This document shows, piece after piece, positions 1 through 64,000 of a stretch of 64,000 bases of DNA. A program made the position numbers and the translations under genes. The notes beneath the pieces are model-generated. The model searched no databases. It had not been told where the DNA came from and saw only the letters and a list, made by a program, of their open reading frames with translations. Each line of letters opens with the position of its first letter. Positions within the stretch are counted from its first letter, which is position 1. Source of the DNA: Halioglobus sp. (GTDB lineage Bacteria; Pseudomonadota; Gammaproteobacteria; Pseudomonadales; Halieaceae); NCBI GenBank assembly GCA_020443425.1, contig JAGRIE010000004.1, positions 124,001-188,000 of the forward strand, read 5' to 3'.

Positions 1-273
1 GACAATCCCGATTTCGCGGCGATGGCCGAGGCCATCGGTATCCGCGGCATCCGGGTGGAGGACCCCAGCGCTCTGGAGGGTGCCGTACAGGAGATGCTCG
101 CTCACGACGGGCCCGTCATCCTCGACGTCACAACGGCCACACAGGAGTTGTCGATGCCGCCCAGGATCAAGCTGGAGCAGGCCAAGGGGTTCAGCCTGTT
201 CATGCTCAAGGCAATCCTGAGCGGGCGCGGCGACGAAGTGCTGGAGCTGGCCAAAACCAACCTGCGCACCTGA
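1..273 (+). CDS. poxB: Pyruvate dehydrogenase (quinone)/ThDP-dependent oxidase, C-terminal fragment
   Basis: Only the last 90 codons are in the window; the reading frame is open from base 1, so the gene starts to the left. The tail [20 protein letters not shown] followed by a [10 protein letters not shown] stretch matches the C-terminal end of E. coli-type PoxB, the peripheral-membrane flavoenzyme that decarboxylates pyruvate to acetate and feeds electrons to quinone. In that family the last helix mediates lipid binding and activation. The preceding segment ([14 protein letters not shown]) is the end of the C-terminal ThDP-binding domain. Other ThDP enzymes such as acetolactate synthase share the fold but lack this tail. 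The gene is convergent with the next one; the short gap has only a weak GGCTG/CAGCC stem and no T-run. Confidence 0.8.
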
Positions 274-332
274 TGAGTGCCGGGATGGCTGAGCCGGCGC
301 CAGCCAGGCGAGTGATCCCTGTTACACCCGGG

Positions 333-1235
333 TCATGATGGCTTCACGCTGGCAATGGCGCGGAATACCCCCTCCAGCTGATCGCTCTGCTGCGCGAAGT
401 ACAGGGGCAGGAATTCGAGACAGGTGGCGCCTGCGTCAATATAAGCCGGGGCGCTCGCCAGGGTGGCGTCCAGGTCCGGTATGCCGCCTGCGGTAAAGAT
501 CACGCTGGGCATCGCGCGCACAGCGAGTTCCTCCGGTTTGCGCCCGGCGTCGGCAAACGCCCGGTGCAGAATGTCAACGCCGCGGGCAATTTCCGCCGGG
601 TCCTGCACAATGGGAATCCAGCCATCGCCCAACTCGGCCATGCGACGCGCATTTTTCGGCAGCGGCTTGAGCCCGAACCAGACGGGAAGCCGCGCCTGCT
701 GCGGATGCGGATGGCAGTAGATGTTCTCCAGCGTCACCGTCTCCAGGCTGAGACTGACAGACTCCTCGGTCCACAGCGCACGGCAGGCGCGAATCTGGTC
801 CTCCAGGATCTGGTAGCGATTGTCATAGTCCACACCGGAGGCCTCAAACTCCTCGCGCTGCCAGCCACAGCCCACCCCGATCTGCACACGTCCGCCGGAG
901 ATGACATCCAGGGTGGCCATCTGCTTGGCAAATAACACCGCTGACCGCAGCGGACTGATCATCACGCCCGCTGACAAGCGGATGTGTTGCGTTATACCGG
1001 CGATGGCCGACAGGACTGTATGGGGCTCATACCACGGTGTTGCAGGCGGTGAGGGAAATTCTCCGTAGGGATACTTATCGGTATTCGGCCCCATGACCAC
1101 GTGGTCGGTGATACTGACCTGGTCGATACCGCAGTCCTCGGCGAGCCTGACCGCCTGTATGGCGGCCCCTATATCACCGCCACAGATACCCTCCATGCCG
1201 TACATGCCGATGCACACGTCTACGCTTGTTGTCAT
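333..1235 (-). CDS. Luciferase-like (LLM class) flavin/F420-dependent oxidoreductase
   Basis: This 300-residue protein has the pattern of the bacterial luciferase-like TIM-barrel family: an N-terminal VSITDHVV segment, SAGVMISPLRSAVLFAKQ, and the hallmark GRVQIGVGCGWQREEFEASG around residues 120-140, followed by LPVWFG and ELGDGWIP. It most resembles the subgroup annotated as F420-dependent LLM oxidoreductases, but use of FMN cannot be excluded and the substrate is unknown. I chose the ATG at 1235 (MTTSVDV) because AGAGGTAG lies just upstream; an in-frame ATG 27 nt further upstream has no comparable ribosome site. No signal peptide is visible, so it is cytoplasmic. It stands alone, downstream of the phosphatase gene on the same strand. 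Confidence 0.8.
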   Translation of the reverse strand: MTTSVDVCIGMYGMEGICGGDIGAAIQAVRLAEDCGIDQVSITDHVVMGPNTDKYPYGEFPSPPATPWYEPHTVLSAIAGITQHIRLSAGVMISPLRSAVLFAKQMATLDVISGGRVQIGVGCGWQREEFEASGVDYDNRYQILEDQIRACRALWTEESVSLSLETVTLENIYCHPHPQQARLPVWFGLKPLPKNARRMAELGDGWIPIVQDPAEIARGVDILHRAFADAGRKPEELAVRAMPSVIFTAGGIPDLDATLASAPAYIDAGATCLEFLPLYFAQQSDQLEGVFRAIASVKPS

Positions 1236-1303
1236 TATTCTACCTCTTTCACTGATATCCACCGGGCGATCTACACGGCGACGATCGCCACTGGAAGCCG
1301 GAC

Positions 1304-1320
1304 GGCAGGCAAAGCCTGCC
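1304..1320. repeat. Perfect 7-bp hairpin between two minus-strand genes
   Basis: GGCAGGC and GCCTGCC are separated by AAA in the 131-nt gap between the phosphatase and the luciferase-like gene. It could stall or terminate transcription from the phosphatase gene, but no T-run follows on either strand, so intrinsic termination is not supported. Confidence 0.3.
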
Positions 1321-1366
1321 AGCGACTGGAGCGCATCACGCAGCCTTCGCCCGGGCGCCTGACATG

Positions 1367-2104
1367 CTATGACGCGGTATCGCCCTCTGCAAGACCGAGG
1401 ATGGATGCCGGCCGCCGCAGCACCAGATCAGTAGCCGCAGACGCACCGACCAGCCTCGCTGCGGCCGCCCGGCCCCGCTGCAGCTCTGGCGGCCGGTATT
1501 TCAGGTTGTGGGCATCCGAGGCCAGGACGGTCACCCAGCCGCGTTCCACCATCTCGGATGCGCGCTGCTGCGCCCGGGGGCCGAAATCACCCACCATTGA
1601 ACCGGCCGTCACCTGCAGCAGGCAGCCGGCCTCAACGAATGGTAACAACTTGTCCAGCGAGCGCATAATGTCCTTGTTACGCTCCGGATGGGCGATCATC
1701 GGCCGGATTTTGCGATCCAGCAGGTGGCGCACAAGCTTGTCGGAGCCGGGCAGTACATGACTGTGCGGGAACTCCAGCAGCATGATGCGGAACCCGTCCT
1801 CCTCCCCGAGCATGGGGACCTCGTCCTGGTCGATCAGGGCGATGGCTTCCACGCCGAGTCGCACTTCGCCGCCCAGTGTCAGTTCCAGGGCGATCCCCTG
1901 CCCTGCCAGTGCCTCGCGAAAGACTGCCAGCTGCGGTTGCAGTGTGCTCAGCTGGTTGCGGTAGCGACCCGCATGGATATGGGGCGTCAGCACTGCATGG
2001 GAGATACCGTTGGCCACCGCCAGTCGCGCCAGCTGGAGGGAGTCCTCCAGCGTACCCGGCCCGTCATCGACACCGGGCAACAGGTGGCAGTGCAGGTCAA
2101 TCAT
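1367..2104 (-). CDS. PHP-type tyrosine-protein phosphatase, CpsB/YwqE family
   Basis: This 245-residue protein opens with MIDLHCHLLPGVDDGP and later has LTPHIH, EFPHSH, AHPERNKD and LASDAHN, the metal-binding His/Asp motifs of the polymerase-and-histidinol-phosphatase fold used by CpsB-type phosphotyrosine phosphatases. Such enzymes dephosphorylate the C-terminal tyrosine cluster of BY-kinases and so set polysaccharide chain length. The Wzc-type kinase encoded at 4377-6830 is the obvious partner, although this gene is transcribed divergently from it. The ATG at 2104 is taken as the start; a TTG three codons upstream is also in frame. No signal peptide is present, fitting a cytoplasmic enzyme that meets the kinase domain at the inner membrane. 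Confidence 0.85.
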   Translation of the reverse strand: MIDLHCHLLPGVDDGPGTLEDSLQLARLAVANGISHAVLTPHIHAGRYRNQLSTLQPQLAVFREALAGQGIALELTLGGEVRLGVEAIALIDQDEVPMLGEEDGFRIMLLEFPHSHVLPGSDKLVRHLLDRKIRPMIAHPERNKDIMRSLDKLLPFVEAGCLLQVTAGSMVGDFGPRAQQRASEMVERGWVTVLASDAHNLKYRPPELQRGRAAAARLVGASAATDLVLRRPASILGLAEGDTAS

Positions 2105-2140
2105 GGTTTGCAATCACCGCAGCAGTATTTCACAGGGCAC

Positions 2141-2149
2141 TGATATAAT
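2141..2149 (+). promoter_or_regulatory. Extended -10 element, possible EPS operon promoter P1
   Basis: TGATATAAT is a TGn extended -10 with a perfect TATAAT, in the 220-nt divergent region between the phosphatase and the polysaccharide genes. No good -35 hexamer lies 16-18 nt upstream, which is tolerated in extended -10 promoters. A transcript from here would have a leader of about 170 nt before the TTG at 2325. Confidence 0.35.
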
Positions 2150-2171
2150 TGTAATAGACACATAAAATCAA
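2142..2171 (-). promoter_or_regulatory. Possible sigma70 promoter for the phosphatase gene
   Basis: Read on the minus strand, TTGATT (2171-2166) and TATATC (2147-2142) are 18 nt apart and lie about 40 nt before the phosphatase start. The -10 overlaps the plus-strand extended -10, so the divergent transcription units could interfere with one another. Confidence 0.25.
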
Positions 2172-2194
2172 CTGCCTATTGCGGATCACTCAGA

Positions 2195-2200
2195 TATAAT
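2195..2200 (+). promoter_or_regulatory. Perfect -10 hexamer, possible EPS operon promoter P2
   Basis: A second perfect TATAAT lies 51 nt downstream of the first, in the same AT-rich stretch. The bases 17 nt upstream (CTGCCT) are a poor -35, so this site may need an activator. The AT-rich composition contrasts with the flanking genes. Confidence 0.3.
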
Positions 2201-2324
2201 GGTCGATTCGAGGCGTATTTGGGTTTTGGATGGCATCCAACGGAGTGGATTTATCTAATTAAATAATGGTACTCCCCGGCTTTCGACAGAGCACAGGGGA
2301 CAGTTTATCGTTTGTGGGACTACA

Positions 2325-3779
2325 TTGAGCGGACAATCGACAGATCAGCAGTGGTTGACCGCGCGCAAATATCTCGTGGTTCCGCTACTGTGCGCGCAGG
2401 TTGCGCTCATCGCCCCCGCCGCGGCGCAGGAGGAAGGCCCCGTTGAAGGCACCGCCCATTCGGCGGAGCCGGCAGCCCAGCCCGCATCGAGCACTTCTGC
2501 GGGCGTCGAGGAAGCCGCCCCCGAGCGCGAACTGGGTTTCGATTACGGCAATCTCACTTTTTACCCCCTCCTCAACATCGGCGTGGGTTACAGGAACAAC
2601 CTGTACGACGACCAGGGCGACAAGCAGAATTCAGCCTTCACCACGGTCCGCGCTGGCGGCGGTGTGCAGGGCGTAAACCGGGGCCACCTTTACGGTGTCG
2701 AGTACTCAGCAGAGCGCTACTGGTACCTGGACAGCGATGTCGAAGACGATGACGAGCTCAGCCAGCGCACGGTAGGGTACTGGGGCACCGCATTCGACGT
2801 GCGCAATAATATCGACCTGGGCGTGGAATACCTCGATTCCTACGACCCTCGCGGACAGGACGATCCACTGCTCGACATCCGTGACACCACCAGCGACGAA
2901 GATCCGGACACCTGGACGCAACTCGCTTACGGCGTCAACTACGACTACGGCGCACCCGGCGCGCAGGGACACGTTGAACTGGGCGCCTGCGAGACCTGCC
3001 GCCGTTACGACGACAATGACCAGGCGTACCGCGATCGCGACATCACTGACCTGGGGGCCACCTTGTATGTCCAGTTGACCGGTCGCACCGAGGGGTTTGT
3101 GCAGGTGGTGTATTCTGATTTCGACTACCGCAACGCCACACCCGCGGATCCCGCCGCGGGCCGCAACCTTGACAGTGAAGAGTGGCGGTACATGCTGGGC
3201 GCCACCTGGCTGGCCTCAGAAAAAACCACCGGCATCGTCCGCATCGGCACGGTAAAGAAGGAGTTCAAGGATCCCGTCCGAGACAACAGCAACTACGATG
3301 AACTCACCTGGGACGCGGTCCTGAACTGGACCCCAACATCCCGTGACAGCCTCACGGTGGGCTACTTCCGCATGCCGCAGGAACCGCTGGTCTGGGAGTT
3401 GGATGAACTGCAGGATGACTTTGTCGAGTCCGAGCGGCTGAGCCTCAACTGGTCGCACCAGTTGCGCGAGGACCTGGCGTTTGATGCCGGCGGCTACACC
3501 GGCTCCGATCACTGGAAGCCCAGCGGCCGCAGCGATGACCTGTGGGGTGCCACCGCCGGGCTGCGCTTCAATCTGCCGCGCTGGGGCTCTATTGGCATCA
3601 GCTACTACCACCGGGAACGCGACTCCAGCGATCCGGTGCATAACTACAGCGACGAGGGATTTATCCTCGATTTCAATATCGGCAGCCTGTTCGGCTTCGG
3701 CGACAGCCGGGCGCCGGCTATCTGCCTGCTGCGTGGCTTTTCCTCCCTTGGTGATTACAACGGTTATACAAGGTATTGA
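2325..3779 (+). CDS. Outer-membrane beta-barrel protein of the polysaccharide locus
   Basis: This 484-residue protein has a signal peptide (charged ARK, hydrophobic core, APAAAQ cleavage near residue 35) and an acidic Ala/Glu/Pro-rich linker. From about residue 65 it shows alternating aromatic/polar beta-strand patterns such as YGVEYSAERYWYLD and FVQVVYSDFDYRN. This fits the 16- to 18-strand outer-membrane barrels commonly found at the head of exopolysaccharide clusters. Such proteins are thought to assist glycan passage or surface retention; the exact role here is unknown. The start is the TTG at 2325, with GGGA 6 nt upstream and no better in-frame ATG before the signal peptide. It is followed by a short gap and the Wza-like gene, so probably the first gene of the operon. 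Confidence 0.75.
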   Translation: MSGQSTDQQWLTARKYLVVPLLCAQVALIAPAAAQEEGPVEGTAHSAEPAAQPASSTSAGVEEAAPERELGFDYGNLTFYPLLNIGVGYRNNLYDDQGDKQNSAFTTVRAGGGVQGVNRGHLYGVEYSAERYWYLDSDVEDDDELSQRTVGYWGTAFDVRNNIDLGVEYLDSYDPRGQDDPLLDIRDTTSDEDPDTWTQLAYGVNYDYGAPGAQGHVELGACETCRRYDDNDQAYRDRDITDLGATLYVQLTGRTEGFVQVVYSDFDYRNATPADPAAGRNLDSEEWRYMLGATWLASEKTTGIVRIGTVKKEFKDPVRDNSNYDELTWDAVLNWTPTSRDSLTVGYFRMPQEPLVWELDELQDDFVESERLSLNWSHQLREDLAFDAGGYTGSDHWKPSGRSDDLWGATAGLRFNLPRWGSIGISYYHRERDSSDPVHNYSDEGFILDFNIGSLFGFGDSRAPAICLLRGFSSLGDYNGYTRY

Positions 3780-3840
3780 TCCAGACCATGTTGACTCGGT
3801 GCAGCAAATGATGAGATGGCTGTTTTCCCGCACAGGCAAA

Positions 3841-4377
3841 ATGACCGCAAGACGCCTGCTGCTGGCACCACTGCTGTGCCTGCTGGCCTGGCCGGCGCTG
3901 GCCCAGGTCACCGGGAACACTGACTATCACCTGTCGGCGGGGGATGTCATCCGGGTACACGTCATGGGCCAGGAGGACCTCAGCGTGGAGGTGCCCGTCA
4001 GTGATACCGGCGACATCATCTATCCGCTGCTGGGAGAACTGAAGGTCGAGGGCCTCACCCGCGAGGAGACCGAGCGACTGGTGTATCAAAAGCTCAAGCC
4101 GGACTACCTGGTGGAGCCGGTAGTGAGCGTGACCATTGTCAAATATCGCCAGATATTCCTGCAGGGCGAGGTGAAACTGGCCGGCCCCTATGCGTATACA
4201 CCCGGACTGAGCCTGCGCCGGGCGATACTCGACGCGGGCGGCTTTACCGACCTGGCCAACAAGGACAAGATCTACGTAGTGAACGAGTCTGAACCCCAGG
4301 GCAAAGAGCGCCGGGTAGACATGGATTACCAGCTGCAGCCGGGAGACATCATCACCATCAAGGCCAGCTTCTTTTGA
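3841..4377 (+). CDS. Short Wza-like polysaccharide export protein (Poly_export/SLBB)
   Basis: This 178-residue protein has a signal peptide (MTARRLLLAPLLCLLAWPALAQ) and then the polysaccharide export domain: YHLSAGDVIRVHVMGQEDLS and VSDTGDIIYPLLGELKVEGL, followed by an SLBB-type beta-grasp (IFLQGEVKLAGPYAYTPGLS, ILDAGGFTD). E. coli Wza has about 380 residues and a C-terminal helix forming the outer-membrane pore. That part is missing, so the neighbouring barrel protein may provide the outer-membrane passage. There is no lipobox Cys. The ATG at 3841 gives a compact signal peptide; in-frame ATGs at 3808 and 3811 would add 10-11 residues and are possible. The stop overlaps the kinase start by 1 nt (TGATG). 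Confidence 0.85.
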   Translation: MTARRLLLAPLLCLLAWPALAQVTGNTDYHLSAGDVIRVHVMGQEDLSVEVPVSDTGDIIYPLLGELKVEGLTREETERLVYQKLKPDYLVEPVVSVTIVKYRQIFLQGEVKLAGPYAYTPGLSLRRAILDAGGFTDLANKDKIYVVNESEPQGKERRVDMDYQLQPGDIITIKASFF

Positions 4378-6830
4378 TGAACAAGCCTACCCCCACCAGT
4401 AACGACCAATTGCTCAACTCCCTGCTGGGGGAGATGGCCGGCGGCCAGCCGGAGAAGGACGGCTTCGACATCCTCAGCTATGTGCAGGTCGTGCTCAAGC
4501 ACAAGTGGGGCATACTCTCGCTGGCACTGCTGGTGGCACTGCTGTCCACAATTTATGTGTCCACCCTGGTGCCTCTGTACCAGGCCGAGACCTCCCTGCT
4601 GTTCGATCCGCCCTCCGCCAACAACTACGGCACGGTGCGCGACCAAACCGCAATGGACGTCTACAGCAGCTACAGCCGCAACTTCAGGCTGTTCAAGGCG
4701 CAGCAGGAAATCATGCGCTCACGCAAGTTCGCCGCGGACATGGTGGACCGTTACGAGCTTTGGAGTCACCCGTATTTTGTCGCCCAGGCCGATGCCAGCG
4801 CCGTCGAGCCGGCCTGGAAGACAAAAGTGCGAAAATGGCTGCCCACCTGGGCACTGGACTTGAAGCAATGGGTGCCCGAGTGGCTGCTTGAGCTGACCAG
4901 GCCTGAGTTCCTGCGCCCACCGCAACTCAGCGACGAGCAGCTCAAGGCGCGCTATCGTGATGCCGCCATGGCCGCAGTGCAGGAGGGCCTGACAATCCAC
5001 GCCGATGAGGAGATCATGCTGATCAAGCTGGGCTTTGTGTCGCGCGATCCGGAATTCGCCGCCGATATGGCCAACAAGCTTGCCGATTACTACATCCGGC
5101 ACGATCTGGAGTCACGCATGGAAGCCTTCGCTGAGGCCACCTCCTGGCTTACGGAGCGCACTGCTGAGCTGCGGGAAAATGTGATTCTGTCAGACCAGCA
5201 GTTACAGCAGTTCCGCGAACGCGAGAACCTCGTGAGTCTGGAGGGTGGCAGCATACTGGGGCGTGAGGCGGAAGATGTGTTCCAGCGCCTGACGGAGGCG
5301 CGCCAGAAAACCCTGTCCCTGAGCCTGGCGCAGGACCGCCTCAACAGCAGCAGCAACTCCCTCAGCCGGCTGGCCGGCAGCCCTGAGTTGATAAAGTATC
5401 CCAGTGTCACTGAGGCGCTGGGCGCAGTGCTGGACGCGGAAAAAAATATGGACCAGCTGGCACGGGTATACGGTCCCAAGCACCCGAAAATGGTAGAGGC
5501 GCGCAGTGGCTACGACCGGCTGAAGGAAAAACTGGAATCAGAACAGGCGCTGGTAAAACTCGGGGTCAGTGCCGACCTCGCAGCGGCACGGGCGGAAGTG
5601 GAGCGCCTGAGCGCAAAATTTGACCAGCTCAAGGAGCAGGTGCAGGAGACCGACAAGAAAAAATTCCAGCTGCAAGCCCTGGAGCGCAACCAACAAACCG
5701 ACCAGGAGCTGTACGACCTTTTTGTCACCCGCTTCAAGGAGCTCAATATCGGCTCGGATGTCAGCTCCCCCAATGCCCAGATCATCGACGACGCCCAGGT
5801 TCCCGCCGCCCCCTACTGGCCCGACAAACCTCGCCTGGTGATGATATACACCCTCGTCGCGCTGTTTTTCGGGGTGGCACTGGCCTTCCTGCGCGAGTAT
5901 CTGGACAAAACCATCAAGAGCCCCGAAGAGGTAGAGGAAAAGCTCGGCGTGCCCCTGCTGGGTGGGCTGGCACAGCTGGATATCGACCGCGACTCCGAGA
6001 GCGCCGCAGAGCGGATGTTCATCGACAAGAACACCTCGCTGTTTGCGGAATCCATCCGCACCATACGCACCGGCATCATGCTGTCGGGCCTGGATGAACC
6101 CCATAAAATCCTGGCCATCACCTCCACCGTGCCCGGCGAGGGCAAGACCACGGTATCGATGAACATCGCCTGCGCACTGGGGCAACTCGGCAAGGTGCTG
6201 CTGATCGATGCTGATATGCGGCGCGCGGCACTGGGTCCCCACTTCGGCTTTGCCCGCAACACACCGGGCCTGGCGGATGTGGCGGCAGGCATCAAACAGC
6301 TCGACGAGTGTATCCACCATTTCGACGAGGGCAACATCGACCTTCTGCCCGCCGGCACGATCCCGCCCAATCCACAGGAATTGCTGTCCTCCACCCGGTT
6401 CGAGGAGATCCTGCGAGAGGTATCAGGCAGGTACGACCGGATTGTCATCGACACTGCCCCCACCCATATGGTCAGCGACCCTATGCTGGTGGCGCGCTGG
6501 GCGTCGGCGCTGATCTACGTGGTGCGGGCCGAGACGACTTACTACCAACTGGCGAGAGAGCATCTGCGCGCTCTGGAAAAGGTCGGCAAGCCCATCCTGG
6601 GAATTGTCCTGAACGGCGTGTCGGAGCACCGCACCTCGCACCGTCACTACAGGCGTTACAGCAAGAAGGGGTATGGTTACGGCGGCTATGGCAACTACGG
6701 CGCACACCCTTATGGGGGCTACACGGATGCGGATGACACGCAGGCCCCAGGCAAACAGGAAGCGCGGGGCGCAAAGGGGCGCTGGCCCTGGAGCGGCAGC
6801 AACGCAACAACGGCAGGCGGGGAAGATTGA
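4377..6830 (+). CDS. Wzc-type chain-length determinant and BY-family tyrosine kinase
   Basis: This 817-residue inner-membrane protein has an N-terminal Wzz domain (first membrane helix near residues 42-62, LVPLYQAETSLLFDPP just after), a long periplasmic coiled coil (roughly 240-460) and a second helix near 485-505 with a PDKPR sequence just before it. The cytoplasmic kinase domain carries Walker A at GEGKTT (K590), Walker A' LLIDADMRR (D611, D613) and Walker B IVIDTAP (D692). The tail near residues 758-783 is a tyrosine cluster (YSKKGYGYGGYGNYG), the autophosphorylation site in this family. It should work with the export protein just upstream and be reset by the CpsB-type phosphatase at 1367-2104. 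ATG 4377 is preferred over the TTG one codon earlier. Confidence 0.92.
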   Translation: MNKPTPTSNDQLLNSLLGEMAGGQPEKDGFDILSYVQVVLKHKWGILSLALLVALLSTIYVSTLVPLYQAETSLLFDPPSANNYGTVRDQTAMDVYSSYSRNFRLFKAQQEIMRSRKFAADMVDRYELWSHPYFVAQADASAVEPAWKTKVRKWLPTWALDLKQWVPEWLLELTRPEFLRPPQLSDEQLKARYRDAAMAAVQEGLTIHADEEIMLIKLGFVSRDPEFAADMANKLADYYIRHDLESRMEAFAEATSWLTERTAELRENVILSDQQLQQFRERENLVSLEGGSILGREAEDVFQRLTEARQKTLSLSLAQDRLNSSSNSLSRLAGSPELIKYPSVTEALGAVLDAEKNMDQLARVYGPKHPKMVEARSGYDRLKEKLESEQALVKLGVSADLAAARAEVERLSAKFDQLKEQVQETDKKKFQLQALERNQQTDQELYDLFVTRFKELNIGSDVSSPNAQIIDDAQVPAAPYWPDKPRLVMIYTLVALFFGVALAFLREYLDKTIKSPEEVEEKLGVPLLGGLAQLDIDRDSESAAERMFIDKNTSLFAESIRTIRTGIMLSGLDEPHKILAITSTVPGEGKTTVSMNIACALGQLGKVLLIDADMRRAALGPHFGFARNTPGLADVAAGIKQLDECIHHFDEGNIDLLPAGTIPPNPQELLSSTRFEEILREVSGRYDRIVIDTAPTHMVSDPMLVARWASALIYVVRAETTYYQLAREHLRALEKVGKPILGIVLNGVSEHRTSHRHYRRYSKKGYGYGGYGNYGAHPYGGYTDADDTQAPGKQEARGAKGRWPWSGSNATTAGGED

Positions 6831-6873
6831 CAACAATGCGATGGCTTACAGGCATCAAGCGAGGGTTGGCACT

Positions 6874-8247
6874 ATGATCGGGCATCTGGGGAAAACTGCG
6901 CTGGCAACCACCCTGCTGGCTTACAGCTTGGCGGCTGCGGCGCAAACTACAGCAACCGTAGAGGCCGGCACTGACGATATCGGTGTCGATTTTTATGAGC
7001 AGAATGATTTTTATACCACTACCCTCAATAGCCCGGAGAGTACGGCGAGCTTCTACGAGCGGCAGGTGAACTGGATGCTGCAGAACGGTTATCCCCTCGC
7101 CTCCGTCTTCATGAGTTCTGTCGGCCGGGGTATGACACTGGCGGATACAGCGTACTTCATGAGCAAGGCCAATCCGGAGCAGGCAGAGGCGATTTTCGCC
7201 CTGGCGATGGACATAATGCCGAATGTGCCCGGTTGGGCATGCAGCGTCGACAGCGCTATGGGCAATCGCTACGACAGCGCCATCAACGCCGACGAACTGC
7301 CCCCTGCACCGACACTGGAGACATTCGCGAGCCTTTACTTTGACCAGAACAAGCGCTTTATGGAGTACTCCAACTGGCAGCAGAACAAGGGCCAGGCAAG
7401 CATCCGGGTGGACGAGCTGTTGCGCTACAAGCAACAGGAGATCGAACTGGCCGGTCGGGACAGCTGGTGGTACCGCCCCGACGACAGGGTGAGCACCGAT
7501 GTGATAATGGCGACGCTCTACCCCACCAATCGCCGTGTGGTCATTGACGCCCGGCTGGAGGAACTGCAGCAGTTGCAGCGAAGCGGCACGGAGCAGGTGC
7601 AGGTTATGCTGTTGTACGCGGAGTCGGGGCAGATACCCATGAGCGACCTGCGGGGCGCCGCAGCGACGGAAACGTCGGCCGCGGGCACCCAATCCACAGC
7701 CGACCCGGCTTCGCAAACACCCGCCGGACTGCATGCAGGCCACTACGACGACTACGGCATAAGCGCCAGCGATGTGATCACCCGCTTTAACACCAGCGGT
7801 GAACGCGCCTCACCCACCCGCGACTGGCACAAGGGTGACCACCATCTGCAGGTCTCAGTGAAGGAGTTGCAGACGCTGTTTGCTATTCCCAGGAAAGCAG
7901 AGGTCAACCCGACCGACTGGCAGCGCTGGGAGCAGGAACTGGACAAGACCCAGGCCCTGACGCCCCTGCGAATGAGCCTCTACCAGGGGGAGGGGGCAAA
8001 CCGCTGGCTCAACGAACCCGGCCTGGTGGCAGTGGCAGCGGAGCGCCAGATGGAGGCCCTGCCGGTGGTATTTTTTTATCACAGCAACCAGCGCCAGAGC
8101 TGTGGCGTCCCCGCCGACTGCAGCCAGCACGTGAGGGACGCCGTGCAAAAAGGCAGCGGCCGGCAGGATTTCGCCCCGGTGACACCGCCGCCGCGATCAC
8201 TCGTGTCGCCCATCTACCCGCCGCTGCCGCCAGTGAGCCCGAATTGA
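6874..8247 (+). CDS. Exported protein of unknown function in the polysaccharide locus
   Basis: I do not recognise a family for this 457-residue protein. It begins with a clear signal peptide (KTALATTLLAYSLAAAAQ), so it is periplasmic or outer-membrane associated. It has an N-terminal helical part, one short WACS segment, a middle alpha/beta part (RRVVIDARLEELQQLQRSGT, VQVMLLYAESGQIP), a low-complexity Thr/Ala/Ser linker near residues 265-285, and a conserved-looking C-terminal part ending in a proline-rich tail. The ATG at 6874 has GAGGG 9 nt upstream; the in-frame ATG at 6841 is less likely because it would put an extra charged segment before the signal peptide. It sits between the kinase and the RfaH-like gene, whose TTG start overlaps its stop, so it is co-transcribed with both. 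Confidence 0.75.
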   Translation: MIGHLGKTALATTLLAYSLAAAAQTTATVEAGTDDIGVDFYEQNDFYTTTLNSPESTASFYERQVNWMLQNGYPLASVFMSSVGRGMTLADTAYFMSKANPEQAEAIFALAMDIMPNVPGWACSVDSAMGNRYDSAINADELPPAPTLETFASLYFDQNKRFMEYSNWQQNKGQASIRVDELLRYKQQEIELAGRDSWWYRPDDRVSTDVIMATLYPTNRRVVIDARLEELQQLQRSGTEQVQVMLLYAESGQIPMSDLRGAAATETSAAGTQSTADPASQTPAGLHAGHYDDYGISASDVITRFNTSGERASPTRDWHKGDHHLQVSVKELQTLFAIPRKAEVNPTDWQRWEQELDKTQALTPLRMSLYQGEGANRWLNEPGLVAVAAERQMEALPVVFFYHSNQRQSCGVPADCSQHVRDAVQKGSGRQDFAPVTPPPRSLVSPIYPPLPPVSPN

Positions 8248-8774
8248 GTCGCGGAGCAACAGCCCTGGATGACGGTACCACCACCGCACGCTGGTATGTG
8301 GTGAAAACCAAGGTGCGCGCAGAGCAGGTGGCCGAGGAAAATCTCTGCCGCCAGGGCTACGAGGCCTGGCTGCCGCGGGTGAATTGTGAGCGCCGTCGGC
8401 GGGGAAAATGGCAGCCGACCAGCGAGCCGCTGTTTCCGGGCTACCTCTTTGTGGAGCTGGAACCGGGCGTGCAGAACTTCTCACCGATACGCTCCACCCG
8501 GGGAGTTTCAAACCTGGTGAGCTTCGCCCGCGAACCCAAAGCGATGCCCGAGGGTGCGGTGGAAGCGCTGCGACAACTGCATGACCGCCTGCAGAAAGCA
8601 GGTGTGGAACCATTCGCAAAGGGGCAGAAAGTGCGTCTGGTAGACGGCCCCTTCAGGGGATGGGAAGGCGTGTACGAGGCCCGCCGGGCAGACGAGCGGG
8701 TGATAATAATGCTGCAGGTACTCGGAAAACAGCAGCCTCTTGTTTTCGCCCGGGATGACGTGATACCCGCCTGA
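8244..8774 (+). CDS. rfaH: RfaH-type specialised NusG paralogue (transcription antiterminator)
   Basis: This 176-residue protein has a NusG N-terminal domain (WYVVKTKVRAEQVAEENL, YEAWLPR, PLFPGYLFVELE, STRGVSNLVSF) and a C-terminal KOW domain (KGQKVRLVDGPFRGWEGVYE). The C-terminal half looks more like RfaH than housekeeping NusG. RfaH binds RNA polymerase paused at an ops element and suppresses termination while recruiting ribosomes. Here a perfect ops core lies 106 nt downstream of the stop, ahead of a 21-gene operon, so the target is local. The start is a TTG whose TTGA overlaps the previous stop; I see no in-frame ATG before the conserved WYVVKTK. Confidence 0.85.
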   Translation: MSRGATALDDGTTTARWYVVKTKVRAEQVAEENLCRQGYEAWLPRVNCERRRRGKWQPTSEPLFPGYLFVELEPGVQNFSPIRSTRGVSNLVSFAREPKAMPEGAVEALRQLHDRLQKAGVEPFAKGQKVRLVDGPFRGWEGVYEARRADERVIIMLQVLGKQQPLVFARDDVIPA

Positions 8775-8880
8775 GCAAGCAGTCACGCGAGAAAAAATGA
8801 GCGAGTTCCAAACCGGTGCCCTACGCCCGCAAAGCACCCGGGCACCGCGATCTATGCGAGACACGAGAAGTGCCATGCAG

Positions 8881-8892
8881 GGCGGTAGCGTG
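8881..8892 (+). promoter_or_regulatory. ops element (RfaH recruitment site) in operon leader
   Basis: GGCGGTAGCGTG matches exactly the ops core known from JUMPstart leaders of enterobacterial polysaccharide operons, where RNA polymerase pauses and RfaH binds the non-template strand. It lies in the 254-nt non-coding stretch between the RfaH-like gene and the first glycosyltransferase of the long operon, the position expected for function. A weak GCCCG/CGGGC hairpin lies about 45 nt upstream. I saw no second full copy in an intergenic position on either strand; a near match near 12856 is inside a coding region. Confidence 0.8.
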
Positions 8893-9028
8893 CCTGCAAA
8901 CCAGACCCAGAAGCGAATTAGCGGATCCAGCCATCTATGCGCGGCATCACTATCACCCACACCTGTAACCAGGGTGCGCACCGGCGAGACCAGGCGGGGC
9001 TGGCCCTCGACACGACGGTGAACCAGCC

Positions 9029-10141
9029 ATGACCTCGGTGACGCTGTTGCGTGATTTCGCCGAAGACCAGCGCACCAGCATGGAGCGCTACGCTGACCAG
9101 TTGTTCACCAGCCTCAGCACTGGCGCAAGCAACACAATGGCGCTGACCCAGCGCCAGCCGCAACTGGGAAAAATCACCCGCAAACTGCCGCAGGCTGGCA
9201 ATCTCAGGATGCGTGTCGCTCGCTATGTAGATTACCCCTGGCAGGCGCGGAGCATCGACAGCGACCTCTACCACATCATCGACCACGGCTACGCACATTT
9301 GATGCAGGTGATTGATCCCGGGCGCACCGTCATCACCGTCCACGACGTGATCCCGCTGCTCGCAGGCAGGGGTCTGGTTCCCGGCATGCGGATGCGCAGA
9401 CAGTGGCTGGCTGAATACTCTTTCTCTTGGCTGAAGCGCGCCGCGCGACTGATCGCGGTAAGCGAGAGCACCCGCTCTGACCTCATCCAGCACTGCGGTT
9501 GTGACCCGGACAAAATCGATGTCGTCTACCACGGGCTGGGCGGTGAGTTCGCGCCGCTGGCGGGTGAGTCCGCGGATGAGCTGAGGCAATCCCTGGGCCT
9601 GCCCGACACCGGCAAAAAGCTCGTGCTGGTCACCGGCAGCGCACACTACAAAAACCACCCCACCAGCCTGCAGGTCCTGCGCAGGCTGCATGAACAGCAC
9701 GGCGACGGCATTGCCCTGGTGCACCTGGGCGGTGCGAGACCGGTCTGGAACAGTGCCCTTGCGGAAGCGGGTTATCCACACCGCGTGATTGAACTGGCCG
9801 GCCTGAACCAGCAGCAACTGGTCCGCCTTTACAATGCGGTAGACTGCCTGCTGTTCCCCTCATGGTACGAGGGCTTCGGCTGGCCGCCGCTGGAGGCCAT
9901 GGCATGCGGCACACCTGTGGTCACCTCCGGGCGGGCCTCACTGCCGGAGATAGTGGGCGCGGCCGGGACCACCTTTGACCCCGGCGATGTTGAGGGGATG
10001 GCGGCCTGTGTGGAGAAATTACTGTTCGACCCCGTCTATCGACAGCAGCAGACCAGCGCCGGGATAGAGCAAGCCGCATCATTCAGCTGGGAGCGCAACT
10101 CGAGAGAGGTGGTATGCACTTATGACAAGCTCCATCCGTGA
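9029..10141 (+). CDS. Glycosyltransferase family 4 (GT-B)
   Basis: This 370-residue GT-B enzyme shows an ITVHDVIPLL segment in the N-terminal half, then KKLVLVTGSAHYKNHPTSL, FPSWYEGFGWPPLEAMACGT and SGRASLPEIVG, the nucleotide-sugar binding half with the E-x7-E signature of family GT4 retaining enzymes. It is the first gene after the ops leader and overlaps the ABC permease by 4 nt. The donor and acceptor sugars cannot be read from the sequence. Similar enzymes next to Wzm/Wzt genes often start or extend glycans exported by the ABC pathway. There is no membrane segment, so it acts on the cytoplasmic face. Confidence 0.88.
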   Translation: MTSVTLLRDFAEDQRTSMERYADQLFTSLSTGASNTMALTQRQPQLGKITRKLPQAGNLRMRVARYVDYPWQARSIDSDLYHIIDHGYAHLMQVIDPGRTVITVHDVIPLLAGRGLVPGMRMRRQWLAEYSFSWLKRAARLIAVSESTRSDLIQHCGCDPDKIDVVYHGLGGEFAPLAGESADELRQSLGLPDTGKKLVLVTGSAHYKNHPTSLQVLRRLHEQHGDGIALVHLGGARPVWNSALAEAGYPHRVIELAGLNQQQLVRLYNAVDCLLFPSWYEGFGWPPLEAMACGTPVVTSGRASLPEIVGAAGTTFDPGDVEGMAACVEKLLFDPVYRQQQTSAGIEQAASFSWERNSREVVCTYDKLHP

Positions 10142-11031
10142 CTGACACAATGGACGAAAGCGGCAAGAAACCACAGCAGGAAGGGCTTTTCGGCCAGGAG
10201 CACATCACCGTGATCGAGCCGCACGGCGGTGTGTTCGACCTGAAGCTGCGTGAGCTTTGGGACTACCGCGACCTGGTCATGTTGTTCGTGCGTCGTGATT
10301 TCGTGGCGCAGTACAAGCAGACGATACTGGGGCCGGCCTGGCATATCATCCAGCCGTTGCTCACTACCATCATGTTCACCATCGTATTCGGGAAAATAGC
10401 CAAGCTGTCCACAGATGGCGTACCGCCTTTCCTTTTTTATATGGCTGGCACTATCATCTGGACCTACTTTGCCAACGTGCTTACCACCACCGCCGGGACA
10501 TTTACCGCAAACGCCCATATCTTCGGCAAAGTGTACTTTCCAAGGCTTGCGATACCGGTGGCCACACTGTTCTCCAAACTGATCGCCTTTGCGATACAGT
10601 ACCTGTTCTTCCTTGGCTTTCTCGCCTGGTATGCGGCGGGAGGCGCACCGGTGCAACCCAACGGCTGGGTGCTGCTCACCCCGGTGCTGCTGCTGATGAT
10701 GGCAGCCATCGGCCTCGGTGGCGGCATCATCATCTCTGCGATGACCACACGCTATCGCGACCTGACGATACTGATCAGCTTTGGGGTGCAGTTGTTGATG
10801 TACGCCACCCCCATCATCTACCCGGTCTCCAGCTTGCCGGAGAAGTGGCAGTTCTGGGTATCGCTGAACCCGATCGCGCCTATCGTAGAGGCCTTCCGCT
10901 ATGCCTATCTGGGCCAGGGCACACTCGATCTAACCATGTTGGGAGTGAGCGGCCTGCTGATCCTGGTCACACTGGCGATCGGGATCATCATGTTCAATGC
11001 CGTAGAGCGCACATTTATGGACACGGTGTAA
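10138..11031 (+). CDS. wzm: Polysaccharide ABC transporter permease (Wzm family)
   Basis: This 297-residue protein is an ABC-2 type permease. A cytoplasmic N-terminus (LRELWDYRDLVMLFVRRDFVAQYKQTILG) leads into about six membrane helices. QPLLTTIMFTIVFGKIAKL and GTIIWTYFANVL are typical of the Wzm/TagG group that exports undecaprenyl-linked glycans. It pairs with the ATPase encoded 10 nt downstream. The start is a GTG overlapping the previous stop by 4 nt, as with many genes of this operon. The presence of this exporter, and the absence of any recognisable Wzx flippase in the window, argues that the glycan is polymerised in the cytoplasm and moved by this transporter. Confidence 0.92.
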   Translation: MTDTMDESGKKPQQEGLFGQEHITVIEPHGGVFDLKLRELWDYRDLVMLFVRRDFVAQYKQTILGPAWHIIQPLLTTIMFTIVFGKIAKLSTDGVPPFLFYMAGTIIWTYFANVLTTTAGTFTANAHIFGKVYFPRLAIPVATLFSKLIAFAIQYLFFLGFLAWYAAGGAPVQPNGWVLLTPVLLLMMAAIGLGGGIIISAMTTRYRDLTILISFGVQLLMYATPIIYPVSSLPEKWQFWVSLNPIAPIVEAFRYAYLGQGTLDLTMLGVSGLLILVTLAIGIIMFNAVERTFMDTV

Positions 11032-11041
11032 ACCGCACAAC

Positions 11042-12313
11042 ATGACAGCCACTGTCATCAAGGTAGACAAGCTTTCGAAGTACTACCGCCTTGGGTTGAT
11101 CGGCGGCAACACCCTGCGCGAGGACATCAATCGATGGATGGCGAGACTACAGGGCAAACCCGACCCTCTGCTGAAAATAGGTCAGGCGGCCAGTGGACAC
11201 CGCAAAGGCGACGAAATATGGGCGCTGAAAGCGGTAGACTTCGAGGTCAAGCAGGGGGAGATTCTCGGCATCATCGGCCGCAATGGTGCTGGCAAGAGCA
11301 CTCTGCTGAAAATCCTTTCCAGAATCACCGCCCCTAGCGAAGGGCGTATTACCCTCCGGGGCAGGGTCGGGAGCTTGCTCGAAGTGGGCACCGGCTTTCA
11401 CCCCGAACTGACCGGGCGTGAGAACATCTACCTGAATGGCACCATCCTGGGTATGAAAAAACTCGAGGTGGACCGCAAGCTGGAGGAGATTGTCGAGTTT
11501 GCGGAAATGGGTAAGTTTATCGACACCCCGGTGAAACGCTACTCCTCTGGAATGACTGTTCGCCTGGCTTTCGCGGTGGCAGCCCACCTGGAGCCAGAGA
11601 TTCTGGTGATAGATGAGGTGCTTGCCGTCGGTGACGCCGCGTTCCAAAAAAAGTGCATCGGGAAAATGCAGGATATCGCCGGGGGTGGACGGACCGTCCT
11701 GTTTGTCACGCACAATATGGGTACCGCAGCGGATCTGTGTGACAGGGGCCTGGTGATCGCGGATGGCCGCGTGTCCTATGACGGCGGTATCGAAGACGCA
11801 ATCCGGGAGTATTTGCGGCCATCAACCACGCAGAAACTGGTGCTTGGCAAACAGTATTTCCGCGGCCACCTGCTCGATGAGATATCCGTGAAAACGCTGG
11901 CCGTGAACGGGATAGACCTCGGCCAGCAGATTTTGATCACACCGGAAAGCGAGCTTGTGTTTGAGTTTTCCGGCACCAGCACAATAGCGCTGAAGGATTT
12001 TGACCTGTTGGTCACGCTGCACAAAGACGGCGTCAGAGTCGTCACCGTACACGACAGTGCGCCCGGCACCCCGCTGCGGGAGGGGGAGTTCAGGTCGAGA
12101 ATCTCGATCCCGGCGCACACGCTCCGGCCCGGAACCTACACCGTGGGACTGGGTGGCGAGCGACCCGGCGGTGGACAGTGGTTCGCCGGCACCGACCTCG
12201 GCGAGATCACGATTCTGGAAGGCTGGTCATCGGGCTATGAGCGCCGCAGCGTCGGCGTGATCAATATCAGCAGCGTCGGGCAGAGGCATATGGAGAATGA
12301 CCCTCAACGCTGA
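11042..12313 (+). CDS. wzt: Polysaccharide ABC transporter ATP-binding protein (Wzt family)
   Basis: This 423-residue protein has an ABC ATPase domain with Walker A GRNGAGKS (residues 79-86), signature YSSGM (167-171) and Walker B LVIDE (D191, E192). GSLLEVGTGFHPELTGRENI lies between Walker A and the signature and is typical of the O-antigen/teichoic-acid export branch. The extra C-terminal beta domain (about 255-415) resembles the Wzt carbohydrate-binding domain, which in E. coli O9a recognises the modified non-reducing end of the glycan before export. That suggests the exported chain carries a terminating modification. It forms the transporter with the permease encoded just upstream. Confidence 0.92.
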   Translation: MTATVIKVDKLSKYYRLGLIGGNTLREDINRWMARLQGKPDPLLKIGQAASGHRKGDEIWALKAVDFEVKQGEILGIIGRNGAGKSTLLKILSRITAPSEGRITLRGRVGSLLEVGTGFHPELTGRENIYLNGTILGMKKLEVDRKLEEIVEFAEMGKFIDTPVKRYSSGMTVRLAFAVAAHLEPEILVIDEVLAVGDAAFQKKCIGKMQDIAGGGRTVLFVTHNMGTAADLCDRGLVIADGRVSYDGGIEDAIREYLRPSTTQKLVLGKQYFRGHLLDEISVKTLAVNGIDLGQQILITPESELVFEFSGTSTIALKDFDLLVTLHKDGVRVVTVHDSAPGTPLREGEFRSRISIPAHTLRPGTYTVGLGGERPGGGQWFAGTDLGEITILEGWSSGYERRSVGVINISSVGQRHMENDPQR

Positions 12314-12484
12314 AAACCCCGCCGCGCAGCGACTGCAGCACAGCGCCGGGACTGTCGCAAAAAACCGCTTTCATCTGGCTTCCAGATCAGGGCTTCAGCC
12401 GCATTTGAATAGATAGGCATATCACTGAAAACTCCACGAAAGACATACCAGATCGGCAGGCCCAACCTCGGTGACCGCGAGCGG

Positions 12485-13555
12485 ATGAGACAGCGTTTGG
12501 ACGAGATACTCACCAACAACTACCTCACCAACAATGGCCCACTGGTGCAGGAACTGGAGCATAAGCTGGCCCGTTACTGCGGCGTCAAACACTGCATAGC
12601 CATGTCCAATGGCACCGTCGCCCTCGAGTTGGCAATCCGGGCGACCGGTCTGCAGGGGGAAGTTATCGTGCCCTCGATGACCTTCATCGCAACAGCACAT
12701 GCACTGCAGTGGCAGGGCATCAAACCGCTGTTCGCCGACATTGACCACGCGACACTGAATATCTGCCCGAAAAGCGTAGAAGCACTCATTACGCCGGCAA
12801 CCACCGGTATTATCGGTGTCCACCTCTACGGCAGGCCCTGTGCTGTTGAGGCGCTGCAGGCGGTAGCCGACGCACATCAACTGACCCTGCTGTTCGATTC
12901 TGCACATGCGTTCGGCAGCAGTCACAACGGCTTGAGAGTCGGTAACTTTGGTGATTGCGAGGCCTTCAGTTTCCACGCGACCAAGGTGTTCAACACCTTC
13001 GAGGGCGGTGCAGTCACCACCAATGATGATGAGTTGGCGAGAAGACTGCGACTGATGCGCAACTTCGGGTTTGAGGGCGAGGACAATGTGTCCTACATCG
13101 GTACAAATGGAAAAATGTCGGAGGTGTGTGCCGCCATGGGCCTGACCAACCTGGAGAGCCTGGATGGCTTTATCGCCAACAACAGGGAGAACTATCACCG
13201 GTATCGCGAGGAGCTGTCTGCTGTCGAAGGCATCTCGCTCGAGTCCTATGACGAGAGTGAGCAGAGCAATTACCAGTATATAATTATCCGGGTGGATCGC
13301 GCGCAGTTCGGCAAGAGCCGCGATGACCTGAAAAGCAGGCTGGAAAGCGAAGGCATTATGGCACGACGCTATTTCTATCCGGGTTGCCACCGAATGGAAC
13401 CCTACAAGACACTCTACCCTGACGTCAGCGGCAAGCTGCCTGTTACGGAGTCGTTCAGCGAAGAGGTGCTCGCCTTGCCCAACGGCAACCAGATAACACC
13501 GGATGAGGTGAGCTGGGTATGCCAGCTGATCAGGGAATTCGGAAGCGGGCGATGA
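12485..13555 (+). CDS. DegT/DnrJ/EryC1/StrS-family nucleotide-sugar aminotransferase
   Basis: This PLP-dependent enzyme (356 residues from the first ATG) has LTNNGPLVQELEHKLA, MSNGTVALELAIRA, FDSAHAFGSSHNG, and SFHATKVFNTFEGGAVTTND with the PLP-binding Lys. Relatives transaminate 4-keto-6-deoxy sugars such as GDP- or dTDP-activated intermediates to amino sugars. Oddly, the frame stays open upstream of the ATG to a TAG at 12410, and the extra codons read TYQIGRPNLGDRER, which matches the conserved N-terminus of the family. No ATG, GTG or TTG precedes this segment, so the true start may be a rare codon (ATA or CTG near 12413-12427), or the gene may be N-terminally damaged. It is coupled by ATGA overlap to the acetyltransferase that probably acts on its product. 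Confidence 0.85.
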   Translation: MRQRLDEILTNNYLTNNGPLVQELEHKLARYCGVKHCIAMSNGTVALELAIRATGLQGEVIVPSMTFIATAHALQWQGIKPLFADIDHATLNICPKSVEALITPATTGIIGVHLYGRPCAVEALQAVADAHQLTLLFDSAHAFGSSHNGLRVGNFGDCEAFSFHATKVFNTFEGGAVTTNDDELARRLRLMRNFGFEGEDNVSYIGTNGKMSEVCAAMGLTNLESLDGFIANNRENYHRYREELSAVEGISLESYDESEQSNYQYIIIRVDRAQFGKSRDDLKSRLESEGIMARRYFYPGCHRMEPYKTLYPDVSGKLPVTESFSEEVLALPNGNQITPDEVSWVCQLIREFGSGR

Positions 13556-14226
13556 GCGGCGAGAAGCCACAGCTGATCGTTTTCGGCGCGGGAGGTCACG
13601 GCAAGTCGGTGCTAGACACCCTCTTTGCAGAAGGCAAATACACTGTCATCGGCCTTATCGACTCCACCAGACCAGTGGGCTATGAGGTGTTGGGCGTGCC
13701 CGTACTGGGGACGGAAGCCGATCTGCCCTCGATCATAGCGCAGCGCGGATGCAATACGTTTTTCATCGCCATTGGCGACAATTTCCAACGCAGTGAAGTC
13801 TCGAATCGGCTGCGGGTCGCGATTCCCGATATGACGTTGGTCACGGCTGTGCACCCTCGCGCGGTTATCAGTCCCAGCGCCGTGCTGGGCGCGGGGACGG
13901 TGGTGATGGCGGGTGCGGTGGTGAATGCACAGTGCACTATCGCTGGCGGCTGTATCGTCAACACGCGATCGAGTGTCGATCACGACTGCACGATGGCGCC
14001 ATTCAGCAGCCTCGCCCCGGGCGCGACCCTGGGCGGCGGCGTGACCGTAGGCCACCGCTCCGCCATTGGCCTCGGAAGCAACGTGAACCAACAGCTTGAT
14101 ATCGGTGCGGACACAGTCATCGGTACCGGCGCCTGTGTGGTGAGCAATATTCCCCCGTCGGTGGTGGCCCATGGCTGTCCCTGCAAAGTCGTTCGTTCGC
14201 GAGAGATGGATGAGCCCTATCTCTGA
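13552..14226 (+). CDS. NeuD/PglD-type sugar N- or O-acetyltransferase
   Basis: This 224-residue protein has a Rossmann-like N-terminal pocket (VFGAGGHGKSVLDTLF, about residues 8-23) followed by hexapeptide repeats forming a left-handed beta-helix (VISPSAVLGAGTVVMAGAVV, INTRSSVDHDC-like segment with the likely catalytic His, VTVGHRSAIGLGS). Enzymes of this family acetylate the amino group of UDP-, dTDP- or GDP-linked 4-amino sugars, so the product of the preceding aminotransferase is the natural substrate. The start overlaps the aminotransferase stop (ATGA). It ends 17 nt inside the next glycosyltransferase gene. Confidence 0.85.
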   Translation: MSGEKPQLIVFGAGGHGKSVLDTLFAEGKYTVIGLIDSTRPVGYEVLGVPVLGTEADLPSIIAQRGCNTFFIAIGDNFQRSEVSNRLRVAIPDMTLVTAVHPRAVISPSAVLGAGTVVMAGAVVNAQCTIAGGCIVNTRSSVDHDCTMAPFSSLAPGATLGGGVTVGHRSAIGLGSNVNQQLDIGADTVIGTGACVVSNIPPSVVAHGCPCKVVRSREMDEPYL

Positions 14227-15208
14227 CGCAGGCGCGCCGGGCGAAGAAAGCGCGGTGGTTGAGAATCTCGTCACTACAATCATCCCGGTCTACAACCGCC
14301 CACAGATGATAGTGAAGGCGGTGAACAGCGTCATCGCCCAGACGTATCGGCCGATTGAACTGATCCTGGTCAACGACGGTTCCACGGACAACACCGGTGA
14401 GGTGCTGGAGCAATTGGCGCTACAGCACCCTGGTATTGTCCGAGTGCTGCACCAGCAGAACAGCGGCGCGGGGCTGGCGAGGGAGGCAGGGAGGCTGCTG
14501 GCCCGGGGGCAGTATATCCAGTATCTCGACAGTGACGACTGGCTACTGCCTGGAAAGTTTGCGACACAGGTTGCCGCGCTCAGGCGGCACCCCGAGTGCG
14601 ATATCGCCTACGGCATCACCCAATTGGTCAACGAATCGGGAGAGGTGGTAAACCCCCGCAGCAAGCGGACCGGGGAGCGACACGACTACCTTTTCCCCGG
14701 GCTTCTGGTCGATCGCTGGTGGCACACGCACACACCGCTGTACTCGAGACAGCTTTGCGATCTCGCCGGCGCCTGGCCGAAACAGCGACCGGAAGACTGG
14801 GATCTGGAAGCGCGGATGGGCGCACACCGTGCCAGGTTGATTTACTGTGACACCGCAGTGTCCTGCCATCTCGACCACGATTCGGACAAGCGTTTCAGCC
14901 GCGGTAACCGCGAAGCCTACCTGAGAGACGAGGCCTGGTTCCTGCCCCGCCTGTATGACTGTGCCATTGCGGGCGGCGTGACGGCACAGGCACCCGAGAT
15001 GGAACATTTCAGCCGCTGGGTCTTCATGCGTGCCAGGCATCTCGGCGCGATAGGCGAGACTGAACTCGCCCAGTGCCTGTTCGAGCTTGCCGCCAGGGCA
15101 TCCCCGCGCTGCTCGCTCAAAATGCGAATCGCGGGACTACTGTCCGCCGTGGTCGGTTGGCGAACGCTGGGGCGCATGGCGGGGCTGTGGGAGAGGCTGT
15201 CGTCCTGA
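14210..15208 (+). CDS. Glycosyltransferase family 2 (GT-A)
   Basis: This 332-residue GT-A enzyme has the family 2 N-terminal fold: TTIIPVYNRPQMIVKAVNSV, LVNDGSTDNTGEV and the metal-binding YLDSDDWLLPGK. The C-terminal part has RPEDWDLEARMGA, a likely catalytic acidic segment. The acceptor and donor are unknown. The ATG at 14210 lies 17 nt inside the acetyltransferase gene; an in-frame upstream ATG would deepen the overlap and adds no conserved sequence. The protein is soluble and presumably acts at the inner face of the membrane on the growing repeat unit. Confidence 0.88.
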   Translation: MSPISDAGAPGEESAVVENLVTTIIPVYNRPQMIVKAVNSVIAQTYRPIELILVNDGSTDNTGEVLEQLALQHPGIVRVLHQQNSGAGLAREAGRLLARGQYIQYLDSDDWLLPGKFATQVAALRRHPECDIAYGITQLVNESGEVVNPRSKRTGERHDYLFPGLLVDRWWHTHTPLYSRQLCDLAGAWPKQRPEDWDLEARMGAHRARLIYCDTAVSCHLDHDSDKRFSRGNREAYLRDEAWFLPRLYDCAIAGGVTAQAPEMEHFSRWVFMRARHLGAIGETELAQCLFELAARASPRCSLKMRIAGLLSAVVGWRTLGRMAGLWERLSS

Positions 15209-15239
15209 TGCATTGCGACCACCTGCCAGGTAACTCCAA

Positions 15240-16196
15240 ATGAGCCGCCCAGTCGTCAGTGTGCTGATGCTGGCCTGGGAGCACGGTCGCTTCATTCACC
15301 AGGCCATAGAGAGCGTACTCGCGCAACAATCCCCCTACAGTTTCGAACTGCTGATTGGTGAGGATGCCTCCAGCGACAATACGCGAGCCGTCTGCGAACA
15401 GTTCCAGGCCCGGTTCCCAGACACGGTAAAGGTCCTGGCGGCCGCAGACAACCTCGGTATGCACGGTAACTTCGCACGCCTTTGGGAGCGCGCCTGTGGT
15501 GAGTATATTGCGTTCTGTGAGGGCGATGATTACTGGTGCGATGACACCAAGCTGGCCCGGCAGGTCGAGTTTCTGCGCAGCAACACCGATTGCACACTCT
15601 GCGGGACATTCACTGAGAAGATCACAGAGGACGACACCGGGCGCTGGGTGTCGGCGGGCAGTGTCATGCCTGCCACCGTCAAGCACAAATACGGCTTTGA
15701 AGAGTTGGTTGCCGGCTACCACTTCCACTTCTCCAGCGTGATGCTGCGCAAGGACTCGGTCCACTTTCCCACCTGGTTCAGCTCGGTTTACTGCGTGGAC
15801 AGGCCGCTGTACCTGCTGGCTGCCGTGAACGGGCAGGCGGGACTGTTGCCCGAGGTGATGTCAGTCTATCGGTTGCACGAGGGGGGAAACTGGTCGGCGA
15901 TTGCAATCGCGCACAAGGCGCGGCGCAGCACCGATCTCTTCCTCACGTTACGCGATCACTTTGATCGCAGATATCGCGACCTGTTCGAGCGGACGCTGGC
16001 GGCAATCCTCTGGTCCTATATGTCCGAGGAGTTGCACAGGGGGCAGCGGCGGGCCGCTCGCAAGATTTTCTGGCAGTCTCTGCGGCTGAGCCCCGCCACG
16101 GTCTGTGGTGCCAACCCGGCGCTGTTTTTCAAGGTACTGGTACTCCTGTATGCACCGGGGCATACCCGGCTCTTACGCGGGCAGCCCCATGCCTGA
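15240..16196 (+). CDS. Glycosyltransferase family 2 (GT-A)
   Basis: This 318-residue enzyme begins MSRPVVSVLMLAWEHGRFIHQ and has LLIGEDASSDNTRAVCEQFQ and AFCEGDDYWCDDTKL, the family 2 nucleotide-binding and DxD-like metal motifs. EGDDYW is characteristic of a subgroup common in exopolysaccharide loci. The C-terminal region is helical with no membrane segment. It is separated from the previous gene by 31 nt, one of the longer spacers in the operon, and overlaps the next gene by 8 nt. Specificity is not predictable. Confidence 0.88.
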   Translation: MSRPVVSVLMLAWEHGRFIHQAIESVLAQQSPYSFELLIGEDASSDNTRAVCEQFQARFPDTVKVLAAADNLGMHGNFARLWERACGEYIAFCEGDDYWCDDTKLARQVEFLRSNTDCTLCGTFTEKITEDDTGRWVSAGSVMPATVKHKYGFEELVAGYHFHFSSVMLRKDSVHFPTWFSSVYCVDRPLYLLAAVNGQAGLLPEVMSVYRLHEGGNWSAIAIAHKARRSTDLFLTLRDHFDRRYRDLFERTLAAILWSYMSEELHRGQRRAARKIFWQSLRLSPATVCGANPALFFKVLVLLYAPGHTRLLRGQPHA

Positions 16197-17148
16197 CAGG
16201 CCGCAGGTCTCGGTGGTCATGGGTGTTTACAACGGCCCCGAAACGCTGGGGGAGACAATCGCCAGCGTGCTGCGCCAGACCTGGGAGGACTTTGAGTTCC
16301 TGATCGTCGATGACGGCTCCACTGACCCCCGGGTGGCGCAGCACCTTGCCCGTCATGCACAGGCGGATGCACGCGTGAAAATCCTCTCCCAGCGCAACAA
16401 GGGGCTGACACAGGCACTGATGGCAGGCTGTGAACAGGCCTGCGGGCGCTACATCGCACGAATAGACGTGGGCGACTCAATGGAGCCCGATCGCCTCCGC
16501 GCCCAGTTGCGCGTACTGGACAGCTACCCGCAGTGTCACCTGGTCAGCTGTGCCGTCGGGTTCAATGGCCCCCAGTGGGAACCCATGTGGGTCAACCCGG
16601 GGAGACCGTGTTCCGACCGACCACTTACTGTTGTCAGTGATGAGCCTGGCAGCGGGCTGCTTGCCGATATCCCCCACCACGGTTCGGTGATGTTTCGTCA
16701 ATCGGCCTATAGAGCTGCCGGGGGCTACCGGCCACAATTCTACTATGGGCAGGACTGGGACCTCTGGTACCGCCTGGCGGAGCGTGGCCAGTTCTTCCTG
16801 CTACCGCAGGTGCTGTACCAGGCGCGGTTTTTCCCGGACGCCATCAGCATGACCAGCAGTGAGCGACAGAGTCGAATTGCAGCCCTGTCGCTGACCGCCC
16901 ACCGCCTGCGCAAGGCGGGACACTCCGACAAGCCGGTGCTTGAGCAGGCTGCCGCTATCAGGCCGCGCAAGGGCGAGCGCATCGCGCCACCGCGCAAAGC
17001 GCACGCAAAGGGCTATTATTTTGTCGGCGAAGCGCTGCGGCGAAACGGGGACCCAAGGTGTCGCCTCTACCTGAAAGAGGCGATAAAGGCCGCCCCGCTC
17101 TCCGCCAGAAGCTGGTACCGCCTGGCACAGTCGGCAGGTTTGAAATGA
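16189..17148 (+). CDS. Glycosyltransferase family 2 (GT-A)
   Basis: This 319-residue enzyme has VSVVMGVYNGPETLGETIAS, FLIVDDGSTDPRV and ARIDVGDSMEPDRLRAQLRV, where family members more often have a DADD-like metal site. GQDWDLWYRLAERGQFFLLP forms the conserved acceptor-side helix. The last 60 residues are basic and helical and may contact the membrane. I placed the start at the ATG at 16189, overlapping the upstream stop by 8 nt. It is the third family 2 enzyme in a row, suggesting a repeat unit with several different linkages. Confidence 0.88.
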   Translation: MPDRPQVSVVMGVYNGPETLGETIASVLRQTWEDFEFLIVDDGSTDPRVAQHLARHAQADARVKILSQRNKGLTQALMAGCEQACGRYIARIDVGDSMEPDRLRAQLRVLDSYPQCHLVSCAVGFNGPQWEPMWVNPGRPCSDRPLTVVSDEPGSGLLADIPHHGSVMFRQSAYRAAGGYRPQFYYGQDWDLWYRLAERGQFFLLPQVLYQARFFPDAISMTSSERQSRIAALSLTAHRLRKAGHSDKPVLEQAAAIRPRKGERIAPPRKAHAKGYYFVGEALRRNGDPRCRLYLKEAIKAAPLSARSWYRLAQSAGLK

Positions 17149-17184
17149 CCCTTTGCCGCATTGCCGCCGGATAGAGCTGCCATC

Positions 17185-18330
17185 GTGAAACGCTTACTGA
17201 TTGTACAAAATGTGCCAACCCAGTTCGATGTACCGCTGTATAACTCGCTGGCGAGGCACGCAAATTTCGCGTTGACAGTGGTGTACACCCAGACGGCAGA
17301 TAGCGCGGGTCCACGCTACGATGCGGAGATAGGACGCGCGCCGCAATGGGACCACATCACCTCGGAATCCTACGAAAGAATTGACCTGAGCGCGCAGCAG
17401 GCCCGGCGACCGTCCGCAGTGGTGGCAATGATAGCCGACAAGCGGCCTGACCTCGTGCTTATCAGCGGCTACTACCCTCCCCTGCACCGCAAGCTCGTCA
17501 TGCCGCTGAAGAGGCTGCAGTTCAGGGTTGGATTGCGCTCTGACAACACGCTGGCCCACTCAAATTTCAGCGGCATCAAAGGTCTGGCCAAAAAACTGGT
17601 ACTGCCCTTCTGGTTGCGCCGATACGACTGCTGGCACCCGGTGGGTTCACTGGCACAGGAATACCTGGAAGTGGTGTCGCGCACACAACGCCCTACCTAC
17701 CTCTTTCCGTACAACGTCGACAATAGCTGGTGCTTGCAACGCTCTGACGCCTTCCGCGAGCAGCGCGACGAGTTGCTCAGCAGCATGGGGTTTTCGCCAC
17801 AGGACTTTATCGTGCTGGGTATTATGAAATGGCATGCGAGGGAAGATCCACTGCTGCTGATACGGGCCTTCAGGACGCTACTTGGGGACATCCCGACGGC
17901 ACGCCTGATTCTTGTGGGTGATGGCCCACTCAGGCCAGCGGTGGAAACGGAGATAGGCGACATCGGCGACCGCGTCTGCCTGCCCGGTTATGCGCCCTAC
18001 TCCGAGCTGCCGAAATACTACGCGCTGGCGGATGTCTTTGTGCACCCGGCACCCGGCGAGCCCTGGGGTGTGTCAGTGAACGAGGCGATGGCCTGCGGTG
18101 TGCCCGTGGCGGTATCCAGCGGCGTGGGCTCTGCAACAGACCTGGTGGTCGAGGGCGAAACAGGGGTCGTGTTCCCGGCCCACGACAGCGCCGCGCTCGC
18201 GCACACACTCGGGGCCTGTATGCGCTGGAAAGGTAGCGTCAGCACCAGGAACGCCTGTCTGAGGAAAATGGCGAATTGGAGTTATGAGCAATCGCAGGCG
18301 AGCCTGGAACGCGCGGTCTCCGGGGATTGA
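17185..18330 (+). CDS. Glycosyltransferase family 4 (GT-B)
   Basis: This 381-residue GT-B protein starts KRLLIVQNVPTQFDVPLYNS and shows GIMKWHAREDPLLLIRAF, ARLILVGDGPLRPAVE and HPAPGEPWGVSVNEAMACGVP, the E-x7-E donor site of family 4. I preferred the GTG at 17185 because the fold starts immediately after it; a TTG at 17161 would add eight residues. The gap from the previous gene (36 nt) is short, so it is co-transcribed. Donor and acceptor sugars are unknown. Confidence 0.87.
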   Translation: MKRLLIVQNVPTQFDVPLYNSLARHANFALTVVYTQTADSAGPRYDAEIGRAPQWDHITSESYERIDLSAQQARRPSAVVAMIADKRPDLVLISGYYPPLHRKLVMPLKRLQFRVGLRSDNTLAHSNFSGIKGLAKKLVLPFWLRRYDCWHPVGSLAQEYLEVVSRTQRPTYLFPYNVDNSWCLQRSDAFREQRDELLSSMGFSPQDFIVLGIMKWHAREDPLLLIRAFRTLLGDIPTARLILVGDGPLRPAVETEIGDIGDRVCLPGYAPYSELPKYYALADVFVHPAPGEPWGVSVNEAMACGVPVAVSSGVGSATDLVVEGETGVVFPAHDSAALAHTLGACMRWKGSVSTRNACLRKMANWSYEQSQASLERAVSGD

Positions 18331-18337
18331 AAACAGC

Positions 18338-19273
18338 GTGAACAGGCTCCGTCTCAGTATCGTCATCATCACCTACAACCGCGAGCGGGTGTTGATCGAC
18401 ACCATACGCTCACTGCTGCCACAGGCGCGGGCCTGTGACGGTTTCGATGACATCATCATCGTGGACCAGACCGCGACGCACGAACCGGACACCGAACAGA
18501 GCCTGTGCCGCTGGAACGAAAATGGCGCTATCCGATGGATCCGCCTACCCCGGCCCAACCTGACGGGCGCGATGAACCGGGGCCTGCTGGAAGCGAGCAG
18601 TGATCTCGTCCTGTTCCTCGATGACGATATTATTCCGGGCGAGACGCTGCTATCCAGCCATCTGGCCGCACATGCTTCGAGGCGGGGCGTGGCAGCTGTT
18701 GTCGGCCAGGTGCTGCAGCCCGGCGAGCGCCCCGAGCCACTGGAGTATCAACCTGAGGGAGGCAGGCTACAGCGCTACATGGGGTTTCCGTTTCGCAGTA
18801 CGATCGCCTGCTACGTGGAGAACGCCATGGCGGGAAACCTGAGCGTAAACAGGGAGAAAGCCCTGGCGGCGGGTGGATTCGATGAGAACTTCACTCCACC
18901 GGTCGCCTCCAGGTTTGAGAGCGAATTTGCCAAACGCCTGGTGGCACGCGGAGAATCCATCTGGTTTGAACCGGCTGCATCCATACAGCACCTGGCGTGC
19001 AGTTCCGGCGGCACCCGTTCGAAAGGCAGTCATTTGAACTCGGGGTCTCCGCGCTACGGGGTTGGCGATTACTATTTCGCTATGCTGCACGGCAGCAACC
19101 GGGAGACACTGCTCTATTGCCTGCGGCGTTTTTTCAGAGAGGTGCGAACCCGCTATCACCTCGCCCATCCCTGGTATATCCCGGTCAAGCTCTGGGGTGA
19201 AGCCCGGGCTATTGCGCAGGCACTGTCACTGTCGCGTCGTGAGCAGAAACTGTTGCCGGGGCATGACGATTAA
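18338..19273 (+). CDS. Glycosyltransferase family 2 (GT-A)
   Basis: This protein of about 311 residues has LSIVIITYNRERVLIDTIRS, a DIIIVDQTATH nucleotide-binding strand in place of the usual DDGSTD, and VLFLDDDIIPGETLL as metal site. ENAMAGNLSVNREKALAAGG is the conserved acceptor loop. The GTG at 18338 is 7 nt after the upstream stop and has GGGGA before it; the ATG at 18284 is in frame and would overlap the previous gene by 47 nt. It is soluble and joins the other operon enzymes in repeat-unit assembly. Confidence 0.85.
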   Translation: MNRLRLSIVIITYNRERVLIDTIRSLLPQARACDGFDDIIIVDQTATHEPDTEQSLCRWNENGAIRWIRLPRPNLTGAMNRGLLEASSDLVLFLDDDIIPGETLLSSHLAAHASRRGVAAVVGQVLQPGERPEPLEYQPEGGRLQRYMGFPFRSTIACYVENAMAGNLSVNREKALAAGGFDENFTPPVASRFESEFAKRLVARGESIWFEPAASIQHLACSSGGTRSKGSHLNSGSPRYGVGDYYFAMLHGSNRETLLYCLRRFFREVRTRYHLAHPWYIPVKLWGEARAIAQALSLSRREQKLLPGHDD

Positions 19274-20501
19274 GCAGCCCCTCGTCACAGCTGCCACGCC
19301 CGGGGTCGCTGGCACCAGCGCACCCGGTTCGCGGTTGAATATACTGCACGTCGTGCCCACCTACCTGCCGGCCACCCGCTATGGTGGCCCCATTTACTCA
19401 GTGCACGCCCTGTGTAAACACCTGGCCAGTGCCGGTCACAACGTCACGGTCTTCACAACCAATGTCGATGGCGACGGAGAGAGCGACGTCCCGCTGGGCA
19501 CACCCGTGTTGCTGGACGGTGTAAAGGTCTGCTACTTCCCCTCCCATCGGGGTCGCAGGCTGTACTGGTCGCCCCCCATGTGGCGGGCATTGGAAACATC
19601 CCTCGCCGGGTTTGATGTCGTGCACCTGCACTCTGTATTTCTGTGGCCGACATGGGCCGCGGCCCGGGTCGCGCGCAGGTTGCAGGTGCCCTACGTGGTT
19701 TCGCCGCGCGGTATGCTGGTGAAAGACCTGGTTCGACGCAAGAGCCGCCTGGTGAAAAGCGCCTGGATCGCACTGATCGAGAAGCGGAATATCGAACACT
19801 GTGCACTGGTGCATTTCACCGCCGAGTTGGAGCGCAGGGAATTTGCGGCATTCGGGTTCAGGGTGTCCAGGGAGTGCGTAGTGCCCAACGGCGCGGACGT
19901 CAGGGCTATGGATGCCATCGAAGACCCCGCCCACGACATACGGCAAGCCGTTGCAGGCGGGCCCTATCTCCTGTTCCTTGGCAGGCTCAGCTGGAAAAAG
20001 GGCCTGGACAGGTTGATCGCGGCGATGCCGCATATCGAGGGCCACCGCCTCGTCATTGCCGGCAATGACGAGGAGGGTTACCTGGACACGATTCACGCCC
20101 TGCTGCGGCAACACGGCGTGAATGACAAGGTCACGCTGCTACCGCGCTTTGTCAGCGGCGCCGATAAGGCGGCCCTGTACCGGGGTGCGGCACTGTTTGC
20201 ACTGCCGTCGTATTCGGAAAACTTCGGCAACACTGTCACCGAAGCCATGGCCTTCGGCTGCCCTGCTGTGGTGACAAGTGAAGTGGGCGCAGCAGGCCTG
20301 GTTCAAGCGTCTGGCTGCGGAGCGGTGACAACTGAAAAAGGGCTGGTGGCCACGCTTCAATCGCTGTTGGCAGACCCGGACAAATTGAGAGCACAGGGGC
20401 AGGCGGGCAGGGTCTGGGCGGTGGATCACCTGTCCTGGGAATCGGTGGCCCTGGCGATGGCCGACCAGTATCGCCGGCTGGCAACAGCTAGAAACGCATG
20501 A
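19263..20501 (+). CDS. Glycosyltransferase family 4 (GT-B)
   Basis: This 412-residue enzyme has LNILHVVPTYLPATRYGGPI, a donor-substrate loop found in mannosyl/fucosyl-type enzymes, then PYVVSPRGML, LFLGRLSWKKGLDRLIAAMP and LPSYSENFGNTVTEAMAFGC with the E-x7-E motif. The ATG at 19263 overlaps the previous gene by 11 nt. No membrane helix is present. Precise donor is unknown; the PYVVSPRGML motif is shared with many enzymes annotated as colanic-acid-like transferases. Confidence 0.88.
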   Translation: MTIKQPLVTAATPGVAGTSAPGSRLNILHVVPTYLPATRYGGPIYSVHALCKHLASAGHNVTVFTTNVDGDGESDVPLGTPVLLDGVKVCYFPSHRGRRLYWSPPMWRALETSLAGFDVVHLHSVFLWPTWAAARVARRLQVPYVVSPRGMLVKDLVRRKSRLVKSAWIALIEKRNIEHCALVHFTAELERREFAAFGFRVSRECVVPNGADVRAMDAIEDPAHDIRQAVAGGPYLLFLGRLSWKKGLDRLIAAMPHIEGHRLVIAGNDEEGYLDTIHALLRQHGVNDKVTLLPRFVSGADKAALYRGAALFALPSYSENFGNTVTEAMAFGCPAVVTSEVGAAGLVQASGCGAVTTEKGLVATLQSLLADPDKLRAQGQAGRVWAVDHLSWESVALAMADQYRRLATARNA

Positions 20502-20520
20502 ATTCCCGCAGGGCTGAACA

Positions 20521-21951
20521 GTGACCACTGCACCCCTGGTTGCACTACTGGTATCGGCGCTGGTCGCACTGGTCACCATCAGTAACTGGCGCTATGGACT
20601 GATCTGCATTATCGCCATCGGTGTTCTGCAGGACGTGCTCAGGAAGCTGACACCCGATGTCCCCTCTTACTATATCGTGTGGTCGGCAGTCATGTTTGCG
20701 CTGGTCGCGCTGGTCGCGCTATCGCGCAGAGCGCTGGAAGGCCGTGAGACACTGTGGATGGGGGACAGGCAGCTCAGGGCTGCATTTTATCTCTACTTTG
20801 CACTGGTCGCCGTTCACAGCCTTCACGCGCTGATCCGATGGGGCACCCCCGTGGTACCTGTATTTGGTCTGCTGTTCTATCTCGGACCAATTATCGCGCT
20901 GGTACTGGTGCTCGCATTCGCCAGGAACCAGCTCTGGATGCAGCGCTATGTCAGCGCCTATCTGCTGATCATGGTGCCGGTCTGCCTGACCGTGTACCTG
21001 TCGCCGCAGTTCAAGGACAGCATACCCGTGCTGCGGGAAGTGGGTTCGTTTGTGGGCAGGGAGCTGGTTATCTATGACGCGGGCACCATTCTCTACTCCT
21101 ACTCTGGCCTGTTGCGTGTGGGCGAGATCGCCGCCTTCCATGCCGCCATCTCGGCGGCACTGCTCTCCATCGTGCTGTACCAGAGAGATGCCGGCGCATT
21201 CAAACGCGGCGTCGCCCTGTTGCTGATCATCCTGTTGCTGGGGGCCATCTTCCTCACCGGCCGCAGGAAAATGCTGATGGCGTTGAGTATCTACTGGGTT
21301 TTGCAGTTCGCGCTATTGAATATACTGCGGACAGGGTTTTCTCGACGGATGGTAGTGTTTGCCGCACTGGGGATAGCCGTCACCCTGGGCGTCGGACTGG
21401 TATCCGGCGAGGGCGAGTCATCGCTGTATCTCACGCGCGGGGCCTCCGTGTTCGGCTCCGTCAGCGAGCGGGTCGAAACATCGGTGGATCTTTTCCAGTG
21501 GGCATTGAACCGGTCTTCCTGGCTCGGTTTGGGAGCAGGTGTCGCCTCCCAGGGCATGCGCTATACGGAAGTGGATCTGTTCCGTTATGTCGGCGGCTCT
21601 TCGGAATCGGGCATCGGGTTGATCGCAGTCGAACTCGGCCTTCCCGGTATTCTGGTTATCACCTGGCTGGGATTCAATGTGGCCAGGGTGCTCTGGGCCA
21701 GACTGCGCATGATCGCCACGGTGGACGATACCCTGCTGATTCAAGCAGTCTCGTATCTGGCTCTGCTGCTGGCTAACGTGGCCACGTTTGCAACCGCTAC
21801 GCAGTTGTATGGCGACTACTTCGTACTGATCACACTGGGCGTGCTGGCCGGCGGCCTGTATGCCTGTATCTACCGGGCATCGCGCAAGAAAGCCCTGCTA
21901 CTGTATCTGCGCGCAAGCCTGCAACAACGCGAATGCGTCGGCTCCACATGA
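20521..21951 (+). CDS. O-antigen ligase/polymerase-like membrane protein (first copy)
   Basis: This 476-residue protein is almost entirely membrane helices (about ten to eleven), with a larger loop around residues 290-350 that includes ESSLYLTRGASVF and SSWLGLGAGVASQG. The arrangement and length fit the Wzy/WaaL superfamily, whose members polymerise or ligate undecaprenyl-linked glycans on the periplasmic side. Sequence within this superfamily is poorly conserved, so the function cannot be fixed. Its presence next to an ABC exporter is unexpected because that pathway needs no Wzy. The start is a GTG, 19 nt after the previous stop. A GTCGCGCTG direct repeat near 20703 encodes a repeated Val-Ala-Leu in a membrane helix. 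Confidence 0.75.
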   Translation: MTTAPLVALLVSALVALVTISNWRYGLICIIAIGVLQDVLRKLTPDVPSYYIVWSAVMFALVALVALSRRALEGRETLWMGDRQLRAAFYLYFALVAVHSLHALIRWGTPVVPVFGLLFYLGPIIALVLVLAFARNQLWMQRYVSAYLLIMVPVCLTVYLSPQFKDSIPVLREVGSFVGRELVIYDAGTILYSYSGLLRVGEIAAFHAAISAALLSIVLYQRDAGAFKRGVALLLIILLLGAIFLTGRRKMLMALSIYWVLQFALLNILRTGFSRRMVVFAALGIAVTLGVGLVSGEGESSLYLTRGASVFGSVSERVETSVDLFQWALNRSSWLGLGAGVASQGMRYTEVDLFRYVGGSSESGIGLIAVELGLPGILVITWLGFNVARVLWARLRMIATVDDTLLIQAVSYLALLLANVATFATATQLYGDYFVLITLGVLAGGLYACIYRASRKKALLLYLRASLQQRECVGST

Positions 21952-23012
21952 GGACACGAGTGAGGGAAGCCGGACTGGACCGGTTCAAGGGGATGCTGAT
22001 ATGCCTTATTGTCCTGGGGCACAACTACGTATTCTCGCATCACTATCCACTGCTGTTTTCCTATCTTTACAGTTTCCATGTGGTCTCGTTTTTGCTGTTT
22101 CCGTACCTGTTCCTGAAGACGGGCGTTCCACTGCATGATCTGGGCGGCAAGCTGACCAGGATACTGGTGCCCCACGGTTTTTTCCTGCTGCTTGCCGCAG
22201 CGCTTTTTGTCGTTCTCAATATTCTTGGTGGTGAGCAGGCCGTCATCCCCTGGCTGCGCGAGGTCGGCACAGCACTGCTGGTGGAGCGGGAAACACCTTT
22301 CAGGGAAACCCTGGGCGCCGGGTTTTTGTGGTTCCTGCCGGCGCTGGCAGTGCAAACCTTGCTACTGTTTGCCTACCAGAACGCCACCACCGGCGTGAAG
22401 TGGCTGGCGGCCGGGCTGGGACTGCTGGTACATCTCGGCATGGGCGTTTTCGACAGCACTTCGGTCTCTCAGCTGCCGTTTTCGCTGTCGCTGGTGAGCT
22501 ATATATTCGTCATCGGATTGATTATCAACGCGCTGCACACACGCCTGCGCTGGACACCCCGCCTGAGCGCTGCCCTGATCGCCCTCTGGTTGCTGGCCTC
22601 GTATATCGCCGTCGACAACCGCTTTTTCCATCCGCTGGCCGGCGACTTTTACTACAATCCGGTTTCTGTTTTGCAGCCGCTGGCGCTGCTGATGCAGGAC
22701 AGTCTGGTGCTGTTGAGTTTCTTCGCCCTGATGCGGCTCGCATACAGTCTTCCTTCGGCACTGCTGGCACTGCTGGGTCGGTACTCACTACAGATATTTC
22801 TGCTGCACCCCTTCGTCTGGCAACTGCTGTGGCGTGCCGGCCTTGACGATTTCAGCACCGACAACACAATACTGATTGTATTGGTCACCGCAGTGTCGTT
22901 CCTCGCCACACTCGGCCTTACACTGGGGCTGGCACTGCTGGCGGCGCGAACACCCATTGAGGCTATTGTGTTTCCGGGAACGGCGACAATCGGGAGAGTG
23001 AGAAGTGACTAG
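21948..23012 (+). CDS. Acyltransferase 3 family membrane protein
   Basis: This 354-residue protein has about ten membrane helices and begins with GLDRFKGMLICLIVLGHNYV, the acyltransferase 3 pattern (R-x10-H with the catalytic His). It resembles OafA/NodX-type enzymes that transfer acetyl or other acyl groups from the cytoplasm to sugars in the periplasm. It is therefore a likely O-acylase of the exported polysaccharide. It overlaps the stop of the ligase-like gene by 4 nt (ATGA) and the next transferase by 8 nt. Confidence 0.82.
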   Translation: MRTRVREAGLDRFKGMLICLIVLGHNYVFSHHYPLLFSYLYSFHVVSFLLFPYLFLKTGVPLHDLGGKLTRILVPHGFFLLLAAALFVVLNILGGEQAVIPWLREVGTALLVERETPFRETLGAGFLWFLPALAVQTLLLFAYQNATTGVKWLAAGLGLLVHLGMGVFDSTSVSQLPFSLSLVSYIFVIGLIINALHTRLRWTPRLSAALIALWLLASYIAVDNRFFHPLAGDFYYNPVSVLQPLALLMQDSLVLLSFFALMRLAYSLPSALLALLGRYSLQIFLLHPFVWQLLWRAGLDDFSTDNTILIVLVTAVSFLATLGLTLGLALLAARTPIEAIVFPGTATIGRVRSD

Positions 23013-23775
23013 CGATACTGGTATCTGCGCCATGGTCATCACCTACAATGAGCAGGAGAATATCCACCGCACCCTGGCGAGTATTGCCTGGCTGGACGAC
23101 ATCCTGGTGGTAGACAGCGGCAGCACTGACGGCACTCTGGAGATTGTCGCGCAGTTCCCGCAGGCCAGGGTGGTGCAGCGCAAGTTCACCACGTTCGCCG
23201 AGCAATGCAATTTTGGACTCGAGTGCATCGCGACCCCGTGGGTGCTGTCCATGGACGCCGACTACAGATTGCCTGCCGAGGCGCGAGAGGTTGTGACGGA
23301 CGCTGTGGCCCGCGGCTCTGCCGACGGCTACCAGGCGGGGTTCTTCTATGCCATACACGGCAAGGTGGTAAAGGGCAGCATCCTGCCGCCCAGAACCATA
23401 CTCTACCGGCGCCAACGAGCCCGCTATGAAGACGATGGCCACGGCCACGGCGTGCAGATCTGCGGTTGTGTAGAACGGCTACCTTTTCGCATTATTCATG
23501 ACGACCGCAAACCGCTGATCCGGTGGGCCACATCCCAGATCAAATACGCCGCGCAGGAAGCGGACAAACTCCTTGCCACCCCCGCTCAACAACTGTCGAG
23601 ACAGGACAGGCTTCGGCGACTCGCAGTCGTGGCACCCCTTGTTGTGTTTGTTCTCGTCTATGTTGTTCGCGGCGGATTTCTCAGTGGTTGGCAGGGGTTT
23701 TACTACGCGCTACAGCGCACCACGTTTGAGATGCTGCTGTCGCTGTCCCTGATAGAGAGGAAGATCAGACGATGA
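23005..23775 (+). CDS. Glycosyltransferase family 2, WaaE-like with C-terminal membrane anchor
   Basis: This 256-residue enzyme begins ICAMVITYNEQENIHRTLAS and has ILVVDSGSTDGTLEI and VLSMDADYRLPAEA, the motifs of the WaaE/KdtX-like group of family 2. The C-terminal part (VVAPLVVFVLVYVVRGGFLS) is a hydrophobic membrane-associated hairpin typical of transferases acting on lipid-linked acceptors. The start is a GTG overlapping the acyltransferase by 8 nt. The residue transferred is unknown. Confidence 0.87.
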   Translation: MTSDTGICAMVITYNEQENIHRTLASIAWLDDILVVDSGSTDGTLEIVAQFPQARVVQRKFTTFAEQCNFGLECIATPWVLSMDADYRLPAEAREVVTDAVARGSADGYQAGFFYAIHGKVVKGSILPPRTILYRRQRARYEDDGHGHGVQICGCVERLPFRIIHDDRKPLIRWATSQIKYAAQEADKLLATPAQQLSRQDRLRRLAVVAPLVVFVLVYVVRGGFLSGWQGFYYALQRTTFEMLLSLSLIERKIRR

Positions 23776-24308
23776 GGCTGGATCAATTCAGCAACCCCTC
23801 CTTCGCGCGAGGCAGGCCGCGCTGGCAGGAGGTACTGTGGGTTGCCCTTTCCGGCCTCTTCTTTTCCAGCTGGCTGCCCGGCTCCTACTGGCGCTGCACA
23901 CTGCTGCGCCTGTTCGGTGCGCATATTGGTCGAGGCGTGGTGATCAAACCCCGCGTGCGCGTTAAATTTCCCTGGAAACTCGAGGTTGGAGACCACAGTT
24001 GGCTGGGAGAGAGCGTGTGGATAGACAACCTCGACCAGGTCACTATCGGCTCACAGTGCTGCATATCGCAGGGGGCCTATTTCTGTACAGGGAGTCACCG
24101 CTGGGACAGGGCGACTTTCGACCTTGTCACCCAGCCGATTGTCGTTGAAGAGCAGTGCTGGATAGCAGCGATGGTGATACTGGCTCCCGGCGTGGTCGTG
24201 CACAGGAATACAGTGCTGGGCATGGGTATGCAGGCTGCGGGTGAGTATGGCCCGAACTGCGTGTACCGACCCGGCTCCACTGAACCGCGCCAATCCGCTC
24301 GCCCCTGA
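23772..24308 (+). CDS. WcaF-like hexapeptide acetyltransferase
   Basis: This 178-residue protein resembles the colanic-acid acetyltransferase WcaF. An N-terminal amphipathic WQEVLWVALSGLFFSSWLPG segment is followed by hexapeptide repeats (VVIKPRVRVKFPWKLEVGDH, VTIGSQCCISQGAYFCTGSH) and VVEEQCWIAAMVILAPGV. The His in GSHRWDRATFDL is the likely catalytic base. It probably O-acetylates a repeat-unit sugar. It overlaps the preceding transferase by 4 nt. After it comes a 62-nt gap, with no obvious terminator, before galE. Confidence 0.85.
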   Translation: MRLDQFSNPSFARGRPRWQEVLWVALSGLFFSSWLPGSYWRCTLLRLFGAHIGRGVVIKPRVRVKFPWKLEVGDHSWLGESVWIDNLDQVTIGSQCCISQGAYFCTGSHRWDRATFDLVTQPIVVEEQCWIAAMVILAPGVVVHRNTVLGMGMQAAGEYGPNCVYRPGSTEPRQSARP

Positions 24309-24370
24309 GATACGTCCCTCGCGAAGCGCGCGCGGCACGGACCCACTGACAATACGCTGACAGAGCAGGC

Positions 24371-25354
24371 ATGAAGCAAAAAACCATATTGGTCACCGGC
24401 GGCGCTGGCTATATCGGCAGCCATACCTGCAAGGCGCTCGCCACAGCGGGCTACCTCCCAGTGGCCTATGACAACCTTGCCCACGGCAGTGAGCGCGCGG
24501 TGCAGTGGGGCCCGCTGGTGCGCGGCGAGCTATCGGATGGCGATCGCCTGGCCTCAGTGATGGCCGACTACCGACCGGCCGCCGTGATGCACTTCGCCGC
24601 CTACGCTTATGTCGGCGAGTCCGTGACTGACCCCGGGAAATATTATCGCAATAATGTGATGGGCTCGCTGACGTTGCTTGAGGCCATGCGTGAACAGGCC
24701 ATTGGTCAACTGGTGTTTTCAAGCACCTGCGCCACCTATGGGAATCCGCTGCACCAGGCGCTCAACGAATCGCACCCACAATCCCCGATCAACCCCTACG
24801 GGCAGTCCAAGCTGATGGTTGAAACCATGCTGGGGGATTTCGGTCGCGCCCATGGCCTGCGCTCCATAGCGCTGCGCTATTTCAACGCAGCGGGAGCAGA
24901 CATGGACGGCACTATTGGCGAGGACCATGAACCGGAAACGCACCTCATCCCCCTGGCACTGGAAGCCGCCACAGACACAGGACACCCCCTCACGGTGTTT
25001 GGCGCCGACTACAGCACACCTGATGGCACCTGCATTCGCGATTACATCCATGTACAGGATCTCGCGGATGCCCATGTCACAGCACTGCAGGCACTGGAAG
25101 CGGGAGCGAGCAGCACTGCCTACAACCTCGGCACGGGCAAAGGGGTTTCTGTCAGGGAAGTCATCGACACCATCGAACAGGTCACCGGGAAGCCTGTACC
25201 GCATATATTCGGCCAGCGCCGTGCAGGCGACCCCGACCGGCTGGTGGCAGATGCCGCGAAGTTCCAGCGCGCGTTCGGGTGGCGTCCCGTCCACTCTGAT
25301 TTGCCAACGATTATCCGCAGCGCGTGGCGTTGGCGGAATCGCGGGGCGGGATGA
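24371..25354 (+). CDS. galE: UDP-glucose 4-epimerase
   Basis: This 327-residue SDR enzyme has the NAD-binding GGAGYIGSH (residues 10-18), HFAAYAYVGESV, SSTCATYG (Ser118/Thr119) and NPYGQSK with catalytic Tyr143 and Lys147. RYFNAAGADMDGTIGEDH and LGTGKGVSVREVI are diagnostic of GalE. It interconverts UDP-glucose and UDP-galactose, and in some bacteria the N-acetyl forms, to supply a donor sugar for the transferases of this operon. It is linked to the following gene by an ATGA overlap. Confidence 0.95.
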   Translation: MKQKTILVTGGAGYIGSHTCKALATAGYLPVAYDNLAHGSERAVQWGPLVRGELSDGDRLASVMADYRPAAVMHFAAYAYVGESVTDPGKYYRNNVMGSLTLLEAMREQAIGQLVFSSTCATYGNPLHQALNESHPQSPINPYGQSKLMVETMLGDFGRAHGLRSIALRYFNAAGADMDGTIGEDHEPETHLIPLALEAATDTGHPLTVFGADYSTPDGTCIRDYIHVQDLADAHVTALQALEAGASSTAYNLGTGKGVSVREVIDTIEQVTGKPVPHIFGQRRAGDPDRLVADAAKFQRAFGWRPVHSDLPTIIRSAWRWRNRGAG

Positions 25355-26493
25355 CGCATCCAGCAATGGAATCGCTCTCGCCATACGACTGGATACTGCG
25401 CTTTGTTCGCGGGGATCAGCCGCCCTGGCAATCCGACAGCGCATTCCTGCCTCGCCTGCTGCAGTGTGCCCAGACACAACGGGCACATGTACTGCTGATG
25501 TCCCAGCTGTTAGCACAGGGGGAAAAGGTGGGCCTGCCTGGGGCAGTCACGCGGCAGCTGACCGCTCGCCTGCATCAGGAATTCGCGCTGGAAATGCTGC
25601 GCCAGGAGGAGGTGAAGCGCGTAGTCGCCGCGCTGGAAAACGCGCAGTTGCCCTTCCTGCTGTTCAAAGGCACGCCACTGGCCTACACCCTGTACCACGA
25701 TGCCTGCCTGCGCGACCGCAGTGACACCGATCTGCTATTCGACAGCCGCGAAGCTGCGGAATCCGCATGGCAGGTACTGCAGGGTCTTGGATACGAGCGC
25801 ATGAACACCGCCGGCGGCGCGCTGGTGAGCTTCCAGTTTCCGTGCGTTCTGCGCAATGGCCGGGTGACGGAGATGCTCGATGTCCACTGGGAGACCAGTA
25901 ACGCCGCACAGTTGCGACCGCTGGCCTTCCCGGAACTGTGGGCGGGCGCGATCAACGTTCCCGCACTGGGGCCTGCTGCAAACAGTCCCTGCCACGAACA
26001 CGCGCTGCTGCTGGCCTGCCTGCACCGGCTGGCGCATGTGAAAGACGGTGAGGAGAACAAGCTGATCTGGCTGTACGACATCGTCCTGTTGCTGCAGTCG
26101 CTGGACGCGGAGGCCTGGCAGCGGTTCCTGGCCTGTGCGCGGGAAAAGGGCGTGGCCGGCGCCTGCTTCGATGGCGTGGAACGCGCACTGGACACGTTCG
26201 GCGCAGGTCAGGCCGGTGCTCCTCGCCTGGCAGACTTGCGCAGGCTGGCATCACTGCCGGGGCAACAGGTGGATATCCACGCAACACTGCTGCAGCGGGA
26301 CATCGCGCAACTGAAGGCCACAGCAGGCATGCAACGTTTGCAGTTGCTGCGCGAATACCTGTTTCCTCCGGTCGCCTATATGCAGGCCAGGTACCAGCCG
26401 CGCTGGAGTTGGTTGCTGCCGTGTTACTACGCGCGGCGCATCGCGCGAGGCATCGGGCGGCGCCTGCGCGCTCACCGGGGCGGGGCCCGCTGA
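25351..26493 (+). CDS. Nucleotidyltransferase-fold protein (NTP_transf_5 family)
   Basis: This 380-residue protein has the core FLLFKGTPLAYTLYHDACLR followed by DRSDTDLLFD (Asp125, Asp127), the metal-binding acidic pair of the uncharacterised nucleotidyltransferase family PF14907, and MLDVHWETSN with the third acidic residue. The rest is helical. The substrate of this family is unknown; members are frequently found in exopolysaccharide loci and near HprK-like and PqqD-like genes, as in the cassette at 36773-39689. The ATG at 25351 overlaps the galE stop; a GTG 27 nt upstream is also in frame. Its product could modify the glycan machinery or a peptide. Confidence 0.8.
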   Translation: MTHPAMESLSPYDWILRFVRGDQPPWQSDSAFLPRLLQCAQTQRAHVLLMSQLLAQGEKVGLPGAVTRQLTARLHQEFALEMLRQEEVKRVVAALENAQLPFLLFKGTPLAYTLYHDACLRDRSDTDLLFDSREAAESAWQVLQGLGYERMNTAGGALVSFQFPCVLRNGRVTEMLDVHWETSNAAQLRPLAFPELWAGAINVPALGPAANSPCHEHALLLACLHRLAHVKDGEENKLIWLYDIVLLLQSLDAEAWQRFLACAREKGVAGACFDGVERALDTFGAGQAGAPRLADLRRLASLPGQQVDIHATLLQRDIAQLKATAGMQRLQLLREYLFPPVAYMQARYQPRWSWLLPCYYARRIARGIGRRLRAHRGGAR

Positions 26494-27177
26494 GTGGGGC
26501 AGCCCGGCACGCAGGCATACTTGCGGCTGACAGCGCTGGCCCTTGCAACCGCCCTGCTGTGGCTGGCATATCAGGCTGGGCTGGCTGGTATCGCCGGCAT
26601 TTACGGCGACTCAGCGGCGCATCACCTGCGGCAGATGCAAGGCAACGCCGCACTGGCGGCAGAGTATGCCGCTGAGGGTACACGCAAGATCGCCGTGGCG
26701 CGCAACCACGCCCCCTCCGACGCCGACTACGCACTTCTGGCGGCGACCTTCAGCGCAGCGGATGGACACTTCGACGACGCCATATCGCCGCTGCGGGAAG
26801 GGTTGGCGGACACACCTGTGCGCCCAGACCTCTGGTCCGCACTGGCGAGTTATTCCTACCAGGCGCAGGGGGCCACCACTGGGACACTGCACGCATTGGA
26901 CAGCGCCCTGTATTTCGGCCCACGGGAGTACGACACGCAGCTGGCGAATGCCACCATCATCCTCGGCGCGGGTAGCCGGCTGGATGAGGCGCGCAGAGTC
27001 CGCGGCTGGCATGACCTGGTCGAGGCCATGGCCATACCGGAGCTGTCCCAGCGCATCCTCGCTATCGCCGGCGATGCCGGGCTGGAGCGGCAACTGCAGA
27101 CACAGCTGCGAGAACAAGCGGCGGCCCGCGCAGTGCTGGAGCAGCGGGAGCAGCGGGAGCAGCGCCGTGAGGACTGA
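26494..27177 (+). CDS. TPR-like membrane-anchored protein of unknown function
   Basis: This 227-residue protein has one N-terminal membrane helix (LRLTALALATALLWLAYQAG). The soluble part is helical with TPR-like spacing (SDADYALLAATFSAADGHFD, DLWSALASYSYQAQG). The C-terminus ends in an EQREQREQR repeat encoded by three perfect 9-bp repeats. The start is GTG, immediately after the previous stop. It overlaps the start of the second ligase-like gene by 11 nt, an arrangement suggesting it assists that protein, because ligase/polymerase-like proteins are often paired with TPR proteins. No enzymatic motif is seen. Confidence 0.65.
   Translation: MGQPGTQAYLRLTALALATALLWLAYQAGLAGIAGIYGDSAAHHLRQMQGNAALAAEYAAEGTRKIAVARNHAPSDADYALLAATFSAADGHFDDAISPLREGLADTPVRPDLWSALASYSYQAQGATTGTLHALDSALYFGPREYDTQLANATIILGAGSRLDEARRVRGWHDLVEAMAIPELSQRILAIAGDAGLERQLQTQLREQAAARAVLEQREQREQRRED
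27138..27164 (+). repeat. Three perfect 9-bp tandem repeats (GGAGCAGCG)
   Basis: The unit GGAGCAGCG occurs three times head-to-tail at the 3' end of the TPR-like gene, encoding Glu-Gln-Arg repeats. The last copy's GGAG lies 7 nt before the GTG start of the ligase-like gene and can serve as its ribosome-binding site. Change of copy number would keep both frames. Confidence 0.8.
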
Positions 27178-28627
27178 ACGTTTTCGGCCCCACAGCCTGC
27201 TGAACCGCGGCCTGTTCCTGGGGTTGCTGCTGTTGCTGGTGTGGGTTCCACTGCCGCTGGGCAGCAACCGCGCCTGGTCGCTGGCTATGCTGGAGGTCTG
27301 GGTGTTCTTGCTCGGTGCGCTCGCACTGCTGGGCTGGGCTGTTCGCCCGGGCCAGTTTTCCCGCAACCTGAGGCATGAGTGGCAGGTACTCGCCCTGCTC
27401 CTGCTGGGACTCCTGTATCTCGGCCTGCAACTGCTGCCGATTCCGCTGTCGCTGCTGGAGTTTATCGCGCCCGCAAAAGCCCGGTGGTGGCAGGCCTCGC
27501 AAGCAGTCACCGCCGCGGAAACCGTGCGGCTGGCCGCGTCATGGAGTGCCGCAATCGCCGCGGCACTGGAACAGTGTGCCTATGTGGTGGTTTTCTGCCT
27601 CACACTGGTGCTGGTCGACACAGTGAAACGCCTGCGGATGGTTATCTATACAATGATTGGCGTCACCGTCTTTGAGGCGGTATACGGCCTCACTGCTTTC
27701 TTCATGCGTGACTCCTTCATGCTGTGGACCCCACCCTGGCTCGGCCATCACTGGGCCACCGGCACCTTCATCAACAAGAATCATTACGCGGCCAACCTGT
27801 CTTTCGGTATCGCCCTCACGCTGGGCCTGTGCCTCAGCTTTGTCGCCGCACAGCCCTACCGTCGCTGGCATCTGCGCGCGAAGCGTATCGCCGAGCACAT
27901 GAGCGGGGCTCTGCTGAACCCTGGCTACCTGAGATTTGGCCTGTTGCTGGCCCTGTTCACCGCGTTCTTCTTCGCACAGTCGCGGGGCGCCCTGCTCGCG
28001 TTCACCGCGGCGGCGGGCAGCCTGCTGGCGTGCGGGGCATACTGGCGTGGCTACCGGGAGCGCTCACGCCCTTCGACGGCGGCGCCCTCCGCAGAGATAC
28101 GGGTTCTGCCCTGGCTTTTCGCGAGCGCTGCACTTGCCGCCGTCTGGCTCAACAGCAGCGCCCTTTTCACCCGCCTGCTACCGGCAGAACTGCACGATTC
28201 GGGACGAGTGATCACCTGGCTACAAACCTGGAGCATGTGGCTGGATCACTGGTGCTTCGGTGTGGGCAACGGCAGTTTCCAGTACGTATTTACGCACTAT
28301 AAGGTGGCCGCGCTGGACGGCCACCTGTACGACTATGCCCACAATGACCATCTGCAACTGCTGGCGGAACAGGGCGTTATCGGTGCTGGGTTGTTCCTCG
28401 CATTTTTTCTACTGTGCACAGGGCGCATGTTAGCGGCCTATGGCAAGCGCGCGCGCAGCCACGGCGACCAGGGCGTGTTGCTGGGTATCGCAATCGCCGT
28501 GAGCGCATTTTTCCTGCACGGTTTCGTGGATTTTAATTTTCATATCCCGGCCAATGCGCTGTGGTTCTACACCCTGATGGCGCTGGGGTTGGTCGCCGCA
28601 CGACGTATTGTGCAGGGTGTTTCGTAA
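27167..28627 (+). CDS. O-antigen ligase/polymerase-like membrane protein (second copy)
   Basis: This 486-residue protein has ten or more membrane helices and the more typical Wzy_C/O-antigen ligase pattern: GTFINKNHYAANLSFGIALT near residues 200-220, a periplasmic loop with DSGRVITWLQTWSMWLDHWC, and YDYAHNDHLQLLAEQGVIGA, which contains the His and Asp residues conserved in this superfamily. Members ligate glycans to lipid A-core or to other acceptors, or polymerise repeat units. It is better supported as a ligase than the copy at 20521-21951. The GTG start lies within the end of the TPR-like gene. Confidence 0.82.
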   Translation: MRTERFRPHSLLNRGLFLGLLLLLVWVPLPLGSNRAWSLAMLEVWVFLLGALALLGWAVRPGQFSRNLRHEWQVLALLLLGLLYLGLQLLPIPLSLLEFIAPAKARWWQASQAVTAAETVRLAASWSAAIAAALEQCAYVVVFCLTLVLVDTVKRLRMVIYTMIGVTVFEAVYGLTAFFMRDSFMLWTPPWLGHHWATGTFINKNHYAANLSFGIALTLGLCLSFVAAQPYRRWHLRAKRIAEHMSGALLNPGYLRFGLLLALFTAFFFAQSRGALLAFTAAAGSLLACGAYWRGYRERSRPSTAAPSAEIRVLPWLFASAALAAVWLNSSALFTRLLPAELHDSGRVITWLQTWSMWLDHWCFGVGNGSFQYVFTHYKVAALDGHLYDYAHNDHLQLLAEQGVIGAGLFLAFFLLCTGRMLAAYGKRARSHGDQGVLLGIAIAVSAFFLHGFVDFNFHIPANALWFYTLMALGLVAARRIVQGVS

Positions 28628-28666
28628 ATTGTTGTTTCAACGTTTGATGGCAAAAGAATCGCAACT

Positions 28667-29722
28667 ATGAAGAAGATATTGGTGACGGGCTCCTCTGGAC
28701 TGATCGGCTCCGAAGTCTGTGTGTTTTACGCCGGCCGGGGTTACCAGGTCCACGGGGTGGACAATAACCAGAGAGCGGTCTTTTTCGGCCCGCAGGGCGA
28801 CACCCGGTGGAACCAGAAACGCCTGCAGGATGCACTCAGGGGGTTCGTGCATCACGAACTGGATATTCGCGATCGCCAGGGCGTGGACGCTCTGGTGCAG
28901 TCGGTCAGGCCCGATGTCATCGTGCACGCCGCTGCACAGCCTTCACACGACCGGGCCGCGGCCATCCCCTTCGATGATTTTGATACCAATGCCGTCGGCA
29001 CCCTGAACTGCCTGGAGGCAGCGCGCCGGCACTGCCCGGAATCACCCTTCATCCACATGTCGACCAACAAGGTCTACGGCGATGCCCCGAACCATATCGC
29101 GCTGAAGGAGCTACAGACCCGCTGGGAGTATGATGATCCCGCCTATGAAAACGGTATCGCAGAGACTTTCACTATAGATCAATCCAAGCACTCCCTGTTT
29201 GGCGCGTCCAAGGTGGCGTCTGATATCATGGTGCAGGAGTACGGCCGTTACTTCGGCATGCCCACCTGTTGCCTGCGCGGTGGCTGTTTGACGGGACCAA
29301 ATCACAGCGGTGTGGAACTGCACGGCTTCCTGAGCTATCTGGTGAAGTGCAACCTGGAGGAAATCCAGTACACGGTTTTCGGCTACAAGGCCAAACAGGT
29401 GCGCGATAATATCCATTCGCTTGATGTCGCTCATTTCATGTGGGAGTTTTCGCAGGCACCCCGCTGTGGCGAGGTTTATAATCTGGGCGGTGGCAAGCAG
29501 AACAGCTGCTCGATGCAGGAGGCTTTCCTGCGGGTTGAGTCACTGTCGGGCAAAGCCATGAACTACGTCTATTCGGATCAGCACCGCGAGGGCGATCACA
29601 TCTGTTACTACAGTGATCTCAGCAAAATGCAGATGCATTACCCGCAATGGGAGATAACCAGAGACCTGGACGCGATTTTTCTCGAGCTTGTAGAAGCCTG
29701 GAATCGGAGAGCAATGGGCTGA
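28667..29722 (+). CDS. NAD-dependent epimerase/dehydratase-like SDR protein (CDP-paratose epimerase-like)
   Basis: This 351-residue extended SDR protein has the NAD-binding GSSGLIGS (residues 8-15), [15 protein letters not shown] and [12 protein letters not shown]. The usual catalytic YxxxK is replaced by FGASK (Phe178, Lys182). It resembles proteins annotated as CDP-tyvelose/paratose 2-epimerase, and [18 protein letters not shown] is characteristic of a subgroup from polysaccharide loci. Because the Tyr is lost, it may use another proton donor or not be a standard epimerase. It is 39 nt after the ligase-like gene and its stop overlaps the next start by 1 nt. Confidence 0.8.
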
Positions 29723-30873
29723 TGGATTGCGTGATCCTCAATCGCAACTATCCGCCGGGCGCCGGCATTACCGGCAACTCCGCCAATGAGCTGGCGGCTT
29801 ACCTGGTAGCTGCCGGATTCAATGTCCAGGTGGTCACCGTCGATGGGGAATACCAGGGCGGCGGCGCAGTGCCGGTCGGCGTCTCCGGCAAGGTGCACAC
29901 CCTCAGTCACCTGTACAACGGCAAAAATAAATTCATCCGGCTTTTCTCCAGCCTCGTGGAAGGGTGGAAAATGGCGCGAAAAGCAGTGGCGCTCGGCGTC
30001 GGCCCCATCATCTGCATGACCGATCCGCCGCTGTTGAACTTCTGGGTGGCCAGGGCCGCCAGGCGCCGCGCCATACCCTGGATTTACTGGTCGATGGATC
30101 TGTATCCCGAGGCGTTTGTCTCCAGCAAGCTGGTGAAACGGAGCAACCCGATCTACCGCTACCTGAAGCGCAGCCTGGTACAGGCACCGCCGACAGGCCT
30201 GATTGCGCTGGGGCCGAATCAGGCCAGGTTCATCAATAGCGAATACACCACGGCGGTGCCGACAGTCTTGCTGCCCTGCGGAATCTCACAATCCCCAGCT
30301 GTTGTTTCGGCACCGGAGTGGGCCGCAGGCGATGACAGAATCATTCTCGGTTATGCCGGCAATCTGGGGGAAGCGCACGCAAGCGACTTCCTGCGGGCCG
30401 TCATAGCCAAAATAGACCCCTCCCGCCACCGTTTCATTTTATCGGTTTACGGCTCCAAGGCGCCGCAAATTATCGAGTTCGCCAGCGGACGGGAAGGCGT
30501 CGTTATCACGGACAGCGTGGCCCGCGATCACCTGCAATTTATCGATGTCCATATCGCAACCCTGCTCCCCGAATGGGACCATGTCTGCATCCCCTCCAAA
30601 GCTGTCAGTGCCGTCTGCGAGGGCGCTACCATCTTCATGTGCTGCTCGGAGGAAACCGACAACTGGACACTGCTGGAGGACGCCGCCTGGCGCATTCCGG
30701 TAGATGGCGATATCGACCTGTCTGTGAGTCGGTTCATGGATGGACTGAATCGCGAGGAAGTCGACGCCAAGCGACTGCAGACCAGGGCGCTTTCACAGCA
30801 GCTGCTGGAAACCAAGGCACAGGCCTTCGCGCAAATTGAACGGATGCTCGCCCTCAGTCAACTCGAGGAATGA
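29722..30873 (+). CDS. Glycosyltransferase family 4 (WbuB-like, GT-B)
   Basis: This 383-residue enzyme begins CVILNRNYPPGAGITGNSAN, typical of WbuB/WcaI-like transferases, and contains IPWIYWSMDLYPEAF, DRIILGYAGNLGEAHASDFL and LLPEWDHVCIPSK with the donor-binding region. The classic E-x7-E is not obvious, as in related enzymes. It is the last gene of the operon that starts after the ops element and is coupled to the SDR gene by a TGATG overlap. The next gene is on the other strand. Confidence 0.82.
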   Translation: MDCVILNRNYPPGAGITGNSANELAAYLVAAGFNVQVVTVDGEYQGGGAVPVGVSGKVHTLSHLYNGKNKFIRLFSSLVEGWKMARKAVALGVGPIICMTDPPLLNFWVARAARRRAIPWIYWSMDLYPEAFVSSKLVKRSNPIYRYLKRSLVQAPPTGLIALGPNQARFINSEYTTAVPTVLLPCGISQSPAVVSAPEWAAGDDRIILGYAGNLGEAHASDFLRAVIAKIDPSRHRFILSVYGSKAPQIIEFASGREGVVITDSVARDHLQFIDVHIATLLPEWDHVCIPSKAVSAVCEGATIFMCCSEETDNWTLLEDAAWRIPVDGDIDLSVSRFMDGLNREEVDAKRLQTRALSQQLLETKAQAFAQIERMLALSQLEE

Positions 30874-30890
30874 GCAGCAAAAGCGTGATC

Positions 30891-30908
30891 GCCCCGGGTT
30901 ACCGGGGC
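30891..30908. terminator. Hairpin between convergent genes, possible weak terminator
   Basis: GCCCCGG and CCGGGGC flank GTTA, a 7-bp GC-rich stem with a tetraloop, placed 18 nt after the stop of the last polysaccharide gene and overlapping the stop codon of the convergent gene. There is no T-run on either side, so it is at best an attenuating hairpin that might need Rho. Confidence 0.35.
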
Positions 30909-33900
30909 AGGCTCAGGCTCCAGGGCCCGTAAGTGTTCTGAGTGCCACGCGCCTCCTGCTCAATCAGCCGGTACTCATAGCTCTCGCCGCGCTGCGGCAT
31001 CGGGTCGGCCAGCCAGTACTCGCCGCCCATCGGCGCAATAATCAGGCCCGGTAACATATCGCCACTCAGGCGCTGCCAGGTATCCTCGCCACTGCGGCGC
31101 CTTTCCACATAGAAACCGATGGTGCCGCGCTCCTCCAGTGTTTCCCAGCGCAGGGTCGCCACCTCCGAGTCCCCATCTGGATCCAGGTATGCCCTCAGTG
31201 CGCCGAGGATCACTTGCGCATCTGCGCCTGCCAGCACCTGTGCCTGTTGCGGGTCATAGAATCGCAACAGCGCCAGCGCACTCTGGGCACCAGAGTCCTG
31301 CGTCGCCATGTCCGCCAGGAACGTGGAGACCGATATTACAGAGAGCGAGACCTTGCCAATTGTCGCCACGGTGGGGTTGTAGACTATCGAGTAGTCCTCC
31401 ATTTCACCGTCACTTGCAGTACCGGTGGGCGACTCACACTGTGCGGCTGTCGTGCACAGCCGGAAGCGGGAGACGTAGGTCTGGGTGGTCGTCGCGTTAA
31501 CTGTCCACTCAAACGGCACCGAGGAGGTGCCACTTGACGCCACATTCACGCAGCGCCGCTCCGACAGATCAAACAGGCCGTTAGGTGGGCTGCCTATATC
31601 CATCCAGCCGCACAGGCGGGCCGTGGAACCGGTAGAGTTGGTCACCGCCACAGTGGCGATGATATTGGAACCACCACCGCTGGGCGCAGTAAACGTAACC
31701 CCGTCTTCGTCCGAACCGGCAGCGGGATTGCTGGTGACGCGGAGATTGTCCGCATCCGCACCGCCACTGGCTGTACCCAGCCATTCAAAATCCACAAGAC
31801 CGCCGATCCGCAGATTCACCGAGGCACCCGCTGCCGCATCGACGGTGTGCCGCGTCGTACTGGTGGAGTAACTGCCGGGCGCATCGCCAAAATCACAGGC
31901 GACGGCCGTGGGGACACTGCTCAGTGCGGCCACCAGCCCGCGATGGCCGGCGAGCGCGCCGTGGTTGGTAACAGCCGCAGACCCTGAAGTATTGCGTCTC
32001 CAGCCCGGCAAACCGCCCGCCACATTGGTACTTGCACCCGTTGCGTTGATATAGACAGCACCACCGCCACCACCGCCACCCGGACCATGGTTGTCAGGGT
32101 ACTCAGAATCGCCGCCGTTGCCGCCGATGGCTTGCAGGCTCAGCCCCGGCACGGAACTGGAAGCCGTACGAACGAGAATCGTACCGCCAGCACCGCCACC
32201 ACCCGCGCCATCCTGAACAGAAAAATCGCCGGCAGTGCCGTTTGCGCGGATAGAGCCGCCGACCCCCGATGTCAGTGTGGTGGCGTTGATAAATACCACA
32301 CCGCCGCCGTTGCCGCCGAGGCCCGTACCGCCCGCATTGTTTTTGTGCCCAGCACCACCGCCGCCGCCAGCCAGCAGACGGCCGGAATAACCGGCGAAAG
32401 TACCACCGCCCTTACCGCCGACGGTTCCGGTGGGATAGGGAAATCCGCCGCGCCCACCCGAGCCGATATTACTGCCGCCACCGCCGCCGGCGTTGTGGTT
32501 GTTGCCGCCACCCCCACCGTTCCCGGGTGCACCCCGGGCCTGGCTGCCGCCGGGATAGCCGTCCGTATTGAGCATAGGGCCTACATTTGGCCCGCCGGCA
32601 ATCCCTTCGCCCTTGGCACCCCAGAACTCGCCGGTGGCAACGTAAGCTGTGCTGACATCACCCGAACCGGAAGCCGTTGTACCGGCGTAGTCGCCACCGC
32701 GAAACCCCTGTCCACTGACGTCGATACTGAACCCATTGAGGTTGAGGGTGCCCTGCACATTCAGGGCGACAATGCCCCCGGCGAGGCCGTTCCAGCTGGC
32801 AGCCGTAATATTGGCGCCCAGGGTAACGCTGCTGTACTGAGGCACCCGCACGACCTGGAAACGCCGGTTGGTGCCGCGGTTATAGCTGTGCGCCAGCGGG
32901 GAGGCCAGGGTCACTGTACCCCCTCCGGTCGCCACACTGTTGGTGGCGGTGACAAATTCGTACAGCCCGGTCTGGCGGATAGCCGTGGAACCGGAGCCAT
33001 CGGCCGTGCCGGCAGCACTGCCGTCACCGTAGTTGGCGTTGTTGGAGCTGTCCAGGGTGGCGTCCTGCATCTGCATCACCAGCAACAGGTCACCGGCGGC
33101 AATGGCACTGCCCGCACCGATTGAGCTGCCCAAAGTGATACTGGTCGCTCCCGCGGCAACCGAGGTCGAGCCCGGGTAGTAGCGGTTCACCGTACCGCTG
33201 ATAGTACCGCTGCCACCGGCGCCCGCGGCACTGCAGATCGCCGGCGCGCTGTTGGTGTCACCGGTGGGCAGCGGGTTGACACCCGGCGGAGGCAGCACAA
33301 TGGTCAGCGCACGCCACTGCTCACTGCCAGTTTGCGAGAAACTGGCGGAGCCGGTGCTCCCGGTTCCGGCCTGGGCGCTGTCAGCGACCCCCAGGCTGGT
33401 TGTGCCACCACCACCGCCACTCTCTATGTTCAGCCGGCCGGTGGTGCCGGGCGGATAGGGCGACCCGGACAGGTCATCGTCATCAGCGCCATACACACGC
33501 ACCACCCTGGTGTCGGCACTCAGCGCAGCGGTGGCCGGCGAGGTGGGGCTGGTACTGGTGCCGGTCCCCGCGGCGAATGCCTCCACCGGTTCACTCGTGC
33601 TGACACCGGAGTAACGCAGGATGGCCCCGGCAGCCTCTTCACCACCGCTCCAGGTGAAGACATGGCTGGATGCCTCTGCGGCAGTGGCAATACGGTAAAA
33701 CACGGCGAGTGTGGAGTTGCTTCCCGGGGATTGCCCCTGATCCAGCAGTGTCCAGTCGGCTGGGGTATTAAACGTAATACTGCCGTCGGTGGAGATGGTC
33801 GCAAGTAACAGGTCGCCGGAAGCAGTGCCTGCCGGGGTGGCAATTGTCAGGGACGTGACATTGGCGCTCTCAGCTGCAGTGCTCGAGGTGTGGAATTGCG

Positions 33901-33991
33901 GCGCGGCCACCACCAGCGGCGACAGCAGAAGCAGGATACCGGCCAATAAACACACAGACGCGGACAGCGGCGGCCGAAATTTTTCAGTCAT
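30899..33991 (-). CDS. Secreted glycine-rich protein with GEVED-like domain
   Basis: This 1030-residue protein has a signal peptide (residues 1-30, LLAGILLLLSPLVVAAPQF) and an N-terminal beta-sandwich-like region. Residues about 420-690 are glycine-rich low complexity with long Gly runs. A GEVED-like domain follows, from DFGDAPGSYSTSTTRHTVDA to DGEMEDYSIVYN. The end carries a fibronectin-like segment (ATLRWETLEERGTIGFYVER). GEVED domains occur in secreted adhesins and surface proteins. No PEP-CTERM or other sorting tail is seen. The ATG at 33991 is preferred over an in-frame TTG at 34006. The gene is divergent from the C25 protease, which suggests that they may function together. Confidence 0.75.
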   Translation of the reverse strand: MTEKFRPPLSASVCLLAGILLLLSPLVVAAPQFHTSSTAAESANVTSLTIATPAGTASGDLLLATISTDGSITFNTPADWTLLDQGQSPGSNSTLAVFYRIATAAEASSHVFTWSGGEEAAGAILRYSGVSTSEPVEAFAAGTGTSTSPTSPATAALSADTRVVRVYGADDDDLSGSPYPPGTTGRLNIESGGGGGTTSLGVADSAQAGTGSTGSASFSQTGSEQWRALTIVLPPPGVNPLPTGDTNSAPAICSAAGAGGSGTISGTVNRYYPGSTSVAAGATSITLGSSIGAGSAIAAGDLLLVMQMQDATLDSSNNANYGDGSAAGTADGSGSTAIRQTGLYEFVTATNSVATGGGTVTLASPLAHSYNRGTNRRFQVVRVPQYSSVTLGANITAASWNGLAGGIVALNVQGTLNLNGFSIDVSGQGFRGGDYAGTTASGSGDVSTAYVATGEFWGAKGEGIAGGPNVGPMLNTDGYPGGSQARGAPGNGGGGGNNHNAGGGGGSNIGSGGRGGFPYPTGTVGGKGGGTFAGYSGRLLAGGGGGAGHKNNAGGTGLGGNGGGVVFINATTLTSGVGGSIRANGTAGDFSVQDGAGGGGAGGTILVRTASSSVPGLSLQAIGGNGGDSEYPDNHGPGGGGGGGAVYINATGASTNVAGGLPGWRRNTSGSAAVTNHGALAGHRGLVAALSSVPTAVACDFGDAPGSYSTSTTRHTVDAAAGASVNLRIGGLVDFEWLGTASGGADADNLRVTSNPAAGSDEDGVTFTAPSGGGSNIIATVAVTNSTGSTARLCGWMDIGSPPNGLFDLSERRCVNVASSGTSSVPFEWTVNATTTQTYVSRFRLCTTAAQCESPTGTASDGEMEDYSIVYNPTVATIGKVSLSVISVSTFLADMATQDSGAQSALALLRFYDPQQAQVLAGADAQVILGALRAYLDPDGDSEVATLRWETLEERGTIGFYVERRRSGEDTWQRLSGDMLPGLIIAPMGGEYWLADPMPQRGESYEYRLIEQEARGTQNTYGPWSLSLPR

Positions 33992-34356
33992 CTTCAGGGT
34001 TCTCAAATATCAATTCATTGCCCAGCTGGCCGGGTTGCTTGTACTTCTACTTCACACGCAGTCCATGCCCAGGCTCTCGATATTGGCGCCCATACCATCC
34101 GGGCACGGAGTATATTTTAATGTCGACCACCTTGGCCATGCATCGCCGGCCCGCGCGCGAACGATTCACAATTTTTTTGCACGATCGTGAAAGGCATCAC
34201 TCAAAGGCGGCACGTTACCCGCTTTATTACCGCAAAAGCGCAACTTCCGTGCTGTTAGTCCTCCTGTGACTCAACTAAAATACGGCCAAAGCGGGCCTTC
34301 CTTGACCTCAACTGAGGTGTGATCACGGGGGCTGCGGGGACAAGACGGGAATATAC
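33992..34356. other. Divergent intergenic region between glycine-rich protein and C25 protease
   Basis: These 365 nt are AT-richer than the flanking genes and must hold promoters for both directions. I see TATATT near 34111, a TTGACC near 34302 with no matching -10, and a T7 run near 34173. No convincing complete promoter, coding region or terminator was found. GGGA before 34357 serves the protease start. Confidence 0.5.
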
Positions 34357-36726
34357 ATGTTTCATACACAACAAACCGTGGGCAAATTCATCATGGTTCC
34401 GGGCCTCGCCCTGCTCACCTGCCTGTACATGGCATCGCCCGCTCACGCCAAGAAAGACAAGCCAGCACCCGAGGCGTGGAGTGACTGGTCCTCGCTCGGG
34501 GCCGGGTTTCTGGCACGCCGCCGCGAACCTGAAAAAATGGACAGGCCGGTCTCGGAGCGCCGACTCGCCACCACACAGGCCAGGGCCATCAGTAAAAAAT
34601 CCCGGTCGGCCAAGGGAAAGAAATGGCGGCAGTGGCGCCAGTGGAGAGGCAATGCCGCCTCCAGCGCGGACCAGCTCTGGCTTTACACAACGGAAGAGGG
34701 GCTGCACAGCGTCACGATAGCGGAGCTGGCATTGCACAGCGGCGCCAGTGAAGCGCGGTTGCGCAAGAAAGCAACTAAGGGGCAATTGTCCCTCACCAAT
34801 GCCGGCAGTGCCGTCAGCTGGTATTTTGACCCGGCCACCGATGTGATCCGGTTCCCGGCGACAGTCTATGAGACGTTTTATACCGATACCAACGCCTATC
34901 ATTTCACCATGGACCACAGTGCCGCGGCACCGATGCCGAGCAGCCGACTCAGACGCGGAAAACCTGTCCGGACAGGCGCAGACACGGCGTTCATCGATAC
35001 CCTGCATTTTGAGGAAGAACCGGATTTCTCCTTTTCCACCGGTCCGGTGGCTGCGGAACCCGATGCCGATTACTGGTTCTGGGATTACCTGTACGGCGGC
35101 TACAAGGACCAGATATCGGTGCCGCTGAGCATCCCGTATCCCGCCGCACAAGGCACCGCCCGCATCAGCATTACGCTGCGCGGCTGGACCAATCTCGAAT
35201 ACGGTGACGAGCATGAGGTGTACGCCAGGCTGAATGGCACGGACATCGGCTCATCCATCGTATGGGATGGCTTTGACAGCGCCGAGCTGGTGGCGGAGTT
35301 TGACCAGGGCCTGCTGGACCCCTCTGGCGACAACACCTTGACACTGCACAATTCCTACGCCGCCGGCACACACCCCGGCCAGTTTCTCGATGCCGTCGAC
35401 ATCCGTTACTCGCGCATGCCGGTGAGCGACGATGACACGCTCTGGCTACACAATGTCAAAGCGGGCACGCAGAGAGTGGGTGGCTTCAGCAGTGAGAACA
35501 TTACAGTGATAGAAGCGCCGGCAGGCAGATCAGTGCTGCGCCGCGACATCCTGGTAGAACCCGATGGACTGGGCGGCTGGTCCGCTTCCTTCGAGACCCG
35601 CGCCGGTGTTGACTATCTGGTGGTGGGCGATGAGGGCGACTATCTCGCCAGCGTCGCCGCGGATACCCCGTCCTCTCTGGCGAAAAAATCCAACTCGGCA
35701 GATTACCTGGTCATCGCACCCCGAGAGTTCAGCGGGACCGCGAATGCGCTGGCCAGTTATCGCGAGGCGCGCTTTGGCCGCGTCAGTATCGCCTGGCTGG
35801 ACGATATCTACGATGAGTTCAGTGATGGACGAGAGGACCCGGCCGCGATCACCTCGTTTATGACCAGGGTCCAGAAGCAGTGGCGAACCCCGCCGTCTGT
35901 GGTCACCCTGCTTGGCAAAGGGTCGCTGGACATGAAGGATCGCATGGGCTACGGAGACAACTTCATCCCCATCGCAATGGTCAGCACCCCTTGGGCCATA
36001 GCGGTTTCAGACGACCGCCTGCTGGATAATGACACCCGACAGGGCTTTGCAGTCGGCCGCCTGCCCATTACCAGTGATGAGGAGGGGCTCGCCTACCTGC
36101 AGAAACTGATGTCGTATGAGTCCGGCAACATTGACGCCGAGCGCTACCACGCATTGTTGGTCGCAGACAACGCAGACAGCGGCGGTAACTTCGCCGCCAA
36201 TTCGGAGCAGATGGCAGAACACCTGTTCGCGACCGCCGGCTTTGACCAGATTTCCACCCTGTACCATCCCCTGGACAAGGTACGCAACAGCCTTATCCAG
36301 TCCGCCACCTGGCAGACGGGCTATGTCAGTTACGATGGGCACGGCTCCTCCGGACAGGTGGGTGATGGCACGGAGAATTTTATTAAGGCATCCGATGCCG
36401 CTTTGCTGCAGAATACAACCTACCCGGTATTTGCTGCCCTCACCTGTGCAGCGGGCGATGATTCCATGCCCGGCGCCCGTTCGCTGGCGGCGGCCCTGGT
36501 GCTGAATCCCACAGGGGGAGCGATTGCATCACTGGCGCCGACCGGCCTGTCGCTGGACCAGGACGCACAACAGCTGGCGTACGCGTTTGTCGACAGTGCC
36601 TTCGCCGGGATGAATACCGTCGGTGATGCCGTCCGCGATGCCAAGGTACAGACCACGGGCGCTATCGGCGAGTTTATGCCTCGGATCTATTCCGTGGTGG
36701 GCGAGCCTGCGGTATTCGCACGCTAG
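34357..36726 (+). CDS. C25-family (gingipain-like) cysteine peptidase
   Basis: This 789-residue exported protein has a signal peptide (to about residue 31, ASPAHA) and a basic linker rich in Arg/Lys. Its first half has beta-rich domains (DQLWLYTTEEGLHSVTIAEL). The C25 caspase-like fold begins near residue 440, with YDGHGSSG (catalytic His662) and FAALTCAAGD (catalytic Cys697). Gingipains are the best-known members; this protein lacks a type IX sorting domain and has no such system nearby. It may be surface or periplasmic. Genes downstream form a peptide-modification cassette, so it is a candidate for processing the peptide or the divergently encoded glycine-rich protein. Confidence 0.85.
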   Translation: MFHTQQTVGKFIMVPGLALLTCLYMASPAHAKKDKPAPEAWSDWSSLGAGFLARRREPEKMDRPVSERRLATTQARAISKKSRSAKGKKWRQWRQWRGNAASSADQLWLYTTEEGLHSVTIAELALHSGASEARLRKKATKGQLSLTNAGSAVSWYFDPATDVIRFPATVYETFYTDTNAYHFTMDHSAAAPMPSSRLRRGKPVRTGADTAFIDTLHFEEEPDFSFSTGPVAAEPDADYWFWDYLYGGYKDQISVPLSIPYPAAQGTARISITLRGWTNLEYGDEHEVYARLNGTDIGSSIVWDGFDSAELVAEFDQGLLDPSGDNTLTLHNSYAAGTHPGQFLDAVDIRYSRMPVSDDDTLWLHNVKAGTQRVGGFSSENITVIEAPAGRSVLRRDILVEPDGLGGWSASFETRAGVDYLVVGDEGDYLASVAADTPSSLAKKSNSADYLVIAPREFSGTANALASYREARFGRVSIAWLDDIYDEFSDGREDPAAITSFMTRVQKQWRTPPSVVTLLGKGSLDMKDRMGYGDNFIPIAMVSTPWAIAVSDDRLLDNDTRQGFAVGRLPITSDEEGLAYLQKLMSYESGNIDAERYHALLVADNADSGGNFAANSEQMAEHLFATAGFDQISTLYHPLDKVRNSLIQSATWQTGYVSYDGHGSSGQVGDGTENFIKASDAALLQNTTYPVFAALTCAAGDDSMPGARSLAAALVLNPTGGAIASLAPTGLSLDQDAQQLAYAFVDSAFAGMNTVGDAVRDAKVQTTGAIGEFMPRIYSVVGEPAVFAR

Positions 36727-36772
36727 CGCCTCAACACACGGTAGACGCTATAAATGATAAGGTGGTAACGAG

Positions 36773-36973
36773 ATGGCTGGCAGCGATAGCCCGGAACGGG
36801 GAAAGCACGAGCAAGCGGATACGGCGGGAACCGCGCAAACTGCGCGCCGCACGTATTCAGCCCCCCGCGTACTCGGCTCCGAATCGCTGGAGGCGGCGGC
36901 CGCAACCTGCTCCCCCCCCGCACCGCCTTTTGGCAAGAGCGTTCCCTTTCCCTGCAGTTCGCTGGGGTCCTGA
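36773..36973 (+). CDS. Candidate RiPP precursor peptide with YxxPxV leader motif
   Basis: This 66-residue open frame starts at ATG 36773 with AAGGTGG 7 nt upstream, the best ribosome-binding site in this region. Its N-terminal half is hydrophilic. It continues TYSAPRVLGSESLEAAAATC and then a Pro-rich core with a second Cys and the C-terminal sequence CSSLGS. Tyr28-Ser-Ala-Pro31-Arg-Val33 fits the YxxPx(L/V) motif that PqqD-like recognition domains bind in lasso-peptide leaders. Cys46 and Cys61 are the only Cys; Ser66 is the last residue. The neighbours, an HprK-like kinase, a PqqD-like protein, a radical SAM/SPASM enzyme and an S26-like peptidase, fit a modified-peptide pathway. I am not aware of a described family. 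Confidence 0.7.
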   Translation: MAGSDSPERGKHEQADTAGTAQTARRTYSAPRVLGSESLEAAAATCSPPAPPFGKSVPFPCSSLGS

Positions 36974-37027
36974 GCCGCCACTGTGCCGCCTGCTTGTGGC
37001 GACAGCTGGGGTAGCCACTCCGTATCG

Positions 37028-37900
37028 ATGACCCTGCCGACAGGCGCAATCCGTTTCACCGGTCTAAGCCCCCGGCAAGCCCGCTCACTGATGACGACCT
37101 ACGCCCGCTTCATCAGCGCGGATATTCCTGCTGTGGCCGCTGCTGGTGTGACGTGTGCTGCGCACCGGCTGGCAGCGGCGCCGACTATTGATCCACAGAC
37201 CATGACGGTGGAAGGGCTTTATACGCCACTGAAGTTGCGCCAGGTCGACGGCTTTGAGATCACCGGGATTAATTTCACAGCAAAGATTCCACTCACCCCC
37301 GACCGTGGACAGGCCTCGCTCGCGGTTGCGCGGGAAGAGGAGCTTGTGCTGGCGAATGTGATCGAGAATTTCCTGCGGATACTGTCGGCCCACCAGGCAC
37401 TGGTGCACGGCGGACTGGTGCTACATAGCGCCGGCCTGGTGCTCGACCGGCAGGCCTGGATATTTGCCGGCCGCTCCGGCGCTGGCAAAACCACGTTGAC
37501 CGGCAAGGCGCACCGCGCGGGTGCCACCGTACTCAGTGATGATGTTAATCTGCTGTTGCCAGACAAGGGCGCCTACCACGCATATGCGGTACCATTCACC
37601 GGGGAGTTCGGGCGCACCCTTGATCATGCCGGCGCCGATGACGCCTATCCGGTGGCCGGCGTCGTATTGCTGGAACAGGGAGAGCAGTTGGCTGCCCACA
37701 GGGTGACATCAGCCGTGGCCACGGCCCGACTGATGGCCCACAGCCCCTTCGTCAACACCGACGAGGCCGCAACTGAACGGCTGCTGGAAAACCTGGAGCG
37801 CGCGGTGACGCACCTGCCGGTGATCCGACTGCAAAACCGTCGCGAAGACGGCATAGAGGATATTATGAAAATTGTGAAACGCGCAATTGCAAATGGCTGA
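37028..37900 (+). CDS. HprK-like (HPr kinase-related) P-loop kinase
   Basis: This protein of about 290 residues resembles the C-terminal kinase domain of HPr kinase. VHGGLVLHSAGLVLD (His133) leads into the P-loop FAGRSGAGKTTL (148-157) and VLSDDVNLL (Asp171, Asp172) follows, as in HprK-like proteins from RiPP clusters. In paeninodin-type lasso pathways such kinases phosphorylate the C-terminal Ser of the precursor, so Ser66 of the peptide is an attractive substrate. The ATG at 37028 is preferred; a GTG at 36983 would add 15 residues and start 10 nt after the peptide stop. The end overlaps the PqqD-like gene by 8 nt. Confidence 0.8.
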   Translation: MTLPTGAIRFTGLSPRQARSLMTTYARFISADIPAVAAAGVTCAAHRLAAAPTIDPQTMTVEGLYTPLKLRQVDGFEITGINFTAKIPLTPDRGQASLAVAREEELVLANVIENFLRILSAHQALVHGGLVLHSAGLVLDRQAWIFAGRSGAGKTTLTGKAHRAGATVLSDDVNLLLPDKGAYHAYAVPFTGEFGRTLDHAGADDAYPVAGVVLLEQGEQLAAHRVTSAVATARLMAHSPFVNTDEAATERLLENLERAVTHLPVIRLQNRREDGIEDIMKIVKRAIANG

Positions 37901-38180
37901 CCAGGCCACCCCCGACCTGCTCGCCCTGACCCCCAGGCTGCGCTATCGCGCGGTAGGGGACGAAGGCGTGGTAGTACACCTCGACAGGGGCCGGGTGACC
38001 GTGGTCAACGAACTGGGCCTGCATATCATCCGGCTGCTGCAACAGCCCATGTCCCGAGAATCCCTCGTGACCGCGATCGTGACCGAGTTTGAGGTCGGCG
38101 CGGCGGAAGCGGAGGCAGACCTGGCCCGCTTCCTGGACGAGTTGGCGGCCGAACAACTGCTAGCACCCCCGGCAAGCTGA
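37893..38180 (+). CDS. PqqD-like peptide recognition protein (RRE)
   Basis: This 95-residue protein has the PqqD winged-helix pattern (DEGVVVHLDRGRVTVVNELG, HIIRLLQQPMSRESLVTAIV, DLARFLDELAAEQLL). PqqD-like proteins are RiPP recognition elements that bind the precursor leader and present it to a radical SAM enzyme. There are no PQQ genes here, so a PQQ role is unlikely. The start at 37893 overlaps the kinase stop by 8 nt, and the gene ends 1 nt before the radical SAM gene, so all three should be made together. Confidence 0.85.
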   Translation: MADQATPDLLALTPRLRYRAVGDEGVVVHLDRGRVTVVNELGLHIIRLLQQPMSRESLVTAIVTEFEVGAAEAEADLARFLDELAAEQLLAPPAS

Positions 38181-38181
38181 C

Positions 38182-39237
38182 ATGTACCAGCAAGTGATAC
38201 TTCCCAAGGTCCGGCAACAGCGCATGCTGCACGATGTGTCGCTGGAACTGACCTACGACTGCAACCTGGACTGCTTCTACTGCTATAACGACAGGGACAA
38301 GCCCGGGCAGCGCCTGTCACTCACCCAGTACAGGGTGCTGCTGCAGGAGCTGGCCGACATGCAAACCCTGTACCTCATGTTGACCGGTGGCGAACCCATG
38401 CTGCATCCGCATTTTTTCGAGATCGGCAATCTGGCGCGGGAGCTGGGTTTTGTCACCCGGGTGCGCACCAATGGCCACAGCCTGGGCCAGCGCAATGTGG
38501 AGCGTCTGCTGCGGGAAGTCGATCCCTATGTTGTGGAGATCAGCTTGCACGGCGCGAGCGCAGAGACCCACGACCGTCAAACCCGGGTGCCCGGCAGCTT
38601 CGAACGCCTGGTTCGGAATATCGGGCACGCCACCACGGCAGGTCTGCGCTGCAATGCCGTCAGCACCCCCACTGCCTGGAACGAACACGAAATAGACGAT
38701 ATGTTCGCACTGTGTGATGTACTTTCAGTGCCCCTGCGCTTCCAGGGGCCGGTCGCACCCCGGGACAATGGCGACCTGGAACCGCTGGTCATTCAGCCCA
38801 CCAGGGCCGTGTGGGAACGGGTAGAGCGGGGTCTGGCTGCCCGACGGCCCGCATTTGCGCCGGCAGCGGCAGCGCCGCGCGACAGCGCAACAGGCAGTGA
38901 CAGTGAGCCAAAAGCCACCTGCAGCGTCGGCGTCGCCGGCGTCGACATAGATCCCTACGGCAATGTGCAGGCCTGTATGCATCTGCAGCGCAGCGCCGGC
39001 AGTTTACACCAGCATTCCATCGCCCAGATATGGAACAACTCGCCGCTGTTCCTGGAGGCGCGGGAGCGGGCGATAGAGGCCGCCGAACGCCTGCGGGGCC
39101 AGCCACTGGACCAACTCGGCGCCCCGCTGCACTGTATTGCCGTAGAGGAGAACTGCAACAAGGGCTGCGGTGGCAATGCCTCTCGCGCCGCCAGCAGCGG
39201 TGACGTCGAACTCATCCACGCAGTGACGCTCTCCTGA
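38182..39237 (+). CDS. Radical SAM/SPASM peptide-modifying enzyme
   Basis: This 351-residue protein has the CNLDCFYC motif (Cys27, Cys31, Cys34) for the SAM-binding 4Fe-4S cluster and LMLTGGEPMLHPHFFEIG. The C-terminal SPASM region has C-x12-G-x4-C ending at ACMHL and then CIAVEENCNKGC, five Cys in all. The usual C-x2-C-x5-C-x3-C block is altered to C-x6-C-x3-C, so auxiliary clusters may be ligated in a variant way. SPASM enzymes crosslink, epimerise or otherwise alter RiPP precursors. The immediately preceding PqqD-like gene and the peptide at 36773 are the natural partners. The start is the ATG right after the PqqD stop. Confidence 0.88.
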   Translation: MYQQVILPKVRQQRMLHDVSLELTYDCNLDCFYCYNDRDKPGQRLSLTQYRVLLQELADMQTLYLMLTGGEPMLHPHFFEIGNLARELGFVTRVRTNGHSLGQRNVERLLREVDPYVVEISLHGASAETHDRQTRVPGSFERLVRNIGHATTAGLRCNAVSTPTAWNEHEIDDMFALCDVLSVPLRFQGPVAPRDNGDLEPLVIQPTRAVWERVERGLAARRPAFAPAAAAPRDSATGSDSEPKATCSVGVAGVDIDPYGNVQACMHLQRSAGSLHQHSIAQIWNNSPLFLEARERAIEAAERLRGQPLDQLGAPLHCIAVEENCNKGCGGNASRAASSGDVELIHAVTLS

Positions 39238-39269
39238 GCGCGCTCCGTGCATGCAAGCCGGGGATTGAC

Positions 39270-39689
39270 ATGTACAACGCGATTGCCGCAATGCTGCAGA
39301 ACGGGGAGTCAGTGCCGGTGACCGTCACCGGGCGCTGCATGAGCCCGCTGCTGCGCGAGGGCCAGCGCCTGTCCGTACAGAAGCGGGGTCGCTATTTCAC
39401 CGGTGATATCCTTGTCTTCGCCGCAGCGGGGGGAGAGCTTCTGGTGCACCGCTATCTGGGGCCGGTCCCGACCGGGCGACTGATGACCAAGGCGGACACC
39501 GCAGCGAGGATTGATGCGCTGGTCTCCCGCGACCACATACTGGGCAGGGTGCTAAGCGCCGACGGGATTCCAGTGACAACGACCGTCAGTGCGCGGGCGC
39601 GGGCCGCGCTGCAGTACCTGCGCTGGCTTGCGGTATTGCTGGCCGCGCGCATTCAACGACACAGCGCGTTTCGGTTTCCGCTGGACTGA
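39270..39689 (+). CDS. S24/S26-type signal-peptidase-like protein with Cys at the nucleophile site
   Basis: This 139-residue protein aligns by eye with the S24/S26 fold: VTVTGRCMSPLLREGQ where family members have G-x-SM-x-P, DILVF, and LMTKADTAARID, where Lys74 is the expected general base. Thus Cys23 replaces the catalytic Ser. The C-terminal part has a hydrophobic stretch that may associate with the membrane. GGGG lies 8 nt before the ATG. A Cys protease, or a non-proteolytic carrier, is possible. Placed last in the cassette, it is a candidate to remove the leader from the modified peptide. Confidence 0.75.
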   Translation: MYNAIAAMLQNGESVPVTVTGRCMSPLLREGQRLSVQKRGRYFTGDILVFAAAGGELLVHRYLGPVPTGRLMTKADTAARIDALVSRDHILGRVLSADGIPVTTTVSARARAALQYLRWLAVLLAARIQRHSAFRFPLD

Positions 39690-40042
39690 TACGTCCGCGC
39701 AAATACCTCGCGCGCCACCAACTCACTGTATTCAGCGCTGCTAATCTGCCGCCCGGACTGTGTATGGGCATAGGCGTCGTCTGAGACCCGCTGCCACTGG
39801 CTTGTGGTCGAGAGTGTCGCGTCCGGTGCTTTTCGCCTTGCCGATCATTTTTTATACTGCCGCCAATCAACCCGGTCAATTTTTAGTTGGAGGTTTATGG
39901 GGCTCATACCACCGTGTATCAGGCGGCGGGGGAAAATTGTCACCTCTCCTGAAGTCCCGGCGCGGTGTCAACGAGCGGGTGTTTTCAGCACTGCCAGTCA
40001 TGCTATGCTCCACCACCTACAAAAATAAACGGAGAAACCGCA
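39690..40042. other. Intergenic region before the sulfatase with a start-less minus-strand frame
   Basis: These 353 nt separate the cassette from the sulfatase gene. On the minus strand a frame of about 62 codons (roughly 39655-39845) reads like protein, with SGRQISSAEYSELVAREVF, but has no ATG, GTG or TTG before the conserved-looking part. Close to the sulfatase, TATACT near 39853 and TATGCT near 40004 are possible -10 elements with poor -35s. No terminator with a T-run was found. Confidence 0.4.
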
Positions 40043-41590
40043 ATGGTTCACATGAGTATGAAAGCCTGGACACTACTGGCGGCCGCAGTGTATTCCCTGC
40101 TGTGCACAGCACCCGCCTGGAGCGCCGATAGGCCCAATATCCTGGTCATCTGGGGCGATGATATCGGCACATGGAACCTCAGTGCGTACAACCTCGGCTC
40201 CATGGGATTCACAACACCCAATATCGATCGCATCGCCGCTGAGGGCGCGCTGTTCACGGACTACTACGGTGAGAATTCCTGCACAGCTGGGCGCTCGGCG
40301 TTCATCACCGGCCAGCACCCGGTGCGCACGGGTCTTACAAAAGTCGGCAGCCCCGGCCGCGAGGCCGGGCTCAAGAAGGAGGACCCCACGATTGCGGGCC
40401 TGTTGAAGCCACTGGGCTATGTGACCGGACAGTTCGGCAAAAATCACCTGGGCGACAAGGATGAGCACCTGCCCACGGAACACGGATTCGATGAATTTCT
40501 CGGCAATCTGTATCACCTGAACGCAGAGGACGAACCTGAGCATTTCGACTACCCGAAAGACCCGGCATTTCGCAAGCTGTTCGCACCGCGTGGGGTGATC
40601 CACTCCTACGCCGATGGCAACATTGAGGATACCGGCGCCCTGACCAAGAAGCGTATGGAAACGGTGGATGAGGAATTCACAGCGGCTGCTCTCAGGTTCA
40701 TGGACAAGGCCGTACAGCAGGACAAGCCGTTCTTCGTCTGGTGGAACTCCACACGCATGCATATCTGGACGCGCCTGAAACCGGAGAGTGTCGGTATCTC
40801 CGGGCGTGGCGGGCTGTACGGTGACGGGCTGGTGGAACACGACGGCCATGTCGGGCAGCTGCTGGACTTCCTCGACGAGAAGGGCATCGCTGACAATACC
40901 ATTGTGATCTACTCCACCGACAACGGCGCCGAAGTGTTCAGCTGGCCCGATGGCGGCACAACTCAGTTCCGCGGCGAGAAAAACACCACCTGGGAGGGCG
41001 GCTTCCGCGTGCCGGCAATGATACGCTGGCCGGGAACGGTAAAACCGGGCACACGCTTCAACGAGATGGCCGCCCACAACGACTGGCTGCCTACCCTGCT
41101 GGCGGCCGCCGGTGTCAAGGACGTCAAGCAAAAGCTGCTGCAGGGCTACCAGGCCGGCGACCGGGTGTACAAGGTGCACCTGGATGGCTACGACCTGAGT
41201 GACTACCTCAGCGGCAAAAGCGCCAGCTCCCCGCGCGAGACCTTCCACTATTTCACCGATGACGGCGACTACTCTGCGCTGCGCTGGGGCGACTGGAAAA
41301 TCATGTACTCAGTGCAGGAGGCGACCGGGCAGGCCGTGTGGCAATACCCGTTTACCCAACTGCGTATGCCCTACCTGTTCAACCTGCGGCAGGATCCCTT
41401 CGAGCGCGCGCGCCAGGAGTCCGGCGACTATGAGCGCTGGTACTTAGAGCATATATTCATGCTCTACGGCGCCGGCCTGGAATCGTATAAGTTTCTCGCC
41501 ACCTTCCAGCAGTTCCCGCCGCGCCAGAAGCCGGATTCGCTGGACATGAATGCACTGGCGAAGAAGATGATGGGGTATACGCAGCGCTGA
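40043..41590 (+). CDS. Periplasmic sulfatase (arylsulfatase family)
   Basis: This 515-residue protein has a signal peptide ending at PAWSA, then RPNILVIWGDD (metal ligands Asp39, Asp40) and NSCTAGRSAFITG with the C-x-A-x-R motif (Cys80-Arg84) in which the Cys is converted to formylglycine by FGE. GQFGKNHLGD and STDNGAEV continue the family core. It should cleave sulfate esters, perhaps of marine polysaccharides, in the periplasm; the exact substrate is unknown. The ATG at 40043 has GGAG 8 nt upstream. A maturation enzyme is not in the window. The cupin gene follows after 81 nt on the same strand. Confidence 0.9.
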   Translation: MVHMSMKAWTLLAAAVYSLLCTAPAWSADRPNILVIWGDDIGTWNLSAYNLGSMGFTTPNIDRIAAEGALFTDYYGENSCTAGRSAFITGQHPVRTGLTKVGSPGREAGLKKEDPTIAGLLKPLGYVTGQFGKNHLGDKDEHLPTEHGFDEFLGNLYHLNAEDEPEHFDYPKDPAFRKLFAPRGVIHSYADGNIEDTGALTKKRMETVDEEFTAAALRFMDKAVQQDKPFFVWWNSTRMHIWTRLKPESVGISGRGGLYGDGLVEHDGHVGQLLDFLDEKGIADNTIVIYSTDNGAEVFSWPDGGTTQFRGEKNTTWEGGFRVPAMIRWPGTVKPGTRFNEMAAHNDWLPTLLAAAGVKDVKQKLLQGYQAGDRVYKVHLDGYDLSDYLSGKSASSPRETFHYFTDDGDYSALRWGDWKIMYSVQEATGQAVWQYPFTQLRMPYLFNLRQDPFERARQESGDYERWYLEHIFMLYGAGLESYKFLATFQQFPPRQKPDSLDMNALAKKMMGYTQR

Positions 41591-41671
41591 CAAGCAGTTA
41601 CATTTTCCATATGGCCGGCGTTAGAAAGGCGCTGCAGATGACACTACGACAGAGACGTTAAGGAAAATTCC

Positions 41672-42058
41672 ATGATTCGATGCGTACGCATTTGGACGGG
41701 CGAGGACCAGAACTCCCATTTCGAGGAGGGCTGTATAGATCTCAATCCGGGGACACACGGTGACCTGCTCAGTGATAAGGTCTCGGTGGTCAGCACCTCC
41801 TTCCAGGAGACCGCATCAGGCGGCACGCTGGCATGGCATACCGCCCCGGTACGACAGCTGGTTGTCACGCTGAGTGGCACCCTGGATTTCGAAACCCGTT
41901 CAGGGCAGCATTTCCAGCTCGCGCCCGGCGACATTTTGCTGGCCGAGGACACCGCCGGAGGCGGACATTCCTGGCAACTGGTGGATAAACAGCCCTGGCG
42001 CCGGGTGTATATCGTGTTGGCACCGGATGCCCCGGTTCCCTTCAAGGCGCTCAACTAA
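41672..42058 (+). CDS. Small cupin-domain protein
   Basis: This 128-residue protein has a single cupin barrel ([20 protein letters not shown], then [20 protein letters not shown]), in which the His and Glu residues expected for metal binding are only partly kept. Similar proteins of about 125 residues are widespread in proteobacteria with unknown function. The ATG has AAGGA 7 nt upstream. It lies 41 nt upstream of the Mqo start on the same strand, so they may be co-transcribed. Confidence 0.7.
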
Positions 42059-42099
42059 AGCCAGACCGGTGCCGCATGGCGCCCCAACAGGAGAAGAGA

Positions 42100-43602
42100 T
42101 TGTTGAACACTACCAGTGCCGCGGAAGAGGTCGATATTGTGTTGGTGGGCGCGGGCATCATGAGCTCGACCCTCGGCGTGTTCCTGAAAGAACTGCAACC
42201 CCACCTGAAGATTGAAATGATTGAGCAGATGCCGGCCGAGGCGCAGGAGAGTTCCGGCGCGTGGAACAATGCCGGCACCGGACACGCTGCCAACTGCGAA
42301 CTGAACTACACGCCCATGGCCGCCGATGGCAGAGTCGATATCGCCCGCGCACTGGAGGTCAACGTAGAGTTCGATATGTCGCGGCAGTTCTGGTCCTACC
42401 TGGTCAGAAAGGGCGCGATCCGTTCACCTGACAGCTTCATACACCCGGTACCTCATATGAGTTTTGTGATCGGCGCTGAGCGACAGGATTTCCTGCGCAA
42501 ACGCCATGCCGTCATGAGCGGTCATCACTGCTATACCGGCATGGCGTACTCCGAGGATCACAGCGAGATTGCCGAGTGGGCCCCGCTGATCATGCGGGGG
42601 CGCGACCGGGGGCAGGCGGTCGCCGCAACGCGCATGGTCACCGGGGCCGATGTGAACTATGGCGCGCTCACTTCCAACCTGCTGGGCTACCTGCGAGAAC
42701 AGGAGGATTTCGTCGTCCGTTTCTCACACCGGGTTGTCGGTCTGGAGCGGCGACCGGGCGGAGGCTGGCGACTTGAGGTCAAGGATGAATTGAGCGGTGC
42801 ACGGCGCACCGTGCACGCCAAGTACGTGTTCCTGGGCGCGGGCGGCGCGGCCCTGCAACTGCTGCAGAAATCAGGCATTCCCGAGGCCAGCGGCTACGGC
42901 GGTTTCCCGGTAAGCGGCATCTGGCTGCGCTGCGGCAATCCGGCAGTCGCCGAACGCCACAACGCAAAAGTGTACGGCATGGCCGCCACCGGCTCTCCCC
43001 CGATGTCAGTACCCCACCTCGATACCCGTATCATCGACGACAAGCGCTGGCTGCTGTTCGGCCCCTACGCCGGCTTCACCACCCGTTTCCTCAAGCACGG
43101 CTCGCTGCTTGACCTTCCCAGGTCTGTGCGCCCGGACAATATCCTGCCACTGCTGGCGGTCGCGCGCGACAATTTCCCGCTGGAGGAGTACCTGATCGGC
43201 CAGGTGTTCCAGAGCTCATCGCACCGCTTCAAGTCGCTGCGCGAGTTCTACCCGGAGGCGGATATGAAAGACTGGGAGGTCGCCATCGCTGGCCAGCGCG
43301 TGCAGATCATCAAGAAGAACAAGACTCGCACCGGCACGCTGGAGTTCGGCACCGAGATTGTGCACTCTGCCGACTCCTCCATCGTCGCGCTGCTGGGAGC
43401 CTCTCCCGGTGCATCGACGGCAGTTTCAATAATGGTGCACATGCTTGAGAACTGTTTCCACGAACAGCTGGTCGGTCACTGGGTGCCGAAACTGCAGGAA
43501 ATGATCCCGTCCTACGGACAGGACCTCAAAACCGATGCGGCGCTGTCCGCCAGGATTCGCGCCGAGACCGCCGAGGTACTCAGCTTACACACAGTGCCGT
43601 AG
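42100..43602 (+). CDS. mqo: Malate:quinone oxidoreductase
   Basis: This 500-residue FAD enzyme has [40 protein letters not shown] and [17 protein letters not shown], then [15 protein letters not shown], all diagnostic of Mqo. It oxidises malate to oxaloacetate at the membrane and passes electrons to quinone, replacing or supplementing NAD-linked malate dehydrogenase. The start is probably the TTG at 42100, because AGGAG lies 6 nt before it. An ATG at 42076 is in frame and would add eight residues, but has no good ribosome site. Confidence 0.95.
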
Positions 43603-43659
43603 CCAGTGCCCCCATAATGAGGAACGCTGCTGTTCACCACCGCCGATTAGAGATCCAGC

Positions 43660-45501
43660 ATGTCTGACGAACTGATGTACGTGCTGTTGTTGCTGTCGGC
43701 AGCCATGGTCATGTTTGCCTGCAATCGCCCCCGCGTAGATGCCGTGGCGATGCTGATGCTGGTCGCGCTGCCGCTGACGGGTGTGATCACCATACAGGAG
43801 GCCCTTTCGGGTTTCGGCAATCCCAATATCGTACTGATTGCCGCCATGTTCGTGATTGGCGACGCGCTGGCGCGCACCGGTGTCGCCCGCAGCCTCGGCG
43901 ACTGGCTGATGGACAACGGCGGGGCATCGACCTCGCGGCTGCTGGTCACCATTATGCTGACAGTGGCGATACTGGGCTCAGTGATGAGTTCCACCGGCGT
44001 GGCCGCTATTTTTATCCCCGTAATCCTGCGCCTGTCCAGCCGGCGCGGCATACCCGCCAGCACATTGATGATGCCCATGGCCTACGCCGCGCTGATCAGC
44101 GGCACGATGACTCTTGTCGCCACCTCCCCCAACCTCATTGTGAACTTCGAGCTTGTCCGCCTTGGCAACGAGGGCTTCGATTTCTTCTCCTTCACCCCAT
44201 TCGGCGTCCCCATACTGGTTGTCGGCACCCTGTATATGCTGTTCGCACAGCGCTGGATCAGCCCGACAGGCGCAATCGAGATGGCGGGGCCGAAACGGCC
44301 GGACATCGAGGAATGGATCGCCCACTACGGTCTCGCAGACCGCGAGTTCCGTCTCCGCGTGCGCGCAGATTCGCCACTGCTGGGTAAAACCCTTGAAGCG
44401 CTTGACCTGCCCCGTCGGGTCGGGGCGAGAATCATCCTGATCGAGCGCGGCCAGGGTCGCTCCCGCACACTGATGACACGCACACCCAGCACCCGCTTGC
44501 ATGCGCACGACAGATTACTGATCGACTTCGACCAGGATGCGAGCAGCATGGATGTAGACTCGCTGTGCCGGGAGTACGGTGTCGAACTGCTCGATGAGTC
44601 AGGGCGCTTGTTCGTCAACCGGTTCCAGAATGAAGGGCTGGTGGAAACCATTGTCACCAGTGACTCCCGCTTTGTCGGGCATACTGCCGCTGAGCTCGAA
44701 GAGCTGACTGACCAGAAACTGAGTGTTGTCGGCCTGCGCCGTGGCGTCGCCGCGCACGCACCTCACGGCGTCAGGGCGGAAGAACTGAAAGCCGGCGACA
44801 CGCTACTGCTCGCCGGGTCCTGGGACACCATCCGCCATATGCGCAGCGACAGCCGCGACCTGATCGTGCTGAACCTGCCGCGCGAGTACGATGACGTTGT
44901 CCCGGAAGCCAATCGCGCGCCCTATGCCCTGCTGACCCTGCTGGCTGTGATCATCATGATGGCTGCCGACATCGTGCCCAATGTACACGCTGCGTTAATC
45001 GGCTGCCTGATGATGGGGCTGTTCCGCTGTATCACCCTGGAGCAGGCCTACCAGTCGATCCAACTGAAAACCCTGGTCATGATTGTTGGCATGATGCCAT
45101 TCGCACTTGCGCTGGACCGCACCGGGGGGGTGGACATCGCCGCCAGGGAGCTGGTGACGCTGGTCGGCAGCGCCAGCCCGCATGTGATACTTGCCACCCT
45201 GTACGCCGCCACCGTGCTGCTCGGCCTGTTTATCGCCAGCACGGCCAATGCGGTGTTGATGATTCCGATCGCGCTGGCCGTGGCCGAGACACTCGAAGCC
45301 TCTGCCTACCCGTTCGCGATGATTGTTGCGCTGGCGGCGTCCAGTGCCTTCATGACACCGATCTCACCCGTCAACCAGCTGGTCGCCACTGCGGGCAACT
45401 ACCGCTTTGTCGATTTTCTCCGTATCGGCTTTCCGCTGACGCTGCTGGTGATGGCGACCAGTGTCTTGCTGGTCGCCTGGCTACTGCCCTTTTATCCCTA
45501 G
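43660..45501 (+). CDS. SLC13/DASS-family permease with two RCK_C domains
   Basis: This 613-residue protein has about ten to twelve membrane helices in two blocks (residues 1-200 and about 420-613), separated by two TrkA-C/RCK_C-like domains (about 205-400; LLGKTLEALDLPRRVGARII, GHTAAELEELTDQKLSVVGL). SGFGNPNIVLIAAMFVIGDA and FMTPISPVNQLVATAGNYRF are the conserved anion/sodium motifs. The family imports dicarboxylates, sulfate or other divalent anions. Following Mqo, a dicarboxylate role is tempting but unproven. It is convergent with the amide-hydrolase gene. Confidence 0.88.
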   Translation: MSDELMYVLLLLSAAMVMFACNRPRVDAVAMLMLVALPLTGVITIQEALSGFGNPNIVLIAAMFVIGDALARTGVARSLGDWLMDNGGASTSRLLVTIMLTVAILGSVMSSTGVAAIFIPVILRLSSRRGIPASTLMMPMAYAALISGTMTLVATSPNLIVNFELVRLGNEGFDFFSFTPFGVPILVVGTLYMLFAQRWISPTGAIEMAGPKRPDIEEWIAHYGLADREFRLRVRADSPLLGKTLEALDLPRRVGARIILIERGQGRSRTLMTRTPSTRLHAHDRLLIDFDQDASSMDVDSLCREYGVELLDESGRLFVNRFQNEGLVETIVTSDSRFVGHTAAELEELTDQKLSVVGLRRGVAAHAPHGVRAEELKAGDTLLLAGSWDTIRHMRSDSRDLIVLNLPREYDDVVPEANRAPYALLTLLAVIIMMAADIVPNVHAALIGCLMMGLFRCITLEQAYQSIQLKTLVMIVGMMPFALALDRTGGVDIAARELVTLVGSASPHVILATLYAATVLLGLFIASTANAVLMIPIALAVAETLEASAYPFAMIVALAASSAFMTPISPVNQLVATAGNYRFVDFLRIGFPLTLLVMATSVLLVAWLLPFYP

Positions 45502-45538
45502 CCGCGCGCCGGCGCGCAACAAGTCCGCGGTCACAGCG

Positions 45539-46639
45539 TTACCGGGCCAGGAACATCTGCGTCTGCTCACCTGCCAGGCCGTCCAGTTTGGCCAGCGGGA
45601 AGATGACGGGGGTGCTGAGAGCGTCGAGCGCCTGCAGGTCAACGTGCACGTAGCCCAGGCTGCGATAACTGCGGATATAGAAATGCACGCGCTGCAAATC
45701 AACCATGCTGGTCCAGGAGGTGTATTCTGTCGTCGATTCCTCATCGGCACTGCCCATGGCCTCAAGGTTGAGCCCGGCCCCCGGCTCCCGGGCAGCCACC
45801 GTGATCCCGCGCGGTCTATCAAAATTATTCATGATATGCGCCAGCGTCTGTATCGCGGCGTCGGGATTGCCGGCTTTCTCTGCAAACTGGGCGTAGTAGA
45901 CAGCGCGCACGAAACGGCCGACCGAGGTATTGGACGCCGGCAGGGCGGCAGTGGCGATTCCCGCATCGGGTTGACGGGCCTGATAGCCGCCGAATGTCGC
46001 GCGCGACTGGTCCATATTGCTCAGGAACGTGTAGTTGTTCAGGTTGGTCATATGCCAGGGAAACTCGGGGCCATTGGTCATCACCCCGACCGGATTGTCA
46101 TGGACAGCCATCTCCCCGCCACAGAGCTCAATCACCAGGGATGCGCCGTCGCGGTCGTGCACCACATAGTGGAACGGGGATTCAGCGCCGTGCAGCAGAG
46201 CCAGTGCGACGGCGGCAACCGGCTGTGTCGCGAGCGCGGCTTTCACCTGCGGCACACTCTGGTACTGGCTGAGAAGCCACGAGCCGAGATCACTGACGGA
46301 CAGTATCGCCCGCGTCATATCCGCAGCCCCGGCCGCACCACCGGTGGCCGGGTAGGCCAGCAGGCTGAAAGTCAGCCCGTGCTCGTTCACACCCTCCAGT
46401 ACTTTGAAATCGTTTGCGGTGAGCGGCCGGTCGGCCGATGGCGTGCGGTCGGGCATCGCTATCGCGAGAAAGCGGCAGGCACCCCGGAACTGGAGAGCAG
46501 GGTGCCCCTCCACCTGCGAATGGAAAGACTGCCCCGGCGGAAAACAGGCAAACTGGTAGGGCAGTTCCATGGACAACTCGAGCGTTCTACCAAAATAGAC
46601 GCCGTTGCTGCTGTCACGATAGACCAGGGATGTACACAT
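45539..46639 (-). CDS. Linear amide C-N hydrolase, choloylglycine hydrolase family (Ntn)
   Basis: This 366-residue protein begins MCTSLVYRDSSNGVYFGRTL. Cys2 becomes the N-terminal nucleophile after Met removal and Arg18 lies at the conserved active-site position. VNEHGLTFSLLAYPA and VMTNGPEFPWHMTNLNNY complete the Ntn-hydrolase pattern of penicillin V acylases and bile-salt hydrolases. In marine gammaproteobacteria such enzymes often cleave acyl-homoserine lactones or other N-acyl amides. No signal peptide is present. It lies 21 nt downstream of the amidohydrolase gene in the same operon. Confidence 0.85.
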   Translation of the reverse strand: MCTSLVYRDSSNGVYFGRTLELSMELPYQFACFPPGQSFHSQVEGHPALQFRGACRFLAIAMPDRTPSADRPLTANDFKVLEGVNEHGLTFSLLAYPATGGAAGAADMTRAILSVSDLGSWLLSQYQSVPQVKAALATQPVAAVALALLHGAESPFHYVVHDRDGASLVIELCGGEMAVHDNPVGVMTNGPEFPWHMTNLNNYTFLSNMDQSRATFGGYQARQPDAGIATAALPASNTSVGRFVRAVYYAQFAEKAGNPDAAIQTLAHIMNNFDRPRGITVAAREPGAGLNLEAMGSADEESTTEYTSWTSMVDLQRVHFYIRSYRSLGYVHVDLQALDALSTPVIFPLAKLDGLAGEQTQMFLAR

Positions 46640-46660
46640 AGGGCTTGCTTATCGTCCGGT

Positions 46661-48076
46661 CTACGAAACCGGCAACTGGTTCTTGTAAATCTGGCCGTCC
46701 TTCATGATGAGCTGCAGGTTCTTCTCCGGCTCACCGAGGAAATCCAGGTTCTGTGTCGGATCGCCATCCACAACCAGCAGATCGGCCAGCGCCCCCGGCT
46801 GTATCACACCCACCTGGGCCCCGTAGGGATTGCGCTCTCCGCACAGGCCCAGCAATTCTCCATTTCTCGCAGTGGCGATCTGCAGCAGTTCCAGCGACGG
46901 GTAGAACTCGATCAGTTTCGCCAGCTGCCGGCCATGGCTGGGCAGGTTATTGGGGGTGAACAGGATATCGGTTCCCCATGCCGTCTTGATACCGAGGTCG
47001 CGGGCGAGGCGATAGGCTCGTTTCGTCCCCTCGGCAACCTGTAACTGCTTCGCCCTGGCTGCCGGGTCGACCTTGAAGTTGGCATCGTCGTCAGCGAGGA
47101 ACGGCTGCAGGCTCCACCATACGCCCTCCCCGGCCATCATCCGCGCCGACTCCTCATCCGCCAGCTGGCCGTGTTCGATCGACTTCGCACCGGCCCGCAC
47201 GGCACGCTGTATGCCCCGTGGTGTGTACACGTGGACCATCACATACGTGCCCCAATCCTCTGCCGCACCCACCGCCGCGCGCAGTTCCTCCTCGGAATAC
47301 TGGGTGGTATCCAGTGGGTCGTAGGGAGAGGACACGCCGCCGCCAGCCATCAGTTTTATCTGCGATGCCCCCAGCATCAATTGCTCTCGCACGCGCCGCA
47401 GGACCTCGCTGCTGCCGTCGGCAATCGCAGCGGCACCGATCTGCTCGGCGTAGCTCAGCGCACTGGCGTTGCTGCGGGGAACGTCACTGCGCAGCCGGAA
47501 ATCACCGTGACCCGAGGTCTGCGAAATCATCGCGCCGGAGGGATAGATGCGCGGTCCTGTCGCGATACCCTCATCGATCGCGCGCTTCAGGTCAAAACTG
47601 GGGCCGCCGACATCGCGCACACTGGTGAATCCTCGCATCAGCGTGCGTTCAGCCTCCTGCGCGGCCACCAGATAGAGATAGCCCACAGTGGATCGCATGG
47701 CGCGGGCCTCGGTGATCCCGCAGAACATCGAGTGCCAGTGCGCGTCGATAAGGCCCGGCATCAGCAGCCTGCCACCGCAGTCGACCAGGCTCGCATTGTC
47801 CACAGACTGGCCAACTGCGGGCAGCGCGGCGATACGATTCTGCTCAACCAACACGTTCACACCTTCACGCACCTTGCGGCTGGCACCATCGAACAACCTG
47901 AGATTGGTAAAAAGCAGTGGGCGGGAAGGCGTACCGCTTGCGGCACCGAATGCAGGGTATGCGCCTGCACCGATCACGCCCGCCACAGCGGCCGAGAGGC
48001 CACCGATGAATGATCTGCGCGACAGGCCCTGCCCGGCGATACGCGGTGTTTGAAGCCAGTGATGGCCCGGCAGCAT
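46661..48076 (-). CDS. Tat-exported amidohydrolase
   Basis: This protein of about 471 residues has a Tat motif (LSRRSFIGGLSAAVAGVIGAG), then the amidohydrolase barrel: MPGLIDAHWHSMF (HxH), IKLMAGGGV with a Lys, VMVHVYTP, SIEHGQLAD and AWGTDIL with the last metal Asp. It resembles imidazolonepropionase-like or prolidase-like metal-dependent hydrolases exported to the periplasm. The substrate is unknown, probably an N-acyl or dipeptide-like amide. The ATG at 48076 keeps a typical Tat n-region; a TTG at 48154 with AAGG upstream is an alternative. It shares a transcript with the choloylglycine-family hydrolase. Confidence 0.82.
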   Translation of the reverse strand: MLPGHHWLQTPRIAGQGLSRRSFIGGLSAAVAGVIGAGAYPAFGAASGTPSRPLLFTNLRLFDGASRKVREGVNVLVEQNRIAALPAVGQSVDNASLVDCGGRLLMPGLIDAHWHSMFCGITEARAMRSTVGYLYLVAAQEAERTLMRGFTSVRDVGGPSFDLKRAIDEGIATGPRIYPSGAMISQTSGHGDFRLRSDVPRSNASALSYAEQIGAAAIADGSSEVLRRVREQLMLGASQIKLMAGGGVSSPYDPLDTTQYSEEELRAAVGAAEDWGTYVMVHVYTPRGIQRAVRAGAKSIEHGQLADEESARMMAGEGVWWSLQPFLADDDANFKVDPAARAKQLQVAEGTKRAYRLARDLGIKTAWGTDILFTPNNLPSHGRQLAKLIEFYPSLELLQIATARNGELLGLCGERNPYGAQVGVIQPGALADLLVVDGDPTQNLDFLGEPEKNLQLIMKDGQIYKNQLPVS

Positions 48077-48381
48077 GCGGCGGTGGGATGCGGCTACCGG
48101 TGTCTCCTCCGGCCCAGCGCTGCGCTCCAGTGTGATGTCATCTCTTTTTTTCAAATCCAGGCCTTGATTGGTTGCGTGAGCGCACTGGCGGTTGCCATAA
48201 GAGCCAGCGCTGAAGGGAAAGGGAATTCTAGGCGACAATGCCACACAGTGGAAGGCGTTGACATACACGGTGTTCGCGCGACACCGTGAGTAACAACAGG
48301 TACTATTCGCAAACCGTGCAGACTCGCGCTGCACGACATTTTTTCGCCCACCGACACCTGCTCAACGAGTAACAGTAAACG
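48077..48381. other. Divergent intergenic region upstream of the ChaA-type antiporter
   Basis: These 305 nt separate the minus-strand amidohydrolase from the antiporter gene. The only structures seen are a perfect TTGACA (48258) and an adjacent 8-bp inverted repeat, listed separately. Part of this stretch could be coding if the amidohydrolase starts upstream. Confidence 0.5.
48258..48288 (+). promoter_or_regulatory. TTGACA hexamer with adjacent 8-bp inverted repeat
   Basis: TTGACA (48258-48263) is followed by CACGGTGT (48266-48273), 7 nt, and ACACCGTG (48281-48288), a perfect inverted repeat. It lies about 95 nt before the antiporter start. No good -10 occurs 17 nt from the hexamer. The repeat could be an operator for a dimeric regulator of the antiporter or amidohydrolase, or a transcript hairpin. 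Confidence 0.35.
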
Positions 48382-49485
48382 ATGACAACGCAGACCCCTG
48401 ATCCACACCTCCTACCGACCTGGACGTGGGCCGTACCACTTGGCGCTATAGTGTTACTGCTTGCAAAACTGCTGTTGACCGCGGGCATGGGCGGGATCTG
48501 GCTCGATCTGCTGGCCCTTGTCACCCTGTTTGCCACTGTTTTCGCGTCAGTACATCATGCGGAAGTGATCGCCCATCGGCTGGGAGAACCGTTCGGCTCA
48601 CTGGTACTCGCCGCAGCAGTGACCGTGATTGAAGTTGCGCTTATTGTCTCTGTATTGCTGACCGGCACAGAGGGCGCCAATGAAATTGCGCGTGATACCG
48701 TGTTTGCCGCGGTCATGATTGTGCTCAACGGCATTGTCGGGCTGTGCCTGCTGTCAGGCGGGCTGCGCTATCACGAGCAGGGCTTCCAGATACACGGTGC
48801 CACGGGCGCACTGGGCGTCATCGGCACCCTCGCCACGCTGGCGCTGATCCTGCCCAACTTCACCGAGGCTGTACCCGGGCCCGTGTACTCGCCCGCACAG
48901 CTGTTTTTTGTCGGCACGGTGTCACTGGTGTTGTACGGCCTGTTCCTGTTCGTCCAGACCATGAGGCACCGCGAGGATTTCCTGGACAGCAAACTGGACA
49001 CCTCGGCAACGCCACACCACACAGCGCCGGGCATGGTCGTGTTGGCGAGTGCGATACTGCTGGCGGTGGGGCTGGCCTGCGTGATCTTTCTCGCCAAGAG
49101 CCTCACACCCACAATCGAACTGGCCGTGCTCACCGCCGGCCTGCCCTCTGCCTTTGTCGGGGTGGTGATCGCTACCATCGTACTGTTTCCGGAAGGACTG
49201 TCCGCACTGCGTGCAGCCAAGGCCAACAACCTGCAGACCAGCCTCAACCTCGCGCTGGGTTCCGCGCTGGCGAGTATCGGTATGACCATTCCTGCGGTGG
49301 CGGCGGTCTCACTGCTTATCGGTATGCCGCTCGCGCTTGGCCTGGAGGGGGAGCACATCGTCCTGCTGGTGCTATCGCTGTTCATCTGTACCCTGACACT
49401 GGCGACAGGGCGCACGACCGTTCTACAGGGTGGGCTGCATCTGGTCATCTTCGCCGCATTCCTGGTAATTGCCGCGGTGCCGTGA
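48382..49485 (+). CDS. chaA: Sodium/calcium-proton antiporter, ChaA family
   Basis: This 367-residue protein has about eleven membrane helices in two similar halves. AAAVTVIEVALIVSVLLTG and ARDTVFAAVMIVLNGIVGLC in the first half and IATIVLFPEGLSALRAAKAN with LGSALASIGMTIPAVAAVSL in the second are the CaCA family repeats, closest to ChaA. It exchanges Ca2+, Na+ or K+ for protons across the inner membrane. It is monocistronic, with a convergent gene downstream. Confidence 0.88.
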   Translation: MTTQTPDPHLLPTWTWAVPLGAIVLLLAKLLLTAGMGGIWLDLLALVTLFATVFASVHHAEVIAHRLGEPFGSLVLAAAVTVIEVALIVSVLLTGTEGANEIARDTVFAAVMIVLNGIVGLCLLSGGLRYHEQGFQIHGATGALGVIGTLATLALILPNFTEAVPGPVYSPAQLFFVGTVSLVLYGLFLFVQTMRHREDFLDSKLDTSATPHHTAPGMVVLASAILLAVGLACVIFLAKSLTPTIELAVLTAGLPSAFVGVVIATIVLFPEGLSALRAAKANNLQTSLNLALGSALASIGMTIPAVAAVSLLIGMPLALGLEGEHIVLLVLSLFICTLTLATGRTTVLQGGLHLVIFAAFLVIAAVP

Positions 49486-49508
49486 CGACACAGCGTTCGG
49501 AATCCTGG

Positions 49509-50276
49509 TCAAAAGCGATAGGTGAGTCCGGCCAGGGGGCCTCCCAGTTGCAGGTCAAGCTTGACGCTGTCATGGCTGTAATCCAATGCCAGATAGCGGT
49601 ACCCCAGCGAGAGAAAGAATGCCTCAGTCATCTGGTAATTGACCGTCGCAATACCCTGCCAGGTCAGATCAGAGCCCGCGGCTGAACCACCGACATCGGC
49701 ATAGAGGATGGCTGACCAGTCCCCTGCCAACCGGATCCGGCTCCTGGCGACCAGTACCGGGTCGACCCATGTTTCATCATCGCTGAATTTCGACGGCAAA
49801 TACGGTATCGCCTGCTTGACCCGCACGGACGTATCCACACCCCAGATCCGCACCCCCGCGAGCAAGTCGACTGCGATATCCTGACGATCCACAATCGTGT
49901 AGCCAAGCGCTGCAGTGCTCTCGAAAAGTTCTACCTCCAGGCCCAGGGAGAGGTTGAAGGGGGGAGTGAATGTGGTGGCGGGTATACCAATGTTGTTGTT
50001 TTCACTCAGTTTCGCCCAGGTGAAATCCGCCAATGCGACAAAGCGCCCGCGCCGTGCCGTACCGGTCAGGAAAAATGCCGCCTCGAGATCGTTGAGAATA
50101 TCATTCAGCGATCGATTGATTTCAATCTTCGGCAGGCTTGAACCGGGGTCTATATTCCCTTCCAGACCAGGCCCCCAGAGATAGGGTGTGACCTGCAAGC
50201 GCCAGGCCTCCTCAGCGCGTGCAACGCCTGAAAACAACACAGCAGTAAGAAACAGCGCCAAAACGCGATACGTCAA
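49509..50276 (-). CDS. Outer-membrane beta-barrel protein, unknown function
   Basis: This 255-residue protein has a signal peptide (VLALFLTAVLFSGVARAEEA) and beta-barrel strands (LQVTPYLWGPGLEGNIDPGS, VALADFTWAKLSENN, and a C-terminal LAGLTYRF ending in Phe, a BamA recognition feature). It resembles small uncharacterised outer-membrane proteins of proteobacteria. The TTG at 50276 has GGGAG 6 nt upstream and starts just before the signal peptide; an ATG 99 nt further upstream would give an implausible N-terminus. Confidence 0.7.
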   Translation of the reverse strand: MTYRVLALFLTAVLFSGVARAEEAWRLQVTPYLWGPGLEGNIDPGSSLPKIEINRSLNDILNDLEAAFFLTGTARRGRFVALADFTWAKLSENNNIGIPATTFTPPFNLSLGLEVELFESTAALGYTIVDRQDIAVDLLAGVRIWGVDTSVRVKQAIPYLPSKFSDDETWVDPVLVARSRIRLAGDWSAILYADVGGSAAGSDLTWQGIATVNYQMTEAFFLSLGYRYLALDYSHDSVKLDLQLGGPLAGLTYRF

Positions 50277-50434
50277 TGTCTTCTCCCATCGATGACAAGA
50301 TTCAGTGCGAGCCGCGTATGGTAATGGATACGTGAGCAAGTGCCAGAAGTTTCTGGAGCGCGCCAGAATAGCCACGTATCAATCGTGTATTCCCAAACAA
50401 AGGAATCACTTATGACACCGGCTGAGTGGAAATA

Positions 50435-52186
50435 CTAAGAGGAGCCTGCAGAGTCGGATGCTGCATCCAGCATCGTCGCCTCCAGGGCCCGTTGCGGATC
50501 GCCCACCAGATGCAGCGTCTGGGTCGGGAATGCGAAATCAATACCGGCTTCATTGAAGCGCTCGATCAGAGCGCGATTGACGTAGGTCGCGTGCGCCATG
50601 TAATCCCAGTAAACCGGCGGAAAATACCAGTAGATCACGATGATATTGAGCGAGTCGCTATTGAGTTCGTTGAAGGCAACCCGGGGTTCATATCCGGGAC
50701 GGTTGATAGTGTGGTTGATCTCCTCCCCGTCCACGACCTGCACTGACAGAATATCCTTGATGATAGCCACGGCCTCATCGATTTTCTGTGGCGGCGTATC
50801 ATAGGTGATCGTGACATCCATGACCCTGCGAATGAATGGGCGCTGCCCGATATTCTCGATATCAGCCTTGGCGACATCGTCGTTGGGAATACTGGTGACA
50901 TGGCCGTTGAGCAGGCGGATTTTTGTCGAGCGTATACCGATCTCCTCAACCGTACCGTCGTGCCCACGCACCTTGACCCGCTGACCGACCTGGAAGGGCT
51001 TGTCGAGCAGCAACATCATGCTGCCGAAAATATTGCGCAGGGACTCCTGTGCTGCGAGCGCTACCGCCAACCCGGTGACGCCAGCGCCCGTGAGTACGGT
51101 AGCCAGCGGCACTCCCATACGCGACAAGCCCTGTATCAACACCACAATGGCCAGCAGTATGCTGCCGATACGAATACCGAAGCGCGCCAATTGCAGATCG
51201 ACACTGCCGGACCGAGTGCTCATTCGCGTCGTCACGCGGGCAATTACCAGGTTGGCAGTAATCTGGATGATGCCGATAAACGCAATCAACCATATCGCAG
51301 CCGACAGGTGCCGGACCCACTGCATCACCTCCCCGGTGATAAAGATCTCATCAGCAATGAAGGTTTCAAGCCGGGCGGCGAGAAGAAGCGCCGCCAGCGG
51401 CACCAGTAGCCTGAACCTGTTCTGCCAGGCTTCTGTCCATGAGCGGGACAGGGTGCCAATCACCAGGTGCAGCCCGTACAGCGTCAATACCAGGAACAGA
51501 TAACCTACGGCCATGAATACCCACTGCCAGACCTGCTGACCAAGGTACTGCCCGTGCATCCAGTCGGGCAGGCCGCGCACCCACTCCGACGGAATCATCG
51601 GTCCCGGGGTCATAAAATACGCATCGTGAAAGCCGTCTATTTCCGGATTGACATACGGCAGTTCCAACACACTTTCATACAGCTCTTCCGCCAGTTTCAG
51701 GGTTCTTTCGCTGAACTGGAAATTGCCGGTAAACGGCCCCTCCTGGATATAGGAAATGACAATATCACTTTCATCAATCTGCCAGATCGGTGGATAGTTG
51801 TCCCTCATCTCAGCGAACGCCTGCTCTCGCCCGGGCAGCGACTCCAGCGTAAGCGGGGGCATGCGCGCGACTATTTCGCGCAGATAGACAGCAGCCTCCA
51901 CGGCCACTGTGCGACGCAGGGACTCGGGCACTTTGCGCAGATCGAACAAGCGCTCCATCTGCTCTTCGAGGTTATCCAGCGTACTCTCATTCTCAAAGGT
52001 ATAGCCCTCGGTCTGCACCGTTTGGTTGTAGGCATCAGTAATATCAATCATCGACTGCCAGGTTTGCCGCGGGCTGCTGAGGCGGGCCAGGTCCAGTTCA
52101 TCGTGAAAGCTGACGGGTTTGCTGACTCTGGCGGCATCGCATGTGAGACTCCAGAAACACAGCAGTATGTACAACATTACTTTCAT
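50435..52186 (-). CDS. Mechanosensitive ion channel family protein (MscS-like)
   Basis: This 583-residue protein has a signal-like N-terminus and a periplasmic helical domain (about 20-200). Several membrane helices follow, then the MscS pore and beta domain: VLTGAGVTGLAVALAAQESL, LRNIFGSMMLLLDKPFQVGQ and RVKVRGHDGTVEEIGIRSTK. It is a channel that opens under membrane tension to release solutes on hypo-osmotic shock. It is larger than E. coli MscS (286 residues), like the YbdG/YnaI group. ATG 52186 has GGGG 9 nt upstream. A separate 8-residue upstream in-frame ATG is less likely. Confidence 0.88.
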   Translation of the reverse strand: MKVMLYILLCFWSLTCDAARVSKPVSFHDELDLARLSSPRQTWQSMIDITDAYNQTVQTEGYTFENESTLDNLEEQMERLFDLRKVPESLRRTVAVEAAVYLREIVARMPPLTLESLPGREQAFAEMRDNYPPIWQIDESDIVISYIQEGPFTGNFQFSERTLKLAEELYESVLELPYVNPEIDGFHDAYFMTPGPMIPSEWVRGLPDWMHGQYLGQQVWQWVFMAVGYLFLVLTLYGLHLVIGTLSRSWTEAWQNRFRLLVPLAALLLAARLETFIADEIFITGEVMQWVRHLSAAIWLIAFIGIIQITANLVIARVTTRMSTRSGSVDLQLARFGIRIGSILLAIVVLIQGLSRMGVPLATVLTGAGVTGLAVALAAQESLRNIFGSMMLLLDKPFQVGQRVKVRGHDGTVEEIGIRSTKIRLLNGHVTSIPNDDVAKADIENIGQRPFIRRVMDVTITYDTPPQKIDEAVAIIKDILSVQVVDGEEINHTINRPGYEPRVAFNELNSDSLNIIVIYWYFPPVYWDYMAHATYVNRALIERFNEAGIDFAFPTQTLHLVGDPQRALEATMLDAASDSAGSS

Positions 52187-52277
52187 TGACAAAAACCCCG
52201 GCCAGAACATCTAAAAATAACAAGCGCTGTCGCAGCTGTGACAGCTGACAGCGCGCAGGCAAGAACCAGTCTCACCA

Positions 52278-55200
52278 CTAGTTCAGTGTTTGCAGGTACG
52301 CCATCACATCGCGAAGCTCATGCAGCGGCAGCACCAGGCCCATCGCCGGCATACCGCTGTAAGGCCCATCCCTGCTCGTCACGTCCGCCAACGGCACATC
52401 GATGACCTGTGGCTCTCCGTGACCGCTACTCTGTTGCAGTCGAATGACATCGGCAGACTCATTCACCATGATGCCAGCCATGGATCGACCGTCCTGGAAT
52501 TCCAGCGAGACATTGCCAAAGCCGCTCGCAATATCGGCGCCCGGGTCGACCAGCGCCCGATACAGGTAATCGGTATCAAACCTGCCGGCTATGCCCGTGA
52601 GATCGGGGCCGGCGATGCCGCCGCGACCCTCCACGGCGTGGCAACGCAGGCAGTCACCGCGGTTCTCAAAGACTTTCTTGCCCCTCGTTTCATCACCGCC
52701 GAAACGTGCAATCCGCCGCTCGGCTGCGGGGCCCAGCGCCGCTGCCGTCTCTGCGTACCGCGCCAGCGCAGCCTGCACTCGCTCGCTGTCGCTGTGTTGC
52801 GCGGCAGTGACAACATCGAGCTGTATTTCATCCGCAAGCAAACCTGCCTCCAGTGCTGCCAGGCCCTGCAGCAAATAGGCCTCACTGTCGGCACCGTGCT
52901 CGCGGCCCAGCAGTGCTATTGCGGACTGCCGCTCGCGCAGGTCGCTCGCAGAGTCGGCCACCTGTAACGCCAGGGCCACCGCCTGTGGGGGATCCTGTTG
53001 CGCCAGCAACTCCAGAGCCCGCGCTCTCAACGCAGGCTCGTCACTCTGGCGCGCGCTGCTGATCGCCGTCGCCAACGTCGTCCTGGCACCACTCGCTGCC
53101 CGTTGCCCCACTGCGTTCAATGCACTGAGGCGCTGGTCTGCATTGACATTAGCGTCAGCAATCATTGCCAGCAGTTCGGCATCGTCCAGTGGCATGCGGT
53201 TGTATGCCAGCGCCACCTCCATCGCCAGATCCCCCATCTCACCGTCGACAAGTGTCGGAAGATACTGGTCGAGTGCCCGGTGAACCACCCGCTCCTCGCG
53301 CTCGGGCAGTTGCAGGTAGTCACCCCACACCATATCCAGCGGCGGCGGCCGGGTGAAGACTTTCAGCGTCTGTAATGCCAGCCTGCGCATTGGGGCGGGG
53401 TTCGTAGCCCGACCGGCATACGCCGCCAGCGCCAGTGCCTGTCGCTCCTTGCCGACCACCAGGTTGGCGTTGATAACCCTTCGGTGCAGGGCGTAGCTGC
53501 TCTGTGGATCGTCAGAGTTGATAGCCATTTCCGTCGACGCCAATGCAGCCAGCGCCGGCATGGCCTCCTGTATCCTCAGGTCGTGGACAGCACGCGCCGC
53601 TTCAACCACCAGTGCCGGATCGCTATCAGCCAGGAAACCGGCGATACGCGGGTCCCCGGTGCGACGCTGTGCCAGCAACACCCCCATTCTCACTGCCGCG
53701 GAGTCATGCTCACGAAAAGCGTTGACGGCATCCCTGTCCTGCAGCGCGACCAGTGCCCAGACGGCGGCATGGCGCAGAAAAGCATCCTGGTTGTTATTGC
53801 GCTGCAGGAGCGCGACCAGCGGTTCGAGGGCGCGCGTGTCACCGAGCTTGCCCGCCGACATCGCAGCAAAATACGCCACGCGGTGATTGTCGTGACCGAT
53901 CGCGTCGATCACAGGGCCGACCAGGTTGTCGGCCCCGGCCTCGCCCGCCACTTTTACCGCCTGGGCCAGGAGCTCGCCCTCAAAGCCGGTGAAATCACTC
54001 CAACCGGCGAAGGCCTGCGGGCCGATCTGGCCCAGGCCCCACAGGGCGTGCATACGCTGGAACTCACTGGCGCTGCCGTCTGTTGCGACAGACAGCAGTC
54101 CACCGATCGCGTCGCGCCCGGCCAGCTCATACTGCGCCCTGAGGCGCATACGCTGATCGGGGTGATCCAGCAACTCGAACAGCCGCTCGTTGCCCAACGT
54201 GTCGAGGCCGGCCACGATGAGTTCGCGCGCCTCTGCAATACGGGGGTCACGGGATTCCTCAGCACCGGTGAAGGTTATCACCCGCTTGGGGCCGAGGAAC
54301 ACTGACGAGGTGATCGCGTACAACTTGCCGTCATAGCCAAAGCCCTGGTCGATGAACAGGTCACCCTCCGCGAACTTGTGTGAGTCCTGAAGCTTGAAAC
54401 CGGCACCGTCCGGTTCCAGCGCAAACGAGAATATCCAGCTCGCGACGCCGACAAATGAGTAATTGGCGATGAAAAAATGATTGTTATAGCGCTGGGGCAG
54501 GCCCAGCCCTGGATAAAACGCGACCCCGGAGGGACCGTTGGTTTCATTTGCCAGCGGCGGCACTATCCATGCCGGCTGTCCGGGGTGATAGGGCTCCCAC
54601 ATGCGCTCGGCGTTCCATGGCCCCCGCAGGTAGTCCTCCTCTTCCATGTACTGGTAGCCGTAGGTCCAGCCGGAATCACCCCCTTCAACCACATAGACAA
54701 TCCGCGCTGCATCATCACCGTCGGAATTATTGTCGCCGGTCACCAGGTTGCCATAATTGTCAAAGGCGAGCTCCTGCGGATTGCGCAGGCCCCAGGCATA
54801 CAACTCCAGATCGCTGCCGTCGGGGTTCATGCGGAACACTGCGCCCCGGCCCTGGTCCATCGGCGCCTGCAGATTGCGTCCGTCCGCTGTATCGATATTG
54901 AAGCCGCGATCGCCAATAGAGTAATAGATTTTTCCGTCCGGCCCCTGGACCAGCCCGTGCAGATCATGACCGATAAATGCGGTGCGCACGCCGTAGCCCT
55001 CGCTCAAGACCTGTATCACGTCGGCCTCAAGATCGCCGTCGGTGTCTCCCAGCCTCAGCACTTTTGGGATATTCGTTACCAGCACACCGTCTTCAGTGAC
55101 CAACACGCCCGCCATCACCCCTTCGAGGTAACCGCCCGTCTCCAGCATGACCGTGTCCTTATCGGCACGACCGTCCCCGTCACTGTCCTCCAGCACCCGC

Positions 55201-55574
55201 AGGGTATCGTGTGTTTCAGTGAACCAGGCCTCATCCAGCTCCCCCGCTGCTATCCACTTCTTGATGTAGGCAAGGCGGTCCTGTGTGCTGGTGGACGCCA
55301 GGTCATCCAGCAGCCAGAAGGATTGCTGCCGATTGTCCCCGACGCCCTGCAGGAATTGCCCGGTTTCGGCGATATAGACCTTGCCGTCCGGCGCCACATC
55401 GAGTGCGACAGGAATACCCTGCAGCTGGTCGCTCGACCACTCCTCGATCACGATGCCCTCCGCCGTTCGCGCACTCCCGAGCACGAGCGTCTTGTAGGCA
55501 TAGACCGCCGCAAGGGGAAGCGCTATCACAGCGGCCAGAGCCACATAGCGCTTGCGTTTTTTTGTTGTTGTCAT
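52278..55574 (-). CDS. Large membrane-anchored dehydrogenase-like protein with HEAT repeats and cytochrome c domain
   Basis: This 1098-residue protein has an N-terminal membrane anchor (YVALAAVIALPLAAVYAY). A PQQ/glucose-dehydrogenase-like beta-propeller follows (about 45-430; VALDVAPDGKVYIAETGQFL, GLRNPQELAFDNYGNLVTGD), then a long helical HEAT-repeat region (about 450-930) and a C-terminal cytochrome c domain with CLRCHAVEG and a distal GMPAMG Met. It fits the 'membrane-bound dehydrogenase' type common in planctomycetes and some proteobacteria, presumed to oxidise sugars or polyols and pass electrons to its haem. The substrate is unknown. The ATG has GGAG 6 nt upstream. Confidence 0.85.
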   Translation of the reverse strand: MTTTKKRKRYVALAAVIALPLAAVYAYKTLVLGSARTAEGIVIEEWSSDQLQGIPVALDVAPDGKVYIAETGQFLQGVGDNRQQSFWLLDDLASTSTQDRLAYIKKWIAAGELDEAWFTETHDTLRVLEDSDGDGRADKDTVMLETGGYLEGVMAGVLVTEDGVLVTNIPKVLRLGDTDGDLEADVIQVLSEGYGVRTAFIGHDLHGLVQGPDGKIYYSIGDRGFNIDTADGRNLQAPMDQGRGAVFRMNPDGSDLELYAWGLRNPQELAFDNYGNLVTGDNNSDGDDAARIVYVVEGGDSGWTYGYQYMEEEDYLRGPWNAERMWEPYHPGQPAWIVPPLANETNGPSGVAFYPGLGLPQRYNNHFFIANYSFVGVASWIFSFALEPDGAGFKLQDSHKFAEGDLFIDQGFGYDGKLYAITSSVFLGPKRVITFTGAEESRDPRIAEARELIVAGLDTLGNERLFELLDHPDQRMRLRAQYELAGRDAIGGLLSVATDGSASEFQRMHALWGLGQIGPQAFAGWSDFTGFEGELLAQAVKVAGEAGADNLVGPVIDAIGHDNHRVAYFAAMSAGKLGDTRALEPLVALLQRNNNQDAFLRHAAVWALVALQDRDAVNAFREHDSAAVRMGVLLAQRRTGDPRIAGFLADSDPALVVEAARAVHDLRIQEAMPALAALASTEMAINSDDPQSSYALHRRVINANLVVGKERQALALAAYAGRATNPAPMRRLALQTLKVFTRPPPLDMVWGDYLQLPEREERVVHRALDQYLPTLVDGEMGDLAMEVALAYNRMPLDDAELLAMIADANVNADQRLSALNAVGQRAASGARTTLATAISSARQSDEPALRARALELLAQQDPPQAVALALQVADSASDLRERQSAIALLGREHGADSEAYLLQGLAALEAGLLADEIQLDVVTAAQHSDSERVQAALARYAETAAALGPAAERRIARFGGDETRGKKVFENRGDCLRCHAVEGRGGIAGPDLTGIAGRFDTDYLYRALVDPGADIASGFGNVSLEFQDGRSMAGIMVNESADVIRLQQSSGHGEPQVIDVPLADVTSRDGPYSGMPAMGLVLPLHELRDVMAYLQTLN

Positions 55575-55699
55575 TAAAACTCCAGACCGCTCTGCTTAAA
55601 AACCACCGCGCAGAAAGGCGATGGCGCAGTGATTTCGCATTAAACCAGACCCGCGGCTGTGCATACACAGCAGATTGCCCCGGCCGGGCAGCGCTTGCT

Positions 55700-58000
55700 T
55701 CAAGGCTGCTGCGGCGACGACCCGGTGGCGGCAAGTGCCGCACCGCGCCGCTCGGCTTTTTCCCACATGCGCAGGTAACCCTCGGCAGAGCGGAACAGCG
55801 GCTCCAGGGCCGCATCACTGACACCGTCGCGCCGCACCTCCTCGATCAGCTCGGCCACCAGCCCCAGGTGGACCATGCCCTCTGTATTGAAATCGATGCG
55901 ACGATTGCCGGCGGTCGGTTCGTAGAAGGTGACGTCACCCGCATACGAGGTGAACGGGTAGGTGACCGGATCATGCTGGGGGGTCTCACAGACACTGTCT
56001 TCTCCCATGCGCGGCCCCGGCGCGCCGGCAAAACCGTTGAAATCAAAACCGAAACCCTCGGCCGCATAGCCGCCTGCCTCGCGTATCTGCCCGATACGGC
56101 GCTGGAAATCCCTGTCCATAGTGGCGGTTTCGCTGGCGCTGCGGCAGCGGCCGAAGTCGAACTTGGAAACGCCACCCAGGCCGTAGAGTCGGCCGTTGTT
56201 GCTGTTGCCGTGCGTACCCACCGCGGGATAGTCTGCCGCCTCCAGCATCTGGAAGGCTTTGCGATAGGCCAGTCGCGGCAGGTGATCGATTTCAATAATC
56301 ATGCCGCGCACCATCATCTCGCTGATAAGCAGCTCACCGAGAGGCGTCAGACCGGCATTCTGGCAGTGATCCTCGGCCTGGGGACCGCCCTCCAGTAATT
56401 GCGGCAGGTACTTGATCAGTGTGTCCATCGGCTCAGCTCGAAAATTGCGCACGCCGTCCAGCTCTGGCGGTGTGGAGTCATAGACTTCGCGCGGACGGTT
56501 AATGCCGGGGAACGACAGCCTGCCGTCATCAAAGACCGTGGGCTGGTCGGCCACCTCGTCGGGACAGGCGACAAAATTCGACCAGTGACCGGTGAGGGCA
56601 AAATTACCGATATCGATAAATTTCTTGTCGCCGTCACCCGGCGCGAAAGCGTTGTCGAATTTGTGATTGGGGAACAGCACCCGCACGCCTTTGGCGTGAT
56701 ACTCATCCAGTCTCGCGCGCACAGTGGCCTCATCGCAGCGCGCTACCCCTTCCGGCGGCACCAGGAAACAGTCGAAAAGAAAGGCTGTCTCAATACCCAG
56801 CAGCACCGCGAGTTTACCGTTGCGGATAACCTCACGAGCCTCGGCGGGGCTGCGCACAATACGGAACCAGCCTTTGCCGGGGCCGCCCGCCTGCGCATCG
56901 ATATAGTCCTGCATGGCCCAGGTCTGGTCGAGAATGTGGTCCACAGAGACCATATCGTTGCAGCCGTATCGCGATGCCCGGTTGCCGAGCGCAGTGAACA
57001 TGTCGCAGAGAAAACCGATGTTCATCGCGTGCTGCACCAGCAGGCGCATTCCAGCCAGGTGAGCTCTTTCAATCCATTTGTAGTACTGGGTCTGGTGGGT
57101 TGCACTCTCGCCGGCATTGGGCCAGTAGGTGAAATCGGGAAACCCGGCCGTGGCGTGATTGAAGCCCGGTGTCTCCTCCATGCTGAGCGGCACCAAAATT
57201 TCCTGTACGGAAAGGTCGCGGTTATCAAAGGCATACCCGAGCAGGTCTTTACGCCCCTCCGTCCCGTGCGGAATATCACAGTCCGGCAGGGCATGTTCAA
57301 CGCCGAGCCGGTGGAACGCCGAACCGTGATAGACGCCACCGCCGCCAAAAGCCAGGTTTGTCAGCAGGTGGGAATGGGTTTCCACGAAACCGAACACATC
57401 GCCATCCTCGAACTCGAATTGCGTCAACTCACCCTCGGCGTCGACAGACAATTCCGGGAAGTCCGCGCAGCCTTCGCTCGGCACCAGGGTAACGCTGTTG
57501 CCGTCAGTCTGGTCAGCTGCCAGGCCCGCGGCCGCCAGATATCGTCCGGAACGGCGATGCTGCAACCAGGCCTTGCCACTGCCGTCAGCCGCGGCGACCA
57601 GGTCCCATTCGCCCTCCGATTGAAAGTTGTCTGCAAACACTATCGCGCCATCGACACGCTGAACGTCCGAAGCCAGCGCGGACTGGCGGGCCAGGTTTTC
57701 ACCATCGGAGGTCAGGTACTGCCCCTGCGCATCCAGCAACAGGTAGGTACCGAGGTCGGCGGCGCGCATCCGAAAGCGCGCGGCTGAATCTGGCCCTGTA
57801 CCTGAGACGACGAACGTATCGCCCGATGCTGCGAGGTACCGCTGGCTGCCTGGCAGTGCAATGGACACGCAACTGTTCGCCACCGCGTAAATATCGAGCG
57901 GGATTGACACAGCTGGACCGTTGTCAGAAGAATCACTGCAGGCGCCAAGCAGGGCGGCCAGCAGGGCGCAGACAATGGATTTGGGGATTTGGCGATTCAT
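55700..58000 (-). CDS. Lipoprotein with beta-trefoil-like domain and metal-dependent hydrolase domain
   Basis: This 766-residue protein has a lipobox LLGAC (Cys21) and so is anchored in a membrane. Residues about 35-170 look like a fascin/ricin-type beta-trefoil (SQRYLAASGDTFVVSG, SGRYLAAAGLAADQTDG). The remainder is an amidohydrolase-like barrel: VETHSHLLTN, VLLGIETAFLFDC, ISEMMVRGMIIEIDHLPR and VGTHGNSNNGRLYGL, reminiscent of membrane dipeptidase (M19) or related enzymes. The substrate is unknown. The ATG at 58000 has GGA 7 nt upstream; an ATG two codons earlier is possible. Confidence 0.7.
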   Translation of the reverse strand: MNRQIPKSIVCALLAALLGACSDSSDNGPAVSIPLDIYAVANSCVSIALPGSQRYLAASGDTFVVSGTGPDSAARFRMRAADLGTYLLLDAQGQYLTSDGENLARQSALASDVQRVDGAIVFADNFQSEGEWDLVAAADGSGKAWLQHRRSGRYLAAAGLAADQTDGNSVTLVPSEGCADFPELSVDAEGELTQFEFEDGDVFGFVETHSHLLTNLAFGGGGVYHGSAFHRLGVEHALPDCDIPHGTEGRKDLLGYAFDNRDLSVQEILVPLSMEETPGFNHATAGFPDFTYWPNAGESATHQTQYYKWIERAHLAGMRLLVQHAMNIGFLCDMFTALGNRASRYGCNDMVSVDHILDQTWAMQDYIDAQAGGPGKGWFRIVRSPAEAREVIRNGKLAVLLGIETAFLFDCFLVPPEGVARCDEATVRARLDEYHAKGVRVLFPNHKFDNAFAPGDGDKKFIDIGNFALTGHWSNFVACPDEVADQPTVFDDGRLSFPGINRPREVYDSTPPELDGVRNFRAEPMDTLIKYLPQLLEGGPQAEDHCQNAGLTPLGELLISEMMVRGMIIEIDHLPRLAYRKAFQMLEAADYPAVGTHGNSNNGRLYGLGGVSKFDFGRCRSASETATMDRDFQRRIGQIREAGGYAAEGFGFDFNGFAGAPGPRMGEDSVCETPQHDPVTYPFTSYAGDVTFYEPTAGNRRIDFNTEGMVHLGLVAELIEEVRRDGVSDAALEPLFRSAEGYLRMWEKAERRGAALAATGSSPQQP

Positions 58001-58102
58001 GAACATTCCGTGGGCTGCATAGACAGGGGGCGATCACATGCCGCCATTCTACCAAGTTTTGGTCGTACGCAAGCAAGCCCGGCGTCGCGCCCGAACAGTC
58101 AT

Positions 58103-58131
58103 TTGACAGCCTGTGGTATGACTTCTATTCT
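58103..58131 (+). promoter_or_regulatory. Strong sigma70 promoter for the small unknown gene
   Basis: A perfect TTGACA (58103-58108) and TATTCT (58126-58131) are separated by exactly 17 nt. The predicted start near 58138 gives a leader of about 74 nt before the ATG at 58212. It is the best complete promoter seen in the window. Confidence 0.65.
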
Positions 58132-58164
58132 CTTTTGACGTCTTTGCAGAGATATCCCCCGGAA

Positions 58165-58180
58165 CGGGTATCACTACCCG
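58165..58180 (+). repeat. 6-bp hairpin in the leader of the small unknown gene
   Basis: CGGGTA and TACCCG flank TCAC, a stable small stem-loop within the 5' leader, 31 nt upstream of the ATG. It may affect message stability. No T-run follows, so it is not a terminator. Confidence 0.3.
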
Positions 58181-58211
58181 GCCCGACACATAACAAGGAA
58201 AAGGAGTCGTT

Positions 58212-58655
58212 ATGGCGTTCTTCTGTGAAGGTTTGTGCTGCGAGTATTCATTCAAGGATTTCAACCGCATTTTCCGCGACGGTGTCCCCAAAGAGGTCGC
58301 GGCTCTCGTCACCCCGTCTCGACTCGACGCTGACTCGAAAGAACAACTGTATGACGTCGACATGAGCCAGTTCGACCAGGCCGCCATCACACACTTCGAA
58401 CAGGACTGGCTCGGCATGGGTGGGTCACCGTGGTTCAGCGCCGAAGCGGGCAAGCTGGTATACACGGGGGTCGTAAAAGCACTGCAAACAGCTGGTCAGC
58501 GACAGGTCAAGGCCGTCTGGGTCGAGAGCGCAAGCGTATCGGTGCAGACCCTCGAAGACGAGTGCCTGGTACTGCTGCTGGTCGGTTCGCCGCGGCCGGG
58601 TGGCGAAGGCAAGGTGCACCGTGGTGGCGTGTGTGGCCAGTGCGCCACTGCCTGA
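58212..58655 (+). CDS. Small protein of unknown function
   Basis: I do not recognise this 147-residue protein. It has a Cys-rich N-terminus (MAFFCEGLCCEYSFKDFNR) and a helical first half. The second half is beta (VKAVWVESASVSVQTLEDEC, LVLLLVGSPRPGGE) and ends in VCGQCATA. The four N- and C-terminal Cys positions hint at a metal site, but that is inference. AGGAAAAGGAG lies 6 nt before the ATG and a strong promoter precedes it, suggesting high expression. Its neighbours give no functional clue. Confidence 0.75.
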   Translation: MAFFCEGLCCEYSFKDFNRIFRDGVPKEVAALVTPSRLDADSKEQLYDVDMSQFDQAAITHFEQDWLGMGGSPWFSAEAGKLVYTGVVKALQTAGQRQVKAVWVESASVSVQTLEDECLVLLLVGSPRPGGEGKVHRGGVCGQCATA

Positions 58656-58673
58656 GAGCTGGCGCACCATGCT

Positions 58674-61394
58674 TCACAGCGGCTGGCCAGTAAGCGCCTG
58701 CCGGCAGTAGTCGACAAAGTGCGTGGTGTTCATGGTACCGCCCCTCAGCGACACCGCGCGAAATGCCTCCTCCCCCATTCTTGCCGCGACCTGGACAATG
58801 GCATCGGCATAGACCTCGTCGGTAACAGTACTCAGCACAGCCCGCGCCTCCGAGTGTGCCAGCCAGCCGTCGATCACCGCCACCAGTTCATCATCATAAC
58901 CCTGCATCGACACCGCACACAGGCGCAATGCGCTGACCAGATTCGCCCAGTTGGCTACGCGGTACCAATGCGTAATCACGCGACTGAAACCCGCTGCAAT
59001 CTCGTCGCGGCTCGCCGAGTGTCTTTTCCAGCTCGATACCTGCAGCGCAATGCCCGCGATGTACCGATTGCCCACCATATCGGCAAATTCGATGGCCTCC
59101 TCCAATAGCGCCAGCGCCTGCGATTCGCGTGAATCGAGAGTACCCGCGACATACAGGCACCACGCCAGCAGCGACGGGTTGCGCAGCTCCCTCGCCTCAT
59201 TGAGTGCTTGTAAAGCCAGCTCAATATCGTTGCTGGCCCCCGGCGCCAGCATCGTCCCCAGTGCTTTCATCGATTTGAATCGGGCGACTTCAAGCGGGCG
59301 TTGACAGCGTATCGCAAGCGCAATGGCCTCGTCGGCAGCCTCTGCGCAGCGCTGAAAGTCACCGGACAGAATACCGGTGGTCGCCACCAGCCTGAACGGC
59401 ATGAAGATGTCGTCGACGCCGGAACGACGCGCGTTCGCCAAGGCTGTATCAGCAAGCTCGACCGCGCTGGCGATATCCCCGCGACGCGCCGCAGCCGAGG
59501 CCATGACCGACTGCGCCGCAAACAGATAGGACTCATCCCCCGTCGCCGCCGCCAGCGCCTGCACCGCGAACGGGTCGATTTCCCGCATGAACCGCTCGCG
59601 CGCAAAACTGTCGGTGCAGTGAATGAGCTCAAGAGCCTTAGCCACTTGTCCGGACTCCATCGCCCAGGCAAACGCGGCACGCAGGTTGGGGAATTCGATC
59701 GCGATATGCTTCACCCAGTCAGCCTCAGTGCGCGTCATCAAGCCCTGCCGGGCCCGCCGGACGAAATCAAGATAGGCCTCGAGATGGCGCTGGCGCCGCG
59801 CCCCGGTCTGAGCGGCATCGGTCAACTCACGCATAGCATAGTTTCTGAGTAGTTCCAGCATCGAGTAACGGCTGCCCTGCGGCGTGCGCTGCAGTGAAAT
59901 TACCGACTTGTTGACAAGATCCGCCAGGCCCGGCATCACATCGTCTTCCTCGATCACATCATCGACACAGACGCGCTCGGCCAGGGACAGCGAAAAACCG
60001 CCGGCGAATACGGCCAGACGCTGGAACAGCATGCGCTCGCGGTCACTGAGGCTGTGGTACGACCAGTCGACAATCGTGCTGAGGGTCTGCTCGCGATCAT
60101 CGATTAACGCAATACGGTGGCCGATGCGGTCGGCCAGGTCCTGCGGCTCCATTGCCGCCATTTGTGCCGCGGCCAGTTCTATCGCCAGGGGCAGGCCATC
60201 CAGGTGACGGCAGATTGACAGTACAGCGGGTAGATTCCCAGCGGTGAGTTGAAATTCGCTGTCCGCCAGTTGCGCGCGGCGCTCAAACAGTGCCAGGCAG
60301 GCATTGCGCCGCGCCGCATCAACGCCCTCGGGATCTATTCCCGGCAGCGCCAGCGGCGCCACGGCCATCACCTGTTCTGACCGTGCCTGCAGCACCACAC
60401 GGGTGGTGCTGAGGATAGTGATATTGCGACAGGCATGCAGCAGGCTGGCGACCACCTGCCGCACCTCGGCGAGTGACGATTCGACACCATCCAGTATCAA
60501 CAGCGCACGTCGCATCGCGAGACCGTTGGCCAGGCGATCCAGCGCACTGGCCTCTGTCGTCACCTGCAATCCCACCGTGGTCTCTATCAACTCCGCTATC
60601 GCATCGACAGAATTCGCGCCCGCAAGCGGGCAAAACCAGGCCCCGTCTGCGAAATCCTGCACACAGTCCAGCGCAGCAGCGACAGCCAACTCTGTCTTGC
60701 CTACCCCACCCGGACCCAGCAGAGACACCAGTCGCGCCCTGCGCAGCAGGTCTCCCAGCGCGCGGACATCCTCTTCCCGGCCAGTGAATAATTCGCTGGG
60801 CGCGGGAAGTCGCCGGGGAATCCGGTCGACAGTTCGCAGTGGTGGAAACCGGGACGGCAGGTCCCTGTCGCTGAGCTGGTACACCTGTTCGGGCTGGCTG
60901 AGGTCTCTCAGTTGGTGTGTGCCGAGGTCGCGAATGATCCAGCCGGCGTCGGCCAGTGCCCCCAGCAGCTCGGCGGTGGGAGCGGACAACAACACCTGCC
61001 CACCGTGAGCCGCATCGGCGATACGGGCACAGCGGTTTACATCGCGACCGAAGTACTCGCTGTAATCCTCGCCGGCACGGCTCTGCGCGCGGCCACTGTG
61101 AATGCCGATACGCGAGCGCAGGGCGCCCACGGGGCCCCAGTCAGCCGCAGCCAGCAAATGCTGTGCCTGCAGCGCAGCCCGCGCGGCGCTGTCAGGCTCG
61201 GTGAACGCCGCCGCCAGCCCATCGCCGGTGTGCTTGAAGATGAGCCCCCCACACTCCTTGACCGTGCCGTGAACAATCTCATCGTGCAGCGAGAGCACGG
61301 CCTCCATGGCCCGGTCATGCTCTTCCCAGAGCCGGGTCGAGCCCTCGATATCGGTAAACATGAACGTGATCTTGTTATTGTCAGTGTTCATCAT
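58674..61394 (-). CDS. Adenylate/guanylate cyclase fused to NB-ARC ATPase and TPR-like region
   Basis: This protein of about 906 residues starts with a class III nucleotide cyclase domain (FMFTDIEGSTRLWEEHDR, IFKHTGDGLAAAF, with both metal Asp, and GRDVNRCARIADAAHGGQ). An NB-ARC/AAA STAND ATPase follows (SLLGPGGVGKTELAVAAALD, ALLILDGVESS), then a winged-helix-like part and a long helical TPR-like C-terminal half. Such fusions are signal-responsive; whether the cyclase makes cAMP or cGMP is not readable. The start is either 61394 or 61454; the shorter form resembles homologues. A CRP-type box is upstream of a nearby gene. Confidence 0.82.
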   Translation of the reverse strand: MMNTDNNKITFMFTDIEGSTRLWEEHDRAMEAVLSLHDEIVHGTVKECGGLIFKHTGDGLAAAFTEPDSAARAALQAQHLLAAADWGPVGALRSRIGIHSGRAQSRAGEDYSEYFGRDVNRCARIADAAHGGQVLLSAPTAELLGALADAGWIIRDLGTHQLRDLSQPEQVYQLSDRDLPSRFPPLRTVDRIPRRLPAPSELFTGREEDVRALGDLLRRARLVSLLGPGGVGKTELAVAAALDCVQDFADGAWFCPLAGANSVDAIAELIETTVGLQVTTEASALDRLANGLAMRRALLILDGVESSLAEVRQVVASLLHACRNITILSTTRVVLQARSEQVMAVAPLALPGIDPEGVDAARRNACLALFERRAQLADSEFQLTAGNLPAVLSICRHLDGLPLAIELAAAQMAAMEPQDLADRIGHRIALIDDREQTLSTIVDWSYHSLSDRERMLFQRLAVFAGGFSLSLAERVCVDDVIEEDDVMPGLADLVNKSVISLQRTPQGSRYSMLELLRNYAMRELTDAAQTGARRQRHLEAYLDFVRRARQGLMTRTEADWVKHIAIEFPNLRAAFAWAMESGQVAKALELIHCTDSFARERFMREIDPFAVQALAAATGDESYLFAAQSVMASAAARRGDIASAVELADTALANARRSGVDDIFMPFRLVATTGILSGDFQRCAEAADEAIALAIRCQRPLEVARFKSMKALGTMLAPGASNDIELALQALNEARELRNPSLLAWCLYVAGTLDSRESQALALLEEAIEFADMVGNRYIAGIALQVSSWKRHSASRDEIAAGFSRVITHWYRVANWANLVSALRLCAVSMQGYDDELVAVIDGWLAHSEARAVLSTVTDEVYADAIVQVAARMGEEAFRAVSLRGGTMNTTHFVDYCRQALTGQPL

Positions 61395-61739
61395 TGCCAG
61401 TGCTGCTCTGCCAGTCCATGCCGCAGTGATCGGTTTCAGCACCAGTGCACTCATTTACCCGGGCACATTATCGCGCCGGCGCAATTCGGACTGAGATACG
61501 GTGCAGGCACAGGGTGTTTCCCCGGACTCGGTGCACAGTGTCAGGAAAGTGTAGGCGTTGAGTAACGGATGCGCCAGTCGCGTGGACGGGGCCGTGCCTG
61601 CCTGGAACTGGCAGACAGGGGGGGCCGGCGCGTGGCCGGCGCTGATTGAGCGTTGGGGCAAGGCAGTGAAATCGCGGCAGCGTGTCGCGAAACTGCAAAA
61701 GCCGCACTTTACCGGCGCGGCTCTTGCCCGATACCTGGA
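61395..61739. other. Intergenic region between the cyclase and lipoprotein genes
   Basis: These 345 nt lie between two minus-strand genes. If the cyclase starts at 61454, 60 nt of it are coding. I see a GGCCGGCGC direct repeat at 61623-61631 and 61634-61642 and the hairpin listed as a possible terminator. Small frames on either strand lack ribosome sites or recognisable motifs. Confidence 0.5.
61696..61722 (-). terminator. Possible intrinsic terminator of the lipoprotein gene
   Basis: Read on the minus strand, AGCCGC and GCGGCT form a 6-bp stem around an 11-nt loop and are followed by TTTT. It is placed 18 nt after the lipoprotein stop. The T-run is short, so efficiency may be low. Confidence 0.42.
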
Positions 61740-62762
61740 CTAGCGGTTTGCCGCCATTGCTGACACCAGTTGCTTGTTGGCATCCTTGAGCAAGCCCTCG
61801 GTCAGGGATGCATACGCCGTCGGGTCGGCGGTTACCGCAAAGGTGCCGCTGTTGGTGGAACTGATGCCGGCAAGGCCTCCGACAACCATGCTGAAGGTAC
61901 CGGCCGCGCTTTCCGCCGCTGAGGTGGTCTCTTCAATCGCACCAAACTCGTCCATGGTATAGACGGGCTGGCCCAGCGCTATCGAACCGATATTCTTACT
62001 GAACGTGCCATCGTAGCCGCCGATAATCCCCACTGAACTGCCGGGCACTATCGACAGCCCCGGATCGAGAGACACCGACGAGATTGATCGATGGGCGCCG
62101 CCGTAGCCCTCGGTGTTGACGAAGTTGACAACGTAGTTGGCGGTCACTATCGCCAGCTTGTCGGTATCGGCAACCACCTGGAATGCCATTCCGGGGTTAC
62201 TGAAACCGATGCCGCTGCTGAGTCCGCCGAAGGCGCTGGACTTCTCTCCCACCATGAAAAACAGTTCCTGCCCGGTTGGCGCGAAGTACAACACATCCGA
62301 CTTCATCGCCAGGGTAATATCATCGTACTGGGTCGGGCTGGCGGCGCTTGTAGCCTTTTTGTAGGCATCCATTGATGTCAGCCTGGAGCGATCCAGCACG
62401 TTGTAGCCATTCGCCTCCAGTTGGGCGACGAAATCCTTGTAGGCTGCATCTGTGATCGCCTGCATGGTGCTTTTGGGCACGCCCAGCAGGTTCGCCTTCA
62501 CTTTGGTGGTCGCTGCGGCATTGTCCGAAAACATGCCACCTCCGGCAGTTTCAGACGCCCGCTTGTACTCAATAAAGCCCACTTTGAAGCTGCCGATGAC
62601 CACGTCCTTCTTGCCCTTGAAGGCCTCTGCAGTCGTGACGCTGACACTGTCTTTCTCCTGTCCGAATGCCCCTGTTTGCTTCGCCGGGGCAATAGAACCA
62701 CCGCCCGCCGCACAACCACCAACAATGAGTGCGCCCGCCAATGCCAGATAGATTTTTTTCAT
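61740..62762 (-). CDS. Lipoprotein of unknown function
   Basis: This 340-residue protein begins KKIYLALAGALIVGGCAAGG, a clear type II signal peptide (lipobox Cys17). The mature part has VVIGSFKVGFIEYKRASETA, a middle region with YDDITLAMKSDVLYFAPTGQ, and low-complexity Ser/Gly/Thr near the end. I do not recognise the family with certainty; it resembles uncharacterised bacterial lipoproteins with a Curli-like/TolB-like assembly domain pattern. AGGGGA lies 5 nt before ATG 62762. A perfect CRP-type site is about 160 nt upstream. Confidence 0.7.
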   Translation of the reverse strand: MKKIYLALAGALIVGGCAAGGGSIAPAKQTGAFGQEKDSVSVTTAEAFKGKKDVVIGSFKVGFIEYKRASETAGGGMFSDNAAATTKVKANLLGVPKSTMQAITDAAYKDFVAQLEANGYNVLDRSRLTSMDAYKKATSAASPTQYDDITLAMKSDVLYFAPTGQELFFMVGEKSSAFGGLSSGIGFSNPGMAFQVVADTDKLAIVTANYVVNFVNTEGYGGAHRSISSVSLDPGLSIVPGSSVGIIGGYDGTFSKNIGSIALGQPVYTMDEFGAIEETTSAAESAAGTFSMVVGGLAGISSTNSGTFAVTADPTAYASLTEGLLKDANKQLVSAMAANR

Positions 62763-62896
62763 TGTGTCCCCTGATGGATAGATACTGCTGCTGTGAGACG
62801 GAAACCAATCCGCCAGAATGAAGTGCCTGTGCACTCGAGCGCGTCGCGCAGAGGCACAACGCAGGGGAGATGGTATCGGCCGCCTGACAGTGCCAG

Positions 62897-62915
62897 CACC
62901 CCCAATACAGGGGTG
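62897..62915. repeat. 6-bp inverted repeat near the lipoprotein promoter region
   Basis: CACCCC and GGGGTG flank CAATACA in the 192-nt gap between the lipoprotein and CXXCH-protein genes, next to the CRP-type box. It may form a hairpin at the end of the CXXCH-protein transcript; there is no T-run. Confidence 0.3.
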
Positions 62916-62920
62916 GTCAC

Positions 62921-62936
62921 TGTGAAGGCGATCACA
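62921..62936. promoter_or_regulatory. CRP/Vfr-type binding site
   Basis: TGTGA-AGGCGA-TCACA is a perfect match to the TGTGA-N6-TCACA core and lies about 160 nt upstream of the lipoprotein start. It also follows the end of the CXXCH-protein gene, so it could act on the lipoprotein promoter. The palindrome is further extended by C and G on the flanks (CTGTGA..TCACAG). Confidence 0.55.
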
Positions 62937-62954
62937 GATTGGGCAACCGGCGTG

Positions 62955-64000
62955 TCAGCGGCCTCCGACGAGGCTTCGCATCATTGCCAACTCCTCGATG
63001 AGGTCATCCGGGATATTCGTACCGCCGGAACCCGTAAAGGAGACGACGATGATGTCTTCATACTCGGCAAAACACTGTTTTGCCACCGGGTGTTGCGGAT
63101 AGTCAAGCACACATTGCTTCAGGTAGAGTCCCGGCAGGGAGTGCACGGAGGGGTAAAGGTAGCGTCGCTCGCCGAACGACAGCCAGTAGAAAATTTCAGG
63201 TTTCAGCTGTGTCTGTGGATTGTCGTCCAGGTATTCATACAACACACTCGACAGCTGCAACGCCGCGATCATTTTTTCCGGCGAATCCAGGGTAAAATCA
63301 CCGCTGACCTCGCCCTCCAACTGCGCTTTCGCATAGTCACGCAACTCAGCGCCCTGCGCCTCTGTAAACTGCCGGTATGCCTCATTCTTTACGCTGTCCA
63401 CCGCGGCAATAAACGCTTTGACCTGACTTTGCAGACGCTGGGGTAGCGCCTGGTTTTCGCTGTTCTGTTTCAATGTCGCTGACAGGCCTTCCATATCCCG
63501 GGCCACACGAACGTAGTAGTAGATCTCCCTGTAGAGGGCAACCTCCAGGTTTTGCGGAGTCACCTGGTTGCGCGGATACCCCTGCAGGGTTTCCGCGTAG
63601 AGTTTCATCGCGGCATCGAAATCACGAATAAGGAACAGGAATTCGGCTTCCTGAAACGGATCGGCGAGGGCATGACCCTGATTTGCCGCATTGAAGTGGG
63701 CGGATGTCGCCGGCAGCTGTGTGTGGCACGACATGCACACACCCAGGGTCGACTTCAGGCTGACCAGTGCATACGCCTTATTGCCCATATCGAATACCGT
63801 TTCGACCTCCTGCAACTGCTGCGTCAGGATCGCCGCTGACACCTGGAAACCGGTCCTGCTGATACGCGCGTCATGGTTGACCTGTTGACTGAGGGCCACC
63901 ATGTTCTGCAGCGCTTCCGATATCTCGGGCGCGTTTGCAGGATCCTTGAAACTGGACTCTGAGGCAATCAGGGGTTTCAGGACGAAGACCTGCTCCCGCA
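62955..64000 (-). CDS. CXXCH-containing protein, truncated at the window edge
   Basis: The frame is open through the right end of the window (codons upstream of 63902 read NAPEISEALQNMVALSQQVN), so the gene starts beyond 64000. About 348 residues are visible. GVCMSCHTQLP is a CXXCH haem-attachment motif, and helices with TPR-like spacing and Tyr/Glu follow. It may be a cytochrome c-like exported protein of unknown function. The ATG at 63902 is an internal codon, not the start. Confidence 0.7.
   Translation of the reverse strand, partial: REQVFVLKPLIASESSFKDPANAPEISEALQNMVALSQQVNHDARISRTGFQVSAAILTQQLQEVETVFDMGNKAYALVSLKSTLGVCMSCHTQLPATSAHFNAANQGHALADPFQEAEFLFLIRDFDAAMKLYAETLQGYPRNQVTPQNLEVALYREIYYYVRVARDMEGLSATLKQNSENQALPQRLQSQVKAFIAAVDSVKNEAYRQFTEAQGAELRDYAKAQLEGEVSGDFTLDSPEKMIAALQLSSVLYEYLDDNPQTQLKPEIFYWLSFGERRYLYPSVHSLPGLYLKQCVLDYPQHPVAKQCFAEYEDIIVVSFTGSGGTNIPDDLIEELAMMRSLVGGR

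Follow-up and report, generated by a model that had tools for sequence, protein, structure and literature searches.

A candidate RiPP maturation cassette beside a PorU-like surface protease in Gammaproteobacteria and Acidobacteriota

Described systems and the layout of the cassette

HprK-like kinases are known from the maturation of RiPPs. In the paeninodin-type phosphorylated lasso peptides, a PqqD-like RiPP recognition element (RRE) and an HprK-like kinase accompany a precursor with a C-terminal Ser, which is recognised by the kinase while the rest of the peptide matters little, as far as described in PMC8498205. The linear polyphosphorylated peptides (LPPs; Nat Commun 2026, PMC13381572) are described as relying on a discrete RRE, an HprK-like kinase and an archaeal-type signal peptidase, which removes the leader under the guidance of the RRE. 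HprK-like RiPP kinases need not use a C-terminal Ser: BsfK and LppK are both described as phosphorylating Ser3 (PMC13381572, PMC10368454).

Here, we analyse a locus of Halioglobus sp. that shares parts with these systems and adds others. The window is a stretch of 64,000 nucleotides (contig JAGRIE010000004.1, positions 124,001 to 188,000), and its relevant features are as follows.

25324..26493, plus strand: PF14907 nucleotidyltransferase in an exopolysaccharide-type locus; cassette membership tentative
30899..34006, minus strand: secreted Gly-rich/GEVED surface protein ending in the CTD; candidate client of the C25 enzyme
30905..31363, minus strand: conserved C-terminal domain (CTD) of about 155 aa, within the 30899..34006 protein
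34357..36726, plus strand: secreted C25 (PorU-like) cysteine peptidase; PF01364 2.4e-52; His662 and Cys697 in the dyad positions
36773..36973, plus strand: precursor peptide ORF, 66 aa; homologues at the same position in distant genomes
36983..37900, plus strand: HprK-like peptide kinase, from NCBIfam and motif alignment; GTG start, uncertain
37893..38180, plus strand (ATG; alternative TTG start at 37887): PqqD-like RRE; PF05402 2.7e-13
38182..39237, plus strand: radical SAM/SPASM peptide maturase; CNLDCFYC at 38260-38283; PF04055, PF13186
39270..39689, plus strand: S24/S26-type peptidase, probable leader peptidase; Cys23 in the nucleophile position; His60

A preliminary description of this DNA had proposed a RiPP-type cassette made up of the last five of these genes. 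All five ORFs are present in that order on the plus strand, with the claimed 8-nt overlap between the kinase and RRE genes (given the ATG start at 37893) and the claimed 1-nt gap between the RRE and radical SAM genes. The adjacency stands; the proposed extent, 36773..39689, is too short. It leaves out the C25 gene, which ends 46 nt upstream of the peptide gene and belongs to the unit, and the CTD protein gene, which is transcribed divergently from the C25 gene and probably belongs to it as well. None of the cassette genes was seen to encode a transporter, which leaves export unexplained.

With LPPs, as described in PMC13381572, the cassette shares the joint presence of an RRE, an HprK-like kinase and an archaeal-type signal peptidase (here a Cys variant scoring below the curated cut-offs), a YxxPxV-type leader and a location within polysaccharide clusters. 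However, the LPP leader is given as YxxPxVLxHQxIxFETxxS, whereas our aligned peptides have the consensus YxxPxxLSxExLExxAxxC, and the LPP phosphate sits on Ser3 rather than on the C-terminal Ser proposed here. The LPP core comprises an NTP transferase and an MsbA-like transporter. The PF14907 gene of the window, whose product is a possible phosphate-tailoring enzyme, lies about 10 kb from the peptide gene; of the loci fetched, L071 and L073 alone gave detectable homologues. LPPs are reported mainly from Bacillota, while this cassette is found in Gammaproteobacteria and Acidobacteriota; furthermore, the term radical SAM is absent from the main text of PMC13381572 and neither C25 nor a CTD appears in its section 6, whereas all three are present here.

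The combination of a PqqD-like RRE, an HprK-like kinase and a precursor ending in Ser is shared with the paeninodin-type lasso peptides (described in part in PMC8498205), from which the cassette differs by its radical SAM enzyme. A Pfam scan of 25 window proteins found neither a lasso cyclase nor a B2 protease, in agreement with the preliminary description. The set of HprK-like, PqqD-like and radical SAM/SPASM proteins is common to SynChlorMet (NCBIfam ScmC-ScmF), but the scores fall far below the equivalog cut-offs (kinase 32 vs 125, radical SAM 70 vs 400, PqqD 14 vs 100). Scores also stay below the cut-offs for the HPr-rel-A families TIGR04352 and TIGR04353 (kinase 29.6 vs 200; PqqD/chaperone 29.0 vs 35, a near miss) and for mycofactocin and PQQ maturation (TIGR03962 103 vs 265 bits, TIGR02109 63 vs 381 bits). 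To our knowledge, no C25 peptidase occurs in SynChlorMet or HPr-rel-A. The hallmark of sactipeptides and ranthipeptides is a Cys thioether cross-link; the precursors here have a conserved Cys pair.

A conserved precursor and its enzymes

The window peptide carries YSAPRV (36854-36871), Cys46 (36908-36910), Cys61 (36953-36955) and a C-terminal LGS with Ser66 at 36968-36970. The YxxPxV motif, two Cys and terminal Ser on which the preliminary description had built are therefore present, and they are conserved in homologues. Relatives were examined for a peptide beside the enzyme genes, and homologues were found there: as in RiPP clusters, an encoded precursor with a conserved leader adjoins modifying enzymes and is kept in relatives. 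That a 66-aa ORF is not a chance reading frame follows from the same-place homologues in distant genomes, the excess of synonymous change (dN 0.13 vs dS 0.55 against a Halioglobus copy, indicating purifying selection in this single pair) and a Shine-Dalgarno-like AAGGTGG upstream.

Among 23 homologous peptides, the last residue is Ser in 21, Thr in one and Ala in one, and two Cys follow the motif in 22, with four in L016. The Ala-ending peptide, that of L014, is a counterpoint to the terminal Ser. The distance from the Tyr of YxxP to Cys is 18 residues in 23/23, a spacing partly selected for, as YxxP was chosen by closeness of the Cys distance to 18; this applies less to the terminal Ser. In an alignment of 23 rows, which omits the L108 peptide (identical to L106) and includes an L117 peptide that fell below threshold and is not counted among the 23, P31, E40, A43, C46 and C61 are invariant. 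The leader is predicted to be cut directly after Ala43. The first peptides were collected by their position beside C25 or kinase genes, later ones by profiles built from the earlier ones. Genome-wide, the profile matched in 29/77 genomes, including 9 of 10 radical-SAM-positive genomes outside the profile (sampled from 27 such), and gave no match in 36 relatives without a strong kinase match (sampled from 93) or in 7 class genomes that have C25 and lack a kinase match (sampled from 12). Twelve extra peptides came from a profile built without them, and each has Ser as its last residue; they bring the copies with this geometry to 35.

A literature search for this gene combination returned no matching paper and no characterised member, which leaves room for the view that the enzymes have a target other than the product of the short ORF. 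We regard this as highly improbable given the geometry common to the 35 copies and the purifying selection in one pair.

The kinase has no Pfam match above cut-off; its best NCBIfam matches, all far below their cut-offs, are HprK-related (ScmC 7.4e-8, HprK_rel_A 3.5e-7), and H148, G163, G166, G168, K169, D186 and D187 align with the BsfK motif printed in PMC10368454. The radical SAM protein matches PF04055 (1.1e-18) and the SPASM family PF13186 (2.1e-5). For the S24/S26-like protein, the match to PF00717 falls just below cut-off (8.2e-5, 22.7 bits vs 23.3); against the NCBIfam model of archaeal signal peptidase I it scores 22 bits (1.2e-4), with a cut-off of 51.85. The Cys claimed for its nucleophile position (GRCMSP) is real and is kept in 16/17 aligned homologues; Ser replaces it in the seventeenth, from L117, and in the L122 peptidase outside that alignment, which is fused to the RRE. 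The S26 peptidase was detected in 17 of 29 tabulated loci, a table in which L014 and L083 share one contig and L064 and L072 one genome. It was not found in L014, L074, L083, L109, L114-L116 and L118, nor in cut-short locus pieces.

Pairing with the C25 protease and the CTD proteins

The C25 protein resembles PorU of the type IX secretion system (NF033707 4.4e-45, 153.8 bits; PDB 6za2 2.1e-12 with the catalytic dyad aligned), but stays below the PorU equivalog cut-off of 420. As far as type IX secretion is described, PorU acts on proteins with a conserved C-terminal domain, a role that the C25 enzyme here would share along with the family. However, the CTD here is predicted (pLDDT 76) to combine a helical portion with a sandwich of the Fn3/Ig type; a type IX sorting-domain fold is not claimed, as the fold matches are generic Fn3/Ig. 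The SprA translocon gave a match in 0/24 genomes, with control genomes equally silent. For the C25 protein itself, AlphaFold gave a poor model (mean pLDDT 50).

A C25 gene is present in 22/26 loci selected by kinase or radical SAM match, a count that omits L070, L072 and L122 (selected by CTD or C25), and in 11/13 Acidobacteriota loci selected by radical SAM. It adjoins the peptide gene on the same strand for 20/23 peptides, and in L071, L073, L074 and L111 the two are encoded on one strand and the enzymes on the other. L109 has two C25 genes, each with its own peptide, and a single enzyme set. The gene set is kept across distant bacteria and is usually paired with C25, so the peptide probably serves the C25 surface protease rather than acting by itself. 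The tight pairing, with one peptide per C25 in L109, recalls protease-inhibitor pairs, and the C25 dyad is conserved; the mature peptide could thus be a dedicated C25 regulator, either an inhibitor or an in-trans propeptide that holds back the activity of the enzyme until it is secreted. We consider this doubtful: regulation alone would not call for a kinase and a radical SAM enzyme, it leaves the CTD co-occurrence unexplained, and some peptides have no C25 gene beside them in the stretch fetched (6/12 of the extra peptides in Acidobacteriota genomes).

The pairing would also suit a peptide that forms part of the C25 enzyme, either as a modified subunit or as a cofactor. Quinohemoprotein amine dehydrogenase, with its radical-SAM-crosslinked small subunit, provides a parallel, and besides the paired genes in L109, radical SAM and C25 distances co-vary (r 0.91, n 22, 0/999 permutations, L072 and L122 omitted). 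This covariation reflects shared inheritance, not mechanism. We know of no cofactor need in C25 enzymes, and C25 genes without the cassette exist, making a subunit or cofactor role rather improbable. In the class background, C25 was found in 19/369 genomes, including 7/7 with a kinase at E<=1e-10 (Fisher 3e-10), and 12 of the 19 have no kinase match; C25 and CTD-like pairs without the cassette occur in G354, G449 and G242. In general, C25 therefore has no need of the peptide. Profile and pattern scans beside cassette-less C25 genes yielded no convincing peptide, the pattern covering 9/16 C25 loci including L122; the pattern had two unconvincing matches, one each in L122 and L110. In L112, L113, L116 and L118, searching by pattern likewise gave no convincing peptide, and the one match, in L113, looked like chance. 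The later profile placed peptides elsewhere in G617, G484 and G634, the genomes of three of these loci, and none in G711 (L112).

The CTD follows the kinase closely. At E<=1e-10 it was found in 7/369 class genomes, six of them common to the kinase set, also 7/369 (Fisher 1.5e-11), and among 96 relatives (own genome included) it marks exactly the same 3 genomes as a strong kinase match. In these CTD and kinase searches, and in the Verrucomicrobiota search below, at most 6-10 candidates per genome were scored, so misses are possible, and the counts and Fisher values treat related genomes as independent. CTD-C25 fusions (L069-L073, L083, L109, L111, L172) form one branch.

Beyond these genomes, no relative of the radical SAM protein was found in viral contigs or plasmids (E limit 1e-40). 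In Verrucomicrobiota, 1/240 genomes has one, the already known L015, and as the sole match it may be a misbinned contig. L018, whose radical SAM protein is 38 % identical, was excluded because neither C25 nor a convincing kinase was found. A defence role was also rejected: the anti-phage library matched the radical SAM protein alone, to viperin models, and the general NCBIfam viperin match is below cut-off.

The peptide could finally be an ordinary secreted RiPP (an antimicrobial, signal or metallophore), with C25 doing no more than processing or exporting it. Proteases are common in RiPP clusters, and the leader and core architecture is typical. However, a PorU-like C25 enzyme of about 780-1700 aa, CTD-fused in one branch, exceeds what leader removal needs, 17/29 loci encode an S26-type peptidase besides, and the two Cys and terminal Ser of the core are kept across long distances. 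We find this explanation unlikely.

A proposed role at the cell surface

We consider it likely that the locus matures a RiPP that acts together with a surface protease. In our reading, this is a RiPP class not described before, at the service of PorU-like surface-protein processing in Gammaproteobacteria and Acidobacteriota. The conservation of YxxPx[V/L/I], of Cys and of a terminal Ser is consistent with a single peptide that is bound by the RRE, modified by the radical SAM enzyme and phosphorylated by the HprK-type kinase. The earlier proposal that kinase, radical SAM enzyme and peptidase act on one peptide thus gains comparative support; it was incomplete in leaving out the C25 partner. Judging from domains and conserved residues, the PqqD-like protein would bind the YxxPxV/E/LE leader, the HprK-like kinase would phosphorylate the C-terminal Ser, and the radical SAM/SPASM enzyme would modify the core, most likely by a cross-link that involves at least one of the two conserved Cys. 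Leader removal would fall to the Cys-type S26 peptidase, whose cut probably follows the invariant Ala at position -3 relative to the first Cys. In the window this would leave a mature peptide of about 23 aa, which would serve the adjoining secreted PorU-like C25 enzyme, which in turn would process large secreted CTD-bearing proteins.

As to how the peptide might serve the enzyme, we have a weak and tentative preference for a sortase-like reaction, with the peptide as the covalent partner or anchor, rather than for regulation. A more specific form is more speculative: a radical-SAM-modified, C-terminally phosphorylated and perhaps glycan-linked peptide might be joined to CTD proteins, or anchor them, by a C25 transpeptidase outside Bacteroidota.

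The cassette would add a RiPP class in which a kinase and a radical SAM enzyme act on one peptide and an unusual Cys-type signal-peptidase-like protein removes the leader. It would also bring RiPP chemistry together with a protease of the PorU type and with a C-terminal domain of surface proteins that has no name so far. If the peptide does anchor proteins, RiPPs would gain a role in cell-surface assembly, and PorU-type sorting would extend beyond Bacteroidota.

The cassette, its neighbours and three architectures

The unit extends beyond the five genes of the preliminary description, whose reading frames and spacings agree with those re-read in the window: the gene for a C25 peptidase joins it, and probably also that for a secreted protein with a C-terminal domain (CTD).

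30899-34006 (-), secreted CTD protein; CTD at 30905-31363 (-)
34357-36726 (+), C25, a secreted PorU-like cysteine peptidase
36773-36973 (+), 66-aa peptide
downstream to 39689 (+), HprK-like kinase, PqqD-like RRE, radical SAM/SPASM enzyme and S26-like peptidase

The C25 gene ends 46 nt ahead of the peptide gene, and the CTD protein gene lies upstream of C25 in divergent orientation, its secreted product carrying the ~155-aa domain at its end. The order C25 peptidase, peptide, kinase, PqqD, radical SAM recurs in the window and in the fetched loci L012, L014, L015, L016 and L020, with the S26-like gene following next in five of these six (the exception is L014). The window CTD shares about 50 % identity with the final part of the C25-adjacent proteins in L014, L015 and L020.

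Three architectures can be told apart. In type I, a separate CTD protein precedes a single operon (window, L012, L014, L015, L016, L020, L106-L108; in the L016 genome, the CTD matches sit on a different contig). In type II, CTD and C25 form one polypeptide, usually adjoined by the peptide, and the enzymes are shuffled or on the opposite strand (L069-L073, L083, L109, L111). Type III, found in some Acidobacteriota such as L115 and L117, features peptides of ~38 aa encoded between radical SAM and C25. Cassettes of types I (L014) and II (L083) occur together on a single Thermoanaerobaculaceae contig. In L160, L161 and L163, type III peptides come after a similar run of secreted proteins, in the place of C25; on each of these contigs the radical SAM gene is >10 kb away.

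C25 is present in 25/29 tabulated loci, or in 22/26 once L070, L072 and L122, which were picked by CTD or C25, are dropped; the four loci lacking it are L113 and the short contigs L013, L064 and L112. The peptide adjoins C25 on the same strand for 20 of 23 peptides, the others being those of L070, L110 and L064, where C25 lies on a different contig. For radical SAM, kinase, PqqD and C25, pairwise distances rise and fall together (r 0.71-0.91, n=21-25, 0/999 permutations each).

A large exopolysaccharide-type locus adjoins the cassette at window 2325-30873, with epimerases, glycosyltransferases, an O-antigen ligase and an acyltransferase from 21.9 kb on (Pfam), and export and further glycosyltransferase genes read from translations only. 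It includes a PF14907 nucleotidyltransferase (25324-26493); this type also occurs near the type II cassettes L071 (8618-9781) and L073 (16561-17706), and was detected in no other fetched locus.

Distribution across genomes

A look-up by radical SAM protein gave relatives in seven loci, whose range extends from Halioglobus as far as Thermoanaerobaculaceae and the gill symbiont of Solemya velum. Among the 96 relatives, own genome included, the kinase has three strong matches (G000, the window's own genome, G002 and G049; E 1e-200 to 3.5e-63) and weak ones in five genomes; the CTD occurs in exactly the three genomes with a strong kinase. Across the 369 gammaproteobacterial genomes (E<=1e-10, own included), CTD and kinase each match in 7, with 6 in common, misses being possible in this search, as in those of Acidobacteriota and Verrucomicrobiota, since 6-10 candidates were scored per genome. 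C25 is found in 19/369, including all seven kinase genomes and 12 without a kinase match. Weak CTD matches (E 5e-7 to 6e-4) occur in three further class genomes, none with a radical SAM match at E<=1e-40.

What about the two genomes outside the shared six? In G292 the CTD lies at a contig end beside an S26-like ORF, and a search for radical SAM and peptide found neither. In G330 the kinase match (L081, contig C186) has weak radical SAM and PqqD matches next to it; another contig (L122), fetched because of its C25 match, carries C25, radical SAM, an S26/PqqD fusion and a kinase in a divergent row. The fusion places a Ser-type S26-like peptidase and a PqqD domain within one ORF (10143-10859).

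A CTD match was found in 7/8 cassette genomes searched, the miss being G096, whose cassette is on a 4.9-kb contig. In Acidobacteriota, the radical SAM profile matches in 37/247 genomes (E<=1e-50), and 11/13 fetched loci have C25. The Solemya symbiont (L016, G099) has a cassette and, on another contig, four CTD matches, with LamG in the three that were Pfam-scanned. In L119, L120, L121 and L132, which lack the peptide cassette, C25 comes directly after, or is fused to, a secreted protein that matches the CTD weakly. Three genes, one for a CTD protein and two for C25, are each broken into two frames (L020 2103-5215, L071 3679-8108, L122 6088-8749), which may reflect sequencing error or decay.

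The peptide and its enzymes

Alignment of 23 peptides gives the consensus RRxYxxPxxLSxExLExxAxxC, followed by a second Cys and a terminal Ser. The Ala three residues ahead of the first Cys is invariant, mostly with a small or aliphatic residue two before it. In a profile test on 77 genomes, all 20 that supplied profile rows or an identical copy matched, as did 9/10 other radical-SAM-positive genomes (10 taken of 27; G711 is the miss). No match was found in the 36 taken of 93 relatives lacking a strong kinase, in the seven taken of 12 C25 genomes that have no kinase match, or in G292, G330, G096 and G100. All 12 extra peptides, one of them from G609, also the source of a profile row, have a Tyr-to-Cys spacing of 18, two Cys and the terminal Ser; C25 adjoins six.

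Domain scans of the window proteins put PqqD, radical SAM and SPASM above cut-off and Peptidase_S24, in the S26-like protein, slightly below it. The 66-aa peptide has no family match in NCBIfam and Pfam scans, and the kinase is HprK-related only via NCBIfam models scoring far below their cut-offs; for peptide and kinase, no NCBIfam, Pfam or PADLOC model passed, nor did any listed NCBIfam model for the PqqD, radical SAM (best 25 listed) and C25 proteins. The own genome has a second PqqD-family gene (L001, contig C200), beside a protein in which we read a haem-binding CxxCH motif.

Compared with the BsfK residue set reported in PMC10368454, the window kinase has H148, G163, G166, G168, K169, D186 and D187, with Thr replacing Ser170; the L014 kinase deviates at several such positions. 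The preliminary description had invoked the C-terminal Ser phosphorylated by lasso kinases. That BsfK and LppK phosphorylate Ser3 (PMC10368454, PMC13381572) counts against carrying this rule over directly. In the S26-like protein, Cys replaces Ser in 16 of 17 aligned sequences, and HR is kept in all 17. The invariant Ala and the residue two before it suggest that the leader would be cleaved after this Ala in a signal-peptidase-like cut; for LPPs, PMC13381572 describes leader cleavage by an archaeal-type signal peptidase when an RRE is present. A natural guess for the radical SAM enzyme would be a Cys-based cross-link on the peptide, a product that cannot be read from sequence.

A possible role with C25

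This combination of genes had no match in the literature searched, which left out subscription papers and preprints, so that an earlier mention is possible. By sequence, the nearest solved structure to C25 is PorU (6za2, 2.1e-12), followed by gingipain R (0.0073), and the GHG and TC of the dyad line up with PorU. In P. gingivalis, the PorU sortase cleaves the CTD from T9SS cargo and attaches A-LPS (PMC8545088, PMC4560394). Outside the CTD described here, the CTD proteins of these loci vary (AgmC-like Gly-rich with GEVED, DUF11/DUF7933, LamG), and some genomes have several, with four matches in the Solemya symbiont; varied N-termini and multiple copies fit a common processing enzyme. The own genome encodes a second CTD protein, with GEVED (L077, contig C147, 6719-8794), and no cassette gene was detected in the 16-kb stretch surrounding it. 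The pairing of the peptide with C25 suggests a part for it in the C25 reaction, whether as anchor, regulator or subunit.
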